From positions 744,001 through 808,000 of the forward strand of contig NZ_KE136483.1 of assembly GCF_000407185.1 (NCBI RefSeq): a stretch of 64,000 nt of DNA, given 5' to 3'. Position numbers and translations under genes: made by a program. Source of the DNA: Enterococcus malodoratus ATCC 43197 (GTDB lineage: Bacteria > Bacillota > Bacilli > Lactobacillales > Enterococcaceae). Positions 1 through 64,000 of the stretch are shown here, piece after piece (positions within the stretch are counted from its first letter, which is position 1; each line of letters begins with the position of its first letter). The notes below the pieces were generated by a model, which was given only the letters and a program-made list of their open reading frames with translations, did not search any database and was not told where the DNA came from.

Positions 1-2
1 GG

Positions 3-1736
3 CCAAGTAGTTTAATTTTACTAGCTATAGTGATCGTTTTGACCGTGTTTCGTTTAGTATTGAGCGCGAAGGCCCCTTATTTCACCAACTTATATGCTGG
101 TTATGATGACCAATTGTTCATTCATTACAGCGAAGAAATGCTAAAGGGAAATTGGTTAGGGGAGTATTCAACGAAAGCTCTATCTAAAGGAATTTCCTAC
201 TCGCTCTTTATGGTGTGGGCTAATAAATTACATCTATCGTACGGAATCCTTTTAGGAATTTTCAACATAGTGGCTAGTTCAGTTGCGGCAATCGCACTTC
301 GGCCGCTAGTTAATAATCGATGGATGCTAACTTTTATTTATACATTCTTTTTATACTCGCCAGTAGCTTTGACGAGTGAATATAGCACACGTATTTATCG
401 AAATACTCTTGTCGTTCCAGCAGTATTATTAGTAATTGGTTGTCTGGTAGGATTGTATTTTAGAAGAAATGGCCGGCTCAAGCCATTTCTTCTATGGAGT
501 TTTGGATTGACAATAATTTTTCCTTTTTACTGGTACATACGCGAAGATTCTTTGTGGCTTTTACCGCTAATGATTGTCGGTCTATCGGTAATTGCGGGAT
601 CGGTTATTTTTGAAAATGATCCAGAATTTAAACTGAAAACTCTTCGTGCTTCCATCAAAAAATTCTATTTTACGAAGAAACAGTTAATAAAGCTGATCAT
701 GTGTCTTCTGCCATTCTTAATGCTTATTTCATCGACTAAGGTTTTGCAGAAGCTCAATAAAGAGCATTATGGCATTTCGCTAGTCAACGATCGAACTGGT
801 GGAGCTTTTGGCGATGTTTCGAAACAATTGATTCGAATGGATGACGGGACAGAAATAAATCAAACCAATAGTAAAGTTTGGGTTTCAAAAAGGTCTTTGG
901 AGAAAGCGGAGGCTGTTTCGCCAACGCTTAAATCAATCGCAAAAAATATCGATTGGATTTATCATGGCAGTCCTTGGAGTGGTGGCGAGGATATTGCTGG
1001 TGATATTATTTTTTGGGCGTTAAGGGACGCCGCGACACAAGCGGGTTACTACAAAGATGCAGAGCAGACAGAAGCGTTTTGGCGAAAGGTTGATTCAGAA
1101 TTATCGACAGCTTATAAAAATGGCAAGCTGAAGAAAAAGAATGAAATTTATCTGACTGCCACAGGTGATGGAAAATTAAGAAAAGATTTGCCGCTTGTCG
1201 GTGAATTTATGAAAAGCGGATTTGACTATAATGTTTTTTATAAAAATTATGGTCAAGGGACAGACAGAACACTGGGACCTAAAGAAGATATAACAAGAGC
1301 AGAGAATTTGCTAAGGCATTCATTCTCCGAAAATTGGCGAGATGTGAATGTTGCTCAGTCTAAACCAGTCGAACCCACTAGAACTGCGAGGGTGTCTAAT
1401 CACATCATTACAGTCTATCAAAAGCTAACACCAATTTGGATTGTTTTTTGTGGGATAGGCCTTTTAATTATCTTAATTGGCAGTCTTTTTTCAAAAAAGC
1501 AGTTAAAAATGTTTCGAGGAATGTTGCTGATTTTGTTTGGATTGATGTTATCTTATTTAATCTTTTTGATTGGGGTGTCGTGGTTTTGTTCATGGGCACC
1601 AGAACGAAAAGAACTTTTTATGATGATCTATACTGGGGCAGGGGTGCCGGTCATTCAGTGGATAGAAGTTCTTGCTTTTGTTGGAATTCTTCAACTGCCT
1701 ATTATTGCTAAAAAAATAAATAAAAAAAATAGTTGA
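3..1736 (+). CDS. Polytopic membrane protein, probable GT-C glycosyltransferase (5' partial)
   Basis: The reading frame is open to the left edge and the codons before the GTG at 30 still encode a hydrophobic stretch, so the true start lies upstream and the gene is partial. At least eight hydrophobic segments can be seen: a group in the first 220 visible residues and another in the last 110, separated by a soluble region of about 210 residues. An acidic YDDQLF motif follows the first segment, where lipid-linked GT-C glycosyltransferases carry their catalytic Asp. A role in decorating a surface polymer is inferred from this topology; the substrate cannot be read. The family is not recognised with certainty. 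A shared terminator follows the stop codon directly. Confidence 0.6.
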   Translation, partial: PSSLILLAIVIVLTVFRLVLSAKAPYFTNLYAGYDDQLFIHYSEEMLKGNWLGEYSTKALSKGISYSLFMVWANKLHLSYGILLGIFNIVASSVAAIALRPLVNNRWMLTFIYTFFLYSPVALTSEYSTRIYRNTLVVPAVLLVIGCLVGLYFRRNGRLKPFLLWSFGLTIIFPFYWYIREDSLWLLPLMIVGLSVIAGSVIFENDPEFKLKTLRASIKKFYFTKKQLIKLIMCLLPFLMLISSTKVLQKLNKEHYGISLVNDRTGGAFGDVSKQLIRMDDGTEINQTNSKVWVSKRSLEKAEAVSPTLKSIAKNIDWIYHGSPWSGGEDIAGDIIFWALRDAATQAGYYKDAEQTEAFWRKVDSELSTAYKNGKLKKKNEIYLTATGDGKLRKDLPLVGEFMKSGFDYNVFYKNYGQGTDRTLGPKEDITRAENLLRHSFSENWRDVNVAQSKPVEPTRTARVSNHIITVYQKLTPIWIVFCGIGLLIILIGSLFSKKQLKMFRGMLLILFGLMLSYLIFLIGVSWFCSWAPERKELFMMIYTGAGVPVIQWIEVLAFVGILQLPIIAKKINKKNS

Positions 1737-1760
1737 AGCATTTCGCTTCAACTATTTTTT
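1731..1760. terminator. Bidirectional rho-independent terminator
   Basis: AGTTGAAGC at 1731-1739 pairs with GCTTCAACT at 1745-1753 around a 5-nt loop. T runs follow on the plus strand, and A runs before the stem give T runs on the minus strand. It overlaps both converging stop codons, so it serves the membrane protein gene and the DUF1827 gene. Confidence 0.85.
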
Positions 1761-2048
1761 TGTTATCGACATTTCAATCAGACCAGGAGATTCAAGATAA
1801 GAAATATTTGCGAAATCATACGTACCCTCATCTAGTTTACGTTTAAAGTATTTATGTACAAAGTCAATCTCTGAGGGCATAATGTTTCGATTATCGTTTT
1901 TTAATACGATTTCTGCATGCTTATAAGCATCAGTATATATTACGGTAGTATTGCCGATTGTATAAACCTTTATCATGTTAGCATCAGTGTTCTCTAGCTG
2001 ATTATAAACCATTTGTGAATGACTATTAGTCACATTGATAAGTTTCAT
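1752..2048 (-). CDS. DUF1827 family protein
   Basis: A 98-residue soluble protein that fits the Lactobacillales family DUF1827 in length, in its opening MKLINVTNS and in its position beside clpE and ptsHI, as I recall from Enterococcus faecalis. The function of the family is unknown. There is no signal peptide or membrane segment. An AAGAAGG ribosome site lies upstream of the ATG. It is transcribed convergently to the membrane protein gene and shares its terminator. The family name comes from memory of sequence and synteny; that the gene is real is well supported. Confidence 0.75.
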   Translation of the reverse strand: MKLINVTNSHSQMVYNQLENTDANMIKVYTIGNTTVIYTDAYKHAEIVLKNDNRNIMPSEIDFVHKYFKRKLDEGTYDFANISYLESPGLIEMSITKK

Positions 2049-2163
2049 CCCGAAACACCTTCTTCCTAAAACCTTACTTCATAGTGTAATTATATAAGAA
2101 AGATTAGGAAAAAAGAAGGATGTTGCTCATTTTAATTAGAAAATTTAGATAATTTGGCGAAAG

Positions 2164-2193
2164 GAAAAGGCCCCTCGAAAGAAACGAGGGGCC
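2164..2193 (-). terminator. clpE terminator
   Basis: GGCCCCTCG at 2169-2177 and CGAGGGGCC at 2185-2193 form a 9-bp GC-rich stem with a 7-nt loop. Read on the minus strand it is followed by TTTTCCTTT. It lies eight bases beyond the clpE stop. Confidence 0.9.
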
Positions 2194-2200
2194 TAAATTA

Positions 2201-4423
2201 TTATTTTTTCGATTCTTTGACCAAACGCTCAGGTTTTGACGTGATAACGATGTGATCATCTTTATCAAGTTTTGCCTTCAGATCTGTAATTGCGGGATGA
2301 TCTAGATAGAATTCAGCGATTCCATCTTCAATGGTTTCTTGGATCGTCCGACGAAGCGGGCGAGCACCCATTGCAGGATCATAACCTAAATCAACTAGTT
2401 TTTCTTTTACGTTGTCTGGAACATCAATATGAAGTTTTTGAGAGGCCAACATTTCGTTAACATCATCTAACATCAAGGATACAATGTTCATTAAGTTTTC
2501 TTTCGACAATTGACTGAATTCGATAATCCCATCAAAACGATTCAAAAACTCTGGCGCAAAGAAATCTTTTAATTGACCTAAGACAGAACGAGTAACACCA
2601 TCTCTTGCGGCACCAAAACCAACGTTGGCTTCAATTTTACCGGTTCCAGCATTGCTGGTCATGATAATGATCGTGTCTTTGAAGCTGACTGTCCGTCCTT
2701 GTGAATCAGTTAGACGGCCATCATCAAGGATTTGCAGGAACATGTGAAGCACATCTGGATGAGCCTTCTCGATTTCATCCAACAAAATCAAGCTGTATGG
2801 ATGACGACGAACTTGCTCCGTTAATTGCCCAGCTTCTTCATAGCCAACATAACCAGGAGGTGAACCAATCAATTTAGAGACACTGTGTTTTTCCATATAC
2901 TCACTCATATCGAAACGAATCATGGATTCACTTGAGCCAAATAATTCTTCAGCTAATTGACGAGCCAACTCTGTTTTACCAACTCCTGTTGGTCCTACGA
3001 ATAGGAATGAACCGATTGGGCGGTTTTTCTTATTCAAGCCGACCCGGTTACGACGAATCGACTTCGCAACTTTATCAACGGCCTCATCTTGACCGATAAC
3101 ATGTTTCTTCAAATCAACTGCAAGATTTTTCAATTGTGTTTGTTCTTTTTCTTTCAACTCGCCGACAGGGATACCAGTCCGTTTTTCAACGATCTTCTCC
3201 ATATCCTTTTCGGTAATGACGGGTGTTTCTTCATCCGTTAATTGACGGTCTTTCATTTTTTGTAGCTTATTGATTTGATCGCGATAGTAGGCTGCTTTTT
3301 CAAAATCTTCTTCTTGAGAAGCTTGTGATTTTTGCTGTTCAGCTTCCGCTAATTTTTTGTCGATCGTTTTTGGATCAACAATTTGAATCGTCAAGTTTTT
3401 CTTCGAACCTGTTTCATCTAATAAATCGATGGCCTTATCAGGTAAGAAGCGATCTTGGATGTAACGATTTGAAAGTTCGGCCGCAGCTTTAATTGCATCA
3501 TCGGTGTATTTCACATGATGATAATCTTCATAACGAGGCTGCAAGCCTTTCAAAATCTCAATCGTTTCTTGAACAGAAGGTTCTTCGACCCGGACAGGCT
3601 GCATCCGACGTTCTAAAGCCGCATCTTTTTCAATGATTCGATATTCATTAAGTGTTGTAGCACCGACCATTTGTAGCTCACCACGAGCCAATGCTGGTTT
3701 TAGAATGTTACCAGCGTCCATGTTGCCATCTCCAGCAGCACCGGCACCGACGATTTCATGAACTTCATCAATGAAAAGAATAATGTTTTCTGATTGACGA
3801 ATCTCTTCGATCAGTTTTTGCATCCGTTCTTCGAATTGACCTCGGATTCCGGTTCCTTGAACCAGAGAAGCGACATCTAATCGAATAACTTCCTTGTCCA
3901 TCAATTTTTGCGGTACATCGCCATCAACGATTTTTTGAGATAAACCTTCAACAACAGCTGTTTTACCAACACCAGGTTCACCAATAAGAACTGGATTGTT
4001 TTTTGTTCTACGATTTAAAATTTCGATGACGCGTTGAATTTCATCATCGCGCCCAACAACTGGGTCGATATTTCCTTCGCGAGCTAAACCAGTAATATTG
4101 ATACCATATTCATCTAATAAACCGCCACCGCCATTTCCGCGAGGGGGTTGATTATTCATGCCATTCCCACCGCCGAATTGAGTCGGTGGTGTTTGATCTG
4201 CAGCGCCTTGTCGTTGTTGCATTTGTTGTGACATTGAACGGAACAAATCGTCTAAACTTCCAAAACCAAAAGGATCATTTCCTGCCATTTGTGGCGCACC
4301 TCCAGCTTGATTCTTTAATTTTTGATAGCAACTTTGACAATAATCTAGTTGCTTTCGTTGACCATTAACGTTTGCATATAAATGAATCGTTGCTTCATTT
4401 TCATGACAATTTTGGCAAAGCAT
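2201..4423 (-). CDS. clpE: ATP-dependent Clp protease ATPase subunit ClpE
   Basis: Hsp100 ATPase of the ClpE type, an unfoldase that feeds ClpP in the cytoplasm under heat and protein-damage stress. From the start chosen here it has 740 residues: an N-terminal zinc finger (C3, C6, C29, C32), a Gly/Gln-rich linker, a first AAA+ module with GEPGVGKT, a UVR-type coiled coil, and a second AAA+ module with GPTGVGKT and [10 protein letters not shown]. The frame extends upstream to 4519, but the ATG at 4423 is preceded by GAAAGGGTG and begins at the zinc finger as in known ClpE. The promoter carries a CtsR box and, upstream, a CIRCE element. A strong terminator follows. Confidence 0.95.
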
Positions 4424-4507
4424 CTTTTTCACCCTTTCAATAGTTAATTGTTTCTTCCATTGTACATCGAGTAAGCGAATCTCGTAAAAAGATACGCTGG
4501 TCAATTG

Positions 4508-4524
4508 TTTGACTATCACTGACC
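4508..4524 (-). promoter_or_regulatory. CtsR operator of clpE
   Basis: On the minus strand the site reads GGTCAGTGATAGTCAAA. It matches the CtsR heptad repeat (GGTCAAA-NAN-AGTCAAA) with two mismatches, both in the first heptad. It lies about 8 bp downstream of the -10 box, where a bound repressor would block initiation. Confidence 0.75.
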
Positions 4525-4532
4525 TTAAAATT

Positions 4533-4560
4533 ATTATAGCGAGAATTCTGATAAAAGCAA
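4533..4560 (-). promoter_or_regulatory. Sigma-A promoter of clpE
   Basis: On the minus strand, TTGCTT (4560-4555) and a perfect TATAAT (4538-4533) are separated by 16 bp. The CtsR box follows directly, giving a leader of about 100 nt before the clpE ATG. Confidence 0.75.
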
Positions 4561-4577
4561 ACAGTTTGTTTCACTTT

Positions 4578-4604
4578 TTAGCAATCAACCTTTTCGAGTG
4601 CTAA
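4578..4604. promoter_or_regulatory. CIRCE element (HrcA operator) upstream of clpE
   Basis: The site reads TTAGCAATC, nine bases, then GAGTGCTAA. This matches the CIRCE consensus TTAGCACTC-N9-GAGTGCTAA at 17 of 18 arm positions. It starts 17 bp upstream of the clpE -35 box, an unusual position for a CIRCE, so it may act on a second upstream start or by interference. Confidence 0.75.
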
Positions 4605-4743
4605 AAAGAACATTTTGTGAGTGTCAGCGACAGTCGTTGTTATGGAATAAAAATGAAAACGGAAGAAATAAGGAAGTTTAACGATCAAACCAGATATTTT
4701 AAGAAAGGGCATACATTTCGCTGGAATAAATCGATTAAAATTG

Positions 4744-4772
4744 TTGTATCCACTGCGAAAAAATGGTAATCT
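4744..4772 (+). promoter_or_regulatory. Promoter of ptsHI
   Basis: TTGTAT and TAATCT are separated by 17 bp, and the -10 is preceded by TGG (extended -10). Initiation near 4779 would place the following hairpin at the very 5' end of the transcript. A weak catabolite-responsive-element-like stretch (one mismatch to WTGNAANCGNWNNCW) lies upstream at 4653-4667. The other half of this 436-bp interval holds the clpE control sites. Confidence 0.6.
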
Positions 4773-4782
4773 AAGGAAATGA

Positions 4783-4840
4783 AGGGCTCAAAATGATGGT
4801 TGTTATCATTAAAGCCCTAACATAAAAAAACATTTTTTTT
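4783..4840 (+). promoter_or_regulatory. 5'-UTR hairpin before ptsH
   Basis: AGGGCT (4783-4788) and AATGAT (4792-4797) pair with ATCATT (4805-4810) and AGCCCT (4813-4818), forming a two-part stem with a 7-nt loop and a small internal loop. A T8 run follows 13 nt later, just before the AAAGGAG ribosome site. It resembles a terminator, but the T run is too far from the stem for a classical one. It may be an attenuator or an mRNA-stability element. Confidence 0.5.
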
Positions 4841-4859
4841 ATAAAGGAGAACGGTCAAT

Positions 4860-5126
4860 ATGGAAAAAAAAGATTTTCACGTAGTAGCAGAAACGGGGAT
4901 TCATGCACGTCCCGCAACTTTATTAGTGCAAGCTGCAAGCAAATTTAACTCTGATATTAACTTAGAGTATAAAGGAAAATCAGTTAACCTTAAATCAATC
5001 ATGGGAGTTATGTCTCTAGGTGTTGGCCAAGGTTCTGACGTTACTATTTCTGCTGAAGGTGCTGACGAAAAAGAAGCAATGGAAGCAATCGTAGAAACAA
5101 TGAAAAAGGAAGGATTATCTGAATAA
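4860..5126 (+). CDS. ptsH: Phosphocarrier protein HPr
   Basis: HPr is the general phosphocarrier of the sugar phosphotransferase system. It takes phosphate from enzyme I on His15 and passes it to sugar-specific EIIA domains. In Firmicutes HPr kinase also phosphorylates Ser46, making it a CcpA corepressor. Both residues are present: GIHARPAT places His15, and LKSIMG places Ser46. The length of 88 residues is normal. The start has a clear AAAGGAG site. The stop codon shares its last A with the ptsI start, so the two genes are translationally coupled. Confidence 0.97.
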
Positions 5127-6853
5127 TGGTTGAATTACTAAAAGGTATTGCCGCAAGTGACGGGGTTGCCGTTGCGAAAGCTTATCTGCTAGTACAACCG
5201 GATTTATCTTTCAAACAAAATACTGTAGAAGATACTGCTGCCGAAGAAAAGCGTTTAGACGACGCTTTGGCGGCTTCTTCTGCTGAATTAGAAAAAATTC
5301 GGGATAAAGCAGCAAAAAGCTTAGGTGAAGAAGAAGCACAAGTTTTTGATGCTCATTTAATGGTTCTTTCAGATCCAGAAATGATTGGTCAAATCAAACA
5401 ACATATACAAGATAATAAAGTGAACGCTGAAAGCTCACTTAAAGAAGTAACAGATATGTATATCGGCATGTTCGAGGCAATGGATGATAACGCTTATATG
5501 CAAGAACGTGCAGCGGATATTCGCGACGTTACTAAGCGTGTAATGGCGCACTTGCTAGGCGTATCTTTACCAGACCCATCAATGATCGATGAAGAAGTTG
5601 TGGTTGTGGCGCATGACTTGACTCCAAGTGATACTGCACAATTAGATAAAAACTTCGTTAAGGCCTTTGTTACTGATATTGGTGGACGCACGTCTCACTC
5701 AGCAATTATGGCTCGTTCATTAGAAATTCCAGCAATCGTTGGTACAAAAGAAATCACTTCTAAAGCTAAAGAAGGCGATTTTCTTGCAGTTAACGGGATG
5801 ACTGGTGAAACAATCGTAAACCCAACTGACGAACAAGCGGCTGATTTCAAAAAAGCCGGCGAAGCATATGCGGCGCAAAAAGCAGAATGGGAAAAATTGA
5901 AAAATGCTGAAACAGTGACAGCTGATGGCAAGCATTTTGAATTAGCAGCAAATATTGGAACACCTAAGGATCTTGAAGGCGTTCATAACAATGGAGCTGA
6001 AGCGATTGGTTTATATCGTACGGAATTCTTATACATGGACTCTTCAGATTTCCCAACAGAAGACGATCAATTTGAAGCTTATAAAGCCGTTTTAGAAGGC
6101 ATGGGCGACAAACCTGTCGTTGTTCGTACAATGGATATCGGCGGAGATAAAGAATTACCTTACTTAACTTTACCTCATGAAATGAACCCATTCTTGGGAT
6201 ACCGTGCATTGCGTATCAGCTTATCTGAACTAGGTGACGATATGTTCCGTACACAATTACGTGCGTTATTACGTGCTTCTGTATACGGAAATCTACGCAT
6301 CATGTTCCCGATGGTTGCAACCTTAAAAGAGTTCCGCGCAGCGAAGACTTTGTTCAACGAAGAGAAAGAAAAGCTTGTTAACGAAGGCGTGAAAGTTTCT
6401 GACACGATTCAAGTCGGAATCATGATCGAAATTCCTGCAGCAGCTGTTTTAGCGGACAAATTCGCCAAAGAAGTTGACTTCTTTAGTATCGGAACAAACG
6501 ATTTGATCCAATACACAATGGCAGCTGACCGTATGAACGAACGTGTTTCATACCTTTACCAACCATATAACCCATCAATCTTGCGTTTGATTAAAAATGT
6601 GATTGATGCAGCGCACGCTGAAGGCAAATGGGCTGGCATGTGCGGCGAAATGGCCGGCGATCAAACTGCGGTTCCATTGTTAATGGGTATGGGATTAGAT
6701 GAGTTCTCTATGAGCGCAACATCTATTCTTAGAACTCGTAGCTTAATGAAACGTCTAACAACGACTGACATGGCCGAGTTGGCTGATAAAGCGTTGAAGG
6801 AATGCGACACGATGGAAGAAGTCGAAGAGCTAGTTAAGCAATACGTTAAATAA
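5126..6853 (+). CDS. ptsI: PTS enzyme I (phosphoenolpyruvate-protein phosphotransferase)
   Basis: Enzyme I moves phosphate from phosphoenolpyruvate to HPr, the first step of PTS sugar uptake, in the cytoplasm. The protein has 575 residues, the usual length. The N-terminal HPr-binding and phosphohistidine domains contain [13 protein letters not shown] with the phosphorylated His191. The C-terminal PEP-binding TIM barrel contains [19 protein letters not shown] and the MCGEMAGD active-site motif. The start overlaps the ptsH stop by one base. A strong terminator follows, so ptsHI forms a two-gene operon. Confidence 0.97.
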
Positions 6854-6864
6854 AACCTAACATC

Positions 6865-6902
6865 AAGACCATTGTCTATTTTTAGACAATGGTCTTTTTT
6901 TG
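6865..6902 (+). terminator. ptsHI terminator
   Basis: A 14-bp perfect stem (AAGACCATTGTCTA at 6865-6878 and its complement at 6883-6896) with a TTTT loop is followed by a T run. Confidence 0.95.
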
Positions 6903-6988
6903 TTAAATGGTGTTATACTTAATTGGTTAAAAAATAATCAATTCGGTATAAAATCAGACTATAGGTTGAGAAAAAGCTCTGAGGCTTA

Positions 6989-6997
6989 TGATATAAT
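6989..6997 (+). promoter_or_regulatory. Extended -10 promoter of the bgsA-bgsB operon
   Basis: TGATATAAT is a perfect TATAAT with an extended TGn element. The only -35-like hexamer, TTGAGA at 6966, is spaced 20 bp away, so the extended -10 probably carries the promoter. It lies 25 bp before the ribosome-site/start region of the first glycosyltransferase gene. Confidence 0.55.
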
Positions 6998-7022
6998 TGA
7001 TTTGTTTTAAAGGAGGCTGCAT

Positions 7023-8066
7023 ATGAAAGTATTACTTTATTTTGAAGGTCAGAATGTTATTGGTAAGTCGGGTATTGGTCGTGCTTTGAGTCATCAAAAA
7101 AGAGCTCTGGCATCAATGGGAATTGATTACACGCTTGATCCCAAGGACACAGATTATGATATATTACATATTAATACTTATGGGCCGAAAAGTTTAAGAT
7201 TAGTCAGAAAAGCGAAGAGGCTTGGAAAAAAGGTTGTTTTTCATGCGCATTCTACTGAAGAAGATTTTCGCAACTCGTTTATTGGGTCAAATCAGCTTGC
7301 GCCATTATTTAAGAAATGGCTGGTTTCCTTGTATCAGCAAGCGGATCATTTGATTACACCAACACCTTATTCAAAAAAATTGCTGCAAGGATATGGATTG
7401 TCACAACCGATTGCGGCGATTTCTAATGGAATTGATTTAAAAAAATATTATCCTGACGAAAATAAGGAAGCGGCTTTTCGCAAGTATTTTAATTTATCTG
7501 AAACACAAAAAGTAGTCATTTGTGTAGGCCTGTTTTTTGAACGTAAAGGAATTCTCGATTTTATTGAGATCGCAAAAAAAATGCCTGAATATACGTTTAT
7601 TTGGTTTGGCGATGTACCGATGATTTCGATTCCAGCTAATATCAGAAGAGCTGTAAAAAAAGCTCATCCAGACAATGTCCTTTTCCCAGGCTATATAAAT
7701 GGTGATTTGATTGAGGGAGCTTATTCTGGGGCAGATTTGTTCTTCTTTCCTTCTTATGAGGAAACCGAAGGAATCGTCGTATTAGAGGCCTTAGCTAGTC
7801 AACAACAGGTTTTATTGAGGAATATTCCGGTATATGGCGGTTGGATGAATGACCGTGTGAACTGCTATATGGGAGAAAACAATCAAGAATTCGAACAATT
7901 GATTCGAAAATTAGCTAATCATCAGCTGCCGAATCTTTCCATGGCTGGATTTAAAACGGCGCAAGAAAAAAGTATTACACAGATTGGTGAAGAATTGAAA
8001 TCTGTTTATCAAGCAGTCTTAGATCTGCCGTATGATCATCAGGTTTATGCAAAAGTCACAAAATAG
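7023..8066 (+). CDS. bgsA: GT4 glycosyltransferase, BgsA/LafB-like glycolipid synthase
   Basis: A GT4-fold (GT-B) glycosyltransferase of 347 residues. The N-terminal acceptor domain is followed by the nucleotide-sugar domain with NGIDLKKYYP, GLFFERKGILDF and the donor-binding stretch SYEETEGIVVLEALA. Length, opening residues and the adjacent second glycosyltransferase match the Enterococcus bgsA-bgsB and Streptococcus cpoA(lafB)-lafA pairs. These build diglycosyl-diacylglycerol, the anchor of lipoteichoic acid; BgsA/LafB adds the second sugar. It would act on the cytoplasmic face of the membrane. The ribosome site is AAAGGAGG, and the next gene starts 15 bp downstream. The exact sugar specificity is inferred. 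Confidence 0.75.
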   Translation: MKVLLYFEGQNVIGKSGIGRALSHQKRALASMGIDYTLDPKDTDYDILHINTYGPKSLRLVRKAKRLGKKVVFHAHSTEEDFRNSFIGSNQLAPLFKKWLVSLYQQADHLITPTPYSKKLLQGYGLSQPIAAISNGIDLKKYYPDENKEAAFRKYFNLSETQKVVICVGLFFERKGILDFIEIAKKMPEYTFIWFGDVPMISIPANIRRAVKKAHPDNVLFPGYINGDLIEGAYSGADLFFFPSYEETEGIVVLEALASQQQVLLRNIPVYGGWMNDRVNCYMGENNQEFEQLIRKLANHQLPNLSMAGFKTAQEKSITQIGEELKSVYQAVLDLPYDHQVYAKVTK

Positions 8067-8081
8067 TTTGGAGGAGCAGAC

Positions 8082-9320
8082 GTGCGGATCGGTTTTTTCA
8101 CAGATACCTATTTCCCTCAAGTAAGTGGGGTAGCAACATCAATTCGAACATTAAAAAATGAACTCGAAAAGCAAGGTCATGAGGTCTATATATTTACGAC
8201 GACAGATCCAGAGGCTGATGAGTTTGAAAAAGATATCGTACGAATGCCTAGTGTTCCATTTGTATCGTTCACGGATCGCCGAATCGTTGTGCGGGGAATT
8301 TGGTTTGCTTATCAAATCGCAAAGGAATTAGAATTAGAGATTATCCATACCCATACAGAGTTTGGCGCGGGATTTTTAGGCAAAATGGTCGCAAATCGTT
8401 TGCGTATTCCTGTGGTTCACACGTATCATACGATGTATGAGGATTACCTTCATTATATTGCTAATGGAAAAGTGGTCAGACCGACACATGTAAAACATTT
8501 CATAAAAATGTTTGTCAATCACTCAACTGGAGTAGTTTGTCCAAGTAAAAGGGTAGTAGACACATTAAAACGTTATGAAGTAGACGTTCCAATGCGGATC
8601 ATTCCAACAGGAATTGATGTTTCGCATTTTGTCCGTTCAGATATTACTGAGGAAGATACGAATCTTTTGAGAACGAAATTAGGAATTCAAAAAGATGAGT
8701 TAATGATTTTATCACTGAGCCGTATTTCTTATGAAAAGAATATCCATATTATCGTACAGCAATTTCCAGAGATACTTATGAGCTATCCTGCTGCTAGATT
8801 AGTGATTGTTGGAAAAGGACCTTATCGAGAAGATTTAGAAAAACTGACACAAGATTTAGGCATAGAGGAGTATGTTCAATTCACTGGTGAGGTTCCGCAT
8901 GAAGAAGTTGCCTACTATTATCATGCGGCTGACTATTTTGTCAGTGCTTCGACCTCAGAAACACAAGGGTTGACCTATGCCGAAGCGATTGCTTCAGGAA
9001 CACAATGCATTGTTGAAGGCAATGATTACCTAGAACAATTATTAAGCGATGACTCTTTAGGAATTACGTTTGAAAGTGATACTGATTTTAGCGATGCATT
9101 TGTTCGTTATGTGCAACAACAGATCCCGATAAGTTCAGAAGTTCAGCAAAATAAGCTGATCGAGATTTCTGCGGAACGATTTGGCAGTGAAATACTGAAT
9201 TTTTATCAAGAGATGTTGGTTTACTATGATGAAAACCACACAGAAACGAGATCACCTGCTCGAACGGTTCAAAAAATGCGGGTGCGAATTAATTCACTTA
9301 GGAATAGCGATGATAAATAA
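8082..9320 (+). CDS. bgsB: GT4 glycosyltransferase, BgsB/LafA-like 1,2-diacylglycerol glucosyltransferase
   Basis: A 412-residue GT-B glycosyltransferase that probably transfers glucose from UDP-glucose to diacylglycerol, the first step of glycolipid and lipoteichoic-acid anchor synthesis. Visible motifs are the N-terminal DTYFPQVSGVATS, HTHTEFGAGFLG, the PTGIDVSHF linker, LSRISYEKN and the donor-site stretch SASTSETQGLTYAEA. It starts with GTG at 8082, preceded by GGAGGAG, and follows bgsA at 15 bp in one operon. Identification as BgsB/LafA rests on family resemblance plus the paired arrangement. Confidence 0.77.
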   Translation: MRIGFFTDTYFPQVSGVATSIRTLKNELEKQGHEVYIFTTTDPEADEFEKDIVRMPSVPFVSFTDRRIVVRGIWFAYQIAKELELEIIHTHTEFGAGFLGKMVANRLRIPVVHTYHTMYEDYLHYIANGKVVRPTHVKHFIKMFVNHSTGVVCPSKRVVDTLKRYEVDVPMRIIPTGIDVSHFVRSDITEEDTNLLRTKLGIQKDELMILSLSRISYEKNIHIIVQQFPEILMSYPAARLVIVGKGPYREDLEKLTQDLGIEEYVQFTGEVPHEEVAYYYHAADYFVSASTSETQGLTYAEAIASGTQCIVEGNDYLEQLLSDDSLGITFESDTDFSDAFVRYVQQQIPISSEVQQNKLIEISAERFGSEILNFYQEMLVYYDENHTETRSPARTVQKMRVRINSLRNSDDK

Positions 9321-9383
9321 AGCCGAAATCCATCTCTTCATGTATACTGGAGGTGGATTATTTTTATTTTGGAGGTTAGTAGA

Positions 9384-10250
9384 ATGAAGATAGGATTTAT
9401 CGGAACAGGCGTGATGGGAAAGTCGATCGTTAAGCATTTTTTAACTGCTGGACATGAAGTAGCGGTATATAACCGTACGAAGAGTAAAACAGATGAGTTA
9501 GTTGAAAAAGGCGCAACCTGGCAAGAAACACCAGCGAAAGTAACAAATGCCAGTGAGATTATCTTTTCAATGGTAGGATATCCTAGTGATGTCGAAGAGA
9601 TTTATTATGGCACGGATGGTATTTTTTCAATAGATGTCGCGGGGAAAACTCTAATCGATCTGACGACATCCACTCCGACGCTGGCAGAAAAAATCTATCA
9701 AACAGCGAAAGAAAATGGTGCGGCAGCAATGGATGCTCCGGTCTCCGGCGGTGATCTTGGCGCGCAGAATGCAACACTGACTATTATGGTAGGTGGAGAT
9801 CAAGCTACTTATGATCAAGTCGTTCCATTATTTGAAATAATGGGGAAAAGCTATTCCTTGCAAGGAGCGGCAGGTTCTGGTCAACATACTAAAATGGCAA
9901 ATCAAATTATGATCGCGGGAACAATGACAGGGATGACGGAAATGTTGGTGTACGCAAAAGCAGCAAACCTTGATGTGCCGAAGGTTTTAGAAACATTAGG
10001 GGGCGGTGCAGCCCAAAACTGGTCAATGACAAATTATACACCGCGAATTTTAAAAGCAGATTATTCTCCAGGGTTCTTCGTCAAACACTTCATTAAGGAC
10101 CTTAAGATAGCGTTAGATGAGGCAGAAAAAATGCAACTTGATTTGCCCGCAACTAAATTGGCAACAGAGCTTTATGAACGATTAGCCGATCAAGGATTCG
10201 AAAATGATGGGACGCAAGCCCTGATTAAATTATGGTGGTCAGAATCTTAA
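9384..10250 (+). CDS. NAD(P)-dependent beta-hydroxyacid dehydrogenase family oxidoreductase
   Basis: A 288-residue member of the 3-hydroxyisobutyrate/6-phosphogluconate dehydrogenase superfamily. The Rossmann motif IGFIGTGVMG opens the protein. The substrate-loop motif DAPVSGGDLGA and the catalytic-Lys segment GQHTKMANQI follow, then an all-helical dimerisation domain. The substrate cannot be deduced; members act on hydroxyisobutyrate, tartronate semialdehyde, glyoxylate and similar compounds. The frame extends 15 bp upstream to 9369, but that would run through the GGAGG ribosome site, so the ATG at 9384 is preferred. It has no evident operon partner. Confidence 0.85.
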   Translation: MKIGFIGTGVMGKSIVKHFLTAGHEVAVYNRTKSKTDELVEKGATWQETPAKVTNASEIIFSMVGYPSDVEEIYYGTDGIFSIDVAGKTLIDLTTSTPTLAEKIYQTAKENGAAAMDAPVSGGDLGAQNATLTIMVGGDQATYDQVVPLFEIMGKSYSLQGAAGSGQHTKMANQIMIAGTMTGMTEMLVYAKAANLDVPKVLETLGGGAAQNWSMTNYTPRILKADYSPGFFVKHFIKDLKIALDEAEKMQLDLPATKLATELYERLADQGFENDGTQALIKLWWSES

Positions 10251-10354
10251 GTTAGTTTTAGTAAAAAAATCATAATTTTATTGATGAAAATCAATGCAAG
10301 ATACGGTCGGATTTGATACAATAAGACAGAATTGAGAAGAAGGGGGGCACCTAG

Positions 10355-10585
10355 ATGAAACATTCACAATTAGTTGCCATTATTAAACGCTTAGAAGCAA
10401 TGACTGAATCGACTGATAATGAAGTACAATTGCGTCGTTTTGAAAAAGAGGGCGTAGAAAAATGTACTGTAACTTATGATAATACGACAGAAACATTTGA
10501 GCTGACAGAAAGCGACAGCAAACAATCTTATCAATTTGATAACATCGACATTGTTGCGATGGAAATTTATGATTTGATTCAATAA
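10355..10585 (+). CDS. ykuJ: YkuJ family protein (DUF1797)
   Basis: A 76-residue acidic soluble protein. The end of the protein, YQFDNIDIVAMEIYDLIQ, closely resembles Bacillus subtilis YkuJ, and the length agrees. YkuJ is a small conserved Firmicutes protein of unknown function. A purine-rich GAAGAAGGGGGG stretch provides the ribosome site. A terminator follows the stop directly, so it appears to be a single-gene unit. Confidence 0.8.
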   Translation: MKHSQLVAIIKRLEAMTESTDNEVQLRRFEKEGVEKCTVTYDNTTETFELTESDSKQSYQFDNIDIVAMEIYDLIQ

Positions 10586-10608
10586 AACGGGGCGACCCGT
10601 TTTTTTTG
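10584..10608 (+). terminator. ykuJ terminator
   Basis: AAAACGGG at 10584-10591 pairs with CCCGTTTT at 10596-10603 around a stable GCGA tetraloop, followed by more T residues. Confidence 0.9.
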
Positions 10609-10746
10609 TGCCCTTTTTTGTTAAGGGGTTACATATAATTTTTGATTATAATTTTATGAGGAATTCCTATTTTTACGGCCAACTCAGGGCAAATCTTTTG
10701 AAATAATCAAGATTTAGTCAGAAGATGTTATGAGGGAGGCTACAAC

Positions 10747-11910
10747 ATGTTAGACAAAGAAGTATATCATCAATTATTTAAACCATCATTTTCTAAAAAG
10801 ACGCAAGTTACTTTTTGGGACGGTTCTGTTAAGGAATACGGAGACTCTGAAGGCGACGTCGTCTTCAAAATTATTTTCAACGAAAAAATTCCAGTGAAGG
10901 AATTACTTAATAATGCTTCTTTAGCACTTGGCGAAGCATATATGGAAAAGAAAATCGAGATTGACGGAAATTTGCAAGCTTTAATTTATGACGTTTACAA
11001 TCAAGCGAATGGTTTTTTCCACAATACGAATTTTAAAAAATGGATGCCGAAAGAAAAGCATACAAAAAAACAATCGGCTCATGACATCCATAGTCATTAT
11101 GATTTAGGTAATGATTTTTATGAAATGTGGTTGGACCGTACATTGACTTATTCTTGTGCTTTTTTTGAAACACCTGAGGATACTTTGGAACAAGCGCAAA
11201 TTAATAAAGTTCACCATATCCTAGATAAATTATTTATTCAGCCTGGTGAAACCCTACTGGATATCGGTTGCGGTTGGGGCACACTGATTTTGACTGCTGC
11301 GAAGGAATATAATGTAAAAGCCAAAGGGATCACTTTGAGTGAAGAACAATATCAACACATTCAAGCGATTATTGCAAAAGAGCATTTAGAAGATACTGTT
11401 TCAGTTGAGTTGATGGACTATCGCGACTTAGACGGAACGTTTGATCATATCACAAGTGTCGGTATGTTCGAGCATGTAGGCGCCGAAAATTTACAAGAGT
11501 ACTTTAAGGTTGTTGAAAAGCATTTAGCACAAAATGGAACAGCATTGATTCATGGTATTAGCCGTCAACAAGGTGGTGCCAAAAATGCGTGGATCAATCA
11601 ATACATTTTCCCAGGCGGCTATATTCCTGGAGTTACTGAATTAGTTGGACATATCACGGAAAATGAGTTGCAAGTGATTGATCTTGAAAGTTTGCGTCGT
11701 GATTACCAACTAACGCTAGAACACTGGACGAAGAACTTCCATCAGGTAGCAGATAAAGTGATTGACCAAAAAGATGAAGCGTTCTATCGAATGTGGGACT
11801 TATATTTGCAGGCATGTGCGGCCTCATTCCAAGCAAGCAACATCGATGTTATTCAATATTTATTGGTTCATCCAAATAATAATACGATTCCGATGCATCG
11901 GAATGTTTAA
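10747..11910 (+). CDS. cfa: Cyclopropane-fatty-acyl-phospholipid synthase
   Basis: Adds a methylene group from S-adenosylmethionine across the double bond of unsaturated acyl chains in membrane phospholipids, a modification linked to acid and membrane stress. The SAM-binding loop LDIGCGWGTL is at residues 171-180. The family motif YDLGNDFYEMWLD lies just before it (about 118-130), and GMFEHVG follows. The length of 387 residues is normal. It sits between the glycolipid genes and the fatty acid synthesis operon, but it has its own leader and terminator. A FabT-like box begins 40 bp beyond its stop, outside the gene. Confidence 0.95.
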   Translation: MLDKEVYHQLFKPSFSKKTQVTFWDGSVKEYGDSEGDVVFKIIFNEKIPVKELLNNASLALGEAYMEKKIEIDGNLQALIYDVYNQANGFFHNTNFKKWMPKEKHTKKQSAHDIHSHYDLGNDFYEMWLDRTLTYSCAFFETPEDTLEQAQINKVHHILDKLFIQPGETLLDIGCGWGTLILTAAKEYNVKAKGITLSEEQYQHIQAIIAKEHLEDTVSVELMDYRDLDGTFDHITSVGMFEHVGAENLQEYFKVVEKHLAQNGTALIHGISRQQGGAKNAWINQYIFPGGYIPGVTELVGHITENELQVIDLESLRRDYQLTLEHWTKNFHQVADKVIDQKDEAFYRMWDLYLQACAASFQASNIDVIQYLLVHPNNNTIPMHRNV

Positions 11911-11937
11911 TAAGCGGGTTTCCCGCTTATTTTTTTA
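11909..11937 (+). terminator. cfa terminator
   Basis: AATAAGCGGG at 11909-11918 pairs with CCCGCTTATT at 11922-11931 around a TTT loop, followed by T residues. Confidence 0.92.
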
Positions 11938-11949
11938 CGAAAAAAATCC

Positions 11950-11980
11950 TTTGATAACCAAAGTAATTTTATGCTAGAGT
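11950..11980 (+). promoter_or_regulatory. Upstream fab promoter (P1) overlapped by a FabT-like box
   Basis: TTGATA (11951-11956) and an extended -10, TGCTAGAGT (TAGAGT at 11975-11980), are separated by 18 bp. The -35 lies within TTTGATAACCAAA (11950-11962), which differs by one base from the FabT core TTTGATNATCAAA. This suggests a second FabT-controlled start for the operon. Confidence 0.5.
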
Positions 11981-12035
11981 AGATAGAACAGGTTCAGGAT
12001 TAATCATTAATTTTTGGTTAATTGAAAAAATATTG

Positions 12036-12064
12036 TTGCATTCAGAAAAAAAATAAGATATAGT
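12036..12064 (+). promoter_or_regulatory. Promoter (P2) of the fabT/fab operon
   Basis: TTGCAT (12036-12041) and TATAGT (12059-12064) are separated by 17 bp. The downstream end merges with the first of two adjacent FabT boxes. Confidence 0.65.
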
Positions 12065-12094
12065 TTGATCATCAAATGATTTGATAATCAAACT
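12062..12094. promoter_or_regulatory. Double FabT operator
   Basis: Two FabT-type palindromes lie side by side: TTTGATCATCAAA (12064-12076) and TTTGATAATCAAA (12080-12092). Each matches the core TTTGATNATCAAA exactly, with centres 16 bp apart. They sit at the P2 start region and just before fabT, so FabT bound with acyl-ACP would repress its own operon. Confidence 0.88.
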
Positions 12095-12108
12095 AATTAG
12101 GTGAGGAC

Positions 12109-12549
12109 ATGGAAAGAAACTGGGAAGAATTAAATACCTATTTAGTTTCAATTTTCAACGACGTTTTGTCGATTGAAGAAAACGAACTAAAAAAATCACA
12201 ATTTAGCGATTTGACGATTACAGAGATGCACACCATTGATGCAATCGGGATGTACAAAAAGAAGACGACAACAGAAGTTGCTAGAGAATTATTGGTAACA
12301 GTCGGAACTCTGACAACGTCCATCAATCGTTTAGTGAAAAAGGGCTATGTAGAACGGATTCGCAGCGAAGATGATCGCCGAGTTGTCAAATTAGGTTTGA
12401 CAAAGAAGGGACGATTAGTCTTTCGAGTTCATCAACATTTTCATCATGAAATGGTTAAAAGTGCCATTAAGGACTTGGATGCGAATGAACAAGAAGTGTT
12501 CTTGAAGGCACTAGTGAATCTGTTTAATTACTTAGAGGAGATCAAATGA
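12109..12549 (+). CDS. fabT: MarR-family fatty acid biosynthesis repressor FabT
   Basis: A 146-residue winged-helix MarR regulator. The DNA-recognition region TVGTLTTSINRLVKKGYVERI and the wing SEDDRRVVKL are clear. Its place as first gene of the fab operon and the FabT palindromes directly upstream identify it. In Lactobacillales, FabT represses fatty acid synthesis genes when bound to long-chain acyl-ACP, matching membrane synthesis to exogenous fatty acid supply. The stop overlaps the fabH start (ATGA). The ribosome site is GGTGAGGA. Confidence 0.93.
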   Translation: MERNWEELNTYLVSIFNDVLSIEENELKKSQFSDLTITEMHTIDAIGMYKKKTTTEVARELLVTVGTLTTSINRLVKKGYVERIRSEDDRRVVKLGLTKKGRLVFRVHQHFHHEMVKSAIKDLDANEQEVFLKALVNLFNYLEEIK

Positions 12550-13508
12550 ATATGAGCTTCGGAAAAATAATTGCGACAGCACGCTATTTACCTGAAAAGA
12601 TTGTGACAAATGATGACTTAGCCGAATGGATGGATACTTCAGATGAATGGATCCAATCGCGGACAGGAATTAAACAGCGTCACATAGCCGAGGCAGAAAA
12701 TACTTCGGATATGTGTTTGCAGGTTGCAAAAAAACTGGTTGATAAAGCGGCAATTGATCCTTTGAGTTTGGATTTTGTAATTGTAGCCACGATGTCACCT
12801 GATTACACATCCCCTTCAGTAGCTTGTCAGGTTCAAGGACAGCTTGGAGCTAAACAAGCGATGGCTTTTGATGTGGCAGCGGCTTGCGCTGGTTTTGTCT
12901 ACGCGTTAGCGACAGCAGAGAATTTTATGCGTAGTGGAATGAAGCGTGGAATTGTCATTGGCGGAGAGAAAACCTCTAAGCTGTTAGATTGGCAGGATCG
13001 TTCTTCAGCCGTGCTTTTCGGAGATGGAGCGGCGGGTGTTTTATTAGAAGCAAGCGAAGAACCTTCTATTATAAAGCAGATGCTGCGTGCGGATGGTGAA
13101 CGAGCGAGTTCATTGACCTCTGGCTTCCGAAATAACTGCAACGTTTTCTATGAAGGATCAGAAACTAGTACGGCTTTGGCAATGGATGGTCGTGGTATTT
13201 GGAACTTTGCCCTAAATGATGTCACTAAAAGTTTGAAAGAATTTATTGGTGACGAATCAGTAGACTATTATTTACTGCATCAAGCTAATAAAAGAATCAT
13301 TGAAAAAATGGCTCGTAAAATGAATGAGCCAATTGAAAAATTTCCTATGAATCTGATGAATTATGGGAATACTTCAGCGGCGAGTATTCCAATCTTATTG
13401 GATGAGCTTGTTGAGGCAAATATTTTATCTTTAAATAGCAATCAAAAAGTGGTATTGACAGGCTATGGCGGTGGATTAGCGTGGGGCAACCTGCTGATTC
13501 AGCTATAA
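12546..13508 (+). CDS. fabH: Beta-ketoacyl-ACP synthase III
   Basis: Condenses an acyl-CoA primer with malonyl-ACP to start each fatty acid chain. The catalytic triad is visible: Cys114 in AAACAGFVYA, His245 in LLHQANKR and Asn275 in NYGNTSAAS. The length of 320 residues is usual. The start ATG at 12546 overlaps the fabT stop and has GAGGAG before it; a second in-frame ATG at 12552 is possible. Second gene of the fab operon. Confidence 0.96.
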   Translation: MNMSFGKIIATARYLPEKIVTNDDLAEWMDTSDEWIQSRTGIKQRHIAEAENTSDMCLQVAKKLVDKAAIDPLSLDFVIVATMSPDYTSPSVACQVQGQLGAKQAMAFDVAAACAGFVYALATAENFMRSGMKRGIVIGGEKTSKLLDWQDRSSAVLFGDGAAGVLLEASEEPSIIKQMLRADGERASSLTSGFRNNCNVFYEGSETSTALAMDGRGIWNFALNDVTKSLKEFIGDESVDYYLLHQANKRIIEKMARKMNEPIEKFPMNLMNYGNTSAASIPILLDELVEANILSLNSNQKVVLTGYGGGLAWGNLLIQL

Positions 13509-13559
13509 GCATGTTAAAAATATAAAACTAAAACTTAAAATTATCGGAGGAAACAACTT

Positions 13560-13787
13560 ATGACATTCGAAAAAATTCAAGACATTATCGTAGAAGAACT
13601 AGGTGTAGAGAAAGAAGCAGTAAAAATGGAAACAAACATCCAAGAAGATCTTGAAGCGGATAGCTTGGACTTATTCCAAATCATCAACGAAATCGAAGAC
13701 GAATTTGATGTGAAAATCGAAACAGAAGACGGCATCACAACAGTTAAAGATTTAGTTGAATATGTTGAAAAACAACAAAACGCTTAA
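13560..13787 (+). CDS. acpP: Acyl carrier protein
   Basis: Small acidic carrier that holds the growing acyl chain on a 4'-phosphopantetheine arm attached to Ser35, seen in EADSLDLFQ. It is 75 residues long, with the four-helix pattern of ACPs. The second half of the motif (DLFQ rather than DxVE) is less common but keeps the prosthetic-group Asp-Ser. The ribosome site is GGAGG. In enterococci a second ACP is usually encoded with plsX elsewhere, so this is probably the synthesis-dedicated copy. A 64-bp interval without a gene separates it from fabD. Confidence 0.95.
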
Positions 13788-13801
13788 TTAATAAAATTCC
13801 G

Positions 13802-13833
13802 GGAAAAGGCTAGGCGTAAGGCCTGGCCTTTCC
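13802..13833 (+). other. Intercistronic hairpin between acpP and fabD
   Basis: An imperfect stem of about 12 bp (GGAAAAGGCTAGGC against GCCTGGCCTTTCC) with a short loop fills most of the acpP-fabD gap. No T run follows, so it is not a standard terminator. It may protect or delimit the abundant acpP message by processing. Related operons carry fabK at this point. Confidence 0.6.
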
Positions 13834-13851
13834 TGCTATTAGGAGACGATC

Positions 13852-14796
13852 ATGAAAACAGCATTCTTGTTCAGCGGGCAGGGCGCTCAATATGTCGGAA
13901 TGGGCAAAGAGTTGTACCAGCAAGAGAAAATTGTCAAAGAAACGTTTGAGGAAGCTAGCGATTTACTTGGTTTTTCTATGGAAGACTTGTGCTTCGAAGA
14001 AAATGACTTGCTTAACGAAACAAAATACACTCAACCAGCAATTTTAACGGTCAGTACGGCTTTTTTACGTGTGCTGACAGCCAATGGATTTCAGGCTGAC
14101 GCCGTAGCGGGATTGAGTTTAGGTGAGTATACAGCGTTAGTGGCTTCAGGTGCGTTAACTTTTAGTGATGCGGTACAGCTTGTCCACAAGCGAGGCCAGT
14201 TTATGAGTGAAGCGGCACCTACTGGCAGCGGAAAAATGGTGGCCGTAATGAATACCTCAGCAGAGATTATTGAGGATTGCTGCAGGCAAGCTTCAGTATT
14301 AGGGATTGTATCGCCAGCTAACTATAATACTCCGCAACAAATCGTAATTGGCGGTGAAGTTGCCGCAGTTGAAAAAGCGGAAGAATTATTGCAAGCTGCC
14401 GGAACAAAACGCATGATACCTTTGAAAGTCAGTGGTCCTTTCCATACAGCATTATTGGAACCCGCAAGCAAACGGTTGAATGAAGTGTTACAGACAATCT
14501 CATTTGGCGAGATGCAAGTGCCAGTTATTTCAAATACGACTGCTGAAATCATGCCGCAAGATGAAATTGTTGCTCTATTGACTAAGCAAGTAATGTCGCC
14601 GGTTCGCTTTAGTGATAGCATTTTAACACTTAAGGAACAAGGTGTTGCTCAATTGATCGAGATTGGTCCTGGAAAAACGTTGACCGGTTTTATTAAAAAA
14701 ATTGATCGCGCACTTACGACCAATCGAGTTGAAGATGCAAAAACGTTGGCAGATACAATCAGCTTTTTAGGAGGTTCGAATGGAACTAACGAATAA
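13852..14796 (+). CDS. fabD: Malonyl-CoA:ACP transacylase
   Basis: Transfers malonyl groups from CoA to ACP, supplying the extender for chain growth. The N-terminal FSGQGAQYVGMG motif and the nucleophile elbow GLSLGEYTALVASG with its catalytic Ser are present. The catalytic His lies in VSGPFHTALL. At 314 residues it is of typical length. The ATG at 13852 follows AGGAG. The end overlaps fabG by 17 bp, indicating coupling. Confidence 0.96.
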   Translation: MKTAFLFSGQGAQYVGMGKELYQQEKIVKETFEEASDLLGFSMEDLCFEENDLLNETKYTQPAILTVSTAFLRVLTANGFQADAVAGLSLGEYTALVASGALTFSDAVQLVHKRGQFMSEAAPTGSGKMVAVMNTSAEIIEDCCRQASVLGIVSPANYNTPQQIVIGGEVAAVEKAEELLQAAGTKRMIPLKVSGPFHTALLEPASKRLNEVLQTISFGEMQVPVISNTTAEIMPQDEIVALLTKQVMSPVRFSDSILTLKEQGVAQLIEIGPGKTLTGFIKKIDRALTTNRVEDAKTLADTISFLGGSNGTNE

Positions 14797-15511
14797 AACG
14801 GTTTTTATTACAGGCAGCAGTCGCGGGATTGGTTGGGGAATGGCTAAAGCTTTTGCTGAGGCCGGCGCCAATATCGTCCTAAATGGTCGAAAAGAAATCT
14901 CAGCGGATAAAATAGCTGAAATCGAAGCCTTTGGAGTAAAATGTACAACTATTTGCGGAGATATCAGTTCGTTTGATGATGCAGGAAAAATGATCAAAGA
15001 ATGCGAAAATTCTTTAGGTTCGATTGATATTTTGATCAACAACGCTGGTATCACCAAAGATCAATTACTTCTACGTATGAAGCCTGAAGATTTTGATGCT
15101 GTTTTGGATATCAACTTGAAAGGAACATTTAATATGACCCAGCAAGTTTTAAAAAAAATGATGAAAAAACGTGCGGGTGTCATTATCAATCTTTCCAGCG
15201 TGGTAGGCCTAATCGGGAATGTCGGTCAAAGCAACTACGCAGCGAGTAAAGCTGGAGTGATTGGATTTACTAAAGCAGTAGCAAGAGAAGTCGCGCCGCG
15301 CGGGATTACCTGCAATGCGATCGCTCCTGGCTTTATCAAAACAGATATGACAGATGAACTGAATGAAACTATTAAAGAACAGATGGAAGGGCAAATTCCG
15401 CTAAAATGTTTTGGCAGCGTGGAGGATGTGGCGAACGCCGCATTGTTCTTAGCCCAAAATAGTTACATCACCGGTCAAGTATTGAACGTTGATGGCGGAA
15501 TGGTCATGTAA
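14780..15511 (+). CDS. fabG: 3-oxoacyl-ACP reductase
   Basis: NADPH-dependent short-chain dehydrogenase that reduces beta-ketoacyl-ACP in each elongation cycle. The cofactor loop TGSSRGIGWGMA is at residues 11-22. The NNAG motif is at 87-90, and the catalytic Ser140, Tyr153 and Lys157 sit in NLSSVV and SNYAASKAG. At 243 residues it has normal length. GGAGG precedes the ATG inside the end of fabD. Confidence 0.95.
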   Translation: MELTNKTVFITGSSRGIGWGMAKAFAEAGANIVLNGRKEISADKIAEIEAFGVKCTTICGDISSFDDAGKMIKECENSLGSIDILINNAGITKDQLLLRMKPEDFDAVLDINLKGTFNMTQQVLKKMMKKRAGVIINLSSVVGLIGNVGQSNYAASKAGVIGFTKAVAREVAPRGITCNAIAPGFIKTDMTDELNETIKEQMEGQIPLKCFGSVEDVANAALFLAQNSYITGQVLNVDGGMVM

Positions 15512-15528
15512 AGAAAGGACGGAATAAA

Positions 15529-16755
15529 ATGAATCGTGTCGTAATTACAGGCTTTGGTGTTGCCTCACCAATTGGTAATGATAAAGAAACATTTTTAAAG
15601 AATTTAAAAGAAGGAAATCATGGATTTGGCCCAATCACTCGATTTGATGCTAGCGAAACAGGTATTACTATTGCTGCAGAAGTCAAAGATTTCCCTTTGG
15701 AAAAATATTTTGTCAAAAAAGATACAAAACGAATGGAGACGTATTCTCTGTACGCGATTTATTCTGCATTTGAAGCACTAAAAATGAGCGGTATCAATAC
15801 TGAAGAAGAAGATATGGAACGTTTCGGTGTAATGATCGGATCAGGTGTTGGCGGCTTAGGAACAATTCAAGATCAAGTTCTAAAAATGGACGCAAAGGGT
15901 CCTGCTCGAGTATCTCCAATGTTCGTCCCATTAGCAATCGTAAACATGGCAGCAGGAAACGTTGCCTTGCGCATTGGCGCAAAGGGTATTTGTACGAGTA
16001 CCGTAACCGCATGTGCCAGCGGAACCCATTCAATCGGTGAAGCTTTCCGCAATATCAAACATGGTTATTCTGATGTTATCATTGCAGGCGGTGCAGAATC
16101 ATGTATCAACAAGATCGGAATCTCTGGCTTCGCTGCACTAACAGCCTTAAGTACTTCAGAAGATCCAGCTCGTGCTTCGATTCCATTTGACACGGACCGC
16201 AATGGTTTTGTCATGGGTGAGGGTGCAGGAGTCTTGGTCTTGGAATCATTGGAACATGCCCAAAAACGTGGTGCGAATATTCTTGGTGAAGTTGTTGGCT
16301 ATGGTGCGACTTGTGATGCTTACCATATGACGGCACCATCACCAGATGGCGAAGGCGCTGCGAGAGCAATTAAAGAAGCAATCAAAGAAGCTGGAATTGA
16401 ACCAGCTGACGTGAATTATGTGAATGCTCACGGAACAAGTACTCAAGCGAATGACAAGGCCGAAAGTAAAGCAATCGAGTCTGCATTGACCGAGAATGCG
16501 TATGTCAGCAGTACGAAATCCTTAACCGGACATTTATTAGGTGGGGCTGGTGGTGTAGAAGCCGTTGCATCATTAATGGCTTTGCAACATCAATTTATTC
16601 CGCCAACCGCAAATATTAAAGAAGTCGATCCAGAAATCAAAGCAAATGTTGTAGTGAATGAAGCAAAAGAAACGACAGTGAATTATGCGGTAAGTAATTC
16701 TCTAGGCTTTGGTGGACACAACGCTGTGATCTGCTTAAAACGCTGGGAGGATTAA
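15529..16755 (+). CDS. fabF: Beta-ketoacyl-ACP synthase II
   Basis: Elongating condensing enzyme of type II fatty acid synthesis. The Cys-His-His triad is visible: Cys162 in TACASGTH, His301 in NAHGTSTQAND and His335 in TGHLLGGAGG. The length of 408 residues is normal. It follows fabG by 17 bp with an AAAGGA site, and accB starts 3 bp after its stop. Confidence 0.96.
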   Translation: MNRVVITGFGVASPIGNDKETFLKNLKEGNHGFGPITRFDASETGITIAAEVKDFPLEKYFVKKDTKRMETYSLYAIYSAFEALKMSGINTEEEDMERFGVMIGSGVGGLGTIQDQVLKMDAKGPARVSPMFVPLAIVNMAAGNVALRIGAKGICTSTVTACASGTHSIGEAFRNIKHGYSDVIIAGGAESCINKIGISGFAALTALSTSEDPARASIPFDTDRNGFVMGEGAGVLVLESLEHAQKRGANILGEVVGYGATCDAYHMTAPSPDGEGAARAIKEAIKEAGIEPADVNYVNAHGTSTQANDKAESKAIESALTENAYVSSTKSLTGHLLGGAGGVEAVASLMALQHQFIPPTANIKEVDPEIKANVVVNEAKETTVNYAVSNSLGFGGHNAVICLKRWED

Positions 16756-16758
16756 CCA

Positions 16759-17235
16759 ATGGAAATCAACGAAGTCAAAGAACTGCTGCATCAATTTAAT
16801 GATTCGAACTTAACCGAATTTGATTTACGAGAAGGCAGTTTCGAATTATATATGAATAAAAATCAGACGAGCCGTCAAACAGCAGCACCTGTACAAGCGG
16901 AACAAGCAATAGAATCTGCACCAGTTGCACCGACAACATCCGCGGCTCAAACAGCGACTTCGGAAACAGAAGCAGCTCCAATTGTCTCAAGTAGCACTGA
17001 GGGTCAAGTGATCACTTCGCCAATTGTGGGTATTGTATATTTACAGCCAACCCCAGAACAAGCGGCCTACAAATCTGTAGGTGATTCTGTGAAGCAAGGC
17101 GAGACTGTATGTATCATAGAAGCAATGAAGCTATTAAACGAAATCACCAGTGAATTTGACGGAACAATCACCGAAATCTTGGTGGAAAACGAAGATGTTG
17201 TGGAATACGGACAGCCATTGTTCCGTATCGGCTAA
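16759..17235 (+). CDS. accB: Biotin carboxyl carrier protein of acetyl-CoA carboxylase
   Basis: Carrier subunit of acetyl-CoA carboxylase, which makes malonyl-CoA. Residues 1-35 form the N-terminal region. An Ala/Pro/Thr-rich flexible linker spans about 40-80, and the biotinyl domain follows with biotin attached to Lys124 in EAMKLLNE. It has 158 residues. Its position between fabF and fabZ matches the usual Lactobacillales order. Confidence 0.95.
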   Translation: MEINEVKELLHQFNDSNLTEFDLREGSFELYMNKNQTSRQTAAPVQAEQAIESAPVAPTTSAAQTATSETEAAPIVSSSTEGQVITSPIVGIVYLQPTPEQAAYKSVGDSVKQGETVCIIEAMKLLNEITSEFDGTITEILVENEDVVEYGQPLFRIG

Positions 17236-17250
17236 TAGGAGGATTTATAA

Positions 17251-17673
17251 ATGTTAACGATTGAAGAGATCAAAGAAATTATCCCGCATCGCTATCCAAT
17301 GCTATTGATTGATCGCGTGGAAGAACTAGAACCAGGAAAAAGTATTAAAGCCAAGAAAAATGTTTCTGTTAACGAACCATTTTTCCAAGGACATTTTCCT
17401 CACGAACCGGTTATGCCTGGCGTATTAATCGTTGAAGCCATGGCTCAAGCAGGTGCAGTTGCCTTATTATCAATGGAAGAATTTAAAGGGAAAACGGCTT
17501 ATTTTGGCGGTATCGACAAGGCAAAATTCCGTAAGAAAGTTGTACCAGGTGATACTTTAGTTTTAGAAGTAGAATTAACAAAAGTTCGTTCTTCAGCGGG
17601 TTGCGGAAAAGGCATCGCTTATGTTGATGGTAAAAAAGTCGCTGAAGCAGAACTAACTTTTATGATTGGATAG
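17251..17673 (+). CDS. fabZ: 3-hydroxyacyl-ACP dehydratase FabZ
   Basis: Hot-dog fold dehydratase that converts 3-hydroxyacyl-ACP to trans-2-enoyl-ACP. The active-site motif [20 protein letters not shown] places His48 and Glu62. The length of 140 residues is usual. In enterococci a paralogue (FabN) that also isomerises the double bond is encoded elsewhere; this copy is assigned as FabZ from its place in the fab operon. The AGGAGG ribosome site is clear. Confidence 0.94.
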
Positions 17674-17679
17674 ATGTCT

Positions 17680-19044
17680 ATGTTTTCGAAAATTTTGATC
17701 GCTAACCGTGGCGAAATCGCCGTACGGATCATTCGTGCTTGTCGTGAATTAGGGATTCAAACAGTCGCGGTCTATTCTGAAGCTGATAAAGAAGCCTTGC
17801 ATACAGAGATGGCTGATGAAGCCATCTGTATCGGGCCGGCTCGATCGAGCGAATCTTATTTGAATATGCAAGAAATTCTAAGCGCTGCAATTGTGACCAA
17901 CGCCGAAGCCATTCACCCTGGCTTTGGCTTCTTATCAGAAAATAGCTTATTTGCGACAATGTGTGCTGAATGCAATATTAAGTTTATCGGTCCCAGCGAA
18001 AAGACTATCGATGCGATGGGAAATAAAATTCACGCGCGTCAATTAATGCAGGAAGCTGGTGTTCCCGTAATTCCAGGGAGTGACGGCGCTATTGATACAC
18101 TGGAAGAAGCAGAAGCTTTAGCTGATAAAATCGGTTATCCAGTAATGTTGAAAGCGGCAGCTGGCGGTGGTGGAAAAGGAATTCGTAAAGTTCCCGCTAA
18201 GAGTGAACTTGAAAAGCATTTCCTATCTGCAAAATCAGAAGCTAAGGCTGCTTTTGGTGATGACGCGATGTATATGGAAAAAATTATTTATCCAGCGCGC
18301 CACATCGAAGTTCAGATTCTTGGAGATCAGCATGGTAATGTGATTCATTTAGGTGAACGTGATTGTTCGCTGCAACGGAACAATCAAAAGGTTTTAGAAG
18401 AAGCACCTTCTGTCGTGATCGGTGAAGAAACCCGTAAAATGTTGGGCGATATTGCCGTTAAAGCCGGAAAAGCTGTGAATTATGAAAGTGCCGGAACGAT
18501 TGAATTTTTACGTGACGAGGATGGAAGTTTCTATTTTATGGAAATGAATACCCGTATTCAAGTGGAGCATCCAATCACTGAGATGGTTACAGGCATCGAT
18601 ATTGTTAAAAAACAAATCAAAATTGCCGAGGGTGAACCTTTAGGCCTGAAGCAATCTGACGTTAAATTTAAAGGGCATTCGATTGAGTGCCGAATTAATG
18701 CCGAAAATCCCGCCTTTAGTTTTGCGCCTTCACCAGGTAAAATCAAGACGCTGCTATTACCTAGCGGCGGTTTAGGCTTACGAGTTGACAGTGCTATGTA
18801 TAGCGGCGTGACAATCCCGCCGTATTATGATTCAATGATTGCAAAGATTATTGTTCATGGCGAAGACCGTTTTGATGCCTTGATGAAGATGCAGCGAGCG
18901 TTAGGTGAGTTCGTCTCTGATGGCGTTATTACAAACGTTGAGTTCCAGATGGATTTGATTAGTCATCCAAGCGTTTTATTTGGAGATTACGATACAAGTT
19001 TCTTACAAACAACATTTTTACCTGAGTGGCAGCAGAGCGAGTAG
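17680..19044 (+). CDS. accC: Biotin carboxylase subunit of acetyl-CoA carboxylase
   Basis: ATP-grasp enzyme that carboxylates the biotin on AccB. It opens with FSKILIANRGEIAVRII. The glycine-rich ATP loop KAAAGGGGKGIR and the active-site motif MNTRIQVEHPITE follow. Two in-frame ATGs exist: 17674, directly after the fabZ stop, and 17680. The second is preferred because the only Shine-Dalgarno-like GGA (17668-17670) is correctly spaced for it and the protein then starts at the family's usual residue. From there it has 454 residues. Confidence 0.94.
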   Translation: MFSKILIANRGEIAVRIIRACRELGIQTVAVYSEADKEALHTEMADEAICIGPARSSESYLNMQEILSAAIVTNAEAIHPGFGFLSENSLFATMCAECNIKFIGPSEKTIDAMGNKIHARQLMQEAGVPVIPGSDGAIDTLEEAEALADKIGYPVMLKAAAGGGGKGIRKVPAKSELEKHFLSAKSEAKAAFGDDAMYMEKIIYPARHIEVQILGDQHGNVIHLGERDCSLQRNNQKVLEEAPSVVIGEETRKMLGDIAVKAGKAVNYESAGTIEFLRDEDGSFYFMEMNTRIQVEHPITEMVTGIDIVKKQIKIAEGEPLGLKQSDVKFKGHSIECRINAENPAFSFAPSPGKIKTLLLPSGGLGLRVDSAMYSGVTIPPYYDSMIAKIIVHGEDRFDALMKMQRALGEFVSDGVITNVEFQMDLISHPSVLFGDYDTSFLQTTFLPEWQQSE

Positions 19045-19055
19045 GAGGAATTTAG

Positions 19056-19922
19056 GTGGGACTTTTTAATAAGAAAAAAAACTACATTCGCATCAATCCT
19101 AACCGCGATAGTTTACCGACAAAGAAGCCAACTGTACCTGATGATATGTGGGCGAAATGCCCAAATTGCAAACGGACGTTGTACAAAAAAGAAATCGGAG
19201 CCGAAAAGGTTTGTCCTCATTGTGGTTATAGTTTCCGTATTAGTGCGTGGGAACGATTAGCGTTAACAATCGATGAAAAAAGTTTTACAGATTGGGATAA
19301 CCAATTAGAACAGAAAAATCCAATCGATTTTCCTGACTATTTGGCAAAAATCGATACTAACAAAGAAAAGACCGGTTTAGATGAAGCTGTACTAACAGGA
19401 AGGGCAACGATTAATGATCAAGCTTTTGCCATTGGCGTAATGGATGCCAATTTCATTATGGGAAGTATGGGTACGGTCGTTGGAGAAAAAATCACTCGAC
19501 TTTTTGAAAAGGCTACGGCTGATAAATTACCAGTTGTTCTATTTACGGCCTCAGGCGGTGCTCGGATGCAGGAGGGAATTTTCTCACTGATGCAGATGGC
19601 AAAAATTTCAGCGGCGGTCAAACGTCATAGTAATGCCGGTTTGCTTTATATCACTGTTTTAACGGATCCTACAACTGGCGGTGTAACTGCCAGCTTTGCG
19701 ATGGAAGGTGATATCATTTTAGCTGAGCCGCAAACCCTAGTTGGTTTTGCTGGTCGAAGAGTGATCGAGCAAACCATTCGTCAACAATTACCAGATGATT
19801 TTCAAAAAGCGGAATTCCTTTTACAACATGGATTTATTGATCAAATTGTTCCAAGAATGGCTTTGCGTGATCGTTTGACAAAATTGTTGGCTTTTCATCA
19901 ACAGAAAGGCTGGTGTGAATAA
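19056..19922 (+). CDS. accD: Acetyl-CoA carboxylase carboxyltransferase subunit beta
   Basis: Beta subunit of the carboxyltransferase half of acetyl-CoA carboxylase. An N-terminal zinc ribbon (Cys35, Cys38, Cys53, Cys56) precedes a crotonase-fold domain with SGGARMQEG and [15 protein letters not shown]. It has 288 residues. The start is GTG at 19056, after AGGAGG. The stop shares one base with the accA start, coupling equimolar synthesis of the two subunits. Confidence 0.95.
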
Positions 19923-20707
19923 TGAGTCTAACTGCTGGAGAAATCGTAAAACTAGCTAGACATCAGGATCGGTTGACCAGTCTGGATTATTTCGAAAAGA
20001 TTTTTACTGAATTCCAAGAATTTCATGGAGATCGTCTATTTGGTGATGATCCTGCAATCGTAGGTGGTATCGCAGAATTAGCCGGCAAACCAGTCACTGT
20101 TATTGGGATACAGAAGGGCGCAAACCTTAAGGAAAACATGGATCGTAATTTTGGACAACCAAATCCTGAAGGCTATCGAAAAGCATTGCGACTTATGAAG
20201 CAAGCAGAAAAGTTTAAACGTCCGATAATTTGTTTCGTGAATACGCCAGGCGCTTTTTGTGGTGTTGAAGCGGAAGAGCGTGGGGAAGGCGAGGCGATTG
20301 CCCGCAACCTTTTAGAGATGTCTGATCTGAAAGTTCCGATCATTTCTATTGTTACTGGTGAAGGCGGCAGCGGCGGAGCGTTAGCGTTGGCTTTGGCTGA
20401 TGAAGTTTGGATGATGGAATACAGTATTTATGCGATTCTATCACCAGAGGGTTTTGCCTCAATTCTTTGGAAAGATGGCAAACGGGCCGATGAAGCGGCG
20501 GAGTTAATGAAAATTACCGCAGCTGAGTTATTAGAACTTGATGTAATCGATCGCGTGATTCCCGAAACCTTAAAAGGCAACAAGCTCAGTGAAGATAAAA
20601 TCATTCGTATGATGAAAAAATCTTTGATTGAGAAAATCACCGAATTATCAAAATACTCAACGGAAGAACTAATCGAAAAAAGGTATCAACGTTTTCGTAA
20701 GTTTTAA
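19922..20707 (+). CDS. accA: Acetyl-CoA carboxylase carboxyltransferase subunit alpha
   Basis: Alpha subunit of the carboxyltransferase, which transfers the carboxyl group from biotin to acetyl-CoA. Crotonase-type motifs [15 protein letters not shown] and [15 protein letters not shown] are visible. At 261 residues it is slightly shorter than the proteobacterial form but normal for Lactobacillales. It overlaps accD by one base and ends the operon; a strong terminator follows. Confidence 0.95.
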
Positions 20708-20716
20708 TTCGATGAA

Positions 20717-20745
20717 AAACGACAGCCGAGGCTGTCGTTTTTTTA
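20717..20745 (+). terminator. fab/acc operon terminator
   Basis: AACGACAGC (20718-20726) pairs with GCTGTCGTT (20731-20739) around CGAG, followed by T residues. It closes the operon that begins at fabT. Confidence 0.93.
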
Positions 20746-20806
20746 TACGTTCGTAATCAAAAAAATAAATAAATATACACAGAGCAATCGTTTTAATGAA
20801 ATAATA

Positions 20807-20815
20807 TGCTATACT
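20807..20815 (+). promoter_or_regulatory. Extended -10 promoter of the amino acid ABC transporter
   Basis: TGCTATACT is an extended -10 element lying 27 bp before the first binding-protein start. No good -35 is seen at the expected distance. Confidence 0.5.
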
Positions 20816-20842
20816 GATAAAAACGTTTTTGGAGGGTTATGT

Positions 20843-21649
20843 ATGAAAAAAGGATTGAAGGTTGTTTTGGCGGCTCTAACTTTATTGGTATTAGCCGCAT
20901 GTGGAAGTAAAGAGGAAACAGATAAATTAGACACGATTAAAAAGGATGGGGTCATCAAAGTGGCAACTTCGCCGGATTACGCCCCATTTGGATTTCATAC
21001 AACGATTGATGGAAAAGATAAGGTTGTTGGGGCCGATATTGAAATGATGGAAGCCATTGCGAAGAAAATGGGTGTGAAGGTCGACTGGATAGATATGAGT
21101 TTTAATGCAGTATTGGCAGCAGCAAAAGAAGGCAAAGCAGATGTTGCAGTTTCTGCCATTTCTGTTACGAGTGAGCGGGAGAAGAGTTTTGATTTTACTA
21201 CGGATTACTATACATCGCCACAGGTAATTGTTATCAATAAACAGCAAGCGGACAAATTTACTGCGATTGATACTTTTGCCGATAAACAGGTTGGCGCACA
21301 AAAAGGGACGATTCAAGAAAACATTGTAAAGGAACAAATGAAGGATGCGAAATTAGTATCGATTGAAAAATTACCGAATATTTTTGTAGAAGTAAAAAAT
21401 GGATCGTTAGACGGGTTAGTCGTTGAGAAAACAGTAGCAGATGCCTATGTAAATAAAAATCCGGAGCTGATGATTGCTAACATTCCATTAAAAAGTATGA
21501 AGGAAGATTCATTATGTATCGCAGTTCCAAAAGGAAATGAAAAGTTAGTCAAGGAACTAGATAAGCAGATCAAGGAAATGAAAGAAGCAGGAGACATTGA
21601 AAAAATGGTCAAGGAAAACAATGAACTGGCACAGCAAGGTGGAGAATAA
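20843..21649 (+). CDS. Amino acid ABC transporter substrate-binding lipoprotein (copy 1)
   Basis: Family 3 solute-binding protein for polar amino acids. The signal peptide MKKGLKVVLAAL ends in the lipobox LAAC with lipidated Cys20. The mature part shows the hinge and ligand-site signatures TSPDYAPFGFH, GADIEMMEAIAKKMG and ISVTSEREKSFDFT. It has 268 residues. It is clearly paralogous to the next gene and would be anchored outside the membrane to load the shared permease. The exact ligand (His, Arg, Gln or Cys type) is not readable. It has its own promoter and no terminator after it. Confidence 0.9.
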   Translation: MKKGLKVVLAALTLLVLAACGSKEETDKLDTIKKDGVIKVATSPDYAPFGFHTTIDGKDKVVGADIEMMEAIAKKMGVKVDWIDMSFNAVLAAAKEGKADVAVSAISVTSEREKSFDFTTDYYTSPQVIVINKQQADKFTAIDTFADKQVGAQKGTIQENIVKEQMKDAKLVSIEKLPNIFVEVKNGSLDGLVVEKTVADAYVNKNPELMIANIPLKSMKEDSLCIAVPKGNEKLVKELDKQIKEMKEAGDIEKMVKENNELAQQGGE

Positions 21650-21732
21650 GATATTTATTCATAGCAAGACTGAATATATGCATTATACAAACCTATATTC
21701 AAAAAATATTTAATATTTATACATCAGTTTGC

Positions 21733-21760
21733 TTGTTTTATGAAAATTTCATGCTATAAT
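21733..21760 (+). promoter_or_regulatory. Internal promoter before the second binding protein
   Basis: TTGTTT (21733-21738) and a perfect extended -10 TGCTATAAT (TATAAT 21755-21760) are separated by 16 bp. This gives the permease and ATPase genes a promoter independent of the first binding-protein gene. Confidence 0.65.
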
Positions 21761-21802
21761 AAATTCATTGAAAAAAAGATTCAACATTTAGGAGGAAACA
21801 GG

Positions 21803-22642
21803 ATGAAAAAGATTACCGGCTTAGTTATGACATTAGTAGCATTATTTACTTTAGCAGCATGTGGCGGAGGTAACGATAAAACCGCCGATTCATCATCAAA
21901 TGCAAAATCAGAAGATCAGTTAGCAGCAATCAAAAAAGCGGGCGTTTTAAAGGTTGCAACGTCAGCTGACTATGCGCCGTTTGAATTCCATACAATGGTG
22001 GACGGCAAAGACAAAATAGTCGGAGCCGATATTGATTTAGTGAATGAGGTTGCAAAAGAATTGGGTGTTAAAGCAGAAGTATCTGATATGAGCTTCAATA
22101 CAGTTTTAGCATCATTAAAAGAAGGCAAATCAGATATCGCGATTTCGGCGATTTCAGCAACTAAGGAACGTAAAGAACAATTCAACTTTACAGACAATTA
22201 TTACAATCCGCCACAAGTATTGATTATCAATAAAAAGAATCAAGATAAGCTGACGGATCTAGCAGCTTTAAAAGACAAACAAGTCGGAGCCCAAAAAGGT
22301 TCGATTCAAGAAGACATTGTTAAGTCACAAATCAAAGATGCCAAACTTGTTTCTATCGAAAAAGTACCAAACATGGTAGTCGAAGTAAATAGCGGATCAT
22401 TAGATGCAATGGTTGTTGAAAAGACAATTGCTGAATCATATGTCCAACAAAATCCTGACCTGATGATTGCAAACATTGATTTGAAACCATCAAAGGATGA
22501 AGCTTTCGCAATCGCTTTGCCAAAGGGCAGTGACAAACTACAAACAGAATTGAACAAAATCATCAAGAAATTAAACGATGAAGGCAAGATTGATGAATAC
22601 GTCAAACAAAATCATGAGTTAGCAGAAAAATCAGCAGAATAG
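21803..22642 (+). CDS. Amino acid ABC transporter substrate-binding lipoprotein (copy 2)
   Basis: Second family 3 solute-binding protein. From the start preferred here it has 279 residues, with signal peptide, lipobox LAAC and Cys20. Residues such as TSADYAPFEFHTMVDGKDK, ISATKERKEQFNFTD and VGAQKGSIQEDIV align almost position by position with copy 1, so the two arose by tandem duplication. The frame extends upstream to 21740, but AGGAGG before the ATG at 21803 and the signal-peptide start there decide. It is co-transcribed with the permease gene, whose start lies 12 bp after its stop. Confidence 0.92.
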   Translation: MKKITGLVMTLVALFTLAACGGGNDKTADSSSNAKSEDQLAAIKKAGVLKVATSADYAPFEFHTMVDGKDKIVGADIDLVNEVAKELGVKAEVSDMSFNTVLASLKEGKSDIAISAISATKERKEQFNFTDNYYNPPQVLIINKKNQDKLTDLAALKDKQVGAQKGSIQEDIVKSQIKDAKLVSIEKVPNMVVEVNSGSLDAMVVEKTIAESYVQQNPDLMIANIDLKPSKDEAFAIALPKGSDKLQTELNKIIKKLNDEGKIDEYVKQNHELAEKSAE

Positions 22643-22654
22643 AGGGTCAGAGCA

Positions 22655-23344
22655 TTGAACTTTTCATTTTTAGATAAATACTTATCTTACTTTGCCTCAG
22701 GTGCTGGTATCACGGTAATTATTTCACTCGTTACAGTCGTGTTAGGAACGTTAATCGGGTTAGTAATGGCTCTTTTAAAACTTTCTAAACACAAACCGTT
22801 AAATTGGTTGGCTAATATTTACATCGAAGTACTTCGCGGTACTCCGATGTTGTTACAAATTATGATTGGTTTCTTAGTTTTACAAGGCTTCTTTCCTTCT
22901 AAAGATTTGGAGGTTGGGGTGTTAACCGTCGATCTTGGACGTTTGATTCCAGGGATGATTGTTTTATCATTGAACTCAGGCGCCTATGTTGCCGAAATTA
23001 TTCGTGGCGGTATTACGGCAGTGAACTACGGTCAAACAGAAGCAGCGCATTCGCTAGGTTTGCGTCCGGCGCAAACGATGCGATATGTCATTTTGCCTCA
23101 AGCATTAAGAAATATTTTACCGCCATTAGGGAATGAATTTATCACACTGATCAAAGACTCATCATTATTGACTGCGATCGGGATCAATGAATTGATGGGG
23201 TCTGCCCAAATCGTTATTTCAAATTCTTATATTCCTTTGGAGCCCTATTTTGTGGCAGCAGCGCTTTATTTTGTGATGACCTTCGTCACCTCGCGTCTGC
23301 TTAACTTATGGGAGAAAAAACTCGGAAAAGGCTATCAAAGATAA
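22655..23344 (+). CDS. Amino acid ABC transporter permease (HisM/GlnP family)
   Basis: A 229-residue integral membrane permease of the polar amino acid family, with about five membrane segments. The EAA loop EAAHSLGLRPAQTMRYVILPQ contacts the ATPase. It starts at TTG 22655, preceded by GAGGG. It lies between the second binding protein and the ATPase gene, so one permease probably forms a homodimer served by both lipoproteins. Confidence 0.92.
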   Translation: MNFSFLDKYLSYFASGAGITVIISLVTVVLGTLIGLVMALLKLSKHKPLNWLANIYIEVLRGTPMLLQIMIGFLVLQGFFPSKDLEVGVLTVDLGRLIPGMIVLSLNSGAYVAEIIRGGITAVNYGQTEAAHSLGLRPAQTMRYVILPQALRNILPPLGNEFITLIKDSSLLTAIGINELMGSAQIVISNSYIPLEPYFVAAALYFVMTFVTSRLLNLWEKKLGKGYQR

Positions 23345-23362
23345 GAATAGAGGTGGGAAATA

Positions 23363-24097
23363 ATGACAGAAGCATTGATTCAAATTGAACACTTAAATAA
23401 AAAATTTGGTGATAACGAAGTCCTGAAGGATATATCTGCTGAAATTACTCCTGGGGAAGTAGTTGTAATTATTGGACCTTCGGGCTCAGGAAAAAGTACC
23501 TTTTTACGCTGTGTGAATCTTTTAGAGGTACCGACCTCCGGCATAATCAAGTTTGAAGGTACAGATATTACAGATAAAAAGAACGACATTTTTAAAACAA
23601 GAGAAAAAATGGGAATGGTTTTTCAACAATTTAATTTATTCCCTAATATGACCGTTTTGGATAACATCACTTTATCGCCAATTAAGGTAAAAGGGATGTC
23701 AAAACCTGAAGCGGAAAAAATTGCAAAAGAGCTATTAGAAAAAGTGGGTTTATCTGAAAAAGCCGATGCATATCCACATTCTTTATCAGGAGGACAACAG
23801 CAACGTATCGCGATAGCTCGTGCATTAGCGATGCAGCCTGATGTTATGCTGTTTGATGAACCAACATCAGCACTTGATCCTGAAATGGTCGGAGACGTGC
23901 TGCAAGTTATGCAGCAACTAGCTAAAGAGGGTATGACCATGATGATTGTGACGCACGAGATGGGATTTGCAAAAGAGGTTGGAGATCGTGTAATTTTCAT
24001 GGATGGTGGAGTAATCGTTGAAGAAGGAACACCTGAAGAGGTATTCGACCATACACAAAATTCTCGAACCATTGATTTTTTATCAAAAGTATTATAA
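23363..24097 (+). CDS. Amino acid ABC transporter ATP-binding protein (GlnQ family)
   Basis: ATPase of 244 residues that powers the transporter. Walker [11 protein letters not shown]-loop QQFNLFPN, signature [15 protein letters not shown], Walker B VMLFDEP and the H-loop THEMGFA are all intact. It follows the permease at 18 bp with a GAGGTGG ribosome site. A strong terminator ends the four-gene unit. Confidence 0.95.
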
Positions 24098-24105
24098 AAG
24101 TAATG

Positions 24106-24136
24106 AGACTAGGCAGAGAAAGCCTAGTCTTTTTTT
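24106..24136 (+). terminator. Amino acid transporter operon terminator
   Basis: AGACTAGGC (24106-24114) pairs with GCCTAGTCT (24122-24130) around a 7-nt loop, followed by a T run. Confidence 0.93.
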
Positions 24137-24224
24137 AAACCTTTGTAGTCAAATGTAGAGTTTTCAGAAAAATTGCGTTATAATCAGGTTTTGTAGAAGT
24201 ATAAAAAAAGTTATAGGAGTTGCC

Positions 24225-24749
24225 ATGCTAGATAAATTCAAACCAACGTGGATGGTCGAAGCCATTTATCAAATAACCCCGGAACAATTGAAGGCTCATG
24301 GATTCAAAGCGGTCCTTACGGATTTAGATAATACTTTAATCGCTTGGAACAATCCAAATGGCACGAAAGAGCTGATAGATTGGTTAAAAATGATGGATAA
24401 GGCAGGAATCCCTGTAGTCGTCGTTTCAAATAATAAGGCCAGTCGAGTAGCTAAAGCGCTAGAGAGTTTTCAATTAGACTTTGTCTCGCGGGCGATGAAA
24501 CCTTTCTCAGTAGGAATCAAAAACGCGCAGCAGCAATTAGGTGTTTCAAAAGATGAAATCGTCATGATTGGCGACCAAGTAATGACTGATATTCGCGGCG
24601 CAAGTGCGGCTGGTATTAGAAGTATTCTTGTGCGTCCAATCCTTGATACCGATGGTTGGAATACGCGGATCAATCGTTTCTTTGAACGTCGTGTCATGCA
24701 TATTTTGTTGCAAAAAGATCCTGAGATGAAATGGAAGAGTGAATTATAA
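24225..24749 (+). CDS. yqeG: YqeG family HAD-IIIA phosphatase
   Basis: A 174-residue HAD-superfamily protein. Motif I TDLDNTLIAW, motif II VVVSNN and the late motif IGDQVMTDIRGA are present, so a phosphatase active site is intact. The family belongs to a conserved Firmicutes cluster for ribosome assembly and NAD synthesis; the substrate of YqeG is not firmly established. The next gene starts at the base after its stop. It is probably the first gene of a cluster reaching yqeK or yqeM. A TATAAT at 24179-24184 may be its -10. Confidence 0.9.
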   Translation: MLDKFKPTWMVEAIYQITPEQLKAHGFKAVLTDLDNTLIAWNNPNGTKELIDWLKMMDKAGIPVVVVSNNKASRVAKALESFQLDFVSRAMKPFSVGIKNAQQQLGVSKDEIVMIGDQVMTDIRGASAAGIRSILVRPILDTDGWNTRINRFFERRVMHILLQKDPEMKWKSEL

Positions 24750-25859
24750 ATGGAAGAAGAATTATTTTGTATTGGTTGTGGCGCAAAGATTCAAACCGAA
24801 CATCCAAATGAATTGGGTTATACTCCGCAATCAGCTTTAGAAAAGGGCTTAGCAAATGGCGAAGTTTATTGTCAACGCTGCTTCCGCCTACGTCACTATA
24901 ATGAGATTCAAGATGTTTCATTAACAGACGATGATTTCTTACGCTTATTGAATGAGTTAGGAAAAGCTGATGCTCTAATTGTGAATGTGGTCGATATTTT
25001 CGACTTTAATGGTTCTTTGATCCCTGGGCTGCATCGTTTTGTTGGCGACAATCCAGTTCTATTAGTGGGTAACAAAGTTGATCTATTGCCAAAATCACTA
25101 AAAAGAGGCAAACTAACCCAATGGATGCGAGAACGTGCCCATGAAGAAGGCTTACGTCCAGTCGATATTTTATTGACTAGTGCGAGAAAGTCGAACGAAA
25201 TGGCTGAACTATTAGAAAAAATCGAAGAATACCGCAAAGGCCGCGATGTTTTTGTCGTTGGTGTAACTAATGTCGGTAAGTCAACACTGATTAATCAAAT
25301 TATCAAACAAACTGCTGGTGTGCAGGATTTAATCACAACTTCACAGTTTCCAGGTACGACCTTAGATAAAATCGAAATTCCGTTGGATGATGGTCAGTTT
25401 CTTTTTGATACACCAGGAATTATTCATCGCCATCAAATGGCTCATTACCTTGGAAAGAAAGATTTAAAAATCATTGCACCGCATAAAGAGATCAAACCCA
25501 AGACTTATCAGCTGAATGCTGGACAAACATTGTTTTTGGGCGGACTGGCTCGTTTTGATTTTATTCAAGGGGATCGGGCGCCATTTGTGACTTATGTTTC
25601 GAATGATATTGATCCTCATCGTACAAAGCTTGAGAAGGCCGATGAGTTTTATCAAAAACATGTGGGTGGTTTGCTACAACCGCCGCGACCAGATGAAGTG
25701 GCAGATTTCCCAGACTTGGCACGCTTTGAGTTTTCAATCAAAGAAAAAACGGATATTGTTTTCGCTGGGTTGGGCTGGGTTACTGTGACAAAACCGGCTG
25801 TTGTTGCCGGTTGGGCACCAAAAGGGGTCGATGTTTTGACTCGTAAAGCACTAATCTAA
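24750..25859 (+). CDS. yqeH: Ribosome biogenesis GTPase YqeH
   Basis: Circularly permuted GTPase needed for 30S subunit assembly. An N-terminal zinc finger (Cys7, Cys10, Cys41, Cys44) is followed by G4-like NKVDLLP, then G1 GVTNVGKST and G3 DTPGI. This permuted order is diagnostic. It has 369 residues. The ATG follows the yqeG stop with no gap. Confidence 0.95.
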   Translation: MEEELFCIGCGAKIQTEHPNELGYTPQSALEKGLANGEVYCQRCFRLRHYNEIQDVSLTDDDFLRLLNELGKADALIVNVVDIFDFNGSLIPGLHRFVGDNPVLLVGNKVDLLPKSLKRGKLTQWMRERAHEEGLRPVDILLTSARKSNEMAELLEKIEEYRKGRDVFVVGVTNVGKSTLINQIIKQTAGVQDLITTSQFPGTTLDKIEIPLDDGQFLFDTPGIIHRHQMAHYLGKKDLKIIAPHKEIKPKTYQLNAGQTLFLGGLARFDFIQGDRAPFVTYVSNDIDPHRTKLEKADEFYQKHVGGLLQPPRPDEVADFPDLARFEFSIKEKTDIVFAGLGWVTVTKPAVVAGWAPKGVDVLTRKALI

Positions 25860-25894
25860 AAAGAGAGATCCATATAAGAATAAGGGGAGCATTA

Positions 25895-26206
25895 ATGGAA
25901 TTAAGAGGAAAGCAAAAACGTTTCTTGCGCAGTCAGGCGCATCATTTACAACCGATTTTCCAAATCGGGAAGAATGGGATCAATGATGCGGTAATCATTC
26001 AGATTGCTGAAGCATTGGAAAAAAGAGAATTAATCAAAGTAAATTTATTGCAAAATACTGATGAGATTGCTGAAGATGTCGCTCATGTGTTAGAGGCGAA
26101 GGTCAATTGTGAGATCGTTCAAATCATTGGCCGGGTTTTGGTTTTATACAAGGCTTCCAGCAAAGAAAAGTATCAAAAAATATCGAAAGAAGTTCAAAGC
26201 ATATAA
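25895..26206 (+). CDS. yhbY: Ribosome assembly RNA-binding protein YhbY/YqeI (CRM domain)
   Basis: A 103-residue CRM-domain protein that binds pre-ribosomal RNA of the large subunit. The start MELRGKQKRFLRSQAHHLQP and the GKNGIN loop are characteristic. It follows yqeH after a 35-bp gap with an AAGGGGAGC ribosome site. The B. subtilis cluster has aroE between these two genes; it is absent here. Confidence 0.92.
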   Translation: MELRGKQKRFLRSQAHHLQPIFQIGKNGINDAVIIQIAEALEKRELIKVNLLQNTDEIAEDVAHVLEAKVNCEIVQIIGRVLVLYKASSKEKYQKISKEVQSI

Positions 26207-26241
26207 GCTTCTTTCAATCAAAAAATGAGGAGGAATAACTT

Positions 26242-26877
26242 TTGTACCAAGATGTCTTAACAATTCCGAAAGTCAAACCGATGACAGATACTACGATGCC
26301 TAAAAAGCAGGTTGGACTGTTAGGTGGGAATTTTAATCCGATTCACCACGCACACTTAATGATTGCGGAACAGGTCGGCCAAAAAATGGGATTTGATGAA
26401 GTGCATCTGTTGCCGAGTTATTTACCACCTCATGTAGATGAGAAAAAAACCATTGACAGTAAACACCGATTGGCGATGGTTCAGCGGGCGATTGAGGACA
26501 ATTCTTTTTTGTCAGTCGATACAAGAGAGCTCACTCGTAAAGGAAAAAGTTTTACAGTCGATACAATGTTGGAAATGACTGCAGAAAATCCTGATACGGA
26601 ATATTACTTTATTATTGGTGGCGATGAGGTGGCCTATCTACCCAAATGGCATAGAATTGATGAGCTAGTTCGTCTCGTTAACTTTGTTGGAGTAAAACGC
26701 GCAGGTTATGCTACAGAAAGCTCTTATCCGATTATTTGGGTAGACGTCCCTGAAATTCAGTTATCGTCTTCTTACATTCGGCAACAAGTCAAACAAGGTT
26801 GTTCAATTCGCTATCTTGTACCAGATCGGGTGCGAGAGTATATCACGGAAGAAGGATTGTATCTTAATGAATTATAG
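26242..26877 (+). CDS. nadD: Nicotinate-nucleotide adenylyltransferase
   Basis: Makes nicotinic acid adenine dinucleotide from nicotinate mononucleotide and ATP in NAD synthesis. The nucleotidyltransferase motif GGNFNPIHHAHL and the C-terminal SSSYIRQQV (ISSTxIR type) are present. The start is TTG 26242, eight bases after GAGGAGG. About 22 residues precede the core, longer than in B. subtilis NadD, so an internal start cannot be excluded. The end overlaps yqeK. Confidence 0.93.
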   Translation: MYQDVLTIPKVKPMTDTTMPKKQVGLLGGNFNPIHHAHLMIAEQVGQKMGFDEVHLLPSYLPPHVDEKKTIDSKHRLAMVQRAIEDNSFLSVDTRELTRKGKSFTVDTMLEMTAENPDTEYYFIIGGDEVAYLPKWHRIDELVRLVNFVGVKRAGYATESSYPIIWVDVPEIQLSSSYIRQQVKQGCSIRYLVPDRVREYITEEGLYLNEL

Positions 26878-27463
26878 TGACAATTATTCAGCGATGAATC
26901 GCGAAGCGTTGATGCAAGCTGTTCAAATGCGAATGAGTGAGCGGCGTTTCACGCATGTGCTCGGTGTTGAAGAAACAGCGGTTGCCTTGGCTGAGCGTTT
27001 TGGTGAGTCACCTGAAAAAGCAAGTATTGCTGCCTTGACCCATGATTATGCAAAGGAACGTTCTGATGAAGAATTTCAATTGGCGATTGAGCAAGGTGAC
27101 TACGAAGATAAAAAAGAGCTGATAAAATTTGGCAATGCCATTTGGCACGGATTAGTCGGAGCTGATTTTGTTGCTCGCGAGCTGGGTATCACCGATGAAG
27201 CAATTTTAAATGCTATTCGATTGCATACCACAGGTGCGGCTGAGATGTCGTTGTTGGATAAAATCATTTACGTAGCAGATTATATTGAACCGGGCAGAGA
27301 TTTCCCTGGTGTTGAAGATGCGCGTGTAATTGCTTTTAGCGATTTAAATCAGGCTGTTGCTTTTGAAACGAAGCATACGTTGACCCATTTGATTGAGGCT
27401 GAAAAACCAGTTTATCCAAAAACGATTGAGACGTATAATCGTTGGGTTGCTGGCATGAAGTAA
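26867..27463 (+). CDS. yqeK: HD-domain hydrolase YqeK
   Basis: HD-superfamily phosphohydrolase. In related bacteria YqeK splits symmetrical diadenosine tetraphosphate (Ap4A). Metal-binding motifs are visible: His in FTHVLGVEE, the HD pair in LTHDYAKE, and the downstream IWHGLVG and RLHTTG. The ATG at 26867 (198 residues) is preferred; it overlaps the nadD end by 11 bp and has GGAAGAAGGA upstream. A longer frame from 26816 lies within nadD and has no ribosome site. Confidence 0.9.
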   Translation: MNYSDNYSAMNREALMQAVQMRMSERRFTHVLGVEETAVALAERFGESPEKASIAALTHDYAKERSDEEFQLAIEQGDYEDKKELIKFGNAIWHGLVGADFVARELGITDEAILNAIRLHTTGAAEMSLLDKIIYVADYIEPGRDFPGVEDARVIAFSDLNQAVAFETKHTLTHLIEAEKPVYPKTIETYNRWVAGMK

Positions 27464-27493
27464 AAAAAGCACTGTCTCTATTTGTTGAAGTTT

Positions 27494-27523
27494 TTGATTG
27501 AATCAATCTTTTTAAGCTATAAT
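27494..27523 (+). promoter_or_regulatory. Promoter of rsfS-yqeM
   Basis: TTGATT (27494-27499) and a perfect TATAAT (27518-27523) are separated by 18 bp, between yqeK and rsfS. The rsfS-yqeM pair can therefore be expressed apart from the upstream cluster. Confidence 0.7.
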
Positions 27524-27586
27524 CTAGACATCAAAAGATTTTTAGAAAAATGTTATACGTTCATATGAATAAGGAGGAGAATTATC

Positions 27587-27940
27587 ATAGATAGTAAAAA
27601 AATGTTAGAAATAGCCGTCAAGGCAGCCGATTCGAAAAGAGCGGTTGATATCGTGGCATTGAATGTTTCGCAAGTCTCATTATTGGCGGATTATTTCATG
27701 ATTTGTTCAGCAAATTCTGATCGTCAAATCAATGCGATTGTTGACGAGATCATGGATAAAGAAGAAGAAGCGCAAGTCAAAGTTAAACGTGTGGAAGGTA
27801 AAGACGGCGGAAAATGGGTCTTGATCGACTTAGGCGATTTGATCGTTCATGTTTTTAGTACTTCTGAACGCGAATTTTATAATTTAGAAAAATTATGGTC
27901 GGATGCACCACTTGAGAACATTGAGGCTTGGATAGACTAA
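27587..27940 (+). CDS. rsfS: Ribosome silencing factor RsfS (probable non-AUG start)
   Basis: Iojap-family protein that binds L14 of the 50S subunit and blocks subunit joining in starvation. Core motifs LLADYFMICSANSDRQI and KWVLIDLGDLIVHVF are clear. The first ATG is at 27602, but the strong AAGGAGGAG (27571-27579) is more than 20 nt away. In-frame ATT (27581), ATC (27584) and ATA (27587) codons lie between. ATA has the best spacing (9 nt from GGAGG) and gives an N terminus (start)-DSKKMLEIAVKAAD like that of relatives, so it is proposed here; ATC is the alternative. The stop shares a base with the next start. Confidence 0.9.
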   Translation: MDSKKMLEIAVKAADSKRAVDIVALNVSQVSLLADYFMICSANSDRQINAIVDEIMDKEEEAQVKVKRVEGKDGGKWVLIDLGDLIVHVFSTSEREFYNLEKLWSDAPLENIEAWID

Positions 27941-28668
27941 TGGCTTATGAAACATTTGCCTTTGTCTACGACGAAGTAATGGATGATACTTTATATCAGC
28001 AGTGGATGGATTTTACATTAAATCATCTGCCAAAGAAGACAAATCAAATTTTGGAACTAGCTTGTGGGACTGGAGCATTGGCTGTAGAGTTTGCTAAAGC
28101 AGGTTTTGAGGTAACAGGGTTAGATTTATCGGAAGAAATGCTGACGTTAGCTAATGATCGTGCGTTTGAAGAAGAGGTCTCGATTAATTGGCTTGCCGGA
28201 GATATGCTGGATCTTACAGATATCGGCACGTATCAAGCCGTAACTTGTTTTTCTGACTCACTATGTTATATGCAGAATGCTGCACAGGTTCAACAAGTTT
28301 TTGAAGGTGTTTACCAGTTATTAGAAGAGTCAGGGACATTCATTTTTGATGTTCATTCGACTTATCAAATAGACAAAGTTTTTCCAGACTATAGTTTTCA
28401 CGATCAAACGGAAGATTTCGCTTTTCTTTGGGATAGTTATCCCGGTGAATCAGTACATAGTATTGAACACTTTTTAACTTTTTTTGTCAAAAAAGAGGGC
28501 GAAATTTTTGAGCGGTTTGATGAACTTCATAAAGAACGAACGTATTCGTTGGAAACCTATAAACAATTGCTGATGCAGTCTGGTTTCAAAGTTGAGGTTT
28601 TTGCAGACTTCGTTGATGAAGTGCCTCATGAAACAAGTAAACGTTGGTTTTTTGTTTGTAAGAAATAA
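27940..28668 (+). CDS. yqeM: Class I SAM-dependent methyltransferase YqeM
   Basis: A 242-residue Rossmann-fold methyltransferase. Motif I ILELACGTGALAVEFAKAG and the acidic loop VTGLDLSEEML bind S-adenosylmethionine. The substrate is unknown. Gene order (rsfS then yqeM) matches the conserved yqe cluster. The ATG overlaps the rsfS stop (TAATG); a TTG 12 bp upstream is less likely. A terminator follows. Confidence 0.88.
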   Translation: MAYETFAFVYDEVMDDTLYQQWMDFTLNHLPKKTNQILELACGTGALAVEFAKAGFEVTGLDLSEEMLTLANDRAFEEEVSINWLAGDMLDLTDIGTYQAVTCFSDSLCYMQNAAQVQQVFEGVYQLLEESGTFIFDVHSTYQIDKVFPDYSFHDQTEDFAFLWDSYPGESVHSIEHFLTFFVKKEGEIFERFDELHKERTYSLETYKQLLMQSGFKVEVFADFVDEVPHETSKRWFFVCKK

Positions 28669-28692
28669 CCGAGAGCGATCTCGGTTTTTTTA
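28667..28692 (+). terminator. rsfS-yqeM terminator
   Basis: AACCGAGA (28667-28674) pairs with TCTCGGTT (28679-28686) around GCGA, followed by a T run. It overlaps the yqeM stop codon. Confidence 0.92.
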
Positions 28693-28716
28693 ATGCTGAT
28701 AGAAAGGAGCGATTGA

Positions 28717-29856
28717 ATGCGAAGTTGCGGCATTGTCGTGGAATATAATCCATTTCATAACGGTCACCGTTATCATGCGCAAAAGGCACGTGAGTTGAGC
28801 AATGCAGATGTAGTTGTGGCAGTTATGAGCGGTAATTTTCTACAACGAGGAGAACCAGCAATTATTGATAAGTGGGCACGAGCTAAGGCGGCTTTGGAAA
28901 ATGGTGTGGACCTTGTCGTAGAATTGCCATTTGCTTGGGCAGTGCAATCTGCGGATTATTTTGCCAAAGGAAGCATCGCACTATTACAAGCCTTGAAATG
29001 TGATGCGCTGTGCTTTGGCACTGAGAGCGAGAACTCATTTGATTATGCTGATTATGGCAGTTTTTTTGTTAAGGAAAAGGAAGCGATTGATAAACTTTTT
29101 CATGAATTGCCAATTGGTTGGAGTTACCCAGAAAAAATGGCTGAAGTTGTTTCACAATTGTACCCAAATGCACAAAATTTTCCTCCCAATCATATTTTAG
29201 GGTTAAGTTATGCGAAAGAAAATGCCCTATACGAAGATCCAATGGAAATTTTTCCGTTACTCAGAAAAGATCAGGGTTATCATGATGAATCGCTGATTGT
29301 TGATCGATTTGCCAGTGCGACTGGAGTTCGTCAAGCGGTTTTTGCTGATGAGGATGTTTCCGCTTTTGTTCCCCAAACGACATTAAAAGAATTAAAAGAT
29401 ACGCAGATTTCTTGGGCCGCATTTTGGCCGTATTTGAATTATCAATTACGGGCTAATTCTTTGACTAGTCTTCGGGGGATTTATCAAATGAAAGAAGGCC
29501 TGGAGCACCGCTTGGTGGAAAAAGAGGCCGACAATTTTACAGAGTTCATGCAACTTATCAGTACTAAACGCTATACGCAACCGCGATTGCAACGTCTGTT
29601 GACGTATGTTCTACTACAGGTAAAGGAAGCAGAAATAAAGGCTGAACAAGCAAATTCGATGCTTCATATTCTGGGGTTCACAGAAAAGGGGCAAGCCTAC
29701 TTGAATAAAAAGAAAAAGCTGTTTACTTTACCTGTCGCCGCAAAAATCGGGCAAAAGGAGAAAGAAAAGCATTTCTTAACCTATCGTGCGGATCAGGTCT
29801 ATCAATTGGCTCATCCTCGAGAGCAGACAATTGGACGTTTTCCAATTCGCATATAA
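28717..29856 (+). CDS. tmcAL: tRNA(Met) cytidine acetate ligase TmcAL (YlbM)
   Basis: Forms N4-acetylcytidine at the wobble position of elongator tRNA-Met from acetate and ATP. The N-terminal nucleotidyltransferase motif GIVVEYNPFHNGHRYH (His14, His17) and MSGNFLQRGEPAI are strongly conserved in this family. It has 379 residues. GAAAGGAG precedes the ATG. It lies alone between the yqeM terminator and the yebC promoter. Confidence 0.92.
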   Translation: MRSCGIVVEYNPFHNGHRYHAQKARELSNADVVVAVMSGNFLQRGEPAIIDKWARAKAALENGVDLVVELPFAWAVQSADYFAKGSIALLQALKCDALCFGTESENSFDYADYGSFFVKEKEAIDKLFHELPIGWSYPEKMAEVVSQLYPNAQNFPPNHILGLSYAKENALYEDPMEIFPLLRKDQGYHDESLIVDRFASATGVRQAVFADEDVSAFVPQTTLKELKDTQISWAAFWPYLNYQLRANSLTSLRGIYQMKEGLEHRLVEKEADNFTEFMQLISTKRYTQPRLQRLLTYVLLQVKEAEIKAEQANSMLHILGFTEKGQAYLNKKKKLFTLPVAAKIGQKEKEKHFLTYRADQVYQLAHPREQTIGRFPIRI

Positions 29857-29864
29857 AAAATACT

Positions 29865-29892
29865 TTGCAAAGTACAAGCGAGTCGTTATAAT
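29865..29892 (+). promoter_or_regulatory. Promoter of yebC
   Basis: TTGCAA (29865-29870) and TATAAT (29887-29892) are separated by 16 bp, with a leader of about 30 nt. Confidence 0.78.
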
Positions 29893-29928
29893 GAGAAAGT
29901 ATGAAATTAACGAAAGAGAAGTGAAAAC

Positions 29929-30648
29929 ATGGGACGTAAATGGGCGAATATCGTAGCTAAGAAGACTGCGAAAGATGCAAATAATAGTAAAATATACGCT
30001 AAATTTGGAATTGAGATTTATGCGGCAGCAAAATCAGGTGATCCTGATCCGCATGCCAACCAAAAGCTGCGTTTTGTTATTGAACGTGCAAAGACGTATA
30101 ATGTTCCAAAGCATATTATTGATCGAGCAATTGAAAAGGCTAAAGGTTCTGGCGATGAAACTTTCCAAGAGCTGCGTTATGAAGGATTTGGTCCAAATGG
30201 TTCAATGGTGATCGTGGATGCTTTGACGAATAACGTAAACCGGACAGCTTCAGATGTTCGAGCTGCTTTTGGTAAAAACGGCGGAAACATGGGTGTTTCT
30301 GGTGCGGTTGCTTATATGTTCGATAATACGGCACTATTTGGTTTTGCCGGCGAAGATGTTGATGACATTTTAGAATACTTAATGGATAAAGATATTGACG
30401 TACGAGATGTAGTTGATGAAGACGGTCAAATCATCGTTTATGGCGAACCCGAAGACTTCAATGCGATTCAAGAAGCCTTGAAAGAAAAAGGTATTACAGA
30501 ATTTTCTGTTGCTGAAATGCAGATGATTCCGCAAAATGAAGTGGAATTAACCGGAGAAGACTTAGAAAAGTTCGAAAAAATGATTGATGTTTTGGATGAA
30601 CTGGAAGATGTTCAACAAGTTTATCACAATGTTGAAATAGACGAATAA
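29929..30648 (+). CDS. yebC: YebC/PmpR family protein
   Basis: A 239-residue YebC-fold protein. The N terminus [20 protein letters not shown] marks the YeeN-like branch common in lactic acid bacteria. YebC proteins were annotated as transcription regulators; recent work on YebC types points to a role in translation of proline-rich stretches. The role of this copy cannot be decided from sequence. A single gene between its promoter and a bidirectional terminator. The 100 bp after its stop hold nothing else I can identify. Confidence 0.9.
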
Positions 30649-30752
30649 TTTAGTAAGGTCAGAAAGAATCATTTTTGAAGTATCTTTAATGGATAATTAT
30701 CGCTATGAAGACCGATTTCTTTCTAAATAAGTATTATATCTAATAGTTAATC

Positions 30753-30790
30753 AAAAAGTCGAAATCCCACTAAGGATTTCGACTTTTTTT
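30753..30790. terminator. Bidirectional terminator between yebC and helD
   Basis: A 15-bp perfect stem (AAAAAGTCGAAATCC at 30753-30767, complement at 30774-30788) with loop CACTAA has T tracts on both strands. It ends the convergent genes yebC and helD. Confidence 0.93.
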
Positions 30791-33071
30791 AATCTAACGT
30801 TGTCTGAACATAGAGACTTTCAGGAATAGTTTCCAATAAAGGACTTCGATTACCAATAACTAATAGGTTTAGTTCATGCATCGCGCGGGTGCACACGGTA
30901 TAAAGAATTAATTTGTCTTGTTCACTGTGATAATTTTCAGGTGAAATGTTCCAAGCGAAAACACGGTCAAATTCTAATCCTTTGGCTAAATAGGTTGGAA
31001 TGATGATCAGACTCTTTTTCATGAAGTCTTCCTCATCTGTCAATAATTGCACTTGGTCCCTTTGACTAGGTGTCAATTGATCATAAAGTGCCTGACATTC
31101 TTCGACGGTTTTAGCGATAATAGCTGTCCGCCAGTATTTAGCCATCTCGGCAGTTTCTTCGATCTGGTGAATGAGCCCTTCAATCATTTGGCTCGATTCA
31201 TTTGTATAATAAACTTTTGGCAGGTCACCAACTCGGGCAGTCAGCTCAACACGATTTTCTTGAGTCAGGAATTGGTTGGCAAAGTTAGTGATCTCTTCTG
31301 TTGAACGATAGCTGGTCGTCAACTCGAAATGAGTTAATGCCTGATCAGGAAAAATTTGTTCCAAAGAATGAACCATACTCTCATTGCCGAAGACCTTCTG
31401 GTTTAAGTCGCCGCAAAGCGTATAGGTTGCTTTGGGATATAAATGACGCAACAATGCTACTTGTGCTGGTGAGAAGTCTTGCATCTCATCGATAAAAATG
31501 AAACGAGCTTTTTGTTTAACATCTAGCGGATGAATAGATTTCATTAAAAGAAACATCAAAGTACCATCTTCTAGGCTGATATCCTTCCGCTTAAAATCAT
31601 TCAATAATTCTTCAAGCATCAGTTTCCAATTTTGATCGGTTAGCTGGTAGTGTGACAACAATTGATTCGGTACATTTTGTAAAAAATGCAGGTATTGTTT
31701 AGCGTAATTAACGAAACCAAATCGATTGATTTGTCTGCGAATAGGGCGTAATTTTTTACGAACGACCTTTTGTGCCATTTGACGACGCAAACGACGTTCG
31801 GCTTTTTCTGAATCTTCCATATCAGGATTGTTGATAAACAGAGCATCGACTAACTCATCGGCTGCCTTTTTAACCCAATCTTTTTTCATTTCGTCCTTTT
31901 CTAATCCGCCTAATTTCTTTAAAAGTTTTGTTTGCAATAACTGCATTCGTTGATACATTGGCAGTTCAGGGTTGGCCTCTTGATACCAATTCCGAATTTG
32001 TTTCTTCGAAATTAATACATCCTGTTTCAATTTGAGATCACGGAACAACGGACCTAAATCGGCGATTCGGTCGACATATTTATACAATTCTTGTACGATT
32101 GCATAACTGCTTTTTGCTCGCAATACCCGGTCGTCTTGTCCAGAAAGAAAGACTTCTTCGTGGCTGTCTTCGGTGTGAATCTGATAAGAAGGCAATAGGG
32201 CACTTAAAAAAGTTTTGAACGTTTCCGTGGGTATCCCGCTTTCACCTAGCGAAGGTAAAACAGTTGAGATGTAATCTGAAAAAATGTGGTTAGGAGAAAA
32301 TAGCAGAACTTGCTCGTTGTCTAACCATTTCCGATTGTGATACAGCAGGTAGGCAACACGCTGCAGCAACGCGGAAGTTTTTCCGCTGCCGGCAATTCCT
32401 TCCACTACTAAAACTTTACTTTTTGTATCACGGATGATCTCATTTTGTGAACGTTGGATTGTTGCTACGATGTTCTTCATATGATTTGAAGAAGCTTCGT
32501 CTAAAATTTCCAATAGAAAATCATCATTGATAGCCTCGGATGTATCTACCATTGACAGCATTTGTCCTTCTCGAATCTTAAATTGACGTTTTAGTAATAA
32601 TTCGATAGGAATAATGGCGTCATGGGCTTCATATTGTGTTTGTCCTAAGGTGCCTTCGTAATAGAGATTGGCAATTGGTGCCCGCCAGTCAATTACGACC
32701 GTTTCTTCATGCGTGTCTCGTAATGATGCGATTCCTAGATAAAGCGTTTCTGCTTCTTGATCTTCTTTAAAATCAATCCTCGCAAAATAAGGATTTTCTT
32801 TCATAAGCCGCAAAGCTTTTTGGCGCTTTTCCTGCGAGGCAAATGTTTGATAGCGTAAAAGCAAATCAGCCTCATGTTGTCGTGTATCTGCCATCGTCTC
32901 CGCTAAAGCTTCGAAAGAACCACCTTGAACTCTTTGTCCGGCGTTTTCTCGCATATCGGTATCAAATTTTGATTTGGTTTCTTTTTTTTGACTGTCCAAA
33001 AAAGCAATTTCCTGTTGGATCAATGCGCTTGTCTGTTGGACGTGCTCTTGTTCGTATTCTCTCGCGTTCAT
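30789..33071 (-). CDS. helD: RNA polymerase recycling motor ATPase HelD
   Basis: UvrD/Rep-like superfamily 1 protein of the Gram-positive HelD type, which uses ATP to free stalled RNA polymerase from DNA. An N-terminal coiled-coil arm (about the first 120 residues) precedes Walker A VEGIAGSGKTSALL, Walker B RFIFIDEMQDFSPAQ and the motif V/VI region AKGLEFDRVFAWN and TVCTRAMHEL. From the ATG at 33071 (GGGGG upstream) it has 760 residues. The frame runs on to 33218, but that part encodes no homologous sequence and crosses the promoter. Confidence 0.92.
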   Translation of the reverse strand: MNAREYEQEHVQQTSALIQQEIAFLDSQKKETKSKFDTDMRENAGQRVQGGSFEALAETMADTRQHEADLLLRYQTFASQEKRQKALRLMKENPYFARIDFKEDQEAETLYLGIASLRDTHEETVVIDWRAPIANLYYEGTLGQTQYEAHDAIIPIELLLKRQFKIREGQMLSMVDTSEAINDDFLLEILDEASSNHMKNIVATIQRSQNEIIRDTKSKVLVVEGIAGSGKTSALLQRVAYLLYHNRKWLDNEQVLLFSPNHIFSDYISTVLPSLGESGIPTETFKTFLSALLPSYQIHTEDSHEEVFLSGQDDRVLRAKSSYAIVQELYKYVDRIADLGPLFRDLKLKQDVLISKKQIRNWYQEANPELPMYQRMQLLQTKLLKKLGGLEKDEMKKDWVKKAADELVDALFINNPDMEDSEKAERRLRRQMAQKVVRKKLRPIRRQINRFGFVNYAKQYLHFLQNVPNQLLSHYQLTDQNWKLMLEELLNDFKRKDISLEDGTLMFLLMKSIHPLDVKQKARFIFIDEMQDFSPAQVALLRHLYPKATYTLCGDLNQKVFGNESMVHSLEQIFPDQALTHFELTTSYRSTEEITNFANQFLTQENRVELTARVGDLPKVYYTNESSQMIEGLIHQIEETAEMAKYWRTAIIAKTVEECQALYDQLTPSQRDQVQLLTDEEDFMKKSLIIIPTYLAKGLEFDRVFAWNISPENYHSEQDKLILYTVCTRAMHELNLLVIGNRSPLLETIPESLYVQTTLD

Positions 33072-33117
33072 TGAGCATCCCCCTTTGTTTTCCATCAACT
33101 GTTTATAACAGCATAAT

Positions 33118-33147
33118 AGTATAGCATACAAAGAAGGGGAGAAGCAA
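33118..33147 (-). promoter_or_regulatory. Promoter of helD
   Basis: On the minus strand, TTGCTT (33147-33142) and TATACT (33123-33118) are separated by 18 bp, about 47 bp before the helD ATG. Confidence 0.65.
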
Positions 33148-33223
33148 AAAGCTGAATTTAAGGGGAATTTACTTACCAGGCTGCTCGAATTGACGCTAGT
33201 ATAAAGTAGTACATACACGCGTC

Positions 33224-33251
33224 AAAAAAGGAACAGAGTCAACTCTGTTCC
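33224..33251 (-). terminator. Terminator of the VOC gene pair
   Basis: GGAACAGAG (33230-33238) and CTCTGTTCC (33243-33251) pair around a 4-nt loop. On the minus strand T6 follows. It lies 10 bp beyond the stop of the downstream VOC gene. Confidence 0.9.
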
Positions 33252-33260
33252 ATAAATAGT

Positions 33261-34127
33261 TTATATCAGGCCATCATGGGCTCGTTGAATCTGAGCAAGA
33301 TCAATTTTTTTCATTTTATACATTTCCTGAGTTGCACGTTGAGCCTTTTTTGTATCAGGATCGGTGGTCATCTGGAGCAGTTCCTTATTAACCGTTTGCC
33401 AGTAAACACCATAACGATCCTCCATCCAGCCGCAAGGCCACTCTTTTCCGTCAGCGGTGATAGCCTCCCAAACCTGATCAATATCTGCTTGATCCTTGAG
33501 GTAGAAGTAGAAGGAATTTCCCATTGTAAAATCAAAATCGTGTTTTTCTGGACTATCCATTATGATCAGATCGTGACCGCGAAGTTGGAAACCTGCCGCA
33601 CGTAAGCGATCGTCTTTCCCCTTAATTACAAAATTCTGCTTTCCTCCGAAAGCGTTGATCCATTCGTCCATTGCAGCTTGAGCCATGCCGTAGTTTTCAT
33701 TTGCAAACATGATGCAGGGAACAATCGTTTGTAAGCTTTCACCTAAGCGAACTTGCCAAGAAAAACCAAAACGATCGTTTGTCCAACCAAATTTTCCTAA
33801 TTCCGGATAGTCTGTTAACGGCATCAATGTTTCACCACCTGCATTCAATTGCTCCCAAACACGGTTAAGTTGCTCTTCATTCTCACAATTTACGACATAA
33901 GAAATCGCAGGTGTAGGTGTGAAAGTGTCCCCTCCATTTAGTAAAAGAAATTCACAACCAGCCAATTCCAAAGTGATTGTTAGCAAATCCCCAATTTTTC
34001 CATGCTCATCCGTAATAAAGTAGGTTTCATTTTCTTTTTTACTATCTTCGAAAATTTCTAAATAAAAGTCAGCCGCTTCGGCCAAGTGACCATTAAACCA
34101 GAGACAACAGCCAAATTGCTGTTCCAT
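33261..34127 (-). CDS. Two-domain VOC (PhnB/3-demethylubiquinone methyltransferase-like) protein
   Basis: A 288-residue protein made of two vicinal-oxygen-chelate modules in tandem (about 1-130 and 135-265). Each shows the PhnB-like repeat: WFNGHLAEAADFYLEIF and a later GWTNDRFGFSWQV in the first, GWMEDRYGVYWQTV in the second. These proteins are often annotated as 3-demethylubiquinone methyltransferase-like or glyoxalase-like, but their reaction is unknown, and this organism is not expected to make ubiquinone. It follows the next entry by 18 bp in one operon on the minus strand. Confidence 0.82.
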   Translation of the reverse strand: MEQQFGCCLWFNGHLAEAADFYLEIFEDSKKENETYFITDEHGKIGDLLTITLELAGCEFLLLNGGDTFTPTPAISYVVNCENEEQLNRVWEQLNAGGETLMPLTDYPELGKFGWTNDRFGFSWQVRLGESLQTIVPCIMFANENYGMAQAAMDEWINAFGGKQNFVIKGKDDRLRAAGFQLRGHDLIIMDSPEKHDFDFTMGNSFYFYLKDQADIDQVWEAITADGKEWPCGWMEDRYGVYWQTVNKELLQMTTDPDTKKAQRATQEMYKMKKIDLAQIQRAHDGLI

Positions 34128-34145
34128 GATTCGTTCATCCTCTCA

Positions 34146-34556
34146 TTAATAAAGATTGATGTGCCAGTTTACGCCATATTGATCTTTGACCATACCGTAT
34201 AAGTCTGCCCAAAAAGTCTTTTCAAGTGGAAGCAGTATAGTTCCGTTCGTCGCTAATTGCTGAAAAATATTTGAAGCTTCATCTGCAGTTTTCGCATTAA
34301 AAACCAGCGCGACATTATTCCCAACAACTATTGGCGGTGCCATGCCTTCCGGACTATCAGAAATCATAACATTCGTGTCATTAATTTTCAGGTTAGAGTT
34401 CATCACTAAATTTTTAATATTTTCGTCAACAGGATGTTCTTCGTCGTGAGGCATCTGTCCAAAGGTCATAATTTGGGCAGGCTCAGTCTTGAATACAGTT
34501 TCGTAAAAGGCAATTGCTTCTGTCGCTTGATCGCTAAAATGTAAATAAATATCCAT
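34146..34556 (-). CDS. VOC family protein (PhnB-like)
   Basis: A 136-residue single-module VOC protein: HFSDQATEAIAFYETVF at the start, ISDSPEGM in the middle and WADLYGMVKDQYGVNWHINLY at the end, the usual PhnB-like signature. Function unknown; metal-dependent isomerisation, bleomycin-type sequestration and simple binding are all found in the fold. GGAGGAAAAC precedes the ATG. It is the first gene of a two-gene operon with the two-domain VOC gene. Confidence 0.85.
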   Translation of the reverse strand: MDIYLHFSDQATEAIAFYETVFKTEPAQIMTFGQMPHDEEHPVDENIKNLVMNSNLKINDTNVMISDSPEGMAPPIVVGNNVALVFNAKTADEASNIFQQLATNGTILLPLEKTFWADLYGMVKDQYGVNWHINLY

Positions 34557-34639
34557 TAGTTTTCCTCCGTTCTGATGCTCTTACTTTACCATGAAGAAAG
34601 GGCTATCAATAACATTTTGACTCGCAGAAGTGATTATCT

Positions 34640-34668
34640 TTGACGTATTTAGAGGAACTAATTATGCT
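34640..34668 (+). promoter_or_regulatory. Promoter of the small KOW-like gene
   Basis: TTGACG (34640-34645) and TATGCT (34663-34668) are separated by 17 bp. A short leader leads to the gene at 34701. Confidence 0.6.
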
Positions 34669-34700
34669 TAGGGTAAGTTTTGGGAACGGAGGGACAATGA

Positions 34701-34874
34701 ATGGAGAAATTTAAACTGGGCGAGAGCGTAACCGTACATACGGGACCTTTCAAAGGGATTTATGGGATAATTGTTTCTTTTGATAAGAAACGAGAAAAAT
34801 ATTTAGTCCGCTTCAATGGTCAGCAGCAACTCTATTTTTCGCCAGATGAAATTATTTTATGGTCAGAAAAATAG
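34701..34874 (+). CDS. Small KOW/SH3-like protein, 57 residues
   Basis: An ATG at 34701 is preceded by GGAGGG with a 7-nt spacer, and a promoter lies upstream. The 57-residue product has the pattern GESVTVHTGPFKGIYGIIV followed by KYLVRFNGQQQLYFSPDEII, which resembles a KOW-type small beta barrel as in NusG or ribosomal protein L24. An RNA- or ribosome-related role is possible but not shown. The signals and the domain-like sequence support a real gene that is easily missed for its size. Confidence 0.7.
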   Translation: MEKFKLGESVTVHTGPFKGIYGIIVSFDKKREKYLVRFNGQQQLYFSPDEIILWSEK

Positions 34875-34955
34875 TAGATTAGTTTTACCTTCATTTTATT
34901 GTGAATTATGATAAAATGAAGCGACAAAAATATAGAATTAAAGGAGCGATTGACA

Positions 34956-35132
34956 ATGCCGTTCGTACACATTGAGTTAGTCGAAGGAAGAACAGAAGAG
35001 CAATTAACAAAAATGGTAGAAGAGGTAACTAAGGCAGTTTCAAGTACTGTTGGAGCACCAAAAGAGAATATTCATGTTATCATCAATGAGATGCAAAAAG
35101 GGAAATATGCACAAGGCGGCAAGTGGAAATAA
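34956..35132 (+). CDS. 4-oxalocrotonate tautomerase family protein
   Basis: A 58-residue tautomerase subunit. After Met removal Pro1 is the catalytic base ([12 protein letters not shown]), and the later segment [15 protein letters not shown] is typical. Members work as hexamers and interconvert keto and enol forms; in lactic acid bacteria the physiological substrate is unknown. The ATG at 34956 (AAAGGAG upstream) is chosen over the TTG at 34950 because Pro must follow the initiator. Confidence 0.9.
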
Positions 35133-35147
35133 TAAATTATATTATAC

Positions 35148-35177
35148 TTGCATTTCAAATCAATAAGTGTTTATAAT
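35148..35177 (+). promoter_or_regulatory. Promoter of thrS
   Basis: TTGCAT (35148-35153) and TATAAT (35172-35177) are separated by 18 bp, just upstream of the T-box leader. Confidence 0.75.
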
Positions 35178-35189
35178 AGCCTTGTAATT

Positions 35190-35417
35190 GATTGATGAAG
35201 AAAGACACCTGAACTTGAAGGCTGTTTACCAGAGAGGAAAAGCAAGGCTGAGACTTTTCCAAACAAGCGCAAGTGATGACCACTTTCAGAGACTTCTGCG
35301 TAAATGCGGAGGCGGACAGCGCCGTTATCGCTTGTGAGGGGCAGAAATTCTGCTCAAAGATTAGGTGGAACCACGTTTATTCGTCCTAGTACCGTATGCG
35401 GTACTAGGACTTTTTTT
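35190..35417 (+). promoter_or_regulatory. T-box riboswitch leader of thrS
   Basis: A tRNA-sensing leader. The T-box sequence AGGTGGAACCACG is at 35363-35375; its UGGA would pair with the UCCA end of uncharged tRNA-Thr. The specifier is probably ACC (Thr) at 35279-35281, followed by ACTTT. An 11-bp terminator stem (GTCCTAGTACC at 35383-35393, complement at 35400-35410) with a T7 tail follows. Uncharged tRNA-Thr would favour the antiterminator and raise thrS expression. Confidence 0.93.
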
Positions 35418-35449
35418 ATCAATCAAAACTAATAAGGGGGAACTACAGG

Positions 35450-37387
35450 ATGGTAAAAATTTCATTTCCAGATGGATCAACAAAAGAGTTTGATAATGGT
35501 GTTACAGGCTTAGAAATCGCAAAAAGTATCTCTAGTTCATTAGCCAAAAAAGCACTGGCTGTCGTGGTAAACGGCGAGCTAGAAGATTTAGATCGTGCAA
35601 TCGAAGAAGATGCGGAATTAAGAATTGTAACTGAACAAGATGAAGAAGCTTTGCCGCTTGTTCGTCATTCAAGTGCACACTTGATGGCACAAGCCATCCG
35701 CCGCTTATTTCCAAATATGCATTTTGGTGTAGGACCAGCGATCGAGTCAGGATTCTACTATGATACAGATAATGGTGAAAACCAAATCAGTGAAGAAGAT
35801 TTTCCAGCAATCGAAAAAGAAATGAAAAAGATCATCAAAGAAAACTTGCCGATTGAACGCAAAGTCATGAGTCGTCAAGAAGCATTGGATTTCTTCAGCT
35901 ACGATCCTTATAAAGTCGAATTGATTTCTGACCTTCCAGAAGATGAAGTGATCACTGCTTATACTCAAGGTGAGTTCACTGATCTATGTCGTGGGCCTCA
36001 CGTTCCATCAACTGGCAAAATCAAAATTGTTAAATTATTATCAGTAGCTGGAGCCTATTGGCGTGGAAACTCTGATAACAAAATGATGCAGCGAGTTTAC
36101 GGAACAGCTTTCTTCAATCAAGCAGATTTAGATCATTTCTTGAAAATGCGTGAAGAAGCGAAAGAACGTGACCATCGTAAATTAGGTAAAGAATTAGATT
36201 TATTCATGGTATCGCCAGAAGTTGGTTCAGGACTTCCTTTCTGGTTGCCAAAAGGTGCAACAATCCGTCGTGTAATCGAACGTTATATTGTTGATAAAGA
36301 AATTTCAATGGGCTATGAACATGTATATACTCCAGTATTAGCTGACACTAGCTTATATAAAACTTCTGGACACTGGGATCATTATAAAGAAGACATGTTC
36401 CCAATCATGGACATGGGTGATGGCGAAGAATCATTAGTTTTACGTCCGATGAACTGCCCACACCACATGATGATTTATAAAAATCATATTCATTCATACC
36501 GTGAACTGCCAATTCGCTTAGCTGAACTTGGAATGGATCATCGTTATGAAAAATCTGGTGCTTTATCAGGATTGCAACGGGTTCGTGAAATGACAATGAA
36601 TGACGCGCATATCTTTGTTCGTCCAGATCAAATCAAAGAAGAATTCCGTCGTACTTTAGACTTGATTTTGGAAGTTTATAAGGACTTTGGTTTCGAAGAT
36701 TATCGTTTCCGTTTAAGTTACCGTGATCCAGAAAATACTGAGAAATACTTCGATGACGACGAAATGTGGGAAACTTCTCAAGGTCTCCTAAAAGAAGTTA
36801 TGGATGAATCAGGTTTTGATTACTTTGAGGCTGATGGTGAAGCTGCTTTCTATGGTCCAAAATTAGACGTTCAAGTATTGACTGCCATTGGAACAGAAGA
36901 AACGTTATCTACTATTCAATTTGATTTCTTATTACCAGAACGTTTTGATCTGACTTATGTCGGCGAAGATGGTAAAGATCATCGCCCAGTCGTTGTTCAC
37001 CGCAGTGTTGTTTCAACAATGGAACGATTTACTGCTTACTTGATTGAACAATATAAAGGTGCATTTCCAACTTGGTTAGCGCCAGAGCAAGTAGCGATCT
37101 TACCAGTATCACCAGAACATCATGGCGATTATGCGTATGAAGTGAAAGATCGTTTGGTTCGTGAAGGGGTCCGTGTTGAGGTAGATGATCGTAATGAAAA
37201 ACTTGGTTACAAAATCCGCCAAGCACAAACTCAAAAAATTCCTTACCTATTAGTAATTGGAGATAAGGAAGTCGAAAGTGCTTCAGTCAATGTTCGCCGT
37301 TATGGTAGCGAAGAACAAGAAGCTCAAGATTTGAATATGTTTGTCGATGCTATCAAGGATGATATCGAAAACTTAAGTCGTAACTAA
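35450..37387 (+). CDS. thrS: Threonyl-tRNA synthetase
   Basis: Charges tRNA-Thr. The 645-residue class II synthetase has an N-terminal TGS domain (about 1-60) and the editing-domain motif [10 protein letters not shown]. The catalytic core contains the zinc-ligand segment RPMNCPHHM and the motif 3 region [13 protein letters not shown], and the anticodon-binding domain lies after about residue 540. The ATG follows AAGGGGGAA. Expression is governed by the T-box leader directly upstream. Confidence 0.97.
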
Positions 37388-37390
37388 GAA

Positions 37391-37425
37391 AAATCCGGTG
37401 AGGTTCGCTCACCGGATTTTTTTGT
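37391..37425 (+). terminator. thrS terminator
   Basis: AAATCCGGTGAG (37391-37402) pairs with its complement (37408-37419) around GTTCG, with a T run. Confidence 0.94.
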
Positions 37426-37440
37426 CAATCAGACGCCCAA

Positions 37441-37514
37441 TTCATTTGTGGAAAACTTTTTAAAGAAAATGCGTAATACCTTGTTTTCAAATTTCTAAAG
37501 TTTTCCACAATGAA
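37441..37514. repeat. Long-arm inverted repeat upstream of pbp2b
   Basis: TTGTGGAAAACTTT (37446-37459) and AAAGTTTTCCACAA (37497-37510) are perfect complements 37 nt apart. With one unpaired base the arms extend outward through TTCAT/TGAA. Each arm also contains TTTTCCACA, one base from a DnaA box. In the 368-bp gap between thrS and pbp2b, a possible promoter (TTGAAA 37693, TACAAT 37714, 15-bp spacing) is the only other signal I see. Confidence 0.6.
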
Positions 37515-37755
37515 ATGTAAAATAGAATGTTTCACGGAATAGAATCTTTTCGTTAGATACGAATCCATATTTTACGCAAAAAAATCAAATGGTCCAAAAA
37601 AATATTGTTTAACTGTGAAACACTTTGGCTTTTGATCTATAAAAAGACTTTAAAGTTTTTAAACTATGTTAAAGGAACTACGATTAATCCTTTTGAAAAA
37701 ACACTTTTTCGGCTACAATAAGACAAGTAACTGTCAAAGTGGAAGGAACAGATGA

Positions 37756-39879
37756 ATGAAATTAACGAATCCATTAAAGAAATTCTTTGAAAAACTGAAA
37801 CTCGCGGATGAATCCGGCCGCAATCAAAATAGAAGCCACATTCCATTTCGGCTAAACTTTTTGTTTTTTGTCATCTTTGCTCTTTTCGTCATCCTAGTCA
37901 CTCGATTGGGGTATTTGCAAATTGTTGAAGGCGACAAGATGAAAGCGGAAATGAAGGCTTCGACGACGATCACTGTAAAGGAAAATGCACCTCGTGGTGT
38001 GATTTATGATGCAAAAGGCACTGCTTTAGTCAAAAATGTTTCTAATGCCGCAATCACCTTTACCCGCGGTAATAGTATGGAAGCTTCAGACATTCTTAAA
38101 TTAGCCAATGAGCTCAACAAATTGATTGATGTACCAGCGGATGAGAATTTGAGTGATCGCGATAAAAAGGATTATTGGTTAGCTGATAAGGATCATCTGA
38201 AAGAAGCCGAAGATCGGTTATCCTTTAAAGAAAAAAATCTCGACAATACGAATGAATATCAAAAATTGGTCGATAAAGTCAAAGACAGCGAAATTCAGCT
38301 TAACGAAGATCAGTTAAAGGTTGCCACAATCTTTAAACGGATGAATGCCGCTTCAGCGCTAAGCACGGTCTTTGTTAAAAACGAGGGCGTGTCTGATGAA
38401 GAATTAGCTGTTGTTGCTGAACGGGCCTCAGAATTACCAGGTGTATCTACAGGAATTGATTGGGATCGCTCATATAATGATGCACTCGATGGTTCATTAA
38501 AGAGTATTTTGGGGACAATCACCACTGAAAAAGAAGGATTACCTGCCGAAGAAGCAGATGCCTTGTTGAAAAAAGGATACGCACGTAATGACCGTGTCGG
38601 TAAGAGTTATTTAGAGAAACAGTATGAAGATCAGCTTCAAGGTAAAAAAGGAGAATATAAAGTTACCTTAAATCAAAATGGAAACATCGAGAAACAAAAA
38701 GAAGTTAAAAAAGGCGAGAAGGGATCAAATATCGTCCTGACTATTAACTCGGATTTCCAGAAAAAGGTTGAAGATATTTTACGGAAACACTATCAGGGAT
38801 TAGTTGACAGCGGTGTTGCCAAGTATTCACCAGGTGCTTATGCCGTTGCGATGAACCCGAATACGGGTGAAGTATATGCCATGACCGGTTTTACGCATGA
38901 TCCGAATAGTAAAACGCTAGAAGAAAATTCGTTAGGAACGATTACCAGTGCATTTGTTCCGGGCTCTGTTGTCAAAGGCGGAACGGTGACTGCGGGATAT
39001 CAGACAGGAGCCATCAGCGGAAATGATACGTTGATCGATCAACCGATAAAACTATCTGGAACAGCACTTAAAGGCTCTATCTATAATAAAGTATTAGGGA
39101 ATCAGATTCCATTGAATACTGTTAAAGCACTGGAATGGTCTTCAAATGCCTACATGATGCAGATCGTCTTACGTATGTTAGGGGTTCAATACCAGCAGAA
39201 TATGTCATTGCCGGATAGTGCATCTTCAAAAGAAATGTATGATAAATTACGAAATGCTTTTGCGGCGTATGGGATGGGTGTGAAAACCGGGATTGATCTG
39301 CCAAATGAATTTTCAGGATATATCAATGATCAATTTGGAACGGATAACGCACCAGGCGGAGGGAATTTACTGGATCTCTCCTTTGGTCAATACGATACTT
39401 ATACACCTATGCAGCTTGCTCAATATGCAGCAACAGTAGCGAATGGGGGAACAAGAATTTCTCCTCATGTAGTCAAAGGAATCTACAACAATAATGATAG
39501 CGGCGGCTTAGGAACGATCCAACAGGAAATTACTGGTAAAAAACTGGGTCAAGTCAATATTACCGCAGATCAAATGGGTATTATCAAAGAAGGGTTCTAT
39601 CAAGCAGTTCACGGGAGCGATGCGTACACAACGGCACGTGATTTGGCTTCAGCCAAACTAAATCCGGCTGCTAAAACTGGTACGGCTGAAACAGTACCAG
39701 AAAGCAATCCGAATGTTAACACGATCAACAGCAATATTGTAGCCTATGCACCCTATGATAAACCGCAAGTGGCGATCAGTGTTATGCTTCCGAACTTAGA
39801 TGAAGAACACGATGATACTAATAAGGCCATAGCAAAAGACATAATAGATGCATTTGCTGACACGTATGGCGTACAATAA
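37756..39879 (+). CDS. pbp2b: Class B penicillin-binding protein (PBP2b type)
   Basis: A peptidoglycan transpeptidase of 707 residues anchored outside the membrane by one N-terminal segment (about 32-55). A dimerisation domain with APRGVIYDAKG follows, then the penicillin-binding transpeptidase domain with S404-VVK, S462-SN and K640-TG motifs, all intact. Position next to thrS and length match the enterococcal PbpA(2b)/pneumococcal PBP2b group, which works in side-wall growth with the elongasome. The ATG at 37756 follows GGAAGGA; the ATG four bases earlier is in another frame. Confidence 0.88.
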   Translation: MKLTNPLKKFFEKLKLADESGRNQNRSHIPFRLNFLFFVIFALFVILVTRLGYLQIVEGDKMKAEMKASTTITVKENAPRGVIYDAKGTALVKNVSNAAITFTRGNSMEASDILKLANELNKLIDVPADENLSDRDKKDYWLADKDHLKEAEDRLSFKEKNLDNTNEYQKLVDKVKDSEIQLNEDQLKVATIFKRMNAASALSTVFVKNEGVSDEELAVVAERASELPGVSTGIDWDRSYNDALDGSLKSILGTITTEKEGLPAEEADALLKKGYARNDRVGKSYLEKQYEDQLQGKKGEYKVTLNQNGNIEKQKEVKKGEKGSNIVLTINSDFQKKVEDILRKHYQGLVDSGVAKYSPGAYAVAMNPNTGEVYAMTGFTHDPNSKTLEENSLGTITSAFVPGSVVKGGTVTAGYQTGAISGNDTLIDQPIKLSGTALKGSIYNKVLGNQIPLNTVKALEWSSNAYMMQIVLRMLGVQYQQNMSLPDSASSKEMYDKLRNAFAAYGMGVKTGIDLPNEFSGYINDQFGTDNAPGGGNLLDLSFGQYDTYTPMQLAQYAATVANGGTRISPHVVKGIYNNNDSGGLGTIQQEITGKKLGQVNITADQMGIIKEGFYQAVHGSDAYTTARDLASAKLNPAAKTGTAETVPESNPNVNTINSNIVAYAPYDKPQVAISVMLPNLDEEHDDTNKAIAKDIIDAFADTYGVQ

Positions 39880-39881
39880 AG

Positions 39882-39911
39882 GCTGAGGAGCATTGCTCCT
39901 TGGCTTTTTTT
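39882..39911 (+). terminator. pbp2b terminator
   Basis: GCTGAGGAGC (39882-39891) pairs with GCTCCTTGGC (39895-39904), including two G-T pairs, around ATT. T7 follows. Confidence 0.85.
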
Positions 39912-40050
39912 GAGGAGTTCTGTTTCCCACTTAGCAGCTTATACTCTAAGTAAGAAGCAGCTAGGATAAAAAAGGATTGTACAGAATATACTATGCGGTA
40001 TGAAAGCCGCGCTCATTTTTTAGCATTACTATGATTAAGGAGTGGAAGAT

Positions 40051-40524
40051 ATGACAGTATACAATTTTGAAGTAAAAGAAACCGATGGAACTGAAAAGTC
40101 CTTAGCGGATTATCAGGGGAAAGTTCTTTTGATCGTCAACACAGCGACTGGTTGCGGCTTTACACCACAATATGAGGGTCTACAGCATTTGTATGATCAG
40201 TATAAAGACCAAGGATTTGAAATTCTTGATTTTCCATGTAATCAGTTTGGAAATCAAGCACCAGGCTCGAATGCAGAGGTCGCTGAATTTTGCCAGTTAA
40301 AATATCACACAACGTTTCAAACCTTTGGTAAGATAGATGTTAACGGTGAAAATGAAGATCCGCTATACAGCTATTTGAAGAGTGCGCAAGGTGGTTTACT
40401 TAACAAAGCGATCAAGTGGAATTTTACGAAATTTTTAGTCGATCGCGAAGGAAACGTGATAAAACGCTACGCATCCCAAACAAAACCTGAAGACATTGCA
40501 GCGGATATTGAAGCACAGCTTTAA
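40051..40524 (+). CDS. Glutathione peroxidase family protein
   Basis: A thioredoxin-fold peroxidase of 157 residues that reduces hydroperoxides, in bacteria usually with thioredoxin as electron donor. The peroxidatic Cys35 lies in NTATGCGFTPQYEGL, and the family motif DFPCNQFGNQAPG and the WNFTKFLV segment are present. The ATG at 40051 has AAGGAG at good distance; a GTG at 40042 would overlap that site. Single gene between pbp2b and rpmG. Confidence 0.92.
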   Translation: MTVYNFEVKETDGTEKSLADYQGKVLLIVNTATGCGFTPQYEGLQHLYDQYKDQGFEILDFPCNQFGNQAPGSNAEVAEFCQLKYHTTFQTFGKIDVNGENEDPLYSYLKSAQGGLLNKAIKWNFTKFLVDREGNVIKRYASQTKPEDIAADIEAQL

Positions 40525-40565
40525 AAACGTCAAGTAGATTTACTTAACAAAATTCGCAAAAAGAC

Positions 40566-40594
40566 TAGTCAAGGAAATAAAAACATGATATGAT
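40566..40594 (+). promoter_or_regulatory. Promoter of rpmG
   Basis: TAGTCA (40566-40571) and an extended TGATATGAT (-10 at 40589-40594) are separated by 17 bp. Confidence 0.6.
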
Positions 40595-40648
40595 ATCAAA
40601 GTCTGAGAATTATCTTGGAAAACTGATTTTAACTAGGGAGGGAAAATC

Positions 40649-40798
40649 ATGCGCGTAAATATCACTTTAGAGTGTACTTCTTGTAAAGAACGTAACTACC
40701 TAACAAACAAAAATAAACGTAACAACCCTGATCGTTTGGAAAAAATGAAATATTGTCCACGCGAACGTAAAGTTACTTTGCACAAAGAAGTAAAATAA
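40649..40798 (+). CDS. rpmG: 50S ribosomal protein L33
   Basis: A 49-residue L33 protein beginning [18 protein letters not shown], with a GGGAGGG ribosome site. Three of the four zinc-ligand cysteines of the C+ form remain (Cys9, Cys12, Cys36); the fourth position in YCPRERK is Glu. The site is thus intermediate between zinc-binding and zinc-free forms. The gene has its own promoter and terminator. Confidence 0.95.
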
Positions 40799-40809
40799 TG
40801 GCACTTATA

Positions 40810-40844
40810 AGTCAGCAATCTAAAATGATTGCTGACTTTTTTTG
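40810..40844 (+). terminator. rpmG terminator
   Basis: AGTCAGCAATC (40810-40820) pairs with GATTGCTGACT (40827-40837) around TAAAAT, followed by a T run. Confidence 0.95.
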
Positions 40845-40987
40845 TTCTTCTCTATATTAATAATCAAAAAAATGTGCGATGTTTTTTTGGAAATCTACAT
40901 AAAATCTTCATAGATTCCTAAACAAAAGCTAACCTTCCAGTGATAAAACTAAGTATTAAAGAAAACTTTTTAGAAAGGAAGGATCAC

Positions 40988-41398
40988 ATGCGTAAAGTTC
41001 CACCGATTTTGAAACCAATTGCTCTTTTGACATTGTCAATTTTGATCGCAACGACTTCAGGGATCTTAAATAATTCCAGTTATCGTCAAGTTAAAGCAAC
41101 AACACCTACGACAGAATCTACGAGCGCACAAACGACCGATTCTTCTCGTCATTCAAATAGCGTTATCAGTGAAACAAGTACGACAGAGGAATCAGCATCC
41201 AATCAAGACGCCAATGCAAGAAATACAATAGAAGAAGATTCTACGGCGGCTAATAATAATGCAGTTCAAAGCACACAGGCACCGTCTAGCAGTACCTCCG
41301 TGAGTCCACAGACATCATCGGAAGAGTCTCAGACCACGCCGACACAACAACAACCAGCTAATGAACAAGTTAATCCAGAAACGAGTGATGATCAATGA
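40988..41398 (+). CDS. Secreted Ser/Thr/Gln-rich protein of unknown function
   Basis: A 136-residue protein with a signal peptide (MRKVPPILKP, then a hydrophobic stretch to about residue 30) and a possible signal-peptidase site after VKA. The rest is low in complexity: Ser, Thr, Gln, Asn and Glu, no cysteine, no LPxTG and no recognisable domain. It is likely disordered outside the membrane. The ATG at 40988 has GGAAGGA upstream; the frame extends to 40940 without a ribosome site. The stop overlaps the start of the next gene (ATGA). Function not recognised. Confidence 0.72.
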   Translation: MRKVPPILKPIALLTLSILIATTSGILNNSSYRQVKATTPTTESTSAQTTDSSRHSNSVISETSTTEESASNQDANARNTIEEDSTAANNNAVQSTQAPSSSTSVSPQTSSEESQTTPTQQQPANEQVNPETSDDQ

Positions 41399-42126
41399 CC
41401 CTATTATTAGATATTATTAATGGAATAAATAAGTTTCTAGGTTTTTTGGACATTAGTCCTAAGTATTCGAATCGCGGATACACTTTGCTGAGTGCCATAC
41501 CGACAATCTATATTTTGCGGATTATTTATGGACTGTGGCTTAATCAAAATTATCTTCAATTAGTGCTTTATAGTTTGGTCTTCATCGGATTGGTCTATTT
41601 CTTTGTTCTGAACTTTTTCTATTACTTTTTGGATAAAAATCTAAAGGGAGATGTTACTCAGCTTTTTGTTAAGTATCTTCCGGATGATGCTTTCAACATT
41701 CAAAATGAAAAATCTATAAAAGCAAAAAAAGTTTTTGAGCAGGCTAAAGAAGTCCCAGTTAATTTCAACGAAGACTATCAACTAAAATTAGTAGAAAATA
41801 TTCAAGCGTTAATTGATGGGCAAGAAATTACAACTCGCGATTTAACGCGAGAAGAAGGTTTCTTGATTGAGGAAAATACGTTGTACCCTTATTATTATGT
41901 CAAAGAAACTGCACCAGAGACATATCTGCTGCAGATTGGTAGAAATTATCGTGACTTGGAAACAATTGGAACGATTCATCAAGTGGAACCATTAAGACCA
42001 GTCGGTTTGTTCATTGTCGGAGGAGACTTTGTTAAGGATGGGGTTCGTTATCATGAACCTTATCGTTTAAAATTTTTGGCTAAGACGGAAGAAGCTGCAA
42101 CGCGAACTCGTCGCAGTAAAAAATAA
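41395..42126 (+). CDS. Conserved membrane protein of unknown function
   Basis: A 243-residue protein with two or three membrane segments within residues 30-85 and a soluble, probably cytoplasmic, C-terminal part ending in a basic tail (TRTRRSKK). It resembles an uncharacterised Lactobacillales family (I recall the label DUF6681, not verified). The start overlaps the stop of the secreted-protein gene by four bases and has only a weak ribosome site, so its translation is probably coupled. The two products may work together at the membrane; this is inference from the arrangement. Confidence 0.75.
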   Translation: MTLLLDIINGINKFLGFLDISPKYSNRGYTLLSAIPTIYILRIIYGLWLNQNYLQLVLYSLVFIGLVYFFVLNFFYYFLDKNLKGDVTQLFVKYLPDDAFNIQNEKSIKAKKVFEQAKEVPVNFNEDYQLKLVENIQALIDGQEITTRDLTREEGFLIEENTLYPYYYVKETAPETYLLQIGRNYRDLETIGTIHQVEPLRPVGLFIVGGDFVKDGVRYHEPYRLKFLAKTEEAATRTRRSKK

Positions 42127-42187
42127 ATGCCGTCTGATCGAGAGCTTCTTTGAATGGAAGCTGTCTCGATCAGAACGGCATTTTTTA
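42126..42187. terminator. Long bidirectional terminator
   Basis: AATGCCGT (42126-42133) and TGATCGAGA (42135-42143) pair with TCTCGATCA (42164-42172) and ACGGCATT (42175-42182). An inner GCTTC/GAAGC extends the stem. T runs follow on the plus strand; on the minus strand it ends the siderophore-binding protein gene. Confidence 0.9.
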
Positions 42188-43111
42188 TTTTAAGACGGTC
42201 TGAATGCTTTCTACCATTTTGGTATAGGCAATTGGACCGTTATATAACCAGCTAGATTCACCATCGAACTCAAATAATTGATTGTTTTTAACTGCTGGAA
42301 TATTGCTCCATAATGGATCTTTAAACATTTCGGCTCCGGAATCACTATTAACTAGGAAGATATAGTCCGCATCCAATTGAGACAAACTTTCTAGTGAGAC
42401 TTGTGAAAAGTCTGCCGTTGCTTTTTTACTAATATCTTTAGTTAATTTAGGTACTTCAAAACCTAGTTCTTGGTAAAGCAATTGACCACTAGAACGATTA
42501 TCTGCCACCATGAATGCTGCATTATTTGTTACCCATAAAACGACCGCGGATTTTCCTTCAATTTTATCTTTCAGGTCTGTTTTCGTTTTTTTGACTAATT
42601 GATCATAGTCTTTTTCAACTTCTTTGGCCTTATCTTCTTTAGCTAAAACTTTTCCGATATCCTCTAGTTGATCACGCCAAGTAACATTGTCACCATTTTT
42701 TACAACATAAGTTGGTGCAATTTTGGCATACTCTTTATATTTTCCACCTTCAAGTGAACCATTCGAACCGATTAATAATAGGTCGGGCTCAAATTTCAAG
42801 ACATCTTCGTAAGGCAGGTCGTAATTGATAGTTGGAATGTCCTTCAGTTTGTCTTGTAAGTAATTCTGAATTTTTCCTTCACCAACCGTCCATTGAGCGA
42901 CCGGTTTTTCATCTAAAGCGACTAGATAGTCTTCAAGGTATGAAGCAATGATCCTTTTGGGCTTATTGGGAATTTCGACTTTATGATCTTGTGCATCAGT
43001 CAACGTCCGTATATCATTTTTTGTATCTTTACTTTCACTGCCTTGCCCACAAGCAGCTAAGCTAAATAGCGCCAACAGAGAAACGGTTCCTAAAACTATT
43101 TTTTTGAACAT
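42185..43111 (-). CDS. Iron-siderophore ABC transporter substrate-binding lipoprotein (FecB/FhuD family)
   Basis: A 308-residue class III binding protein. The signal peptide ends in lipobox LAAC with Cys21. The mature part begins with the DAQDHKVEIPNKPKRII signature; PYEDVLKFEPDLLLIGSNG and the two-lobe pattern without a flexible hinge follow. It would capture a ferric siderophore or haem-like iron complex outside the cell; the ligand cannot be named. It is divergent from the ATPase/permease operon, and the interval between holds two Fur-like boxes, so the two units are probably co-regulated by iron. Confidence 0.88.
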   Translation of the reverse strand: MFKKIVLGTVSLLALFSLAACGQGSESKDTKNDIRTLTDAQDHKVEIPNKPKRIIASYLEDYLVALDEKPVAQWTVGEGKIQNYLQDKLKDIPTINYDLPYEDVLKFEPDLLLIGSNGSLEGGKYKEYAKIAPTYVVKNGDNVTWRDQLEDIGKVLAKEDKAKEVEKDYDQLVKKTKTDLKDKIEGKSAVVLWVTNNAAFMVADNRSSGQLLYQELGFEVPKLTKDISKKATADFSQVSLESLSQLDADYIFLVNSDSGAEMFKDPLWSNIPAVKNNQLFEFDGESSWLYNGPIAYTKMVESIQTVLK

Positions 43112-43131
43112 AAAAAAACTCCTTCAAGGTT

Positions 43132-43152
43132 AATTGAGAAATGTTCTCAATT
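43132..43152. promoter_or_regulatory. Fur-like operator (binding-protein side)
   Basis: AATTGAGAA-ATG-TTCTCAATT is a perfect 9-bp inverted repeat with a 3-bp centre, just downstream of the minus-strand promoter. It resembles the TGATAAT-type Fur-family box and sits where repression by Fe-Fur is expected. Confidence 0.72.
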
Positions 43153-43156
43153 GATA

Positions 43157-43184
43157 TTATTACCGAAAGCACAAGGGGTGTCAA
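43157..43184 (-). promoter_or_regulatory. Promoter of the siderophore-binding protein gene
   Basis: On the minus strand a perfect TTGACA (43184-43179) and TAATAA (43162-43157) are separated by 16 bp, followed by a Fur-like box. Confidence 0.65.
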
Positions 43185-43208
43185 CAGTGAGTTTTCTTTA
43201 ATAGATAG

Positions 43209-43237
43209 TTGACGATGATGAAAAAGAAGGTCATAAT
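43209..43237 (+). promoter_or_regulatory. Promoter of the siderophore ATPase/permease operon
   Basis: TTGACG (43209-43214) and CATAAT (43232-43237) are separated by 17 bp. The second Fur-like box starts at the next base. Confidence 0.7.
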
Positions 43238-43252
43238 TGAGAACGATTATCA
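43238..43252. promoter_or_regulatory. Fur-like operator (operon side)
   Basis: TGAGAACGATTATCA matches the 7-1-7 Fur-family consensus TGATAATNATTATCA at 12 of 14 defined positions. It overlaps the expected start of transcription. Confidence 0.75.
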
Positions 43253-43270
43253 GAGAAGTGAGGAAGGTCT

Positions 43271-44059
43271 ATGACAAAATTAAAAACAACTGATCTTTCG
43301 ATTGGCTATAATAAAAAAATTGTTGTAAATGACATTACAGTAGAAATTCCCAATGGACAAATTACTAGTTTGATCGGTCCTAACGGCAGTGGAAAATCGA
43401 CTTTTTTAAAAGCTTTGGCGCGGATTCTGGATCCTGCTAAAGGTGAGGTTTTTATCGACGGTGAAAACGTTCAACGTTTAGATACTAAAACGGTCGCGCA
43501 AAAAATTGCTTCGTTGTCACAGACCAGCAGTCAAATCAATGGACTGACTGTCGAAGAAATTGTTGCCTATGGCCGATTTCCTTATCAAAAGGGTTTTTCT
43601 GGATTAAAAGAGCAAGATCATCAATTAATCAATTGGGCCTTGGAAGCTACCAATTTGCAAAAGTTAAAAGAACGGACATTGACCACTTTGTCAGGCGGCC
43701 AGCAGCAGCGTGTTTGGATCGCTATGGCGTTAGCGCAAGATACGGATATTTTGATTTTGGATGAACCAATAACTTTTTTAGATCCCGCTCATCAATTAGA
43801 GATCTTAGAATTGTTGCAAGAAATCAATCGGCAAGGAAAAACGATTTTAATGACGATTCATGATCTGAATCATGCTTCGCGTTTTTCCGATTATTTACTC
43901 GGGATGAAAAAGGGTGAATTAATTTTTCAGGGCACGCCCAAAGAAATTTTTACTGCGGATAAATTGTTAAATCTTTTTGATATCCAAGCGACATTTGCCA
44001 CTCTGCCTAATAGTGATAAACCATTAGTTATCGCTTATGATTTAGTAAAGGAGCACTAG
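43271..44059 (+). CDS. Iron-siderophore ABC transporter ATP-binding protein (FecE family)
   Basis: A 262-residue ATPase that drives ferric-siderophore import. Walker A GPNGSGKST, signature [17 protein letters not shown], Walker B ILILDEP and H-loop TIHDLNHA are intact. GTGAGGAAGG precedes the ATG. It is the first gene of a four-gene operon with two permeases and an SGNH hydrolase, behind a Fur-like box. Confidence 0.94.
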   Translation: MTKLKTTDLSIGYNKKIVVNDITVEIPNGQITSLIGPNGSGKSTFLKALARILDPAKGEVFIDGENVQRLDTKTVAQKIASLSQTSSQINGLTVEEIVAYGRFPYQKGFSGLKEQDHQLINWALEATNLQKLKERTLTTLSGGQQQRVWIAMALAQDTDILILDEPITFLDPAHQLEILELLQEINRQGKTILMTIHDLNHASRFSDYLLGMKKGELIFQGTPKEIFTADKLLNLFDIQATFATLPNSDKPLVIAYDLVKEH

Positions 44060-44062
44060 AAG

Positions 44063-45046
44063 ATGACTAAACGAAAATATTTCTTTCCAGTCGTTTTCAT
44101 ATTGCTCATCGCGGCAATGTTCTTATCTTTGCGTTATGGAGCGGTTACCAGTAAATGGACCGATGTTTCGCAGGCGCTGCTAAATTTTGATCCGAATAAC
44201 CAGGGCGAACAATTGGTTCGTTATTTACGTCTGCCGCGAATGATAGGTGCGGTTTTAGTTGGTGCAGGCTTTGCGATATCCGGGGCTTTAATACAAGGGA
44301 TCACTTCTAATCCGATTGCTGATTCCGGTTTGCTGGGAATAAATTCAGGAGCAGGCCTTGGCTTGGCTTTGGTTTTTGCTATCAGTTCAAATCCTTCGCC
44401 GACTGCCGGTGTCATAGGTTCATTTCTTGGAGCTTCGGTTTCGATTCTTTTGATTTATTTGGTTTCAAGTAGAGTTTCATTCGGGCTGTCACCAGTGCGA
44501 ATTGTTCTGCTTGGCGCGGCATTGAGCTCTTTTTTTGCAGCAATTAGTCAGAGCATCAGCCTGTTATTTGATTTAAACCAAGACATGACTTTTTGGTTTG
44601 TCGGAGGCACGGCGAATCTTTCGTGGAATCAATTGCAAACGATTTTTCCGTTGATTCTAATTGGAGTTCTAGGAGCCTGCTTGATTAGTCCACAGGTTAC
44701 GTTACTGAGCATGGGAGATGAAACGGCGATCTCGTTGGGGAAAAAACCGAATCGAATTCGTCAGTTAAGTATGCTTTTTGTTCTACTATTAGCCGGAAGT
44801 TCGGTAGCTTTAGTTGGAACCATTAGTTTTATCGGATTGATTGTTCCTCATGTAGTTCGTTTTTTTATTGGTCACGATTATCGTTACGTGATTCCGGCCT
44901 CAGGTCTGTTTGGTGCTCTGTTTTTTGTTTTGGCGGATATTGCGTCACGTTTGATAGCTCCTCCTTTGGAAACACCGACCGGGGTAATTGTGACGATCAT
45001 TGGGGTACCATTTTTACTTTTACAAATTAGAAAGGGAAGCTTATGA
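44063..45046 (+). CDS. Iron-siderophore ABC transporter permease 1 (FecCD family)
   Basis: A 327-residue permease with about nine membrane segments. FecCD signatures include LRLPRMIGAVLVGAGFAISGALIQ (split over the first segments), NPIADSGLLGINSGAG and FIGLIVPHVVRFFIGHD, which contacts the ATPase. It starts 3 bp after the ATPase gene and overlaps the second permease by four bases. The two permeases form a heterodimer. Confidence 0.94.
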   Translation: MTKRKYFFPVVFILLIAAMFLSLRYGAVTSKWTDVSQALLNFDPNNQGEQLVRYLRLPRMIGAVLVGAGFAISGALIQGITSNPIADSGLLGINSGAGLGLALVFAISSNPSPTAGVIGSFLGASVSILLIYLVSSRVSFGLSPVRIVLLGAALSSFFAAISQSISLLFDLNQDMTFWFVGGTANLSWNQLQTIFPLILIGVLGACLISPQVTLLSMGDETAISLGKKPNRIRQLSMLFVLLLAGSSVALVGTISFIGLIVPHVVRFFIGHDYRYVIPASGLFGALFFVLADIASRLIAPPLETPTGVIVTIIGVPFLLLQIRKGSL

Positions 45047-46023
45047 GAAAAAGAATAGGTTGGCTTACTTTGCTTCTTCTACTGATTTTTGGTATTTTCC
45101 TTAGTCTGACAGTTGGAACGATTCCTTTAGGGTTAAATGATCTACTGCATGTTTTTCAACGAACTGCTAGTACTAGTCAACAATTGATCGTTTTTGACTT
45201 TCGTTTCCCACGGCTGCTTGTTTCAATATTAGCGGGTATGGGGTTGGCGGTATCGGGCTATTTGTTTCAAACGATTACTCACAATGATTTGGCTGATCCT
45301 GGGATTTTGGGAATCAATGCCGGCGCAGGATTAACTGTTTTGATTTATTTGGGTTTTTTTGCCACCGGGGAAAGCAGCTGGTTTTTGCCACTAATCGCTT
45401 GTGCAGGCAGTTTTATTGCCACTGGATTGGTCTATTATTTTGGCCGCCAATCGAAACGAATTACACCTAATCGTTTATTATTAGCCGGAGTTGCAGTGAA
45501 CGCTGGGATTTCGGCATTAACCCTCATTGGGACGATGCGTGTCTCTAAAGACAATTATCAGTTCGTGACTTCATGGCTTGCAGGCACGATTTGGGGAACC
45601 ACTCGTCAGCATGTCCTGTTGCTGCTTCCTTGGATTATTTGCTTATTGCCATTGGTTTTATTGAGAGGGCGTTCATTGGAAGTGTTGGAGCTAGGCGATG
45701 AGGTAGCCGTTGGATTAGGTGTTAAGCTAAAACGAACGCAGCTGTTCTTTTTAGTTTGTGCCGTTTGCCTTGCAGCGGCAAGTGTCGCAATTGCTGGGAG
45801 CATCAGTTTTATCGGGCTAATTGCTCCGCATATCGCCCGCCAATTAACAGGCAAAAAAAATAATCAAACATTAGTAATGACCGCTTTGATCGGCGGGCTT
45901 CTATTATTATTTAGTGACATTTTGGCCAGAGTCATTTTGCCTAGTGGTGAAATGGCAGCCGGAATCATTGTTTCATTGATTGGAGCCCCTTATTTTATTT
46001 TACGATTGCTGAAAAGAAGCTAA
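45043..46023 (+). CDS. Iron-siderophore ABC transporter permease 2 (FecCD family)
   Basis: A 326-residue second permease of the FecCD family, paralogous to the preceding gene. FRFPRLLVSILAGMGLAVSG, LADPGILGINAGAG and the coupling motif FIGLIAPHIARQLTG are visible. The start overlaps the stop of permease 1 (ATGA), indicating coupled translation and a 1:1 ratio. A gene for an SGNH hydrolase follows after 30 bp. Confidence 0.94.
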   Translation: MRKRIGWLTLLLLLIFGIFLSLTVGTIPLGLNDLLHVFQRTASTSQQLIVFDFRFPRLLVSILAGMGLAVSGYLFQTITHNDLADPGILGINAGAGLTVLIYLGFFATGESSWFLPLIACAGSFIATGLVYYFGRQSKRITPNRLLLAGVAVNAGISALTLIGTMRVSKDNYQFVTSWLAGTIWGTTRQHVLLLLPWIICLLPLVLLRGRSLEVLELGDEVAVGLGVKLKRTQLFFLVCAVCLAAASVAIAGSISFIGLIAPHIARQLTGKKNNQTLVMTALIGGLLLLFSDILARVILPSGEMAAGIIVSLIGAPYFILRLLKRS

Positions 46024-46053
46024 AAATTAATTGTTTATGTGAGGAGAAATCTA

Positions 46054-47049
46054 ATGAGCTGGACAACTATCTGGAGTCATGCGCAACGTGGAATCGCTCG
46101 CTATAGTTCAAGTAAAGGAACAGTTCAATTGACGATGCGGCGAATTGATTCCGTTGAAAAAATCCGTTTGGTTTTTGCTAATGAATATGGCAATCAAACG
46201 CAGCAAATTCAAAATTTGACCATTAAAACAAATGAAAATCAGCAAACTATTTCTGATTTTTCAATTGTTTCTAGCGAGATTTTTAAAACACCGTCTATTT
46301 CGATTGATCCTACGGCAAAAAAATGGCACATTTCTTTTCAAGTATCATCGATCGAAAGTGGTTTTTCATACAATGATGCCGATTTTTTTCCTGAAGCTAG
46401 AACGCTTGATTTTTGCTCTGGATTAATTGCGATCGAAGCAGAAGTCGCTGGAGAGTGTGTGATCGCTTTAGGAGATTCCTTAACTGAAGGGGCAACTTGG
46501 ACTGCGCCATTACAAAGAACATTACGTAAACAAAAGATCTACTTGGTCAATCAAGGAATCAATGGCAGCTGTTTGTTAAAGGCTAGTAGCGATGTCTCAA
46601 CAAATGAATCACGGAACTTTTTTTATGGCTTTGATAGTTTGAAGCGATTAGAATTTTGTTTGACTAGTCACAGCAATGTCAGCAAAGTCATTTTGTTTCT
46701 TGGTGTCAACGATTTGATTAATGGCGGACTAACTTTAGAGAGCTTTCAAAAGATGATCCAAAAGTTGATTGAACTTTGCAAGAGACACGATATTACTTAT
46801 CAACTATGCACTTTGACTCCTTGCTTAGGGTATCCAGGGATGAATCAAGTAAAAGAAGCTTTGCGAAAAGAAATAAATCATTGGTTAACTGAGAACTATG
46901 ATGAATTATGGGACTTTTCCGCGATCGTTGAAGAAGAAGCGGGACGATTGAATCCATCATTCGATAGTGAGGACCATTTACATTTTAATGCGGCAGGCGG
47001 AATGGCGATTGCTCGTCGAATTTCTAGTGATTTTGTTAAAGGGGAGTAA
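46054..47049 (+). CDS. SGNH/GDSL-family hydrolase in the iron-uptake operon
   Basis: A 331-residue esterase-like protein. An N-terminal beta-rich region (about 1-130) precedes the SGNH domain: block I ALGDSLTEGATW with Ser142, block III GVND with Asn219, and block V DHLHF with Asp307 and His310. No signal peptide, so it is cytoplasmic. Being last in a Fur-type siderophore transport operon, it may hydrolyse an imported ester siderophore to free iron; this is inference, since SGNH enzymes have many substrates. The ATG at 46054 follows GAGGAG; a GTG at 46039 would include that site. Confidence 0.85.
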   Translation: MSWTTIWSHAQRGIARYSSSKGTVQLTMRRIDSVEKIRLVFANEYGNQTQQIQNLTIKTNENQQTISDFSIVSSEIFKTPSISIDPTAKKWHISFQVSSIESGFSYNDADFFPEARTLDFCSGLIAIEAEVAGECVIALGDSLTEGATWTAPLQRTLRKQKIYLVNQGINGSCLLKASSDVSTNESRNFFYGFDSLKRLEFCLTSHSNVSKVILFLGVNDLINGGLTLESFQKMIQKLIELCKRHDITYQLCTLTPCLGYPGMNQVKEALRKEINHWLTENYDELWDFSAIVEEEAGRLNPSFDSEDHLHFNAAGGMAIARRISSDFVKGE

Positions 47050-47062
47050 TCCCCTTTTTATT
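47038..47062 (+). terminator. Siderophore operon terminator
   Basis: AAAGGGGA (47038-47045) pairs with TCCCCTTT (47050-47057) around GTAA, followed by T residues. It overlaps the hydrolase stop codon. Confidence 0.82.
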
Positions 47063-47105
47063 TTGTTTCGATTTTGTTAGTATTTCTAGATAAGAAGGTG
47101 AATGA

Positions 47106-47642
47106 ATGGAGAAAGAAAAACTTCGGCAGTTGGCGATTACCCGGTTGCAAAAAATTGCGGATAACGAGAATAGACAGGACCAAGTTGATTGTATCCTTGA
47201 AAAATTTTTTGAAAGTGAAATTTGGAAAGAAGCGACCAGCATTGGCGTAACAATGGCGACTCAATTTGAGTTTCCAACTTCTTCGTTGATTCAGCGGGCT
47301 TTTAAAACGGGGAAAAAAATAGCCGTTCCTAAATCATTGCCTAAAGGTAAGATGGTTTTTCACTGGGTTGACTCAGATACGGCATATTATACGACAAAAT
47401 TTGGCGTTGAAGAGCCTGAGATTGAGAAAGTCGCAAGCCCTGATGAACTAGATTTATTGATTGTTCCTGGGTTAGTATTTAATCGATCAGGTTATCGTAT
47501 TGGTTTTGGTGGAGGATATTATGACCGCTATTTAGCTAATTATAAAGGGAAAACCTGCAGTTTTGTTTTCGCTGAGCAGCTAATGGAAGATTGGCAGATA
47601 GAAGAATTTGATCAACCGATACAGCAATTATTTTTTTATTAG
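47106..47642 (+). CDS. 5-formyltetrahydrofolate cyclo-ligase
   Basis: Converts 5-formyl-THF to 5,10-methenyl-THF with ATP, returning the storage folate to one-carbon metabolism. The 178-residue protein has the diagnostic C-terminal motif YRIGFGGGYYDRYL and the preceding LDLLIVPGLVFN. An AGAAGGTGA ribosome site is present. A rhomboid gene follows at 35 bp, the same neighbour as in the Bacillus yqgN-yqgP pair, so the two are probably co-transcribed. Confidence 0.93.
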   Translation: MEKEKLRQLAITRLQKIADNENRQDQVDCILEKFFESEIWKEATSIGVTMATQFEFPTSSLIQRAFKTGKKIAVPKSLPKGKMVFHWVDSDTAYYTTKFGVEEPEIEKVASPDELDLLIVPGLVFNRSGYRIGFGGGYYDRYLANYKGKTCSFVFAEQLMEDWQIEEFDQPIQQLFFY

Positions 47643-47677
47643 TAAAAGAGTAACCGAAGAATGAGAGAGGTAGATAT

Positions 47678-48346
47678 ATGAGAAAAGATAAACCTTATGT
47701 AATGTATGTTCTTTTTGCAATTAATACGATTGTTTTTTTGATGCAATATTTACTGTCAGGATTATCGATTGAGAATCAACTAGGCATGTTCTCGCCATCA
47801 GTTATTTGGCAACACCAGTATTGGCGGTTCATAACACCCATGTTTATCCATTTTGGATTGATGCATTTTGCCTTAAATGGTGTCGTTCTTTATTATATGG
47901 GGCAACAATGTGAAGCAATTTTTGGGCATTGGCGTTTTGCAGTAATCTATTTGTTAAGCGGCGTGATGGGAAATTTTGCGAGTTTCGCCTTCAACTCACC
48001 GACAACACTGTCTGGCGGGGCGAGTACAGCGATCTTCGGGTTATTCGGAGCCTTTTTAGTAGTTGGATTGCATTATCGTGACAATGGAGCGATCCAAGCG
48101 TTGACACGTCAATTTGCTTTGTTCATTTTAATGAATCTAGTCTTTGGATTATTCGATTCAACGATTGATATCTGGGGACATCTAGGAGGCATTATTGGTG
48201 GGGCATTATCCGGTTGGGCAGTAGCAGTACCTCATTCACAAGATCGGTTTTCTACTCGAGCAAGGGTTACTACTGTTCTGTTTTTCATTTTTGCCATTGT
48301 TCTCTTTGTCTTCTTCGGGTTAAGAAAATTTAGTATGTATCAATAA
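47678..48346 (+). CDS. Rhomboid-family intramembrane serine protease
   Basis: A 222-residue membrane protease with six or seven membrane segments. The catalytic Ser116 is in SGGASTAIFG and the paired His168 in DIWGHLGGIIGG. The WR segment YWRFITPMFIH and the LMHFALN motif are also present. It lacks the soluble N-terminal domain of B. subtilis GluP. Rhomboids cut transmembrane substrates within the membrane; the substrate here is unknown. It follows the cyclo-ligase gene and ends in a terminator. Confidence 0.93.
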   Translation: MRKDKPYVMYVLFAINTIVFLMQYLLSGLSIENQLGMFSPSVIWQHQYWRFITPMFIHFGLMHFALNGVVLYYMGQQCEAIFGHWRFAVIYLLSGVMGNFASFAFNSPTTLSGGASTAIFGLFGAFLVVGLHYRDNGAIQALTRQFALFILMNLVFGLFDSTIDIWGHLGGIIGGALSGWAVAVPHSQDRFSTRARVTTVLFFIFAIVLFVFFGLRKFSMYQ

Positions 48347-48348
48347 TC

Positions 48349-48373
48349 GCGGACAGAGCTGTCCGCTTTTTTT
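48349..48373 (+). terminator. Rhomboid gene terminator
   Basis: GCGGACA (48349-48355) pairs with TGTCCGC (48360-48366) around GAGC, followed by T7. Confidence 0.92.
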
Positions 48374-48393
48374 ACGAGTATAGGAGTGAAGAT

Positions 48394-48927
48394 ATGCGAT
48401 ATTTAGCGTTATTTCGTGGGATTAATGTCGGCGGAAGAAATATTGTTAAAATGAAAGAGCTAAAAGAACTTTTTTTAGAATTAGGATTTTCCGATGTTCG
48501 CAGCTACATTCAAAGCGGGAACCTCCTCTTTTCTAGTGATCAAGCGATAAGTGAATTTTCAGAGACTGTTACAGCTGCTTTTACAGAACGTTTTGGTTTT
48601 TCTGTGCCGATTATCTATCGAACGAAAGATGAACTATTTTCTTTGATTGAAAATTTGCCGTTTACAGCCGAGGAGATTCTTGAAGCAGAGATGGAAGAGA
48701 CTAATGTCGAACATTTATATGTTTATTTTTCGTCAAGCGAAATGGTACCTCAGGAGCTTTCAGAAATTGGTGAGCGAGCAATTGTGAAGTCGAAGGATAT
48801 TTATTATCTTACAGACAGAAGCATTAGATTTTCCAAGCTAACGCCTAAACTGAATAAACTAACTGATGAATTGACTGCGCGCAACTGGAAAACGGTAATA
48901 AAGCTAGCGGCATTATTAAAAGAATAG
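48394..48927 (+). CDS. DUF1697 domain-containing protein
   Basis: A 177-residue soluble protein. The opening YLALFRGINVGGRNIVKMKELK and the SYIQSGNLLFSS motif are characteristic of DUF1697, a widespread family of unknown function. A basic C-terminal segment (TARNWKTVIKLAALL) matches the family. It lies between terminators and gaps without an operon partner. The 140 bp after it hold only the leader of the next gene. Confidence 0.88.
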   Translation: MRYLALFRGINVGGRNIVKMKELKELFLELGFSDVRSYIQSGNLLFSSDQAISEFSETVTAAFTERFGFSVPIIYRTKDELFSLIENLPFTAEEILEAEMEETNVEHLYVYFSSSEMVPQELSEIGERAIVKSKDIYYLTDRSIRFSKLTPKLNKLTDELTARNWKTVIKLAALLKE

Positions 48928-49070
48928 TCTTATTCAATTTGCGAGTGTCGAGTGAATGCTATAAAATGTAGAGTGGATTAAATGACTAGTTTTTAAAAAA
49001 TAAACTAGGAAATAAAAATTGGGCTATAAAAAAGTTTTTTTTTTCTGTATAATACTGAGGATGTGGTTTG

Positions 49071-49277
49071 ATGGAAAGTTTATATGATGTACAACAGCTG
49101 CTGAAACGATTTGGTATTTATGTTTACGTTGGAAAACGGATTTATGATATCGAATTGATGCAGATCGAATTGAAAAATTTATATGAGAGTCGTGTAATTG
49201 ATCGCGATACTTATTTGCAGGGTTGGGGCATTTTAAAACGAGAACATCACATTGAAGAAAGTCGAGAAGGTGACTAG
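49071..49277 (+). CDS. yqgQ: YqgQ family protein (DUF910)
   Basis: A 68-residue protein with the YqgQ pattern LYDVQQLLKRFGIYVYVGKRIYDIELM. The fold is a small three-helix bundle; the function is unknown, though nucleic-acid binding has been suggested. The adjacent ATG (49071) is taken as start, 10 nt after GAGG; the TTG immediately before it is less likely. A TATAAT at 49048-49053 may be the -10. It precedes glcK as in B. subtilis. Confidence 0.88.
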   Translation: MESLYDVQQLLKRFGIYVYVGKRIYDIELMQIELKNLYESRVIDRDTYLQGWGILKREHHIEESREGD

Positions 49278-49278
49278 A

Positions 49279-50235
49279 GTGGATAAAAAATTATTAGGAA
49301 TTGACTTAGGTGGTACGACTGTCAAATTTGCCATTTTAACAGAGGCTGGTGAAGTTCAGCAAAAGTGGAGTATAGAAACAAATATTTTAGATGATGGTTC
49401 GCATATTGTTCCGGATATTATTGAATCAATTAATCATCATTTGTCATTATATGGGATGAAACCTGAACAATTTATTGGAATTGGCATGGGAACTCCAGGG
49501 AGTGTCGATATTGAAGCGGGAACGGTTATCGGTGCATACAATCTGAACTGGACAACTTTGCAACAAGTCAAGAGCGAGATCGAAAAAGGCACGAATATTA
49601 AATTTACGATCGACAACGATGCGAATGTAGCAGCCTTAGGCGAACGTTGGAAGGGTGCTGGAGAAAACGAACCAGACGTGATTTTTATGACTCTAGGTAC
49701 TGGTGTTGGCGGTGGTATTGTGATGAATGGCCAATTGCTTCACGGCATCGCTGGTTGTGCCGGTGAAGTCGGACATGTGACGGTTGATCCAAATGGGTTT
49801 GAATGTACTTGCGGAAAACGCGGCTGTCTAGAAACAGTGGCTAGTGCGACGGGTGTAGTAAGAGTTGCCCGCCAACTTGCAGAGGAATATGCTGGCGGAT
49901 CAAAACTAAAAGCTTGTTTGGATAATGGTGAAGATATTACTAGTAAAGATGTTTTTGAATTGGCGGAAGATGAAGGCGATGATTTGGCTCTAATGGTCGT
50001 TGATAAAGTAACCTTCTATTTAGGTTTGGCTTGCGGAAATCTTGGAAATACCTTGAATCCATCAACGATTGTCATCGGCGGCGGTGTCTCAGCAGCGGGG
50101 GAATTTTTACGCAGCCGGATAGAAAAATATTTCAAAGAATTTACTTTCCCACAGGTACGTGAAAGCACAAAAATCAAATTAGCGGAGTTAGGAAATGAAG
50201 CAGGTGTGATCGGCGCAGCTTCATTGGCAAAATAG
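49279..50235 (+). CDS. glcK: ROK-family glucokinase
   Basis: Phosphorylates glucose that enters without PTS or is released from disaccharides. The 318-residue ROK kinase shows the phosphate loop GIDLGGTTVKFA, the catalytic base Asp114 in DNDANVAALGE, and the zinc site His166 with Cys176, Cys178 and Cys183 in CTCGKRGCLE. The start is GTG at 49279, one base after the yqgQ stop, with AGAAGGTG upstream; the frame extends to 49252 within yqgQ. A rhodanese gene follows at 26 bp. Confidence 0.94.
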   Translation: MDKKLLGIDLGGTTVKFAILTEAGEVQQKWSIETNILDDGSHIVPDIIESINHHLSLYGMKPEQFIGIGMGTPGSVDIEAGTVIGAYNLNWTTLQQVKSEIEKGTNIKFTIDNDANVAALGERWKGAGENEPDVIFMTLGTGVGGGIVMNGQLLHGIAGCAGEVGHVTVDPNGFECTCGKRGCLETVASATGVVRVARQLAEEYAGGSKLKACLDNGEDITSKDVFELAEDEGDDLALMVVDKVTFYLGLACGNLGNTLNPSTIVIGGGVSAAGEFLRSRIEKYFKEFTFPQVRESTKIKLAELGNEAGVIGAASLAK

Positions 50236-50261
50236 ATTAAAGGTAAGTGAGGAATCAAGTT

Positions 50262-50663
50262 ATGTCAATTTGGTGGAAAATTAATATTGTATTAATCTCA
50301 GTAATTGTTTTATTTGGTTTGTATGAGTTAGTAGTTCGAATCATGATGAGACGAGCTGCAAAAATTATTACCCAAGAAGAATTTCAGGCAGGAATGCGGA
50401 AGGCACAAATTATTGATGTTCGTGAACGGGATGAGTTCAATGCAAAACATATTTTAGGAGCACGTAGTTTTCCATTTAGTATGTTAAAAGAATCTTACAG
50501 CTCTTTACGCAAAGACCAACCAGTTTATATTTATGATCATAATAAAGCAGTTAGTGCTCGTGCAGCAAATCTGCTGCGCAAAAAGGGTTATAAAGACTTG
50601 TTTATCCTTAAAGGCGGAATGCAGGAATGGACCGGTAAAGTGAAGCAGAAAAAAATCGATTAG
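50262..50663 (+). CDS. Membrane-anchored rhodanese-like protein lacking the catalytic cysteine
   Basis: A 133-residue protein with one N-terminal membrane segment (about 5-28) and a single rhodanese domain: IIDVRERDEFNAKHILGAR and LFILKGGMQEWTG. The active-site loop reads VYIYDHNKAVSARAA; the usual Cys is Asp92, so sulfur transfer by a persulfide is not expected. The domain may act as a binding module. The ATG at 50262 follows GAGGAA. It closes the yqgQ-glcK operon, and a terminator follows. Confidence 0.88.
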   Translation: MSIWWKINIVLISVIVLFGLYELVVRIMMRRAAKIITQEEFQAGMRKAQIIDVRERDEFNAKHILGARSFPFSMLKESYSSLRKDQPVYIYDHNKAVSARAANLLRKKGYKDLFILKGGMQEWTGKVKQKKID

Positions 50664-50667
50664 TTTT

Positions 50668-50698
50668 AAACAGCTAGATAGTTGTCTAGCTGTTTTTC
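50668..50698 (+). terminator. glcK-rhodanese terminator
   Basis: AAACAGCTAGA (50668-50678) pairs with TCTAGCTGTTT (50685-50695) around TAGTTG, with T residues. A 14-bp perfect palindrome (50700-50713) follows. Confidence 0.9.
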
Positions 50699-50767
50699 TA
50701 TGGTCATGACCATTTTAAATTAAAGGATAAATGGCTTGTTTACTGAAATCGATAGTTGTTGATTGGA

Positions 50768-50796
50768 TTGACGAAGAAATGGATTACGCTTATCAT
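50768..50796 (+). promoter_or_regulatory. Promoter of the HAD phosphatase gene
   Basis: TTGACG (50768-50773) and TATCAT (50791-50796) are separated by 17 bp. Confidence 0.62.
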
Positions 50797-50826
50797 GAAA
50801 TTTGAAAACTTTTACAGGAGGAATCT

Positions 50827-51639
50827 ATGAGTATAAAATTAGTTGCCATCGATTTGGATGGAACATTGTTGAATGATCATCACGAAATCAATCAACCAGT
50901 GGTTGATTGTATTAAAGCGGCTCGCAAGGCAGGGATTTATGTAGTTCTTTCCACTGGACGCCCGTTGTCAGGAACAAAAGCACAATTGGACGTATTAGGT
51001 TTAAACAATAATGATGATTATATTATCACGTACAATGGAGCTTTAGTATTGAACACTAAGACTTGGGATATCGTAGCAGAACACAGCTTAACGCGAGAAA
51101 ATTATCTGGAGATCGATCATTTGGCACGATTGCTAGATGTTCATTTGCATATTGCGGATAAAAAGGCGATGTATACAGCAAATCGCGATATCAGCCCATA
51201 TACAATTTTAGAATCCTATTTAGTTAATATGCCGCTATTTTATCGGACACCTGAGGAAATCGCGGAGGATGTATTAGCTGTTAAGATGATGATGATCGAT
51301 GATCCTGAAATTCTCAGTGAGGCGTTTAAAAAAATTCCAGCAGAGTATTTTGAAAAATATACAATTGTCCGCAGTACACCATTTTTCCTTGAAGTACTAA
51401 ATTCGAACTCCAGTAAAGGACTGGCTTTAAAAGAATTGAGTGAACATTTAGGAATTCAACAATCTGAGGTTATGGCGATTGGCGATGCGGAAAATGATTT
51501 ATCTATGATTGATTTTGCCGGTACTGGTATCGCAATGGGAAACGCTAGTGAAGCAGTTAAGGCTGCTGCTGACTATACTGTCGCAACCAACTTGGAAGAC
51601 GGTGTAAAGGAAGCTTTTGATCGTTGGGTCATAAAATAA
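50827..51639 (+). CDS. Cof-type HAD-IIB sugar-phosphate phosphatase
   Basis: A 270-residue Cof-subfamily phosphatase. Motif I is AIDLDGTLLND, motif II VLSTGRP, the C2 cap lies in the middle, motif III is near SSKGLALKEL and motif IV is MAIGDAENDLSMI. It probably dephosphorylates sugar phosphates, similar to YidA; specificity in this family is broad and cannot be predicted. It starts after ACAGGAGG. Single gene between its promoter and a terminator. Confidence 0.92.
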   Translation: MSIKLVAIDLDGTLLNDHHEINQPVVDCIKAARKAGIYVVLSTGRPLSGTKAQLDVLGLNNNDDYIITYNGALVLNTKTWDIVAEHSLTRENYLEIDHLARLLDVHLHIADKKAMYTANRDISPYTILESYLVNMPLFYRTPEEIAEDVLAVKMMMIDDPEILSEAFKKIPAEYFEKYTIVRSTPFFLEVLNSNSSKGLALKELSEHLGIQQSEVMAIGDAENDLSMIDFAGTGIAMGNASEAVKAAADYTVATNLEDGVKEAFDRWVIK

Positions 51640-51647
51640 GGGTAGGC

Positions 51648-51685
51648 AAGCTTCTGATGAATAAATTCATCAGAAGCTTTTTTTT
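51648..51685 (+). terminator. HAD phosphatase gene terminator
   Basis: AAGCTTCTGATGAAT (51648-51662) and ATTCATCAGAAGCTT (51665-51679) form a long perfect stem, followed by T8. Confidence 0.95.
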
Positions 51686-51749
51686 ATTGCTTATTCTCGA
51701 AATATTCTCTACTCTAAAAGAGATGAATCTATAAAAATGAGGAATGTGT

Positions 51750-53519
51750 ATGAAAAAAATTGCGATTATCGGGGCTGGTCCATATGGTTTGATTGCATTG
51801 GATCGCCTAATCAAACAGGCATCTAAAAATGAAAAAATTGAATTATTGCTCTTTGATCCTGATGGGCCAGGCGGAAATATTTGGCGTGAAAATCAAAATG
51901 ATCAGGTTATCATGAATACAGTAATGCAGCATGTGACCTTATTTTCTGAGGATGAAGGCCCGAATTTAGCCGAGTGGAATCAGACAGAGGCAAAAAAATA
52001 CTTAACCTCTTTCAAACATGGAAAAGAATTTTTATCAGAGTTGAAGCTGGGTAAAAATGATTACTGTCAGCGGCGCTATTATGGAGTTTATCAACACTGG
52101 TTTTATGAGGAAATAACCAGAAGGCTACCAAAAAATATCACGGTCAATTTAATCAAAGAGAGAGTAAGTGATTTAACTCTGGTAGAAGAGACTATTCTAG
52201 TTCAATCATCACAATCTTTTTTAGTGACCGATGTGATTTTAGCGACAGGTCATTCCACGAACCTTTTAAGCAAAGAGGAAACCAAAAATCAGCTGTTTGC
52301 TGAGAAACATGATCTCTTTTATCAAGGACCAGGAAATCCATCGGATACAAGTCTAGATCATTTGAAGGAAGGAGAAACAGTGATTCTTCGTGGACTAGGG
52401 CTGAGTTTTTTTGACTATATCGCACTATTTGTTGCCAAATGGGGTGGTAGGTTCAGTGAAGAAAAAAATTGTCTGGTTTATGAGCCTTCTGGAAAAGAGC
52501 AGCGTTTAGTTGTAGGCTCAGGCAGAGGACTGCCTTACCACGCACGTCCAAACAATCAAAAAGAACCTGGAGAAGAAGCTCAACCGCAAATATTGACAGA
52601 AGGGTTCATGGGAGAGTTTCAGGGAAATGCAGAAGAGCTGTTTGACTTATTAAGAAAAGAAGCTGAGTTGGTGTATTACCAAAAGAAACTAGCAGAGTCA
52701 GAGATTGATTTAGATGAATTTTTACGGCTCTATCGTGAACGTGATCGGGAGGAAGTCTTAAATACGTTTCGAGTTCCTAGCGAGGATCGTTTGGACTGGA
52801 CAAAACTTTTTGATCCCGCAAAAGAAGTCAGCTCACAAGATTTTCCTGATTTTATTCAAACGTACTTGAAGAAGGATATTGCTGAGGCAGAGCTGGGCAA
52901 TCAAGAAGGAGCAATAGCTGCGGCGATTGACACATATAAAGAACTGCAAGCACCTTTTAATTATATGTTGGATCAGGGCAACTTTACACCGAAAGAGTAT
53001 TATGAAGATTTCTTCGGTACGTTTAATCGGAATTATAGTTTTTTGACGATCGGAGCACCTGTGATTCGACAAAAACAATTGTTAGCTTTAACGAAAGCGG
53101 GAATCGTTGAATTTTTGGCGCCAGAGATGGTAGTTGAAAGATCAGAAGACAGTTTTTTGGCGTACAGCAAAAAGAATACTTCTCGTATATTCAAAGGAGA
53201 AAATCTGATAGAAGCACGCTTGCCAGCAACTAGTCTGAAACGTACGAAAAATAAGGTACTGATCAATATGCGAGAAAAAGGCTATCTAACCTCTCACAGT
53301 GTGACTTTTGAAGGTAAGGAACATCCAACGGGAGCTGTCAAAGTTGTTCGAAAGACTCATCAATTAATAGATAAAAACGGGGATGTGCTGTCAAATATTT
53401 ATTGTTATGGCATTCCCTTAGAAGGGCTAGATTGGTTAAATGCTGCTTCGCCACGTCCCAAAAGTAATGACCGGGTATTTTATTTAGCGAATCAAATCGT
53501 TCAAAATATTTATAGATAG
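51750..53519 (+). CDS. FAD/NAD(P)-binding protein (NAD_binding_9 type), function unknown
   Basis: A 589-residue flavoprotein-like enzyme. The N-terminal dinucleotide motif IAIIGAGPYGLIALDRL is intact (glycines 8, 10, 13). The second nucleotide-site region VILATGHSTNLL and the C-terminal YGIPLEGLDWLNAASPRP also fit the PF13454-type family. The family appears in lactic acid bacteria without an assigned reaction; some relatives are linked to N-hydroxylation or amino-acid oxidation, which is not shown here. The ATG at 51750 (TGAGGA upstream) is preferred to the ATG at 51744, which lacks spacing. Confidence 0.82.
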   Translation: MKKIAIIGAGPYGLIALDRLIKQASKNEKIELLLFDPDGPGGNIWRENQNDQVIMNTVMQHVTLFSEDEGPNLAEWNQTEAKKYLTSFKHGKEFLSELKLGKNDYCQRRYYGVYQHWFYEEITRRLPKNITVNLIKERVSDLTLVEETILVQSSQSFLVTDVILATGHSTNLLSKEETKNQLFAEKHDLFYQGPGNPSDTSLDHLKEGETVILRGLGLSFFDYIALFVAKWGGRFSEEKNCLVYEPSGKEQRLVVGSGRGLPYHARPNNQKEPGEEAQPQILTEGFMGEFQGNAEELFDLLRKEAELVYYQKKLAESEIDLDEFLRLYRERDREEVLNTFRVPSEDRLDWTKLFDPAKEVSSQDFPDFIQTYLKKDIAEAELGNQEGAIAAAIDTYKELQAPFNYMLDQGNFTPKEYYEDFFGTFNRNYSFLTIGAPVIRQKQLLALTKAGIVEFLAPEMVVERSEDSFLAYSKKNTSRIFKGENLIEARLPATSLKRTKNKVLINMREKGYLTSHSVTFEGKEHPTGAVKVVRKTHQLIDKNGDVLSNIYCYGIPLEGLDWLNAASPRPKSNDRVFYLANQIVQNIYR

Positions 53520-53520
53520 A

Positions 53521-53550
53521 AAAAAAGAAAGCCAGTTGGCTTTCTTTTTT
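53521..53550. terminator. Bidirectional terminator
   Basis: AAAGAAAGCC and GGCTTTCTTT pair around AGTT, flanked by A6 and T6, a near-perfect palindrome of 30 bp. It serves the FAD protein gene and the converging DUF3042 gene. Confidence 0.9.
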
Positions 53551-53716
53551 ATCTAGAGATTCTTTTTCTGCGAGCTTTTTTACGATTTTCATCGATTTTT
53601 GATTCTTTTTCTTCAATTGGGTCAATAACTTTCTTTTTCACGCCCATTACTACGCCGGCAACTACCGCTGCGGCAGCTAAAGTACCAGTAAAGAATCCGG
53701 AAGCAAATTTACGCAT
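53549..53716 (-). CDS. DUF3042 family small membrane protein
   Basis: A 55-residue minus-strand gene. The N-terminal FASGFFTGTLAAAAVVAGVV forms a hydrophobic segment, and KKVIDPIEEKESKIDENRKK plus a basic tail (ARRKRISR) follow. This matches the short Lactobacillales family I recall as DUF3042, of unknown function. AAAGGAG lies 10 nt before the ATG. The gene fits exactly between the shared terminator and a hairpin-bearing leader. A longer minus-strand frame in this area (53338-53625) is a shadow. Confidence 0.8.
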   Translation of the reverse strand: MRKFASGFFTGTLAAAAVVAGVVMGVKKKVIDPIEEKESKIDENRKKARRKRISR

Positions 53717-53746
53717 TGTTCCATCACTCCTTTCTCAGATGTAAGG

Positions 53747-53774
53747 AATGTATTTTTTCACTGAAAAATACATT
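53747..53774. repeat. Hairpin upstream of the DUF3042 gene
   Basis: AATGTATTTTT (53747-53757) and AAAAATACATT (53764-53774) are perfect complements around TCACTG. It lies 30 bp before the DUF3042 start on the minus strand, either in its 5' UTR or as an operator. No T tract suggests a terminator. Confidence 0.6.
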
Positions 53775-53866
53775 TGCTTTATAACTAGAGTGGCTTTAAT
53801 TATTAATATATCTCTATTATGAAGCAAAAACTAAAAAATGAAAAGTTAAACGAATGGAAAATGACC

Positions 53867-53895
53867 TTGCAATTATTTAGTAAACAAATTATAAT
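53867..53895 (+). promoter_or_regulatory. Promoter of galE-galT-galR
   Basis: TTGCAA (53867-53872) and a perfect TATAAT (53890-53895) are separated by 17 bp. The whole spacer and the -10 lie inside a 38-bp palindrome. Confidence 0.82.
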
Positions 53896-53910
53896 TTGTT
53901 TACTAAATAA
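53873..53910. promoter_or_regulatory. 38-bp perfect palindrome, candidate GalR operator
   Basis: The 19-base left arm (53873-53891, TTATTTAGTAAACAAATTA) is the exact reverse complement of 53892-53910. It contains inverted TAGTAAAC/GTTTACTA half-sites like those of LacI-family operators, and it covers the galE spacer and -10. The LacI-family gene of this operon is the natural candidate for binding it. Confidence 0.72.
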
Positions 53911-53938
53911 AAAAATGAAAATGACAGGAGTAGATCAA

Positions 53939-54928
53939 ATGGCAATTTTAGTTCTAGGTGGAGCAGGATACATTGGTTCTCATACGGTCGATAAGCTGGT
54001 TTCACAAAATTATGATGTAATCGTAGTGGATAATTTATTAACGGGTCACCGCGAGGCCGTTCATTCTAAAGCAAAGTTTTATGAAGGTGATTGTCGCGAT
54101 AAAGCATTTATGACAGAGGTCTTTACAAAAGAATCAATTGATGGCGTTGTTCATTTTGCAGCGAGTTCGTTAGTCGGCGAATCGGTAGAAAAACCGTTAA
54201 AGTATTTCAACAATAATGTCGTTGGTATGGAATGCTTGCTAGAAGTCATGGAACAGTTCGACGTGAAAAATATTGTCTTCTCTTCGACAGCGGCGACTTA
54301 TGGTGAACCAGGTGTTTCCCCAATTACGGAAGAAGTGGCGACTAATCCAACTAATCCCTATGGCGAAAGCAAATTAATGATGGAAAAAATGATGAAATGG
54401 TGCGACAACGCCTATGGTATGCGTTACGTGGCTTTACGCTATTTTAATGTTGCTGGCGCAAAATCTGATGCAAGTATCGGTGAGGATCATGATCCTGAAA
54501 CACATTTAGTGCCAATCATTTTGCAAGTAGCTTTGGGACAAAGAGATCATTTGACTATTTTCGGTGATGATTATGATACGCCAGACGGTACATGTATACG
54601 AGATTATGTTCAGGTTGAGGATTTAGCCGCAGCGCATATTCTTGCCTTGGAATACTTGAAAGCTGGCAATCCAAGCAATTTCTTTAATCTAGGTTCTAAT
54701 AATGGTTACTCGGTGAAAGAAATGTTAGATGCAGCACGTGAAGTGACGGGTAAAGAGATTGCGGCTGAAATCGGACCGCGTCGTGCGGGTGATCCAAGTC
54801 GTTTAGTCGCTTCAAGTGATAAAGTGAAAGAAACGTTAGGCTGGAATCCTGAATACACGGATATCAAAGCAATCATTGAAACAGCGTGGAACTGGCATGT
54901 CAGCCACCCGCATGGATATGAAGATTAG
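53939..54928 (+). CDS. galE: UDP-glucose 4-epimerase
   Basis: Interconverts UDP-galactose and UDP-glucose, supplying UDP-galactose for glycans and completing the Leloir pathway. The 329-residue SDR protein has the NAD loop [10 protein letters not shown], the catalytic Ser/Thr region FSSTAATYG (115-122) and Tyr141/Lys145 in YGESK. The frame runs upstream to 53819, but that part crosses the promoter and operator. The ATG at 53939 with AGGAG before it is the true start. Confidence 0.95.
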
Positions 54929-54939
54929 GAGGAAAAAAC

Positions 54940-56421
54940 GTGTCAGTCAGTCAAACAGTCAGAGACTTTATTACGTTAGCCATCCAATCGGGCGGTTGGA
55001 TGGAAATGGATCGCTTATATTTAGAAAATCGGGTCATTGCTATGATCGGAGAGGATTCCTTATCAAAGGCTGAAGTTCGCATTGTTTCGCAGAACGCTGT
55101 GGAACTGGTGGATCGGCTTTTGGTTCAAGCAGAAAAGAATGGAATAATTACTGATTTACAGGCAGAAAAAGACATGTTAGAAGCTCAATTGATGGATTTG
55201 ATGACACCTCCACCATCAGTGGTAAATGCTTATTTTGCTCAGTACTACTCTAAAGATCCCGTTCAAGCAACGGATTATTTCTTTAAATTAAGCAAAGACA
55301 ATGATTATATCAAGACACGCGAGATCGCACGGAATATTATTTTTCCTGCTGAAACTGAGTACGGTGAACTGGAGATCACGATCAATCTATCGAAGCCAGA
55401 GAAAGATCCAAAGCAAATCGCGGCAGAACGTCAGGCAGTGAAATTAGATTATCCCGAATGTATGCTGTGTATGGAAAATGAAGGGTATAAAGGTCGATTG
55501 AACTATCCTGCACGAACCAATCATCGAATTATTCGAATGAATCTTGATGGAGAAAGCTGGGGCTTTCAGTATTCTCCCTATGCTTATTATGATGAACATT
55601 GTATTATTCTGTCGGAAGAACATCGTCCTATGAAGATTACAAAAGCTACTTTTCAACGTTTATTAAAAATTACAGAAGTTCTGCCGCATTATTTTGTCGG
55701 ATCAAATGCAGATTTACCGATTGTGGGCGGTTCAATTCTTTCTCATGATCACTACCAAGGCGGCCGCCATACATTTCCAATGGCTGTAGCCGAAATGGAA
55801 CGAACTTTTGAGTTAAAGGATTATCCAAGTATTAAAGCTGGTATCGTAAAATGGCCAATGTCAGTGATTCGATTGCAAGGGAAGAATCAAAAAGAATTAA
55901 TCGAGGCTTCCAATAGGATATTTGAAAAGTGGCAAGCTTATTCAGATGAATCCTTGCAAATCGTTGCTCAGACAGAAGATGGTGCATTGCATCATACAAT
56001 CACTCCAATTGCTCGTCGAAAAGGAGATCTTTTTGAAATGGACCTTGTTTTACGTGATAATAATGTCTCGAAAGAGTTCCCTGATGGCATTTTCCATCCG
56101 CATCCGGATGTGCAACATATCAAAAAGGAAAATATCGGCTTGATTGAGGTAATGGGGTTAGCGGTCTTGCCTCCACGTCTGGAGGCAGAATTAAAAGAGG
56201 TTGAAAATTATTTGTTGGATGAAGAAAATCAGGTTGCTGACTATCATATAGCGTGGGCAGATCATTTAAAATCGAATAATCAGCTTACTCGTGAGAATGT
56301 CACTCAAGTCGTGCAAAAAGCAGTAGGAGCTGTTTTTGCTCGTGTGTTGGAAGACGCAGGGGTTTTTAAGCGGGATGTTGAAGGACAAGAAGGCTTTACG
56401 CGTTTTATCAAAACTTTGTAG
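54940..56421 (+). CDS. galT: Galactose-1-phosphate uridylyltransferase, class II
   Basis: Exchanges UMP between UDP-glucose and galactose-1-phosphate. At 493 residues it is the long Firmicutes-type (class II) GalT. The active-site histidine region SILSHDHYQGGRHTF is visible, as is YPECMLCMENEGYKGRLNYPA. The start is GTG at 54940, after TTAGGAGG, 11 bp beyond galE. No galactokinase gene is present in this operon. Confidence 0.94.
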   Translation: MSVSQTVRDFITLAIQSGGWMEMDRLYLENRVIAMIGEDSLSKAEVRIVSQNAVELVDRLLVQAEKNGIITDLQAEKDMLEAQLMDLMTPPPSVVNAYFAQYYSKDPVQATDYFFKLSKDNDYIKTREIARNIIFPAETEYGELEITINLSKPEKDPKQIAAERQAVKLDYPECMLCMENEGYKGRLNYPARTNHRIIRMNLDGESWGFQYSPYAYYDEHCIILSEEHRPMKITKATFQRLLKITEVLPHYFVGSNADLPIVGGSILSHDHYQGGRHTFPMAVAEMERTFELKDYPSIKAGIVKWPMSVIRLQGKNQKELIEASNRIFEKWQAYSDESLQIVAQTEDGALHHTITPIARRKGDLFEMDLVLRDNNVSKEFPDGIFHPHPDVQHIKKENIGLIEVMGLAVLPPRLEAELKEVENYLLDEENQVADYHIAWADHLKSNNQLTRENVTQVVQKAVGAVFARVLEDAGVFKRDVEGQEGFTRFIKTL

Positions 56422-57417
<996 letters not shown>

Positions 57418-57421
57418 TTTT

Positions 57422-57448
57422 GAGCAGTGTGCTTTGCTGCTCTTTTTT
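57422..57448 (+). terminator. gal operon terminator
   Basis: GAGCAG (57422-57427) pairs with CTGCTC (57437-57442) around a 9-nt loop, followed by T6. Confidence 0.75.
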
Positions 57449-57551
57449 GTGCTATCAATTAAGGAAAGCAGAAATTCTTAACACTTAGTAGGAAAGCAAA
57501 TATAGTTTGTGTTAAAATATTGCTATCTTAAATGCGAGGAAATGAACTTTT

Positions 57552-58259
57552 ATGAAATTATTAGCGATGGATACATCCAATCAAACATTAGCCGTGGCTG
57601 CCCTAGAGGACGAAAAAGTGTTGGCTCATTTTCAATTGAACCGAAAAATGAATCACAGTTTGAGCTTAATGCCAGCAATTGAATCTGTGATGGAAGCAAG
57701 TGGGCTGAAACCAGCGGATTTGGATCGAATCGTCGTAGCGGAAGGGCCGGGATCTTACACAGGAATTCGAATCGCAGTAACCACTGCGAAAACATTGGCA
57801 GAGACGTTGAAAATCGAATTGACCGCAGTCTCTAGTTTGGCCGTCATTGCAGGAAATGCTCGTACAGCTAAATTAATTGTTCCGTTGATGGATGCACGTC
57901 GAAACAATGTGTATGCCGGAATTTATCGTTGGGAAAACCAACAGTTGGTAAATGTCTCAGCGGATCAGCATATCGCCTTCCCTGATTTATTAGATCAGAT
58001 TAAGGAACCTGCCTTGTTTATTGGCGAAACAAGTAAGTTCAAAGAACAAATAGAATCAGCATTATCAGATGCTGAGGTGTCAGAAGCAGATGAATTAAAT
58101 TTACCTAACGGGATCATTTTAGGGAAGTTAGGATTTCTCGCAAAGCCAATCGAAAATATTCATGGATTGGTTCCAGAGTATTTAAAACGAGTGGAGGCAG
58201 AAGAAAAATGGCTGGAGACGCATCAACCAGAGGACGATAACTATGTTGAAAAAATTTAG
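57552..58259 (+). CDS. tsaB: tRNA threonylcarbamoyladenosine biosynthesis protein TsaB
   Basis: Partner of TsaD and TsaE in making t6A at position 37 of ANN-decoding tRNAs. The 235-residue ASKHA-fold protein has the MDTSNQTLAVA start and GPGSYTGIRIAVTTAKTLA. It lacks the metal-binding histidines of TsaD, as expected. GAGGAAATG precedes the ATG. It overlaps the next gene by 17 bp, in the order tsaB-rimI-rimI-tsaD. Confidence 0.94.
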   Translation: MKLLAMDTSNQTLAVAALEDEKVLAHFQLNRKMNHSLSLMPAIESVMEASGLKPADLDRIVVAEGPGSYTGIRIAVTTAKTLAETLKIELTAVSSLAVIAGNARTAKLIVPLMDARRNNVYAGIYRWENQQLVNVSADQHIAFPDLLDQIKEPALFIGETSKFKEQIESALSDAEVSEADELNLPNGIILGKLGFLAKPIENIHGLVPEYLKRVEAEEKWLETHQPEDDNYVEKI

Positions 58260-58791
58260 CGGTTTAGTGAAGACGATCCTGTATGGGAAACAATACCCAT
58301 TCAGTGCGAAGTATGTAAACTTAAGTGATCAAGAATATCTATTGAGAAAAATCATTGATCAGGATATCAAGGAGTTGATTGCACTGGAACGTGATGTTTA
58401 CTTTGGTGAGACTCCCTGGACGAAAAGTGCGTTTCTTTCAGAAATTCATTCACCTATCCCTCATTTGTATATTTGCATCGTAACCCCAAAAGAAGAAATT
58501 GCTGGTTTTATCGGCAGCCGTCTGATTGGCAATGATACGCATATTACTAATATTGCGGTGAGGACTACTTTCCAAAATCGCGGGATAGGCAATCTATTGA
58601 TTGACGAAGTAGAAAAATTCGCTATAATGAACGATTGTGAAACGCTCTCCCTGGAAGTAAGGCTCAGCAATACTGATGCCCAACGTTTATATCGAAGGTT
58701 AGGATTCTCTGCTCGAAATATTCGCAAGAACTACTATACTGAGAATAATGAAGATGCTTTGGACATGATCAAACGTTTGGAAGTGAAATAA
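58243..58791 (+). CDS. rimI: Ribosomal protein S18-alanine N-acetyltransferase RimI
   Basis: GNAT acetyltransferase of 182 residues. The acetyl-CoA loop RTTFQNRGIGNLLID (Q/RxxGxG/A type), the ETPWTKSAF substrate-side motif and the end RRLGFSARNIRKNYYTE match RimI. About 40 extra residues precede the usual RimI start, so an internal start is possible. GAGGA lies before the ATG inside the tsaB end. Located between tsaB and a second GNAT gene. Confidence 0.88.
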   Translation: MLKKFSGLVKTILYGKQYPFSAKYVNLSDQEYLLRKIIDQDIKELIALERDVYFGETPWTKSAFLSEIHSPIPHLYICIVTPKEEIAGFIGSRLIGNDTHITNIAVRTTFQNRGIGNLLIDEVEKFAIMNDCETLSLEVRLSNTDAQRLYRRLGFSARNIRKNYYTENNEDALDMIKRLEVK

Positions 58792-58792
58792 G

Positions 58793-59218
58793 TTGGAAGA
58801 TTTAGCAAAGAAATTCTGGGAGATCACTCAAATGGCGTACGCTCATGAGTCTCCATGGACTGTGGCTCAATTTGCTAGCGATATGAAGCAGTCTCATAGT
58901 CACTATTTCACTCAAGAGTCAGAAATTGTAGCTTTTTTAGGATTCCATCAGGTTTGCGACGAAATAGAAATTACTAATATTGCGACCAAAATCAAGGGTC
59001 GAGGTCACGGTAGAGAGCTAATGAAACGCCTGATTGAACATGCAGAATTTCAGGAAATAGCGAGTATCTTTTTAGAAGTACGTGCTTCGAACCAAGAGGC
59101 GCGTCTTTTTTATGAAAAGTTCGGTTTTCAGGAAATTGGACTGCGGAAAAATTATTATCAGTCCCCTCAAGAAGATGCGGTACTGATGTCTTTGAAAGTA
59201 GGAAAAACAGATGAATGA
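58793..59218 (+). CDS. GNAT acetyltransferase, RimI-like (second copy)
   Basis: A 141-residue GNAT protein related to the preceding gene: [28 protein letters not shown] and [19 protein letters not shown]. The start is TTG 58793, one base after the rimI stop region, with GGAAGTG upstream. Two RimI-like genes between tsaB and tsaD recur in enterococci as I recall. One probably acetylates S18; the target of this one is unknown. The end overlaps tsaD. Confidence 0.87.
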
Positions 59219-60233
59219 AACAGAACTTATTTTGGCAATTGAAAGTAGCTGTGACGAAACTAGTGTTGCGGTAATCGAAAATGGTGAAAAAATTTTATCT
59301 AATATTGTTGCTTCACAGATAAAAAGTCATAAGCGTTTTGGCGGCGTTGTACCTGAGGTGGCTAGTCGGCATCATGTTGAACAAATTACGATTTGCATCG
59401 AAGAAGCATTGAATGAAGCAAATGTTACTGCTAAGGATCTTCGAGCAGTGGCAGTAACTTATGGACCAGGTCTGGTTGGCGCGTTGTTGATCGGGCTGAG
59501 TGCAGCGAAAGCTTTTGCTTGGGCAAATGGTTTGCCGCTACTGCCAATCAATCATATGGCAGGTCATATTTATGCGGCTCGTTTAGTTGAACCTTTAGAA
59601 TTCCCACTGATGGCATTACTTGTTAGCGGTGGTCATACGGAATTAGTCTATATGAAAGAAAACGGTTCGTTTGAAATAATTGGTGAGACTCGCGATGATG
59701 CAGCTGGTGAAGCATATGATAAAGTCGGTCGTGTATTAGGATTAAATTATCCTAGTGGAAAAGAGATTGATGAGCTGGCCCATCAAGGATCAGATACGTA
59801 TAACTTTCCTCGTGCGATGATGAAAGAGGATAATTTTGATTTCAGCTTTAGTGGGTTAAAAAGTGCGTTCATCAATTTGACTCATAATGCGGAACAACGT
59901 GGCGAGGTATTAGATCACAATAATTTAGCAGCAAGTTTTCAAGCAAGTGTCATTGATGTTTTAGTTGCAAAGACGATTAGGGCATGTAAAACTTATCCAG
60001 TTAAACAGTTGATAGTAGCTGGTGGGGTAGCAGCTAATCAAGGATTGCGGGAAAAAATGTCTAGTACAATTGAATCAGAAGTGCCTGAAGTAAAACTGAT
60101 TGTTCCACCATTGCGCTTATGTGGAGACAATGCGGCGATGATTGGTGCTGCCGCGCATGTTGAATTGCAAAAACACCACTTTGCTGGAATGAGTTTGAAT
60201 GCGAATCCAAGTTTAGCTTTTCAACATATCTAG
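59211..60233 (+). CDS. tsaD: tRNA N6-adenosine threonylcarbamoyltransferase TsaD
   Basis: Catalytic subunit that transfers the threonylcarbamoyl group to A37 of tRNA. The 340-residue Kae1/Gcp protein has [13 protein letters not shown], metal ligands His115 and His119 in [10 protein letters not shown], and the late [14 protein letters not shown] with the third ligand. It overlaps the GNAT gene by 8 bp, so tsaB-rimI-rimI-tsaD forms one tightly packed operon. Confidence 0.96.
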
Positions 60234-60267
60234 CCCCTTGCTATACTATGTTGAAGGAGGCGATATG

Positions 60268-60711
60268 ATGGATACAAATTGGCAAGAAAAATTTTCAATA
60301 GACAATCAGCCGACACTAGAACAGATGAAGAAGTTTGGCGCTGATACATATTTTGAAAGACTATTAGATTATTTGTCTGAGGAGTACCAACCTAAATTTT
60401 CTATTGAATACTCAAAAGAAAAAGGAAAGTTCGGTGGTTGGCACTTAAAGGCTAAAAGATATGGTGGAAATTTTGGCACAATTTATTTTCGAGAGGGTTC
60501 TGTGAGGATGATGGTCGTTGTGTCGGATCTTTTTGAAGAAGAACTATCGGAAAGTATTCCTTTGATGTCTGAACAAGTGCAAAAAACATTTAATGAAAGC
60601 AAACCTGTCATGGGTGGATATTGGTTTATTGTCGATGCTAACTCTGAGCAGGCTTTTGAAGACCTCCAATATCTGATAGCTCTACGTGTTCGGAAATTAA
60701 GAAAAAAATGA
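60268..60711 (+). CDS. DUF3788-like protein
   Basis: A 147-residue soluble protein. The pattern around KFGGWHLKAKRYGGNFGTIYF, then VRMMVVVSDLFEEEL and GYWFIVDANSEQAFEDLQYLIALR, resembles DUF3788, a family of unknown function. Two adjacent ATGs (60265, 60268) follow GAAGGAGG; the second has the better spacing (7 nt), and a longer frame from 60238 crosses the ribosome site. It lies 34 bp after tsaD and may be transcribed with it. The family assignment is tentative. Confidence 0.7.
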   Translation: MDTNWQEKFSIDNQPTLEQMKKFGADTYFERLLDYLSEEYQPKFSIEYSKEKGKFGGWHLKAKRYGGNFGTIYFREGSVRMMVVVSDLFEEELSESIPLMSEQVQKTFNESKPVMGGYWFIVDANSEQAFEDLQYLIALRVRKLRKK

Positions 60712-60722
60712 AATAATTATCC

Positions 60723-60750
60723 AAACGGCTAAACCTTAGCCGTTTTTTTC
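60723..60750 (+). terminator. Terminator after the DUF3788-like gene
   Basis: AAACGGCTAA (60723-60732) pairs with TTAGCCGTTT (60736-60745) around ACC, with a T run. Confidence 0.94.
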
Positions 60751-60945
60751 TGTGCAGAAAAAGTAAAATCACAAACTTTCATTTTCAGAGATTAAAGCAA
60801 AAAGAGAGTAAATATTCCTTTAGTAAAGGGATTGTTAAAAATTATTTATGTCTTTTTATAAGCTCAAAAATGAAAAGAGGTAATTTTTTTAATATCGATA
60901 TATGAAAAAAGGTTGTGCATTTTCGTGAAAAATCTCTTATCTTAA

Positions 60946-60974
60946 TTGAGTAACAATCGTTATAAATTTATACT
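60946..60974 (+). promoter_or_regulatory. Promoter of the cystine symporter leader
   Basis: TTGAGT (60946-60951) and TATACT (60969-60974) are separated by 17 bp. Initiation near 60981 gives a leader of about 250 nt before the symporter. In the AT-rich 195 bp upstream (60751-60945) I see nothing else. Confidence 0.7.
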
Positions 60975-61016
60975 ATTTTTTGCAAGTGAAAGATAGCAAA
61001 ACGGAGGTGAAGGAAT

Positions 61017-61037
61017 ATGAGCTTACATCGAAATTGA
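61017..61037 (+). CDS. Leader ORF 1 (6 codons, MSLHRN)
   Basis: A six-residue ORF directly behind the perfect ribosome site GGAGGTGA (61003-61010). Such a strong site in a leader implies translation. It has no cysteine codon. It may load ribosomes onto the leader, or expose or mask the CTTAGA/TCTAAG hairpin (61056-61070) that abuts the ribosome site of leader ORF 2. The translation is inferred from the ribosome site. Confidence 0.5.
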   Translation: MSLHRN

Positions 61038-61081
61038 CTTTGATCAAAAATGGAACTTAGAGTTTCTAAGGGAGTAAATTC

Positions 61082-61153
61082 ATGTTCTTTACAAAAAGCC
61101 ATCGTTGTCAATGTGAAATCAATCACTTGCGGAACAAAAATGAAATCGCTTAA
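61082..61153 (+). CDS. Leader ORF 2 (23 codons, with Cys-Gln-Cys)
   Basis: A 23-residue ORF (MFFTKSHRCQCEINHL...) behind AAGGGAG (61069-61075). Cys codons TGT lie at 61106-61108 and 61112-61114. The eight bases 61120-61127, just after the second Cys codon, are complementary to the Shine-Dalgarno region of the downstream cystine symporter gene. The arrangement suggests a regulatory leader peptide that senses cysteinyl-tRNA. No similarity to a known protein was noted. Confidence 0.55.
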   Translation: MFFTKSHRCQCEINHLRNKNEIA

Positions 61154-61232
61154 TTGACGAATGCTTTATCTTTTGGAGACTCAGATTGAAAGATCGGTGA
61201 TCTTTAATAAACAATTTGAAATGGAGTGATTG
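61120..61232 (+). promoter_or_regulatory. Possible SD-sequestering helix of the cystine symporter mRNA
   Basis: CAATCACT (61120-61127, inside leader ORF 2) is the exact complement of AGTGATTG (61225-61232). With a G-T pair at each end the helix reaches 10 bp and covers the GGAG ribosome site of the symporter. A ribosome paused at the Cys codons six to fourteen bases upstream would block the first strand and free the ribosome site. Another hairpin, AAAGATC-GGT-GATCTTT, lies at 61188-61204. Confidence 0.5.
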
Positions 61233-61233
61233 G

Positions 61234-62580
61234 GTGTTATTAGCAGTATCTTTTCTTATCGTGTTAGGTTGTTTGTATGGTTTGATCTATTTAAAACAAA
61301 AAAAATGGTCTTTCTCTAAACGTGTCGTAACGGCTTTGGCTATCGGAATTATTTTAGGTTTGATCTTCAGTCAAGTGCTGTCAAAATCAGACGGTGTCAT
61401 TCTATCTGATTGGATCGGGATTATCGGTAGTGTTTATGTAAAATTATTACAAATGATTGCTGTTCCTTTAATTCTAGTTTGTGTTTTATTAGCGTTTACT
61501 AAGATTGAAATCAAAACAAATGTCTTGAAAGTTGGAATGTCGATAATTGGCACGCTAATCGTAACCGCTGGTATCGCAGGAATTGTCGGTATTATAACTG
61601 GTTACTTCTCAAATATCGACGGAGACTCTTTTAATATTTCGCAAACAGCGTTGCATTCAGCAAATGAGATTCAGCAAAGTTATGTTTCTGGCGGGGAACA
61701 AACATTGACGATGCCGCAAAAAATTATTGCGATTTTCCCATCGAATCCATTCTTTGATCTGACCGGTCAAAGGCCGAGCGCTACTTTAGGAGTAGTCATC
61801 TTTGCATTCTTTTTAGGAATTGCCTATTTAAAAATCAAGGATAAGAAAGTCAAAGAGGCTCAATTATTTAAGGATTTTCTTGATAGTGCTTATGAAATTA
61901 TCATGTCTGTAGTTCGTCTATTTATTTCTTATGCACCTTATGCTGTATTAACGATTATGACCGCAACCATTATTAATAATGATGTAACAGCAGTTTTAAA
62001 GTTAGCTAAATTCTTCGCGGTTTCCTATATTGGAATGTTGATCATGTTTTTAATTCAATTGTTGATTTTAGCAATTTGTGGATTGCCACCAGTTCGATAT
62101 TTAGCAAAGGCCTTTCCGGTTCTTTCTTTTGCATTCATTACTGCGTCGAGTGCCGGATCAATGCCGATGAATATTGAAATGCAGGACGAATTGAATATTC
62201 CGCGAGGAGTGTCAAGTTTGGCTGCTTCTTTTGCGACATCCATGGGAATGAATGGTTGTGCGGGGGTGTATCCAGGAATCATTATCGCCATTGTTGCTAT
62301 GACACAAAATATAAATCCTCTATCTCCGCAATTTTTACTTTACGCTGGATTCATTATTGCAATGACATCTTTCGGTATTGCAGGGACTGGCGGAGGCGGT
62401 ACGGTCGCTACGATCATTTCTCTATCAGCTTTAGGATTGCCAGTTGGATTGGTAGGAGTCTTTATTGCAGTGGAACCATTAATTGATATGGGGCGTACCG
62501 CAATTAATCTAAATGGCGGCGTAGTAGCCAGTGCGGTTACATGCAAGCTAAACAGGATTAAATTATCACAAGTGAAATAA
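61234..62580 (+). CDS. tcyP: L-cystine/dicarboxylate:cation symporter (TcyP-like)
   Basis: A 448-residue integral membrane symporter of the dicarboxylate/amino acid:cation family. Re-entrant loop motifs ITASSAGSMPMNIEMQDEL and GTGGGGTVATIISLSALGLP are visible, as are about eight hydrophobic segments. The N terminus (LIYLKQKKWSFSKRVVTALAIGIILGLI, read in parts) and the VKLLQMIAVPLILV segment resemble B. subtilis TcyP, a cystine importer. The GTG at 61234 is chosen because GGAG is 7 nt upstream; an in-frame TTG at 61216 lacks one. The leader suggests control by cysteine. Specificity is inferred. Confidence 0.8.
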   Translation: MLLAVSFLIVLGCLYGLIYLKQKKWSFSKRVVTALAIGIILGLIFSQVLSKSDGVILSDWIGIIGSVYVKLLQMIAVPLILVCVLLAFTKIEIKTNVLKVGMSIIGTLIVTAGIAGIVGIITGYFSNIDGDSFNISQTALHSANEIQQSYVSGGEQTLTMPQKIIAIFPSNPFFDLTGQRPSATLGVVIFAFFLGIAYLKIKDKKVKEAQLFKDFLDSAYEIIMSVVRLFISYAPYAVLTIMTATIINNDVTAVLKLAKFFAVSYIGMLIMFLIQLLILAICGLPPVRYLAKAFPVLSFAFITASSAGSMPMNIEMQDELNIPRGVSSLAASFATSMGMNGCAGVYPGIIIAIVAMTQNINPLSPQFLLYAGFIIAMTSFGIAGTGGGGTVATIISLSALGLPVGLVGVFIAVEPLIDMGRTAINLNGGVVASAVTCKLNRIKLSQVK

Positions 62581-62587
62581 CTTGATT

Positions 62588-62619
62588 ACTTCCTCAAAAC
62601 TTTTTGAGGAAGTTTTTTA
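62588..62619 (+). terminator. Cystine symporter terminator
   Basis: ACTTCCTCAAA (62588-62598) pairs with TTTGAGGAAGT (62603-62613), followed by T residues. Confidence 0.92.
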
Positions 62620-62641
62620 TCTAAACAATTATAGAATGAGG

Positions 62642-62670
62642 TTGAAAATTTCTCTTTATTCAGTTATTAT
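62642..62670 (+). promoter_or_regulatory. Promoter of the ornithine carbamoyltransferase gene
   Basis: TTGAAA (62642-62647) and TATTAT (62665-62670) are separated by 17 bp. A TGAATAAAAATGAAT stretch follows at the transcription start and contains an ArgR-like half-site. Confidence 0.62.
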
Positions 62671-62697
62671 GAATAAAAATGAATTACTAACGTTATA

Positions 62698-62713
62698 TGC
62701 GAATTAATATTCA
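62698..62713. promoter_or_regulatory. ArgR/AhrC-like ARG box
   Basis: TGCGAATTAATATTCA contains the palindrome GAAT-TAAT-ATTC and resembles Gram-positive ARG boxes (TGAATA half-sites). Together with the half-site near 62670 it suggests arginine-dependent control. Confidence 0.55.
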
Positions 62714-62730
62714 AAAACGGAGGAATTATT

Positions 62731-63744
62731 ATGACGAATATCTTTCAAGGGAAAAGCTTTTTAAAAGAAATCGACTTTACTAAAGATGAATTACTTTACC
62801 TAATTGATTTTGCAGCGCATCTGAAAATGCTGAAACAACAAAATATCTCGCATAAATATTTAGCTGGAAAGAATATTGCATTATTATTTGAAAAAACATC
62901 GACTCGTACGCGCGCGGCCTTCACTACGGCAGCCTATGATCTAGGTGCTCATCCTGAGTATTTAGGCAAAAACGATATTCAACTAGGAAAAAAAGAATCT
63001 GTCGAAGATACTGCGAAGGTTTTAGGCAGCATGTTTGATGGTATTGAGTATCGTGGCTTTTCGCAAAAAGCTGTTGAGGCTTTATCTGAACACTCAGGTG
63101 TGCCGGTTTGGAATGGCTTGACCGATGAATGGCATCCGACACAAATGCTTGCCGACTTTTTAACAATTAAGGAACACTTTGGAAAATTAGAAGGATTAAC
63201 TTTGGCTTATGTGGGTGACGGACGAAATAATGTAGCTAATTCTCTATTGATTACTAGCGCGATTTTAGGTGTAAATATTTCGATTGTGACTCCGGAAAAA
63301 CTATTCCCAGAACAAGATTTGATTGCTATGGCTGAAAAATATGCCGAAGATTCAAAAGCAAAAGTTTTGGTCACAGATGATATTGCCCAAGGTGTTGTAC
63401 AGGCAGATATTATTTATACTGATGTATGGGTGTCAATGGGAGAGGAAGATGCCTTTAAAGAACGGATTGATTTATTGCTGCCATATCAAGTTAATCAAGA
63501 ATTAATGGCAAAAACACAAAAGAACGAAACGATTTTCCTACATTGTTTGCCAGCCTTCCATGACCTTGAAACAGAAGTAGCCGAGGAAATCAAAGAAAAA
63601 TATGGTTTATCAGAAATGGAGGTCACTGACGAAGTCTTTCGTGGGGAGAATGCATTGCAATTCCAACAGGCTGAAAATCGTATGCATACAATTAAAGCGG
63701 TGATGGCTGCGACATTAGGCAATCTATTCATTCCTAAAGCATAA
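62731..63744 (+). CDS. arcB: Ornithine carbamoyltransferase (catabolic type)
   Basis: Interconverts ornithine plus carbamoyl phosphate and citrulline. The 337-residue protein has the carbamoyl-phosphate loop STRTR (57-61), the HPTQMLADF motif, the ornithine site VWVSMGEE and the catalytic [10 protein letters not shown]. Extended stretches such as [12 protein letters not shown] and [19 protein letters not shown] match the catabolic ArcB group of Lactobacillales, so arcB is preferred over argF. It stands without arcA or arcC nearby. GGAGG precedes the ATG, and an ARG-like box lies upstream. Direction in vivo is uncertain. Confidence 0.9.
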
Positions 63745-63789
63745 AAAAAGCTATCTTGACTAGTCAGATGAAGAAATTTCTGTTAGTAT

Positions 63790-64000
63790 AAATGCCAGAT
63801 AATTATTTCATCGATGAAAAAGAGAAGTCTATGGTCTGTTTTGCAGCGAGTTCGGGCAGGTGAGAGCCGGATAAACAAAAATAGAGGGCGCACTTTTGAG
63901 GTGAATCGGCAGCTACCGTTATAGTCTGAGTTGGTCGTTTACGACAATAAGAGTGGTACCGCGGGAATTCTCGTCTCTGATGTTATTATACATCAGAGAC
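63790..64000 (+). promoter_or_regulatory. T-box riboswitch leader, probably arginine-specific (gene outside window)
   Basis: The T-box core GAGTGGTACCGCG is at 63951-63963; its UGGU would pair with a tRNA ending ACCA. A stem I distal region (GCGAGTTCGGGCAGGTGAGAGCC) is visible, as is the terminator stem GTCTCTGATG/CATCAGAGAC (63973-63982 and 63991-64000), whose T tail lies beyond the edge. By analogy with thrS here, where codon ACC is followed by ACTTT, the specifier would be CGC (Arg) at 63889-63891, followed by ACTTT. The regulated gene is not in the window. A TAGTCA/TAGTAT pair (63761-63789) may be its promoter. Confidence 0.85.

Follow-up and report, generated by a model that had tools for sequence, protein, structure and literature searches.

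Several known regulatory and recoding systems each resemble the leader described here in part. In trp-type leader-peptide attenuation, as it is usually described, a short upstream open reading frame (uORF) carries critical codons, the position of the ribosome chooses among alternative helices, and a terminator lies at the end. The enterococcal leader is alike in its short uORF, where the critical codons are often tandem UGAs; ribosome position would likewise choose among the pairings A:B, B:C and C:D, and a terminator ends the leader in those copies where one was found. It differs in that UGA would be sensed as selenocysteine, which would need a SECIS hairpin and SelB, and in that it stands before numerous individual genes, not a single biosynthetic operon. 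The cysteine-responsive polycysteine leader ORFs of mycobacteria also place a codon-sensing leader ORF before sulfur genes, but they use standard Cys codons and involve no recoding.

A bacterial SECIS element is a stem-loop shortly downstream of the UGA with a G in the first two loop positions. Elements of selenoprotein genes such as GrdB and fdhF share with the enterococcal leader an in-frame UGA, a hairpin about 12 nt on and a small loop with G; the enterococcal hairpin differs in standing behind a uORF of 4-9 codons, whose product would be a short peptide and no enzyme. A SECIS-like element in the leader of E. coli selA is reportedly bound by SelB (attributed to Thanbichler and Boeck). There, too, a 5' leader hairpin reads the supply of SelB and Sec-tRNA, but the selA element is not known to have a decoded UGA, whereas the enterococcal leader has a UGA with an open frame before its hairpin and a terminator or an anti-Shine-Dalgarno (anti-SD) helix downstream. 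To our knowledge, the sensing of selenium by bacteria, and the adjustment of uptake to it, is largely an open question. Among the matches listed in a literature search on selenocysteine-dependent leaders or attenuators and on selenium in Enterococcus, a search that covered mainly freely accessible literature, we recognised no such system.

The leader precedes a symporter gene in a 64,000-nt stretch of the Enterococcus malodoratus ATCC 43197 genome, which in its entirety is called the window. From sequence comparison, we consider it likely that this leader is a selenocysteine-dependent attenuator whose sensor is the SECIS-directed recoding of UGA, and that it probably senses selenium and not cysteine, the amino acid named in the original prediction. 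The sequence supports a uORF, its UGA, an open frame beyond, a hairpin, a long helix P1, a shared set of downstream genes and the co-occurrence of the Sec machinery.

All features of the window leader lie on the + strand. A promoter-like site, TTGAGT-17-TATACT (60946..60974), matches the consensus; matches of this kind number 4 against 3.6 expected, which is chance level, and TATACT is retained in 8 of 9 aligned species. Next comes the conserved uORF, or ORF1 (MSLHRN-UGA, 61017..61037), with the Shine-Dalgarno (SD) site GGAGGTG read from the sequence at 61003..61009. Its first UGA (61035..61037) lies 18 nt upstream of the hairpin, and a second in-frame UGA two codons on (61041..61043) lies 12 nt before it, the distance seen in GrdB. 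The hairpin, CUUAGA-GUU-UCUAAG with 6 bp (61056..61070), was defined by alignment and resembles the GrdB hairpin CGUUGC-GGU-GCAACG. An alignment of nine Enterococcus species keeps ORF1, the UGA and the 15-base hairpin CTTAGAGKTTCTAAG (61056-61070), with a UGA-hairpin gap of 18 nt. Were both UGAs decoded, the read-through ORF would span 61017..61157 and end at the next UGA, 61155-61157. In helix P1 the 5' strand A (61000..61027), which covers the ribosome site and start of the uORF, pairs with the 3' strand B (61073..61107), which contains the ATG of a second short ORF, ORF2.

Further downstream lie a GUGA...UCAC stretch (61113..61126) with conserved letters, the anti-SD strand CAATCACT (61120..61127), and a hairpin AAAGATC-GGT-GATCTTT (61189..61205) that is followed by a T run in E. 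devriesei. The GUGA...UCAC stretch is, by eye, a possible alternative anti-SD partner; its pairing was not picked by the consensus fold of five species. The symporter ribosome site, with the strand paired by 61120-61127, was placed at 61223..61232 from the sequence and the consensus fold. The gene itself (61234..62580, GTG start at 61234) encodes an SDF-family symporter of 448 aa (PF00375, E=2e-81), for which no NCBIfam model scored above its cut-off; cystine or selenocystine may be its substrate. No classical terminator was seen in this symporter leader, and plain folding of the leader gave z -1.17. Upstream of the leader is a 157-aa ORF (window 60238-60711) with no NCBIfam match. A known riboswitch or leader family was ruled out for the window leader: no Rfam family exceeded its gathering score in the window, and a low-threshold search around the leader gave three weak matches, all far under gathering scores. 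Across ten copy-bearing loci, Rfam returned only a tRNA elsewhere in locus L040.

All 20 of the 20 genomes of the genus contain the 15-mer hairpin, at 48 places in total and 1-4 per genome. A covariance model built from 48 copies gave 87 matches in the same 20/20 genomes, at most 7 per genome with 7 in the window genome, and no match in the other 85 Enterococcaceae. We analysed 86 copies and left out one, L190 (genome G015), as degenerate; having lost the 5' arm of the hairpin, it is possibly a decaying leader. The exact 15-mer is also present in G034, G060 and G075 outside the genus, where the covariance model found no match; these were set aside, the loci in G034 and G075 after inspection.

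SelB (TIGR00475) scores above cut-off in 23 of 105 Enterococcaceae and tRNA-Sec (RF01852) in exactly those genomes, among them 19 of the 20 genomes of the genus; the exception, G014, has leader copies and is 78% complete. Four SelB-positive Enterococcaceae outside the genus have no leader copy by the model. In a sample of the order (395 genomes, 42 with SelB), all 9 genomes with a model match were among those 42, and 34 of the 42 held no true copy by the model; the match in G241 was judged spurious because it lies within coding sequence and has no hairpin. In a sample of the class (398 genomes), matches were found in G000, the window genome, and G111 only. Since 8 candidates per genome were scored in the order and class samples, misses are possible there. 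G111, a SelB-positive genome of another family, carries a true copy (L218:480-900) with MLVARQ-UGA, a second UGA, the hairpin at 18 nt and a P1 of -30.6 kcal/mol. It precedes what we take to be an osmoprotectant-type (OpuC/EgtU-like) ABC transporter, with a presumably rhodanese-like gene further on. A selB-containing selenium cluster was seen at L110 (G000:C2:1176000-1188036), L111 and L112. Beside selB in these loci are genes that we take to be selD-, yedF-, DUF3343- and NifS-type-like, together with a presumed selA-like gene in L111 and L112. The L111 cluster is followed by a desulfidase and ECF pair, a pair that in G006 and G013 carries a UGA-hairpin leader of its own (L086, L077).

In an effort to define the uORF in every copy, we used a rule that permitted any stop codon, preferred a spacing of 17 or 18 and required a Shine-Dalgarno-type site, a requirement that no copy failed; a looser earlier rule had led to different frames for a few copies (e.g. 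L072, L092). The copies fall into 11 classes by downstream gene, and since copies within a class are related, counts over the 86 are not independent. The uORF stop is UGA in 86/86 copies over all 11 classes; for comparison, TGA closes 4 of the window's 53 long ORFs. The uORFs are 4-9 codons long and start with ATG (65), TTG (15) or GTG (6). A second UGA, as UGA-NNN-UGA, is present in 74/86 copies, and the context is UGAC in 56/86. At the level of sequence, the leader thus has what an attenuator calls for, a putative leader ORF with critical codons.

The frame beyond the UGA is open. With UGA read as sense, a TAA or TAG occurs in the uORF frame before 30 nt past the hairpin in 0/86 copies, and in the other two frames over the same span in 67/86 and 77/86; when the span is extended to 36 nt past the hairpin, a stop appears in 1 of 48 copies (L090). 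If all three stop codons are counted, the frame past the UGA pair stays open through the hairpin in 86/86 copies, and in 76 its first stop comes no more than 60 nt from the hairpin. Spacing from the first UGA to the hairpin is 17 or 18 nt in 80/86 copies and in none falls in phase 1 (modulo 3), where the hairpin's own TAG/TAA would be in frame. Given the open frame and this avoided phase, ribosomes appear to have been selected to pass the UGA. An in-frame UGA lies 9-15 nt upstream of the hairpin in 80/86 copies, mostly as the second UGA at 11-12 nt; six single-UGA copies have theirs 11, 12, 14 or 15 nt before the hairpin, and in six further copies the UGA stands solely at 18 nt.

The long helix and its competitors were then compared by folding energy. 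P1 formed from a copy's own strands (A:B) averages -20.9 kcal/mol, against -15.4 when B is taken from other gene classes; the own helix is better than the class-foreign mean in 82/86 copies and beats 95% of class-foreign strands in only 42/86. A scan found a terminator-like hairpin within 200 nt in 51/86 copies. In 48 of these 51, the pairing B:C, where C is the strand at the terminator base, beats that with a letter-shuffled C. At the window symporter, constrained folding predicts the SD to be unpaired with a probability of 0.22 when the leader is free and 0.70 with a ribosome at the UGA; after read-through the value is 0.16 and the anti-SD helix stands at 0.95. For the four remaining orthologues, the anti-SD helix reaches at most 0.12 in every state and the SD follows no single pattern. 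Because the anti-SD helix is unpredicted in these four, and because a GrdB hairpin of G111 folds weakly (see below), we lowered the weight placed on both the attenuator and the regulon-switch readings.

We propose that a ribosome would start on the 4-9 codon uORF and meet the UGA, usually as UGA-NNN-UGA, and then the SECIS-type hairpin. With SelB and Sec-tRNA-Sec plentiful, UGA would be read as selenocysteine and the ribosome would cross the hairpin and strand B. With selenocysteine scarce, it would pause or end at the UGA near the uORF start, so that A is occupied and B free. In E. coli, Sec insertion at UGA was found to be selenium-dependent and slow, with a long pause (PMC4513850). Strand B could pair with A (P1) or, in terminator-bearing copies, with the purine-rich C at the terminator base, and ribosome position would select terminator or antiterminator in the manner of trp-type attenuation. 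The absence of a ribosome would give A:B and the terminator; a ribosome at the UGA would give B:C and antitermination; read-through would cover B and restore the terminator. In the case of the window symporter, control may act on the ribosome site, via the anti-SD helix, and this modelled step is the weakest of the proposal. Genes related to selenium and sulfur would be expected to be on when selenocysteine is short. What we infer in this scheme is that Sec is inserted at the UGAs, that selenium shortage turns the genes on, and how the symporter gene responds.

The same sensor might act with the reverse polarity, selenocysteine insertion turning genes on: read-through would stop B from entering P1, and the gene would open. 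The window anti-SD strand does lie inside the read-through ORF, and folding is not uniform among the orthologues; set against this, genes for uptake and mobilisation would be expected to rise on shortage, and a reading ribosome would block the B:C antiterminator pairing. We regard reverse polarity as unlikely and retain selenocysteine-dependent attenuation in the on-when-short direction.

The hairpin itself bears on what kind of signal is read. Most copies have the form CUUAGA-G(U/G)N-UCUAAG, and the first loop base is G in 84/84 copies with the 15-nt hairpin (6 pairs, 3-nt loop), the remaining two copies (L200, L212) carrying a 16-nt hairpin. The sixth pair is broken in 3/86, and L210 has two pairs changed on both sides, which amounts to compensation. 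The window hairpin is weak, with a pair probability of ~0.5 on its own in 45 nt. In L200 and L212, the leaders stand before a NifS-type gene of the cysteine desulfurase family, with a selenocysteine-lyase-like match below cut-off, and their 16-nt hairpin CTTAGAAGTTTCTAAG is a natural variant.

The window genome also offers selenoprotein genes for comparison: one PrdB-type and two GrdB-type genes with an in-frame UGA, which we take to be PrdB and GrdB (PF07355 being the family searched). In both GrdB genes the UGA is followed, after 12 nt, by CGUUGC-GGU-GCAACG, with pair probabilities of 0.98-1.0 in 45 nt; these letters are also under coding constraint. In G111 the GrdB gene carries those hairpin letters too, but there the hairpin has a probability of 0.4 and its segment has a better fold. 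In the PrdB gene of the window genome the hairpin is of another shape and lies ~16 nt after the UGA. Like a bacterial SECIS, the leaders combine an in-frame UGA and an open frame beyond it with a downstream stem-loop whose loop carries the G (84/84 of the 15-nt hairpins), at a UGA-hairpin distance found in the organism's own selenoprotein genes (12 nt in GrdB) and in hosts that encode SelB and tRNA-Sec (19/20 genomes of the genus). We take the leader hairpin to be a putative SECIS-like element, with SelB binding and Sec insertion in vivo as its predicted consequences. Coding constraint as an explanation of the hairpin was rejected, because spacings of 18 and 17 place the hairpin in two different reading frames and L210 compensates.

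Being palindromic, nearly invariant and present 1-4 times per genome of the genus, the 15-mer CTTAGAGNTTCTAAG might be read as the DNA operator of a sulfur or selenium regulator acting as a roadblock, with the uORF secondary. This is very unlikely given an in-frame UGA at a nearly fixed distance (17 or 18 nt, 80/86 copies), a read-through frame without TAA or TAG, the loop G that comes first in all 84 of the 15-nt hairpins, the compensated pairs of L210, and the like shape with a different stem sequence in GrdB genes. A SECIS-like element serving selenocysteine-dependent attenuation remains our preferred reading of the palindrome.

The genes behind the 86 leaders, classed by eye, are those for a secreted rhodanese (16), a double-cubane reductase (14), a window-type symporter (12), rhodanese lipoproteins in two classes (12 and 12), a MetQ/NlpA lipoprotein (9), a TVP38-like protein (3), a methionine gamma-lyase-like protein (3), a NifS-type protein (2), a TudS-related desulfidase with an ECF component (2) and a sulfonate-type ABC transporter (1). 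The TVP38 and sulfonate-type ABC names are our presumption from the appearance of the sequences. Representatives scored above cut-off for the double-cubane reductase, activase, TudS-related protein, ECF component and a cysteine desulfurase family (TIGR01977), and above the Pfam cut-off for rhodanese, NlpA lipoprotein and DUF169; matches to the methionine gamma-lyase, MetQ and selenocysteine lyase SclA models were below cut-off. The reductase gene directly follows the symporter gene in G006, G007, G011 and G013. Outside the genus, 11 reductase loci were inspected, one in the SelB-positive G088 and ten in SelB-negative genomes, and no such hairpin was found within the stretch examined. A methionine gamma-lyase-like gene in the set (L177, L199, L209) suggests selenomethionine as a selenium source. 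Table 1 of PMC5322559 connects selenium genes with subunits of 2-hydroxyglutaryl-CoA dehydratase, with a CoA-enzyme activase and with DUF169. Taken together, the downstream genes fit a role in selenium and sulfur supply. That Sec recoding at mostly tandem UGAs, with a SECIS hairpin, in leader uORFs serves as the switch for a selenium-acquisition regulon is, in our judgement, reasonably probable.

Sulfur metabolism among the target genes, together with a UGA in 86/86 copies and UGAC in 56/86, would also suit a sensor of UGA-specific termination, in which slow termination by RF2 sets the switch and selenocysteine plays no part, for example with RF2 under-methylated at low SAM. Such a sensor would not account for a read-through frame that is open, a GrdB-like hairpin at the GrdB spacing or the co-occurrence with SelB and tRNA-Sec, and we find it hardly credible beside SECIS-directed recoding.

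The original prediction had placed the sensor in ORF2 (MFFTKSHRCQCEINHLRNKNEIA, 61082..61153), a leader of 23 codons with TGT CAA TGT at 61106-61114, where a ribosome pausing on the CQC codons at low Cys-tRNA would free the symporter ribosome site. The parts it listed are present as described: the promoter-like site, two short ORFs with ribosome sites, the CQC codons, and CAATCACT (61120-61127) as the exact complement of AGTGATTG (61225-61232). When the leader was dinucleotide-shuffled 1000 times, a complement of at least 8 bases to the SD/start region arose in 17 cases, so the complement is modestly better than chance. Over five species, the pairing was kept in part: the six inner pairs stand in 5/5, with G-U variants in two of the five, and each of the two outer pairs is broken in 2/5. 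For the complete consensus fold of five close species, the covariation term was unfavourable (+2.4).

Conservation of ORF2 failed to bear the prediction out by the refuting condition set with the prediction itself, as its ATG and first Cys codon are missing in 4/4 close relatives, which read ATA, ATA, ATA and a gapped GT- at the former and TAT, TAT, CAT and TAG at the latter. The second TGT is retained in relatives, and sits in the TGTGA...TCAC stretch. The ORF2 ATG lies within the pairing partner of the ORF1 ribosome site, which may explain its being there. No uORF peptide among the 86 contains Cys. ORF2 was accordingly judged non-functional as a leader, and a cysteine leader was rejected as a conserved mechanism. 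Although ORF2, the anti-SD complement and the six inner pairs kept in five species speak for it, a cysteine-sensing leader is exceedingly improbable with its start and first Cys codon gone in all four relatives and no Cys in any of the 86 uORF peptides. What is supported of the predicted mechanism is a leader ORF controlling the downstream gene; ORF2 as the sensing ORF and Cys as the amino acid find no support. The conserved sensor is ORF1, with its UGA codons and SECIS-like hairpin, and this points to selenocysteine.

If selenocysteine-dependent attenuation is true of these leaders, they would be, as far as we found, the first ribosome-based selenium sensor of such a kind and, among attenuators, the first to sense the 21st amino acid; made from the recoding machinery, they would report directly on the supply of Sec-tRNA. 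The leader would also name candidate genes for selenium uptake and mobilisation, the window symporter included. These analyses suggest that UGA-SECIS units may be regulatory, beyond encoding enzymes, and searches aimed at selenoproteins may therefore miss such leaders.
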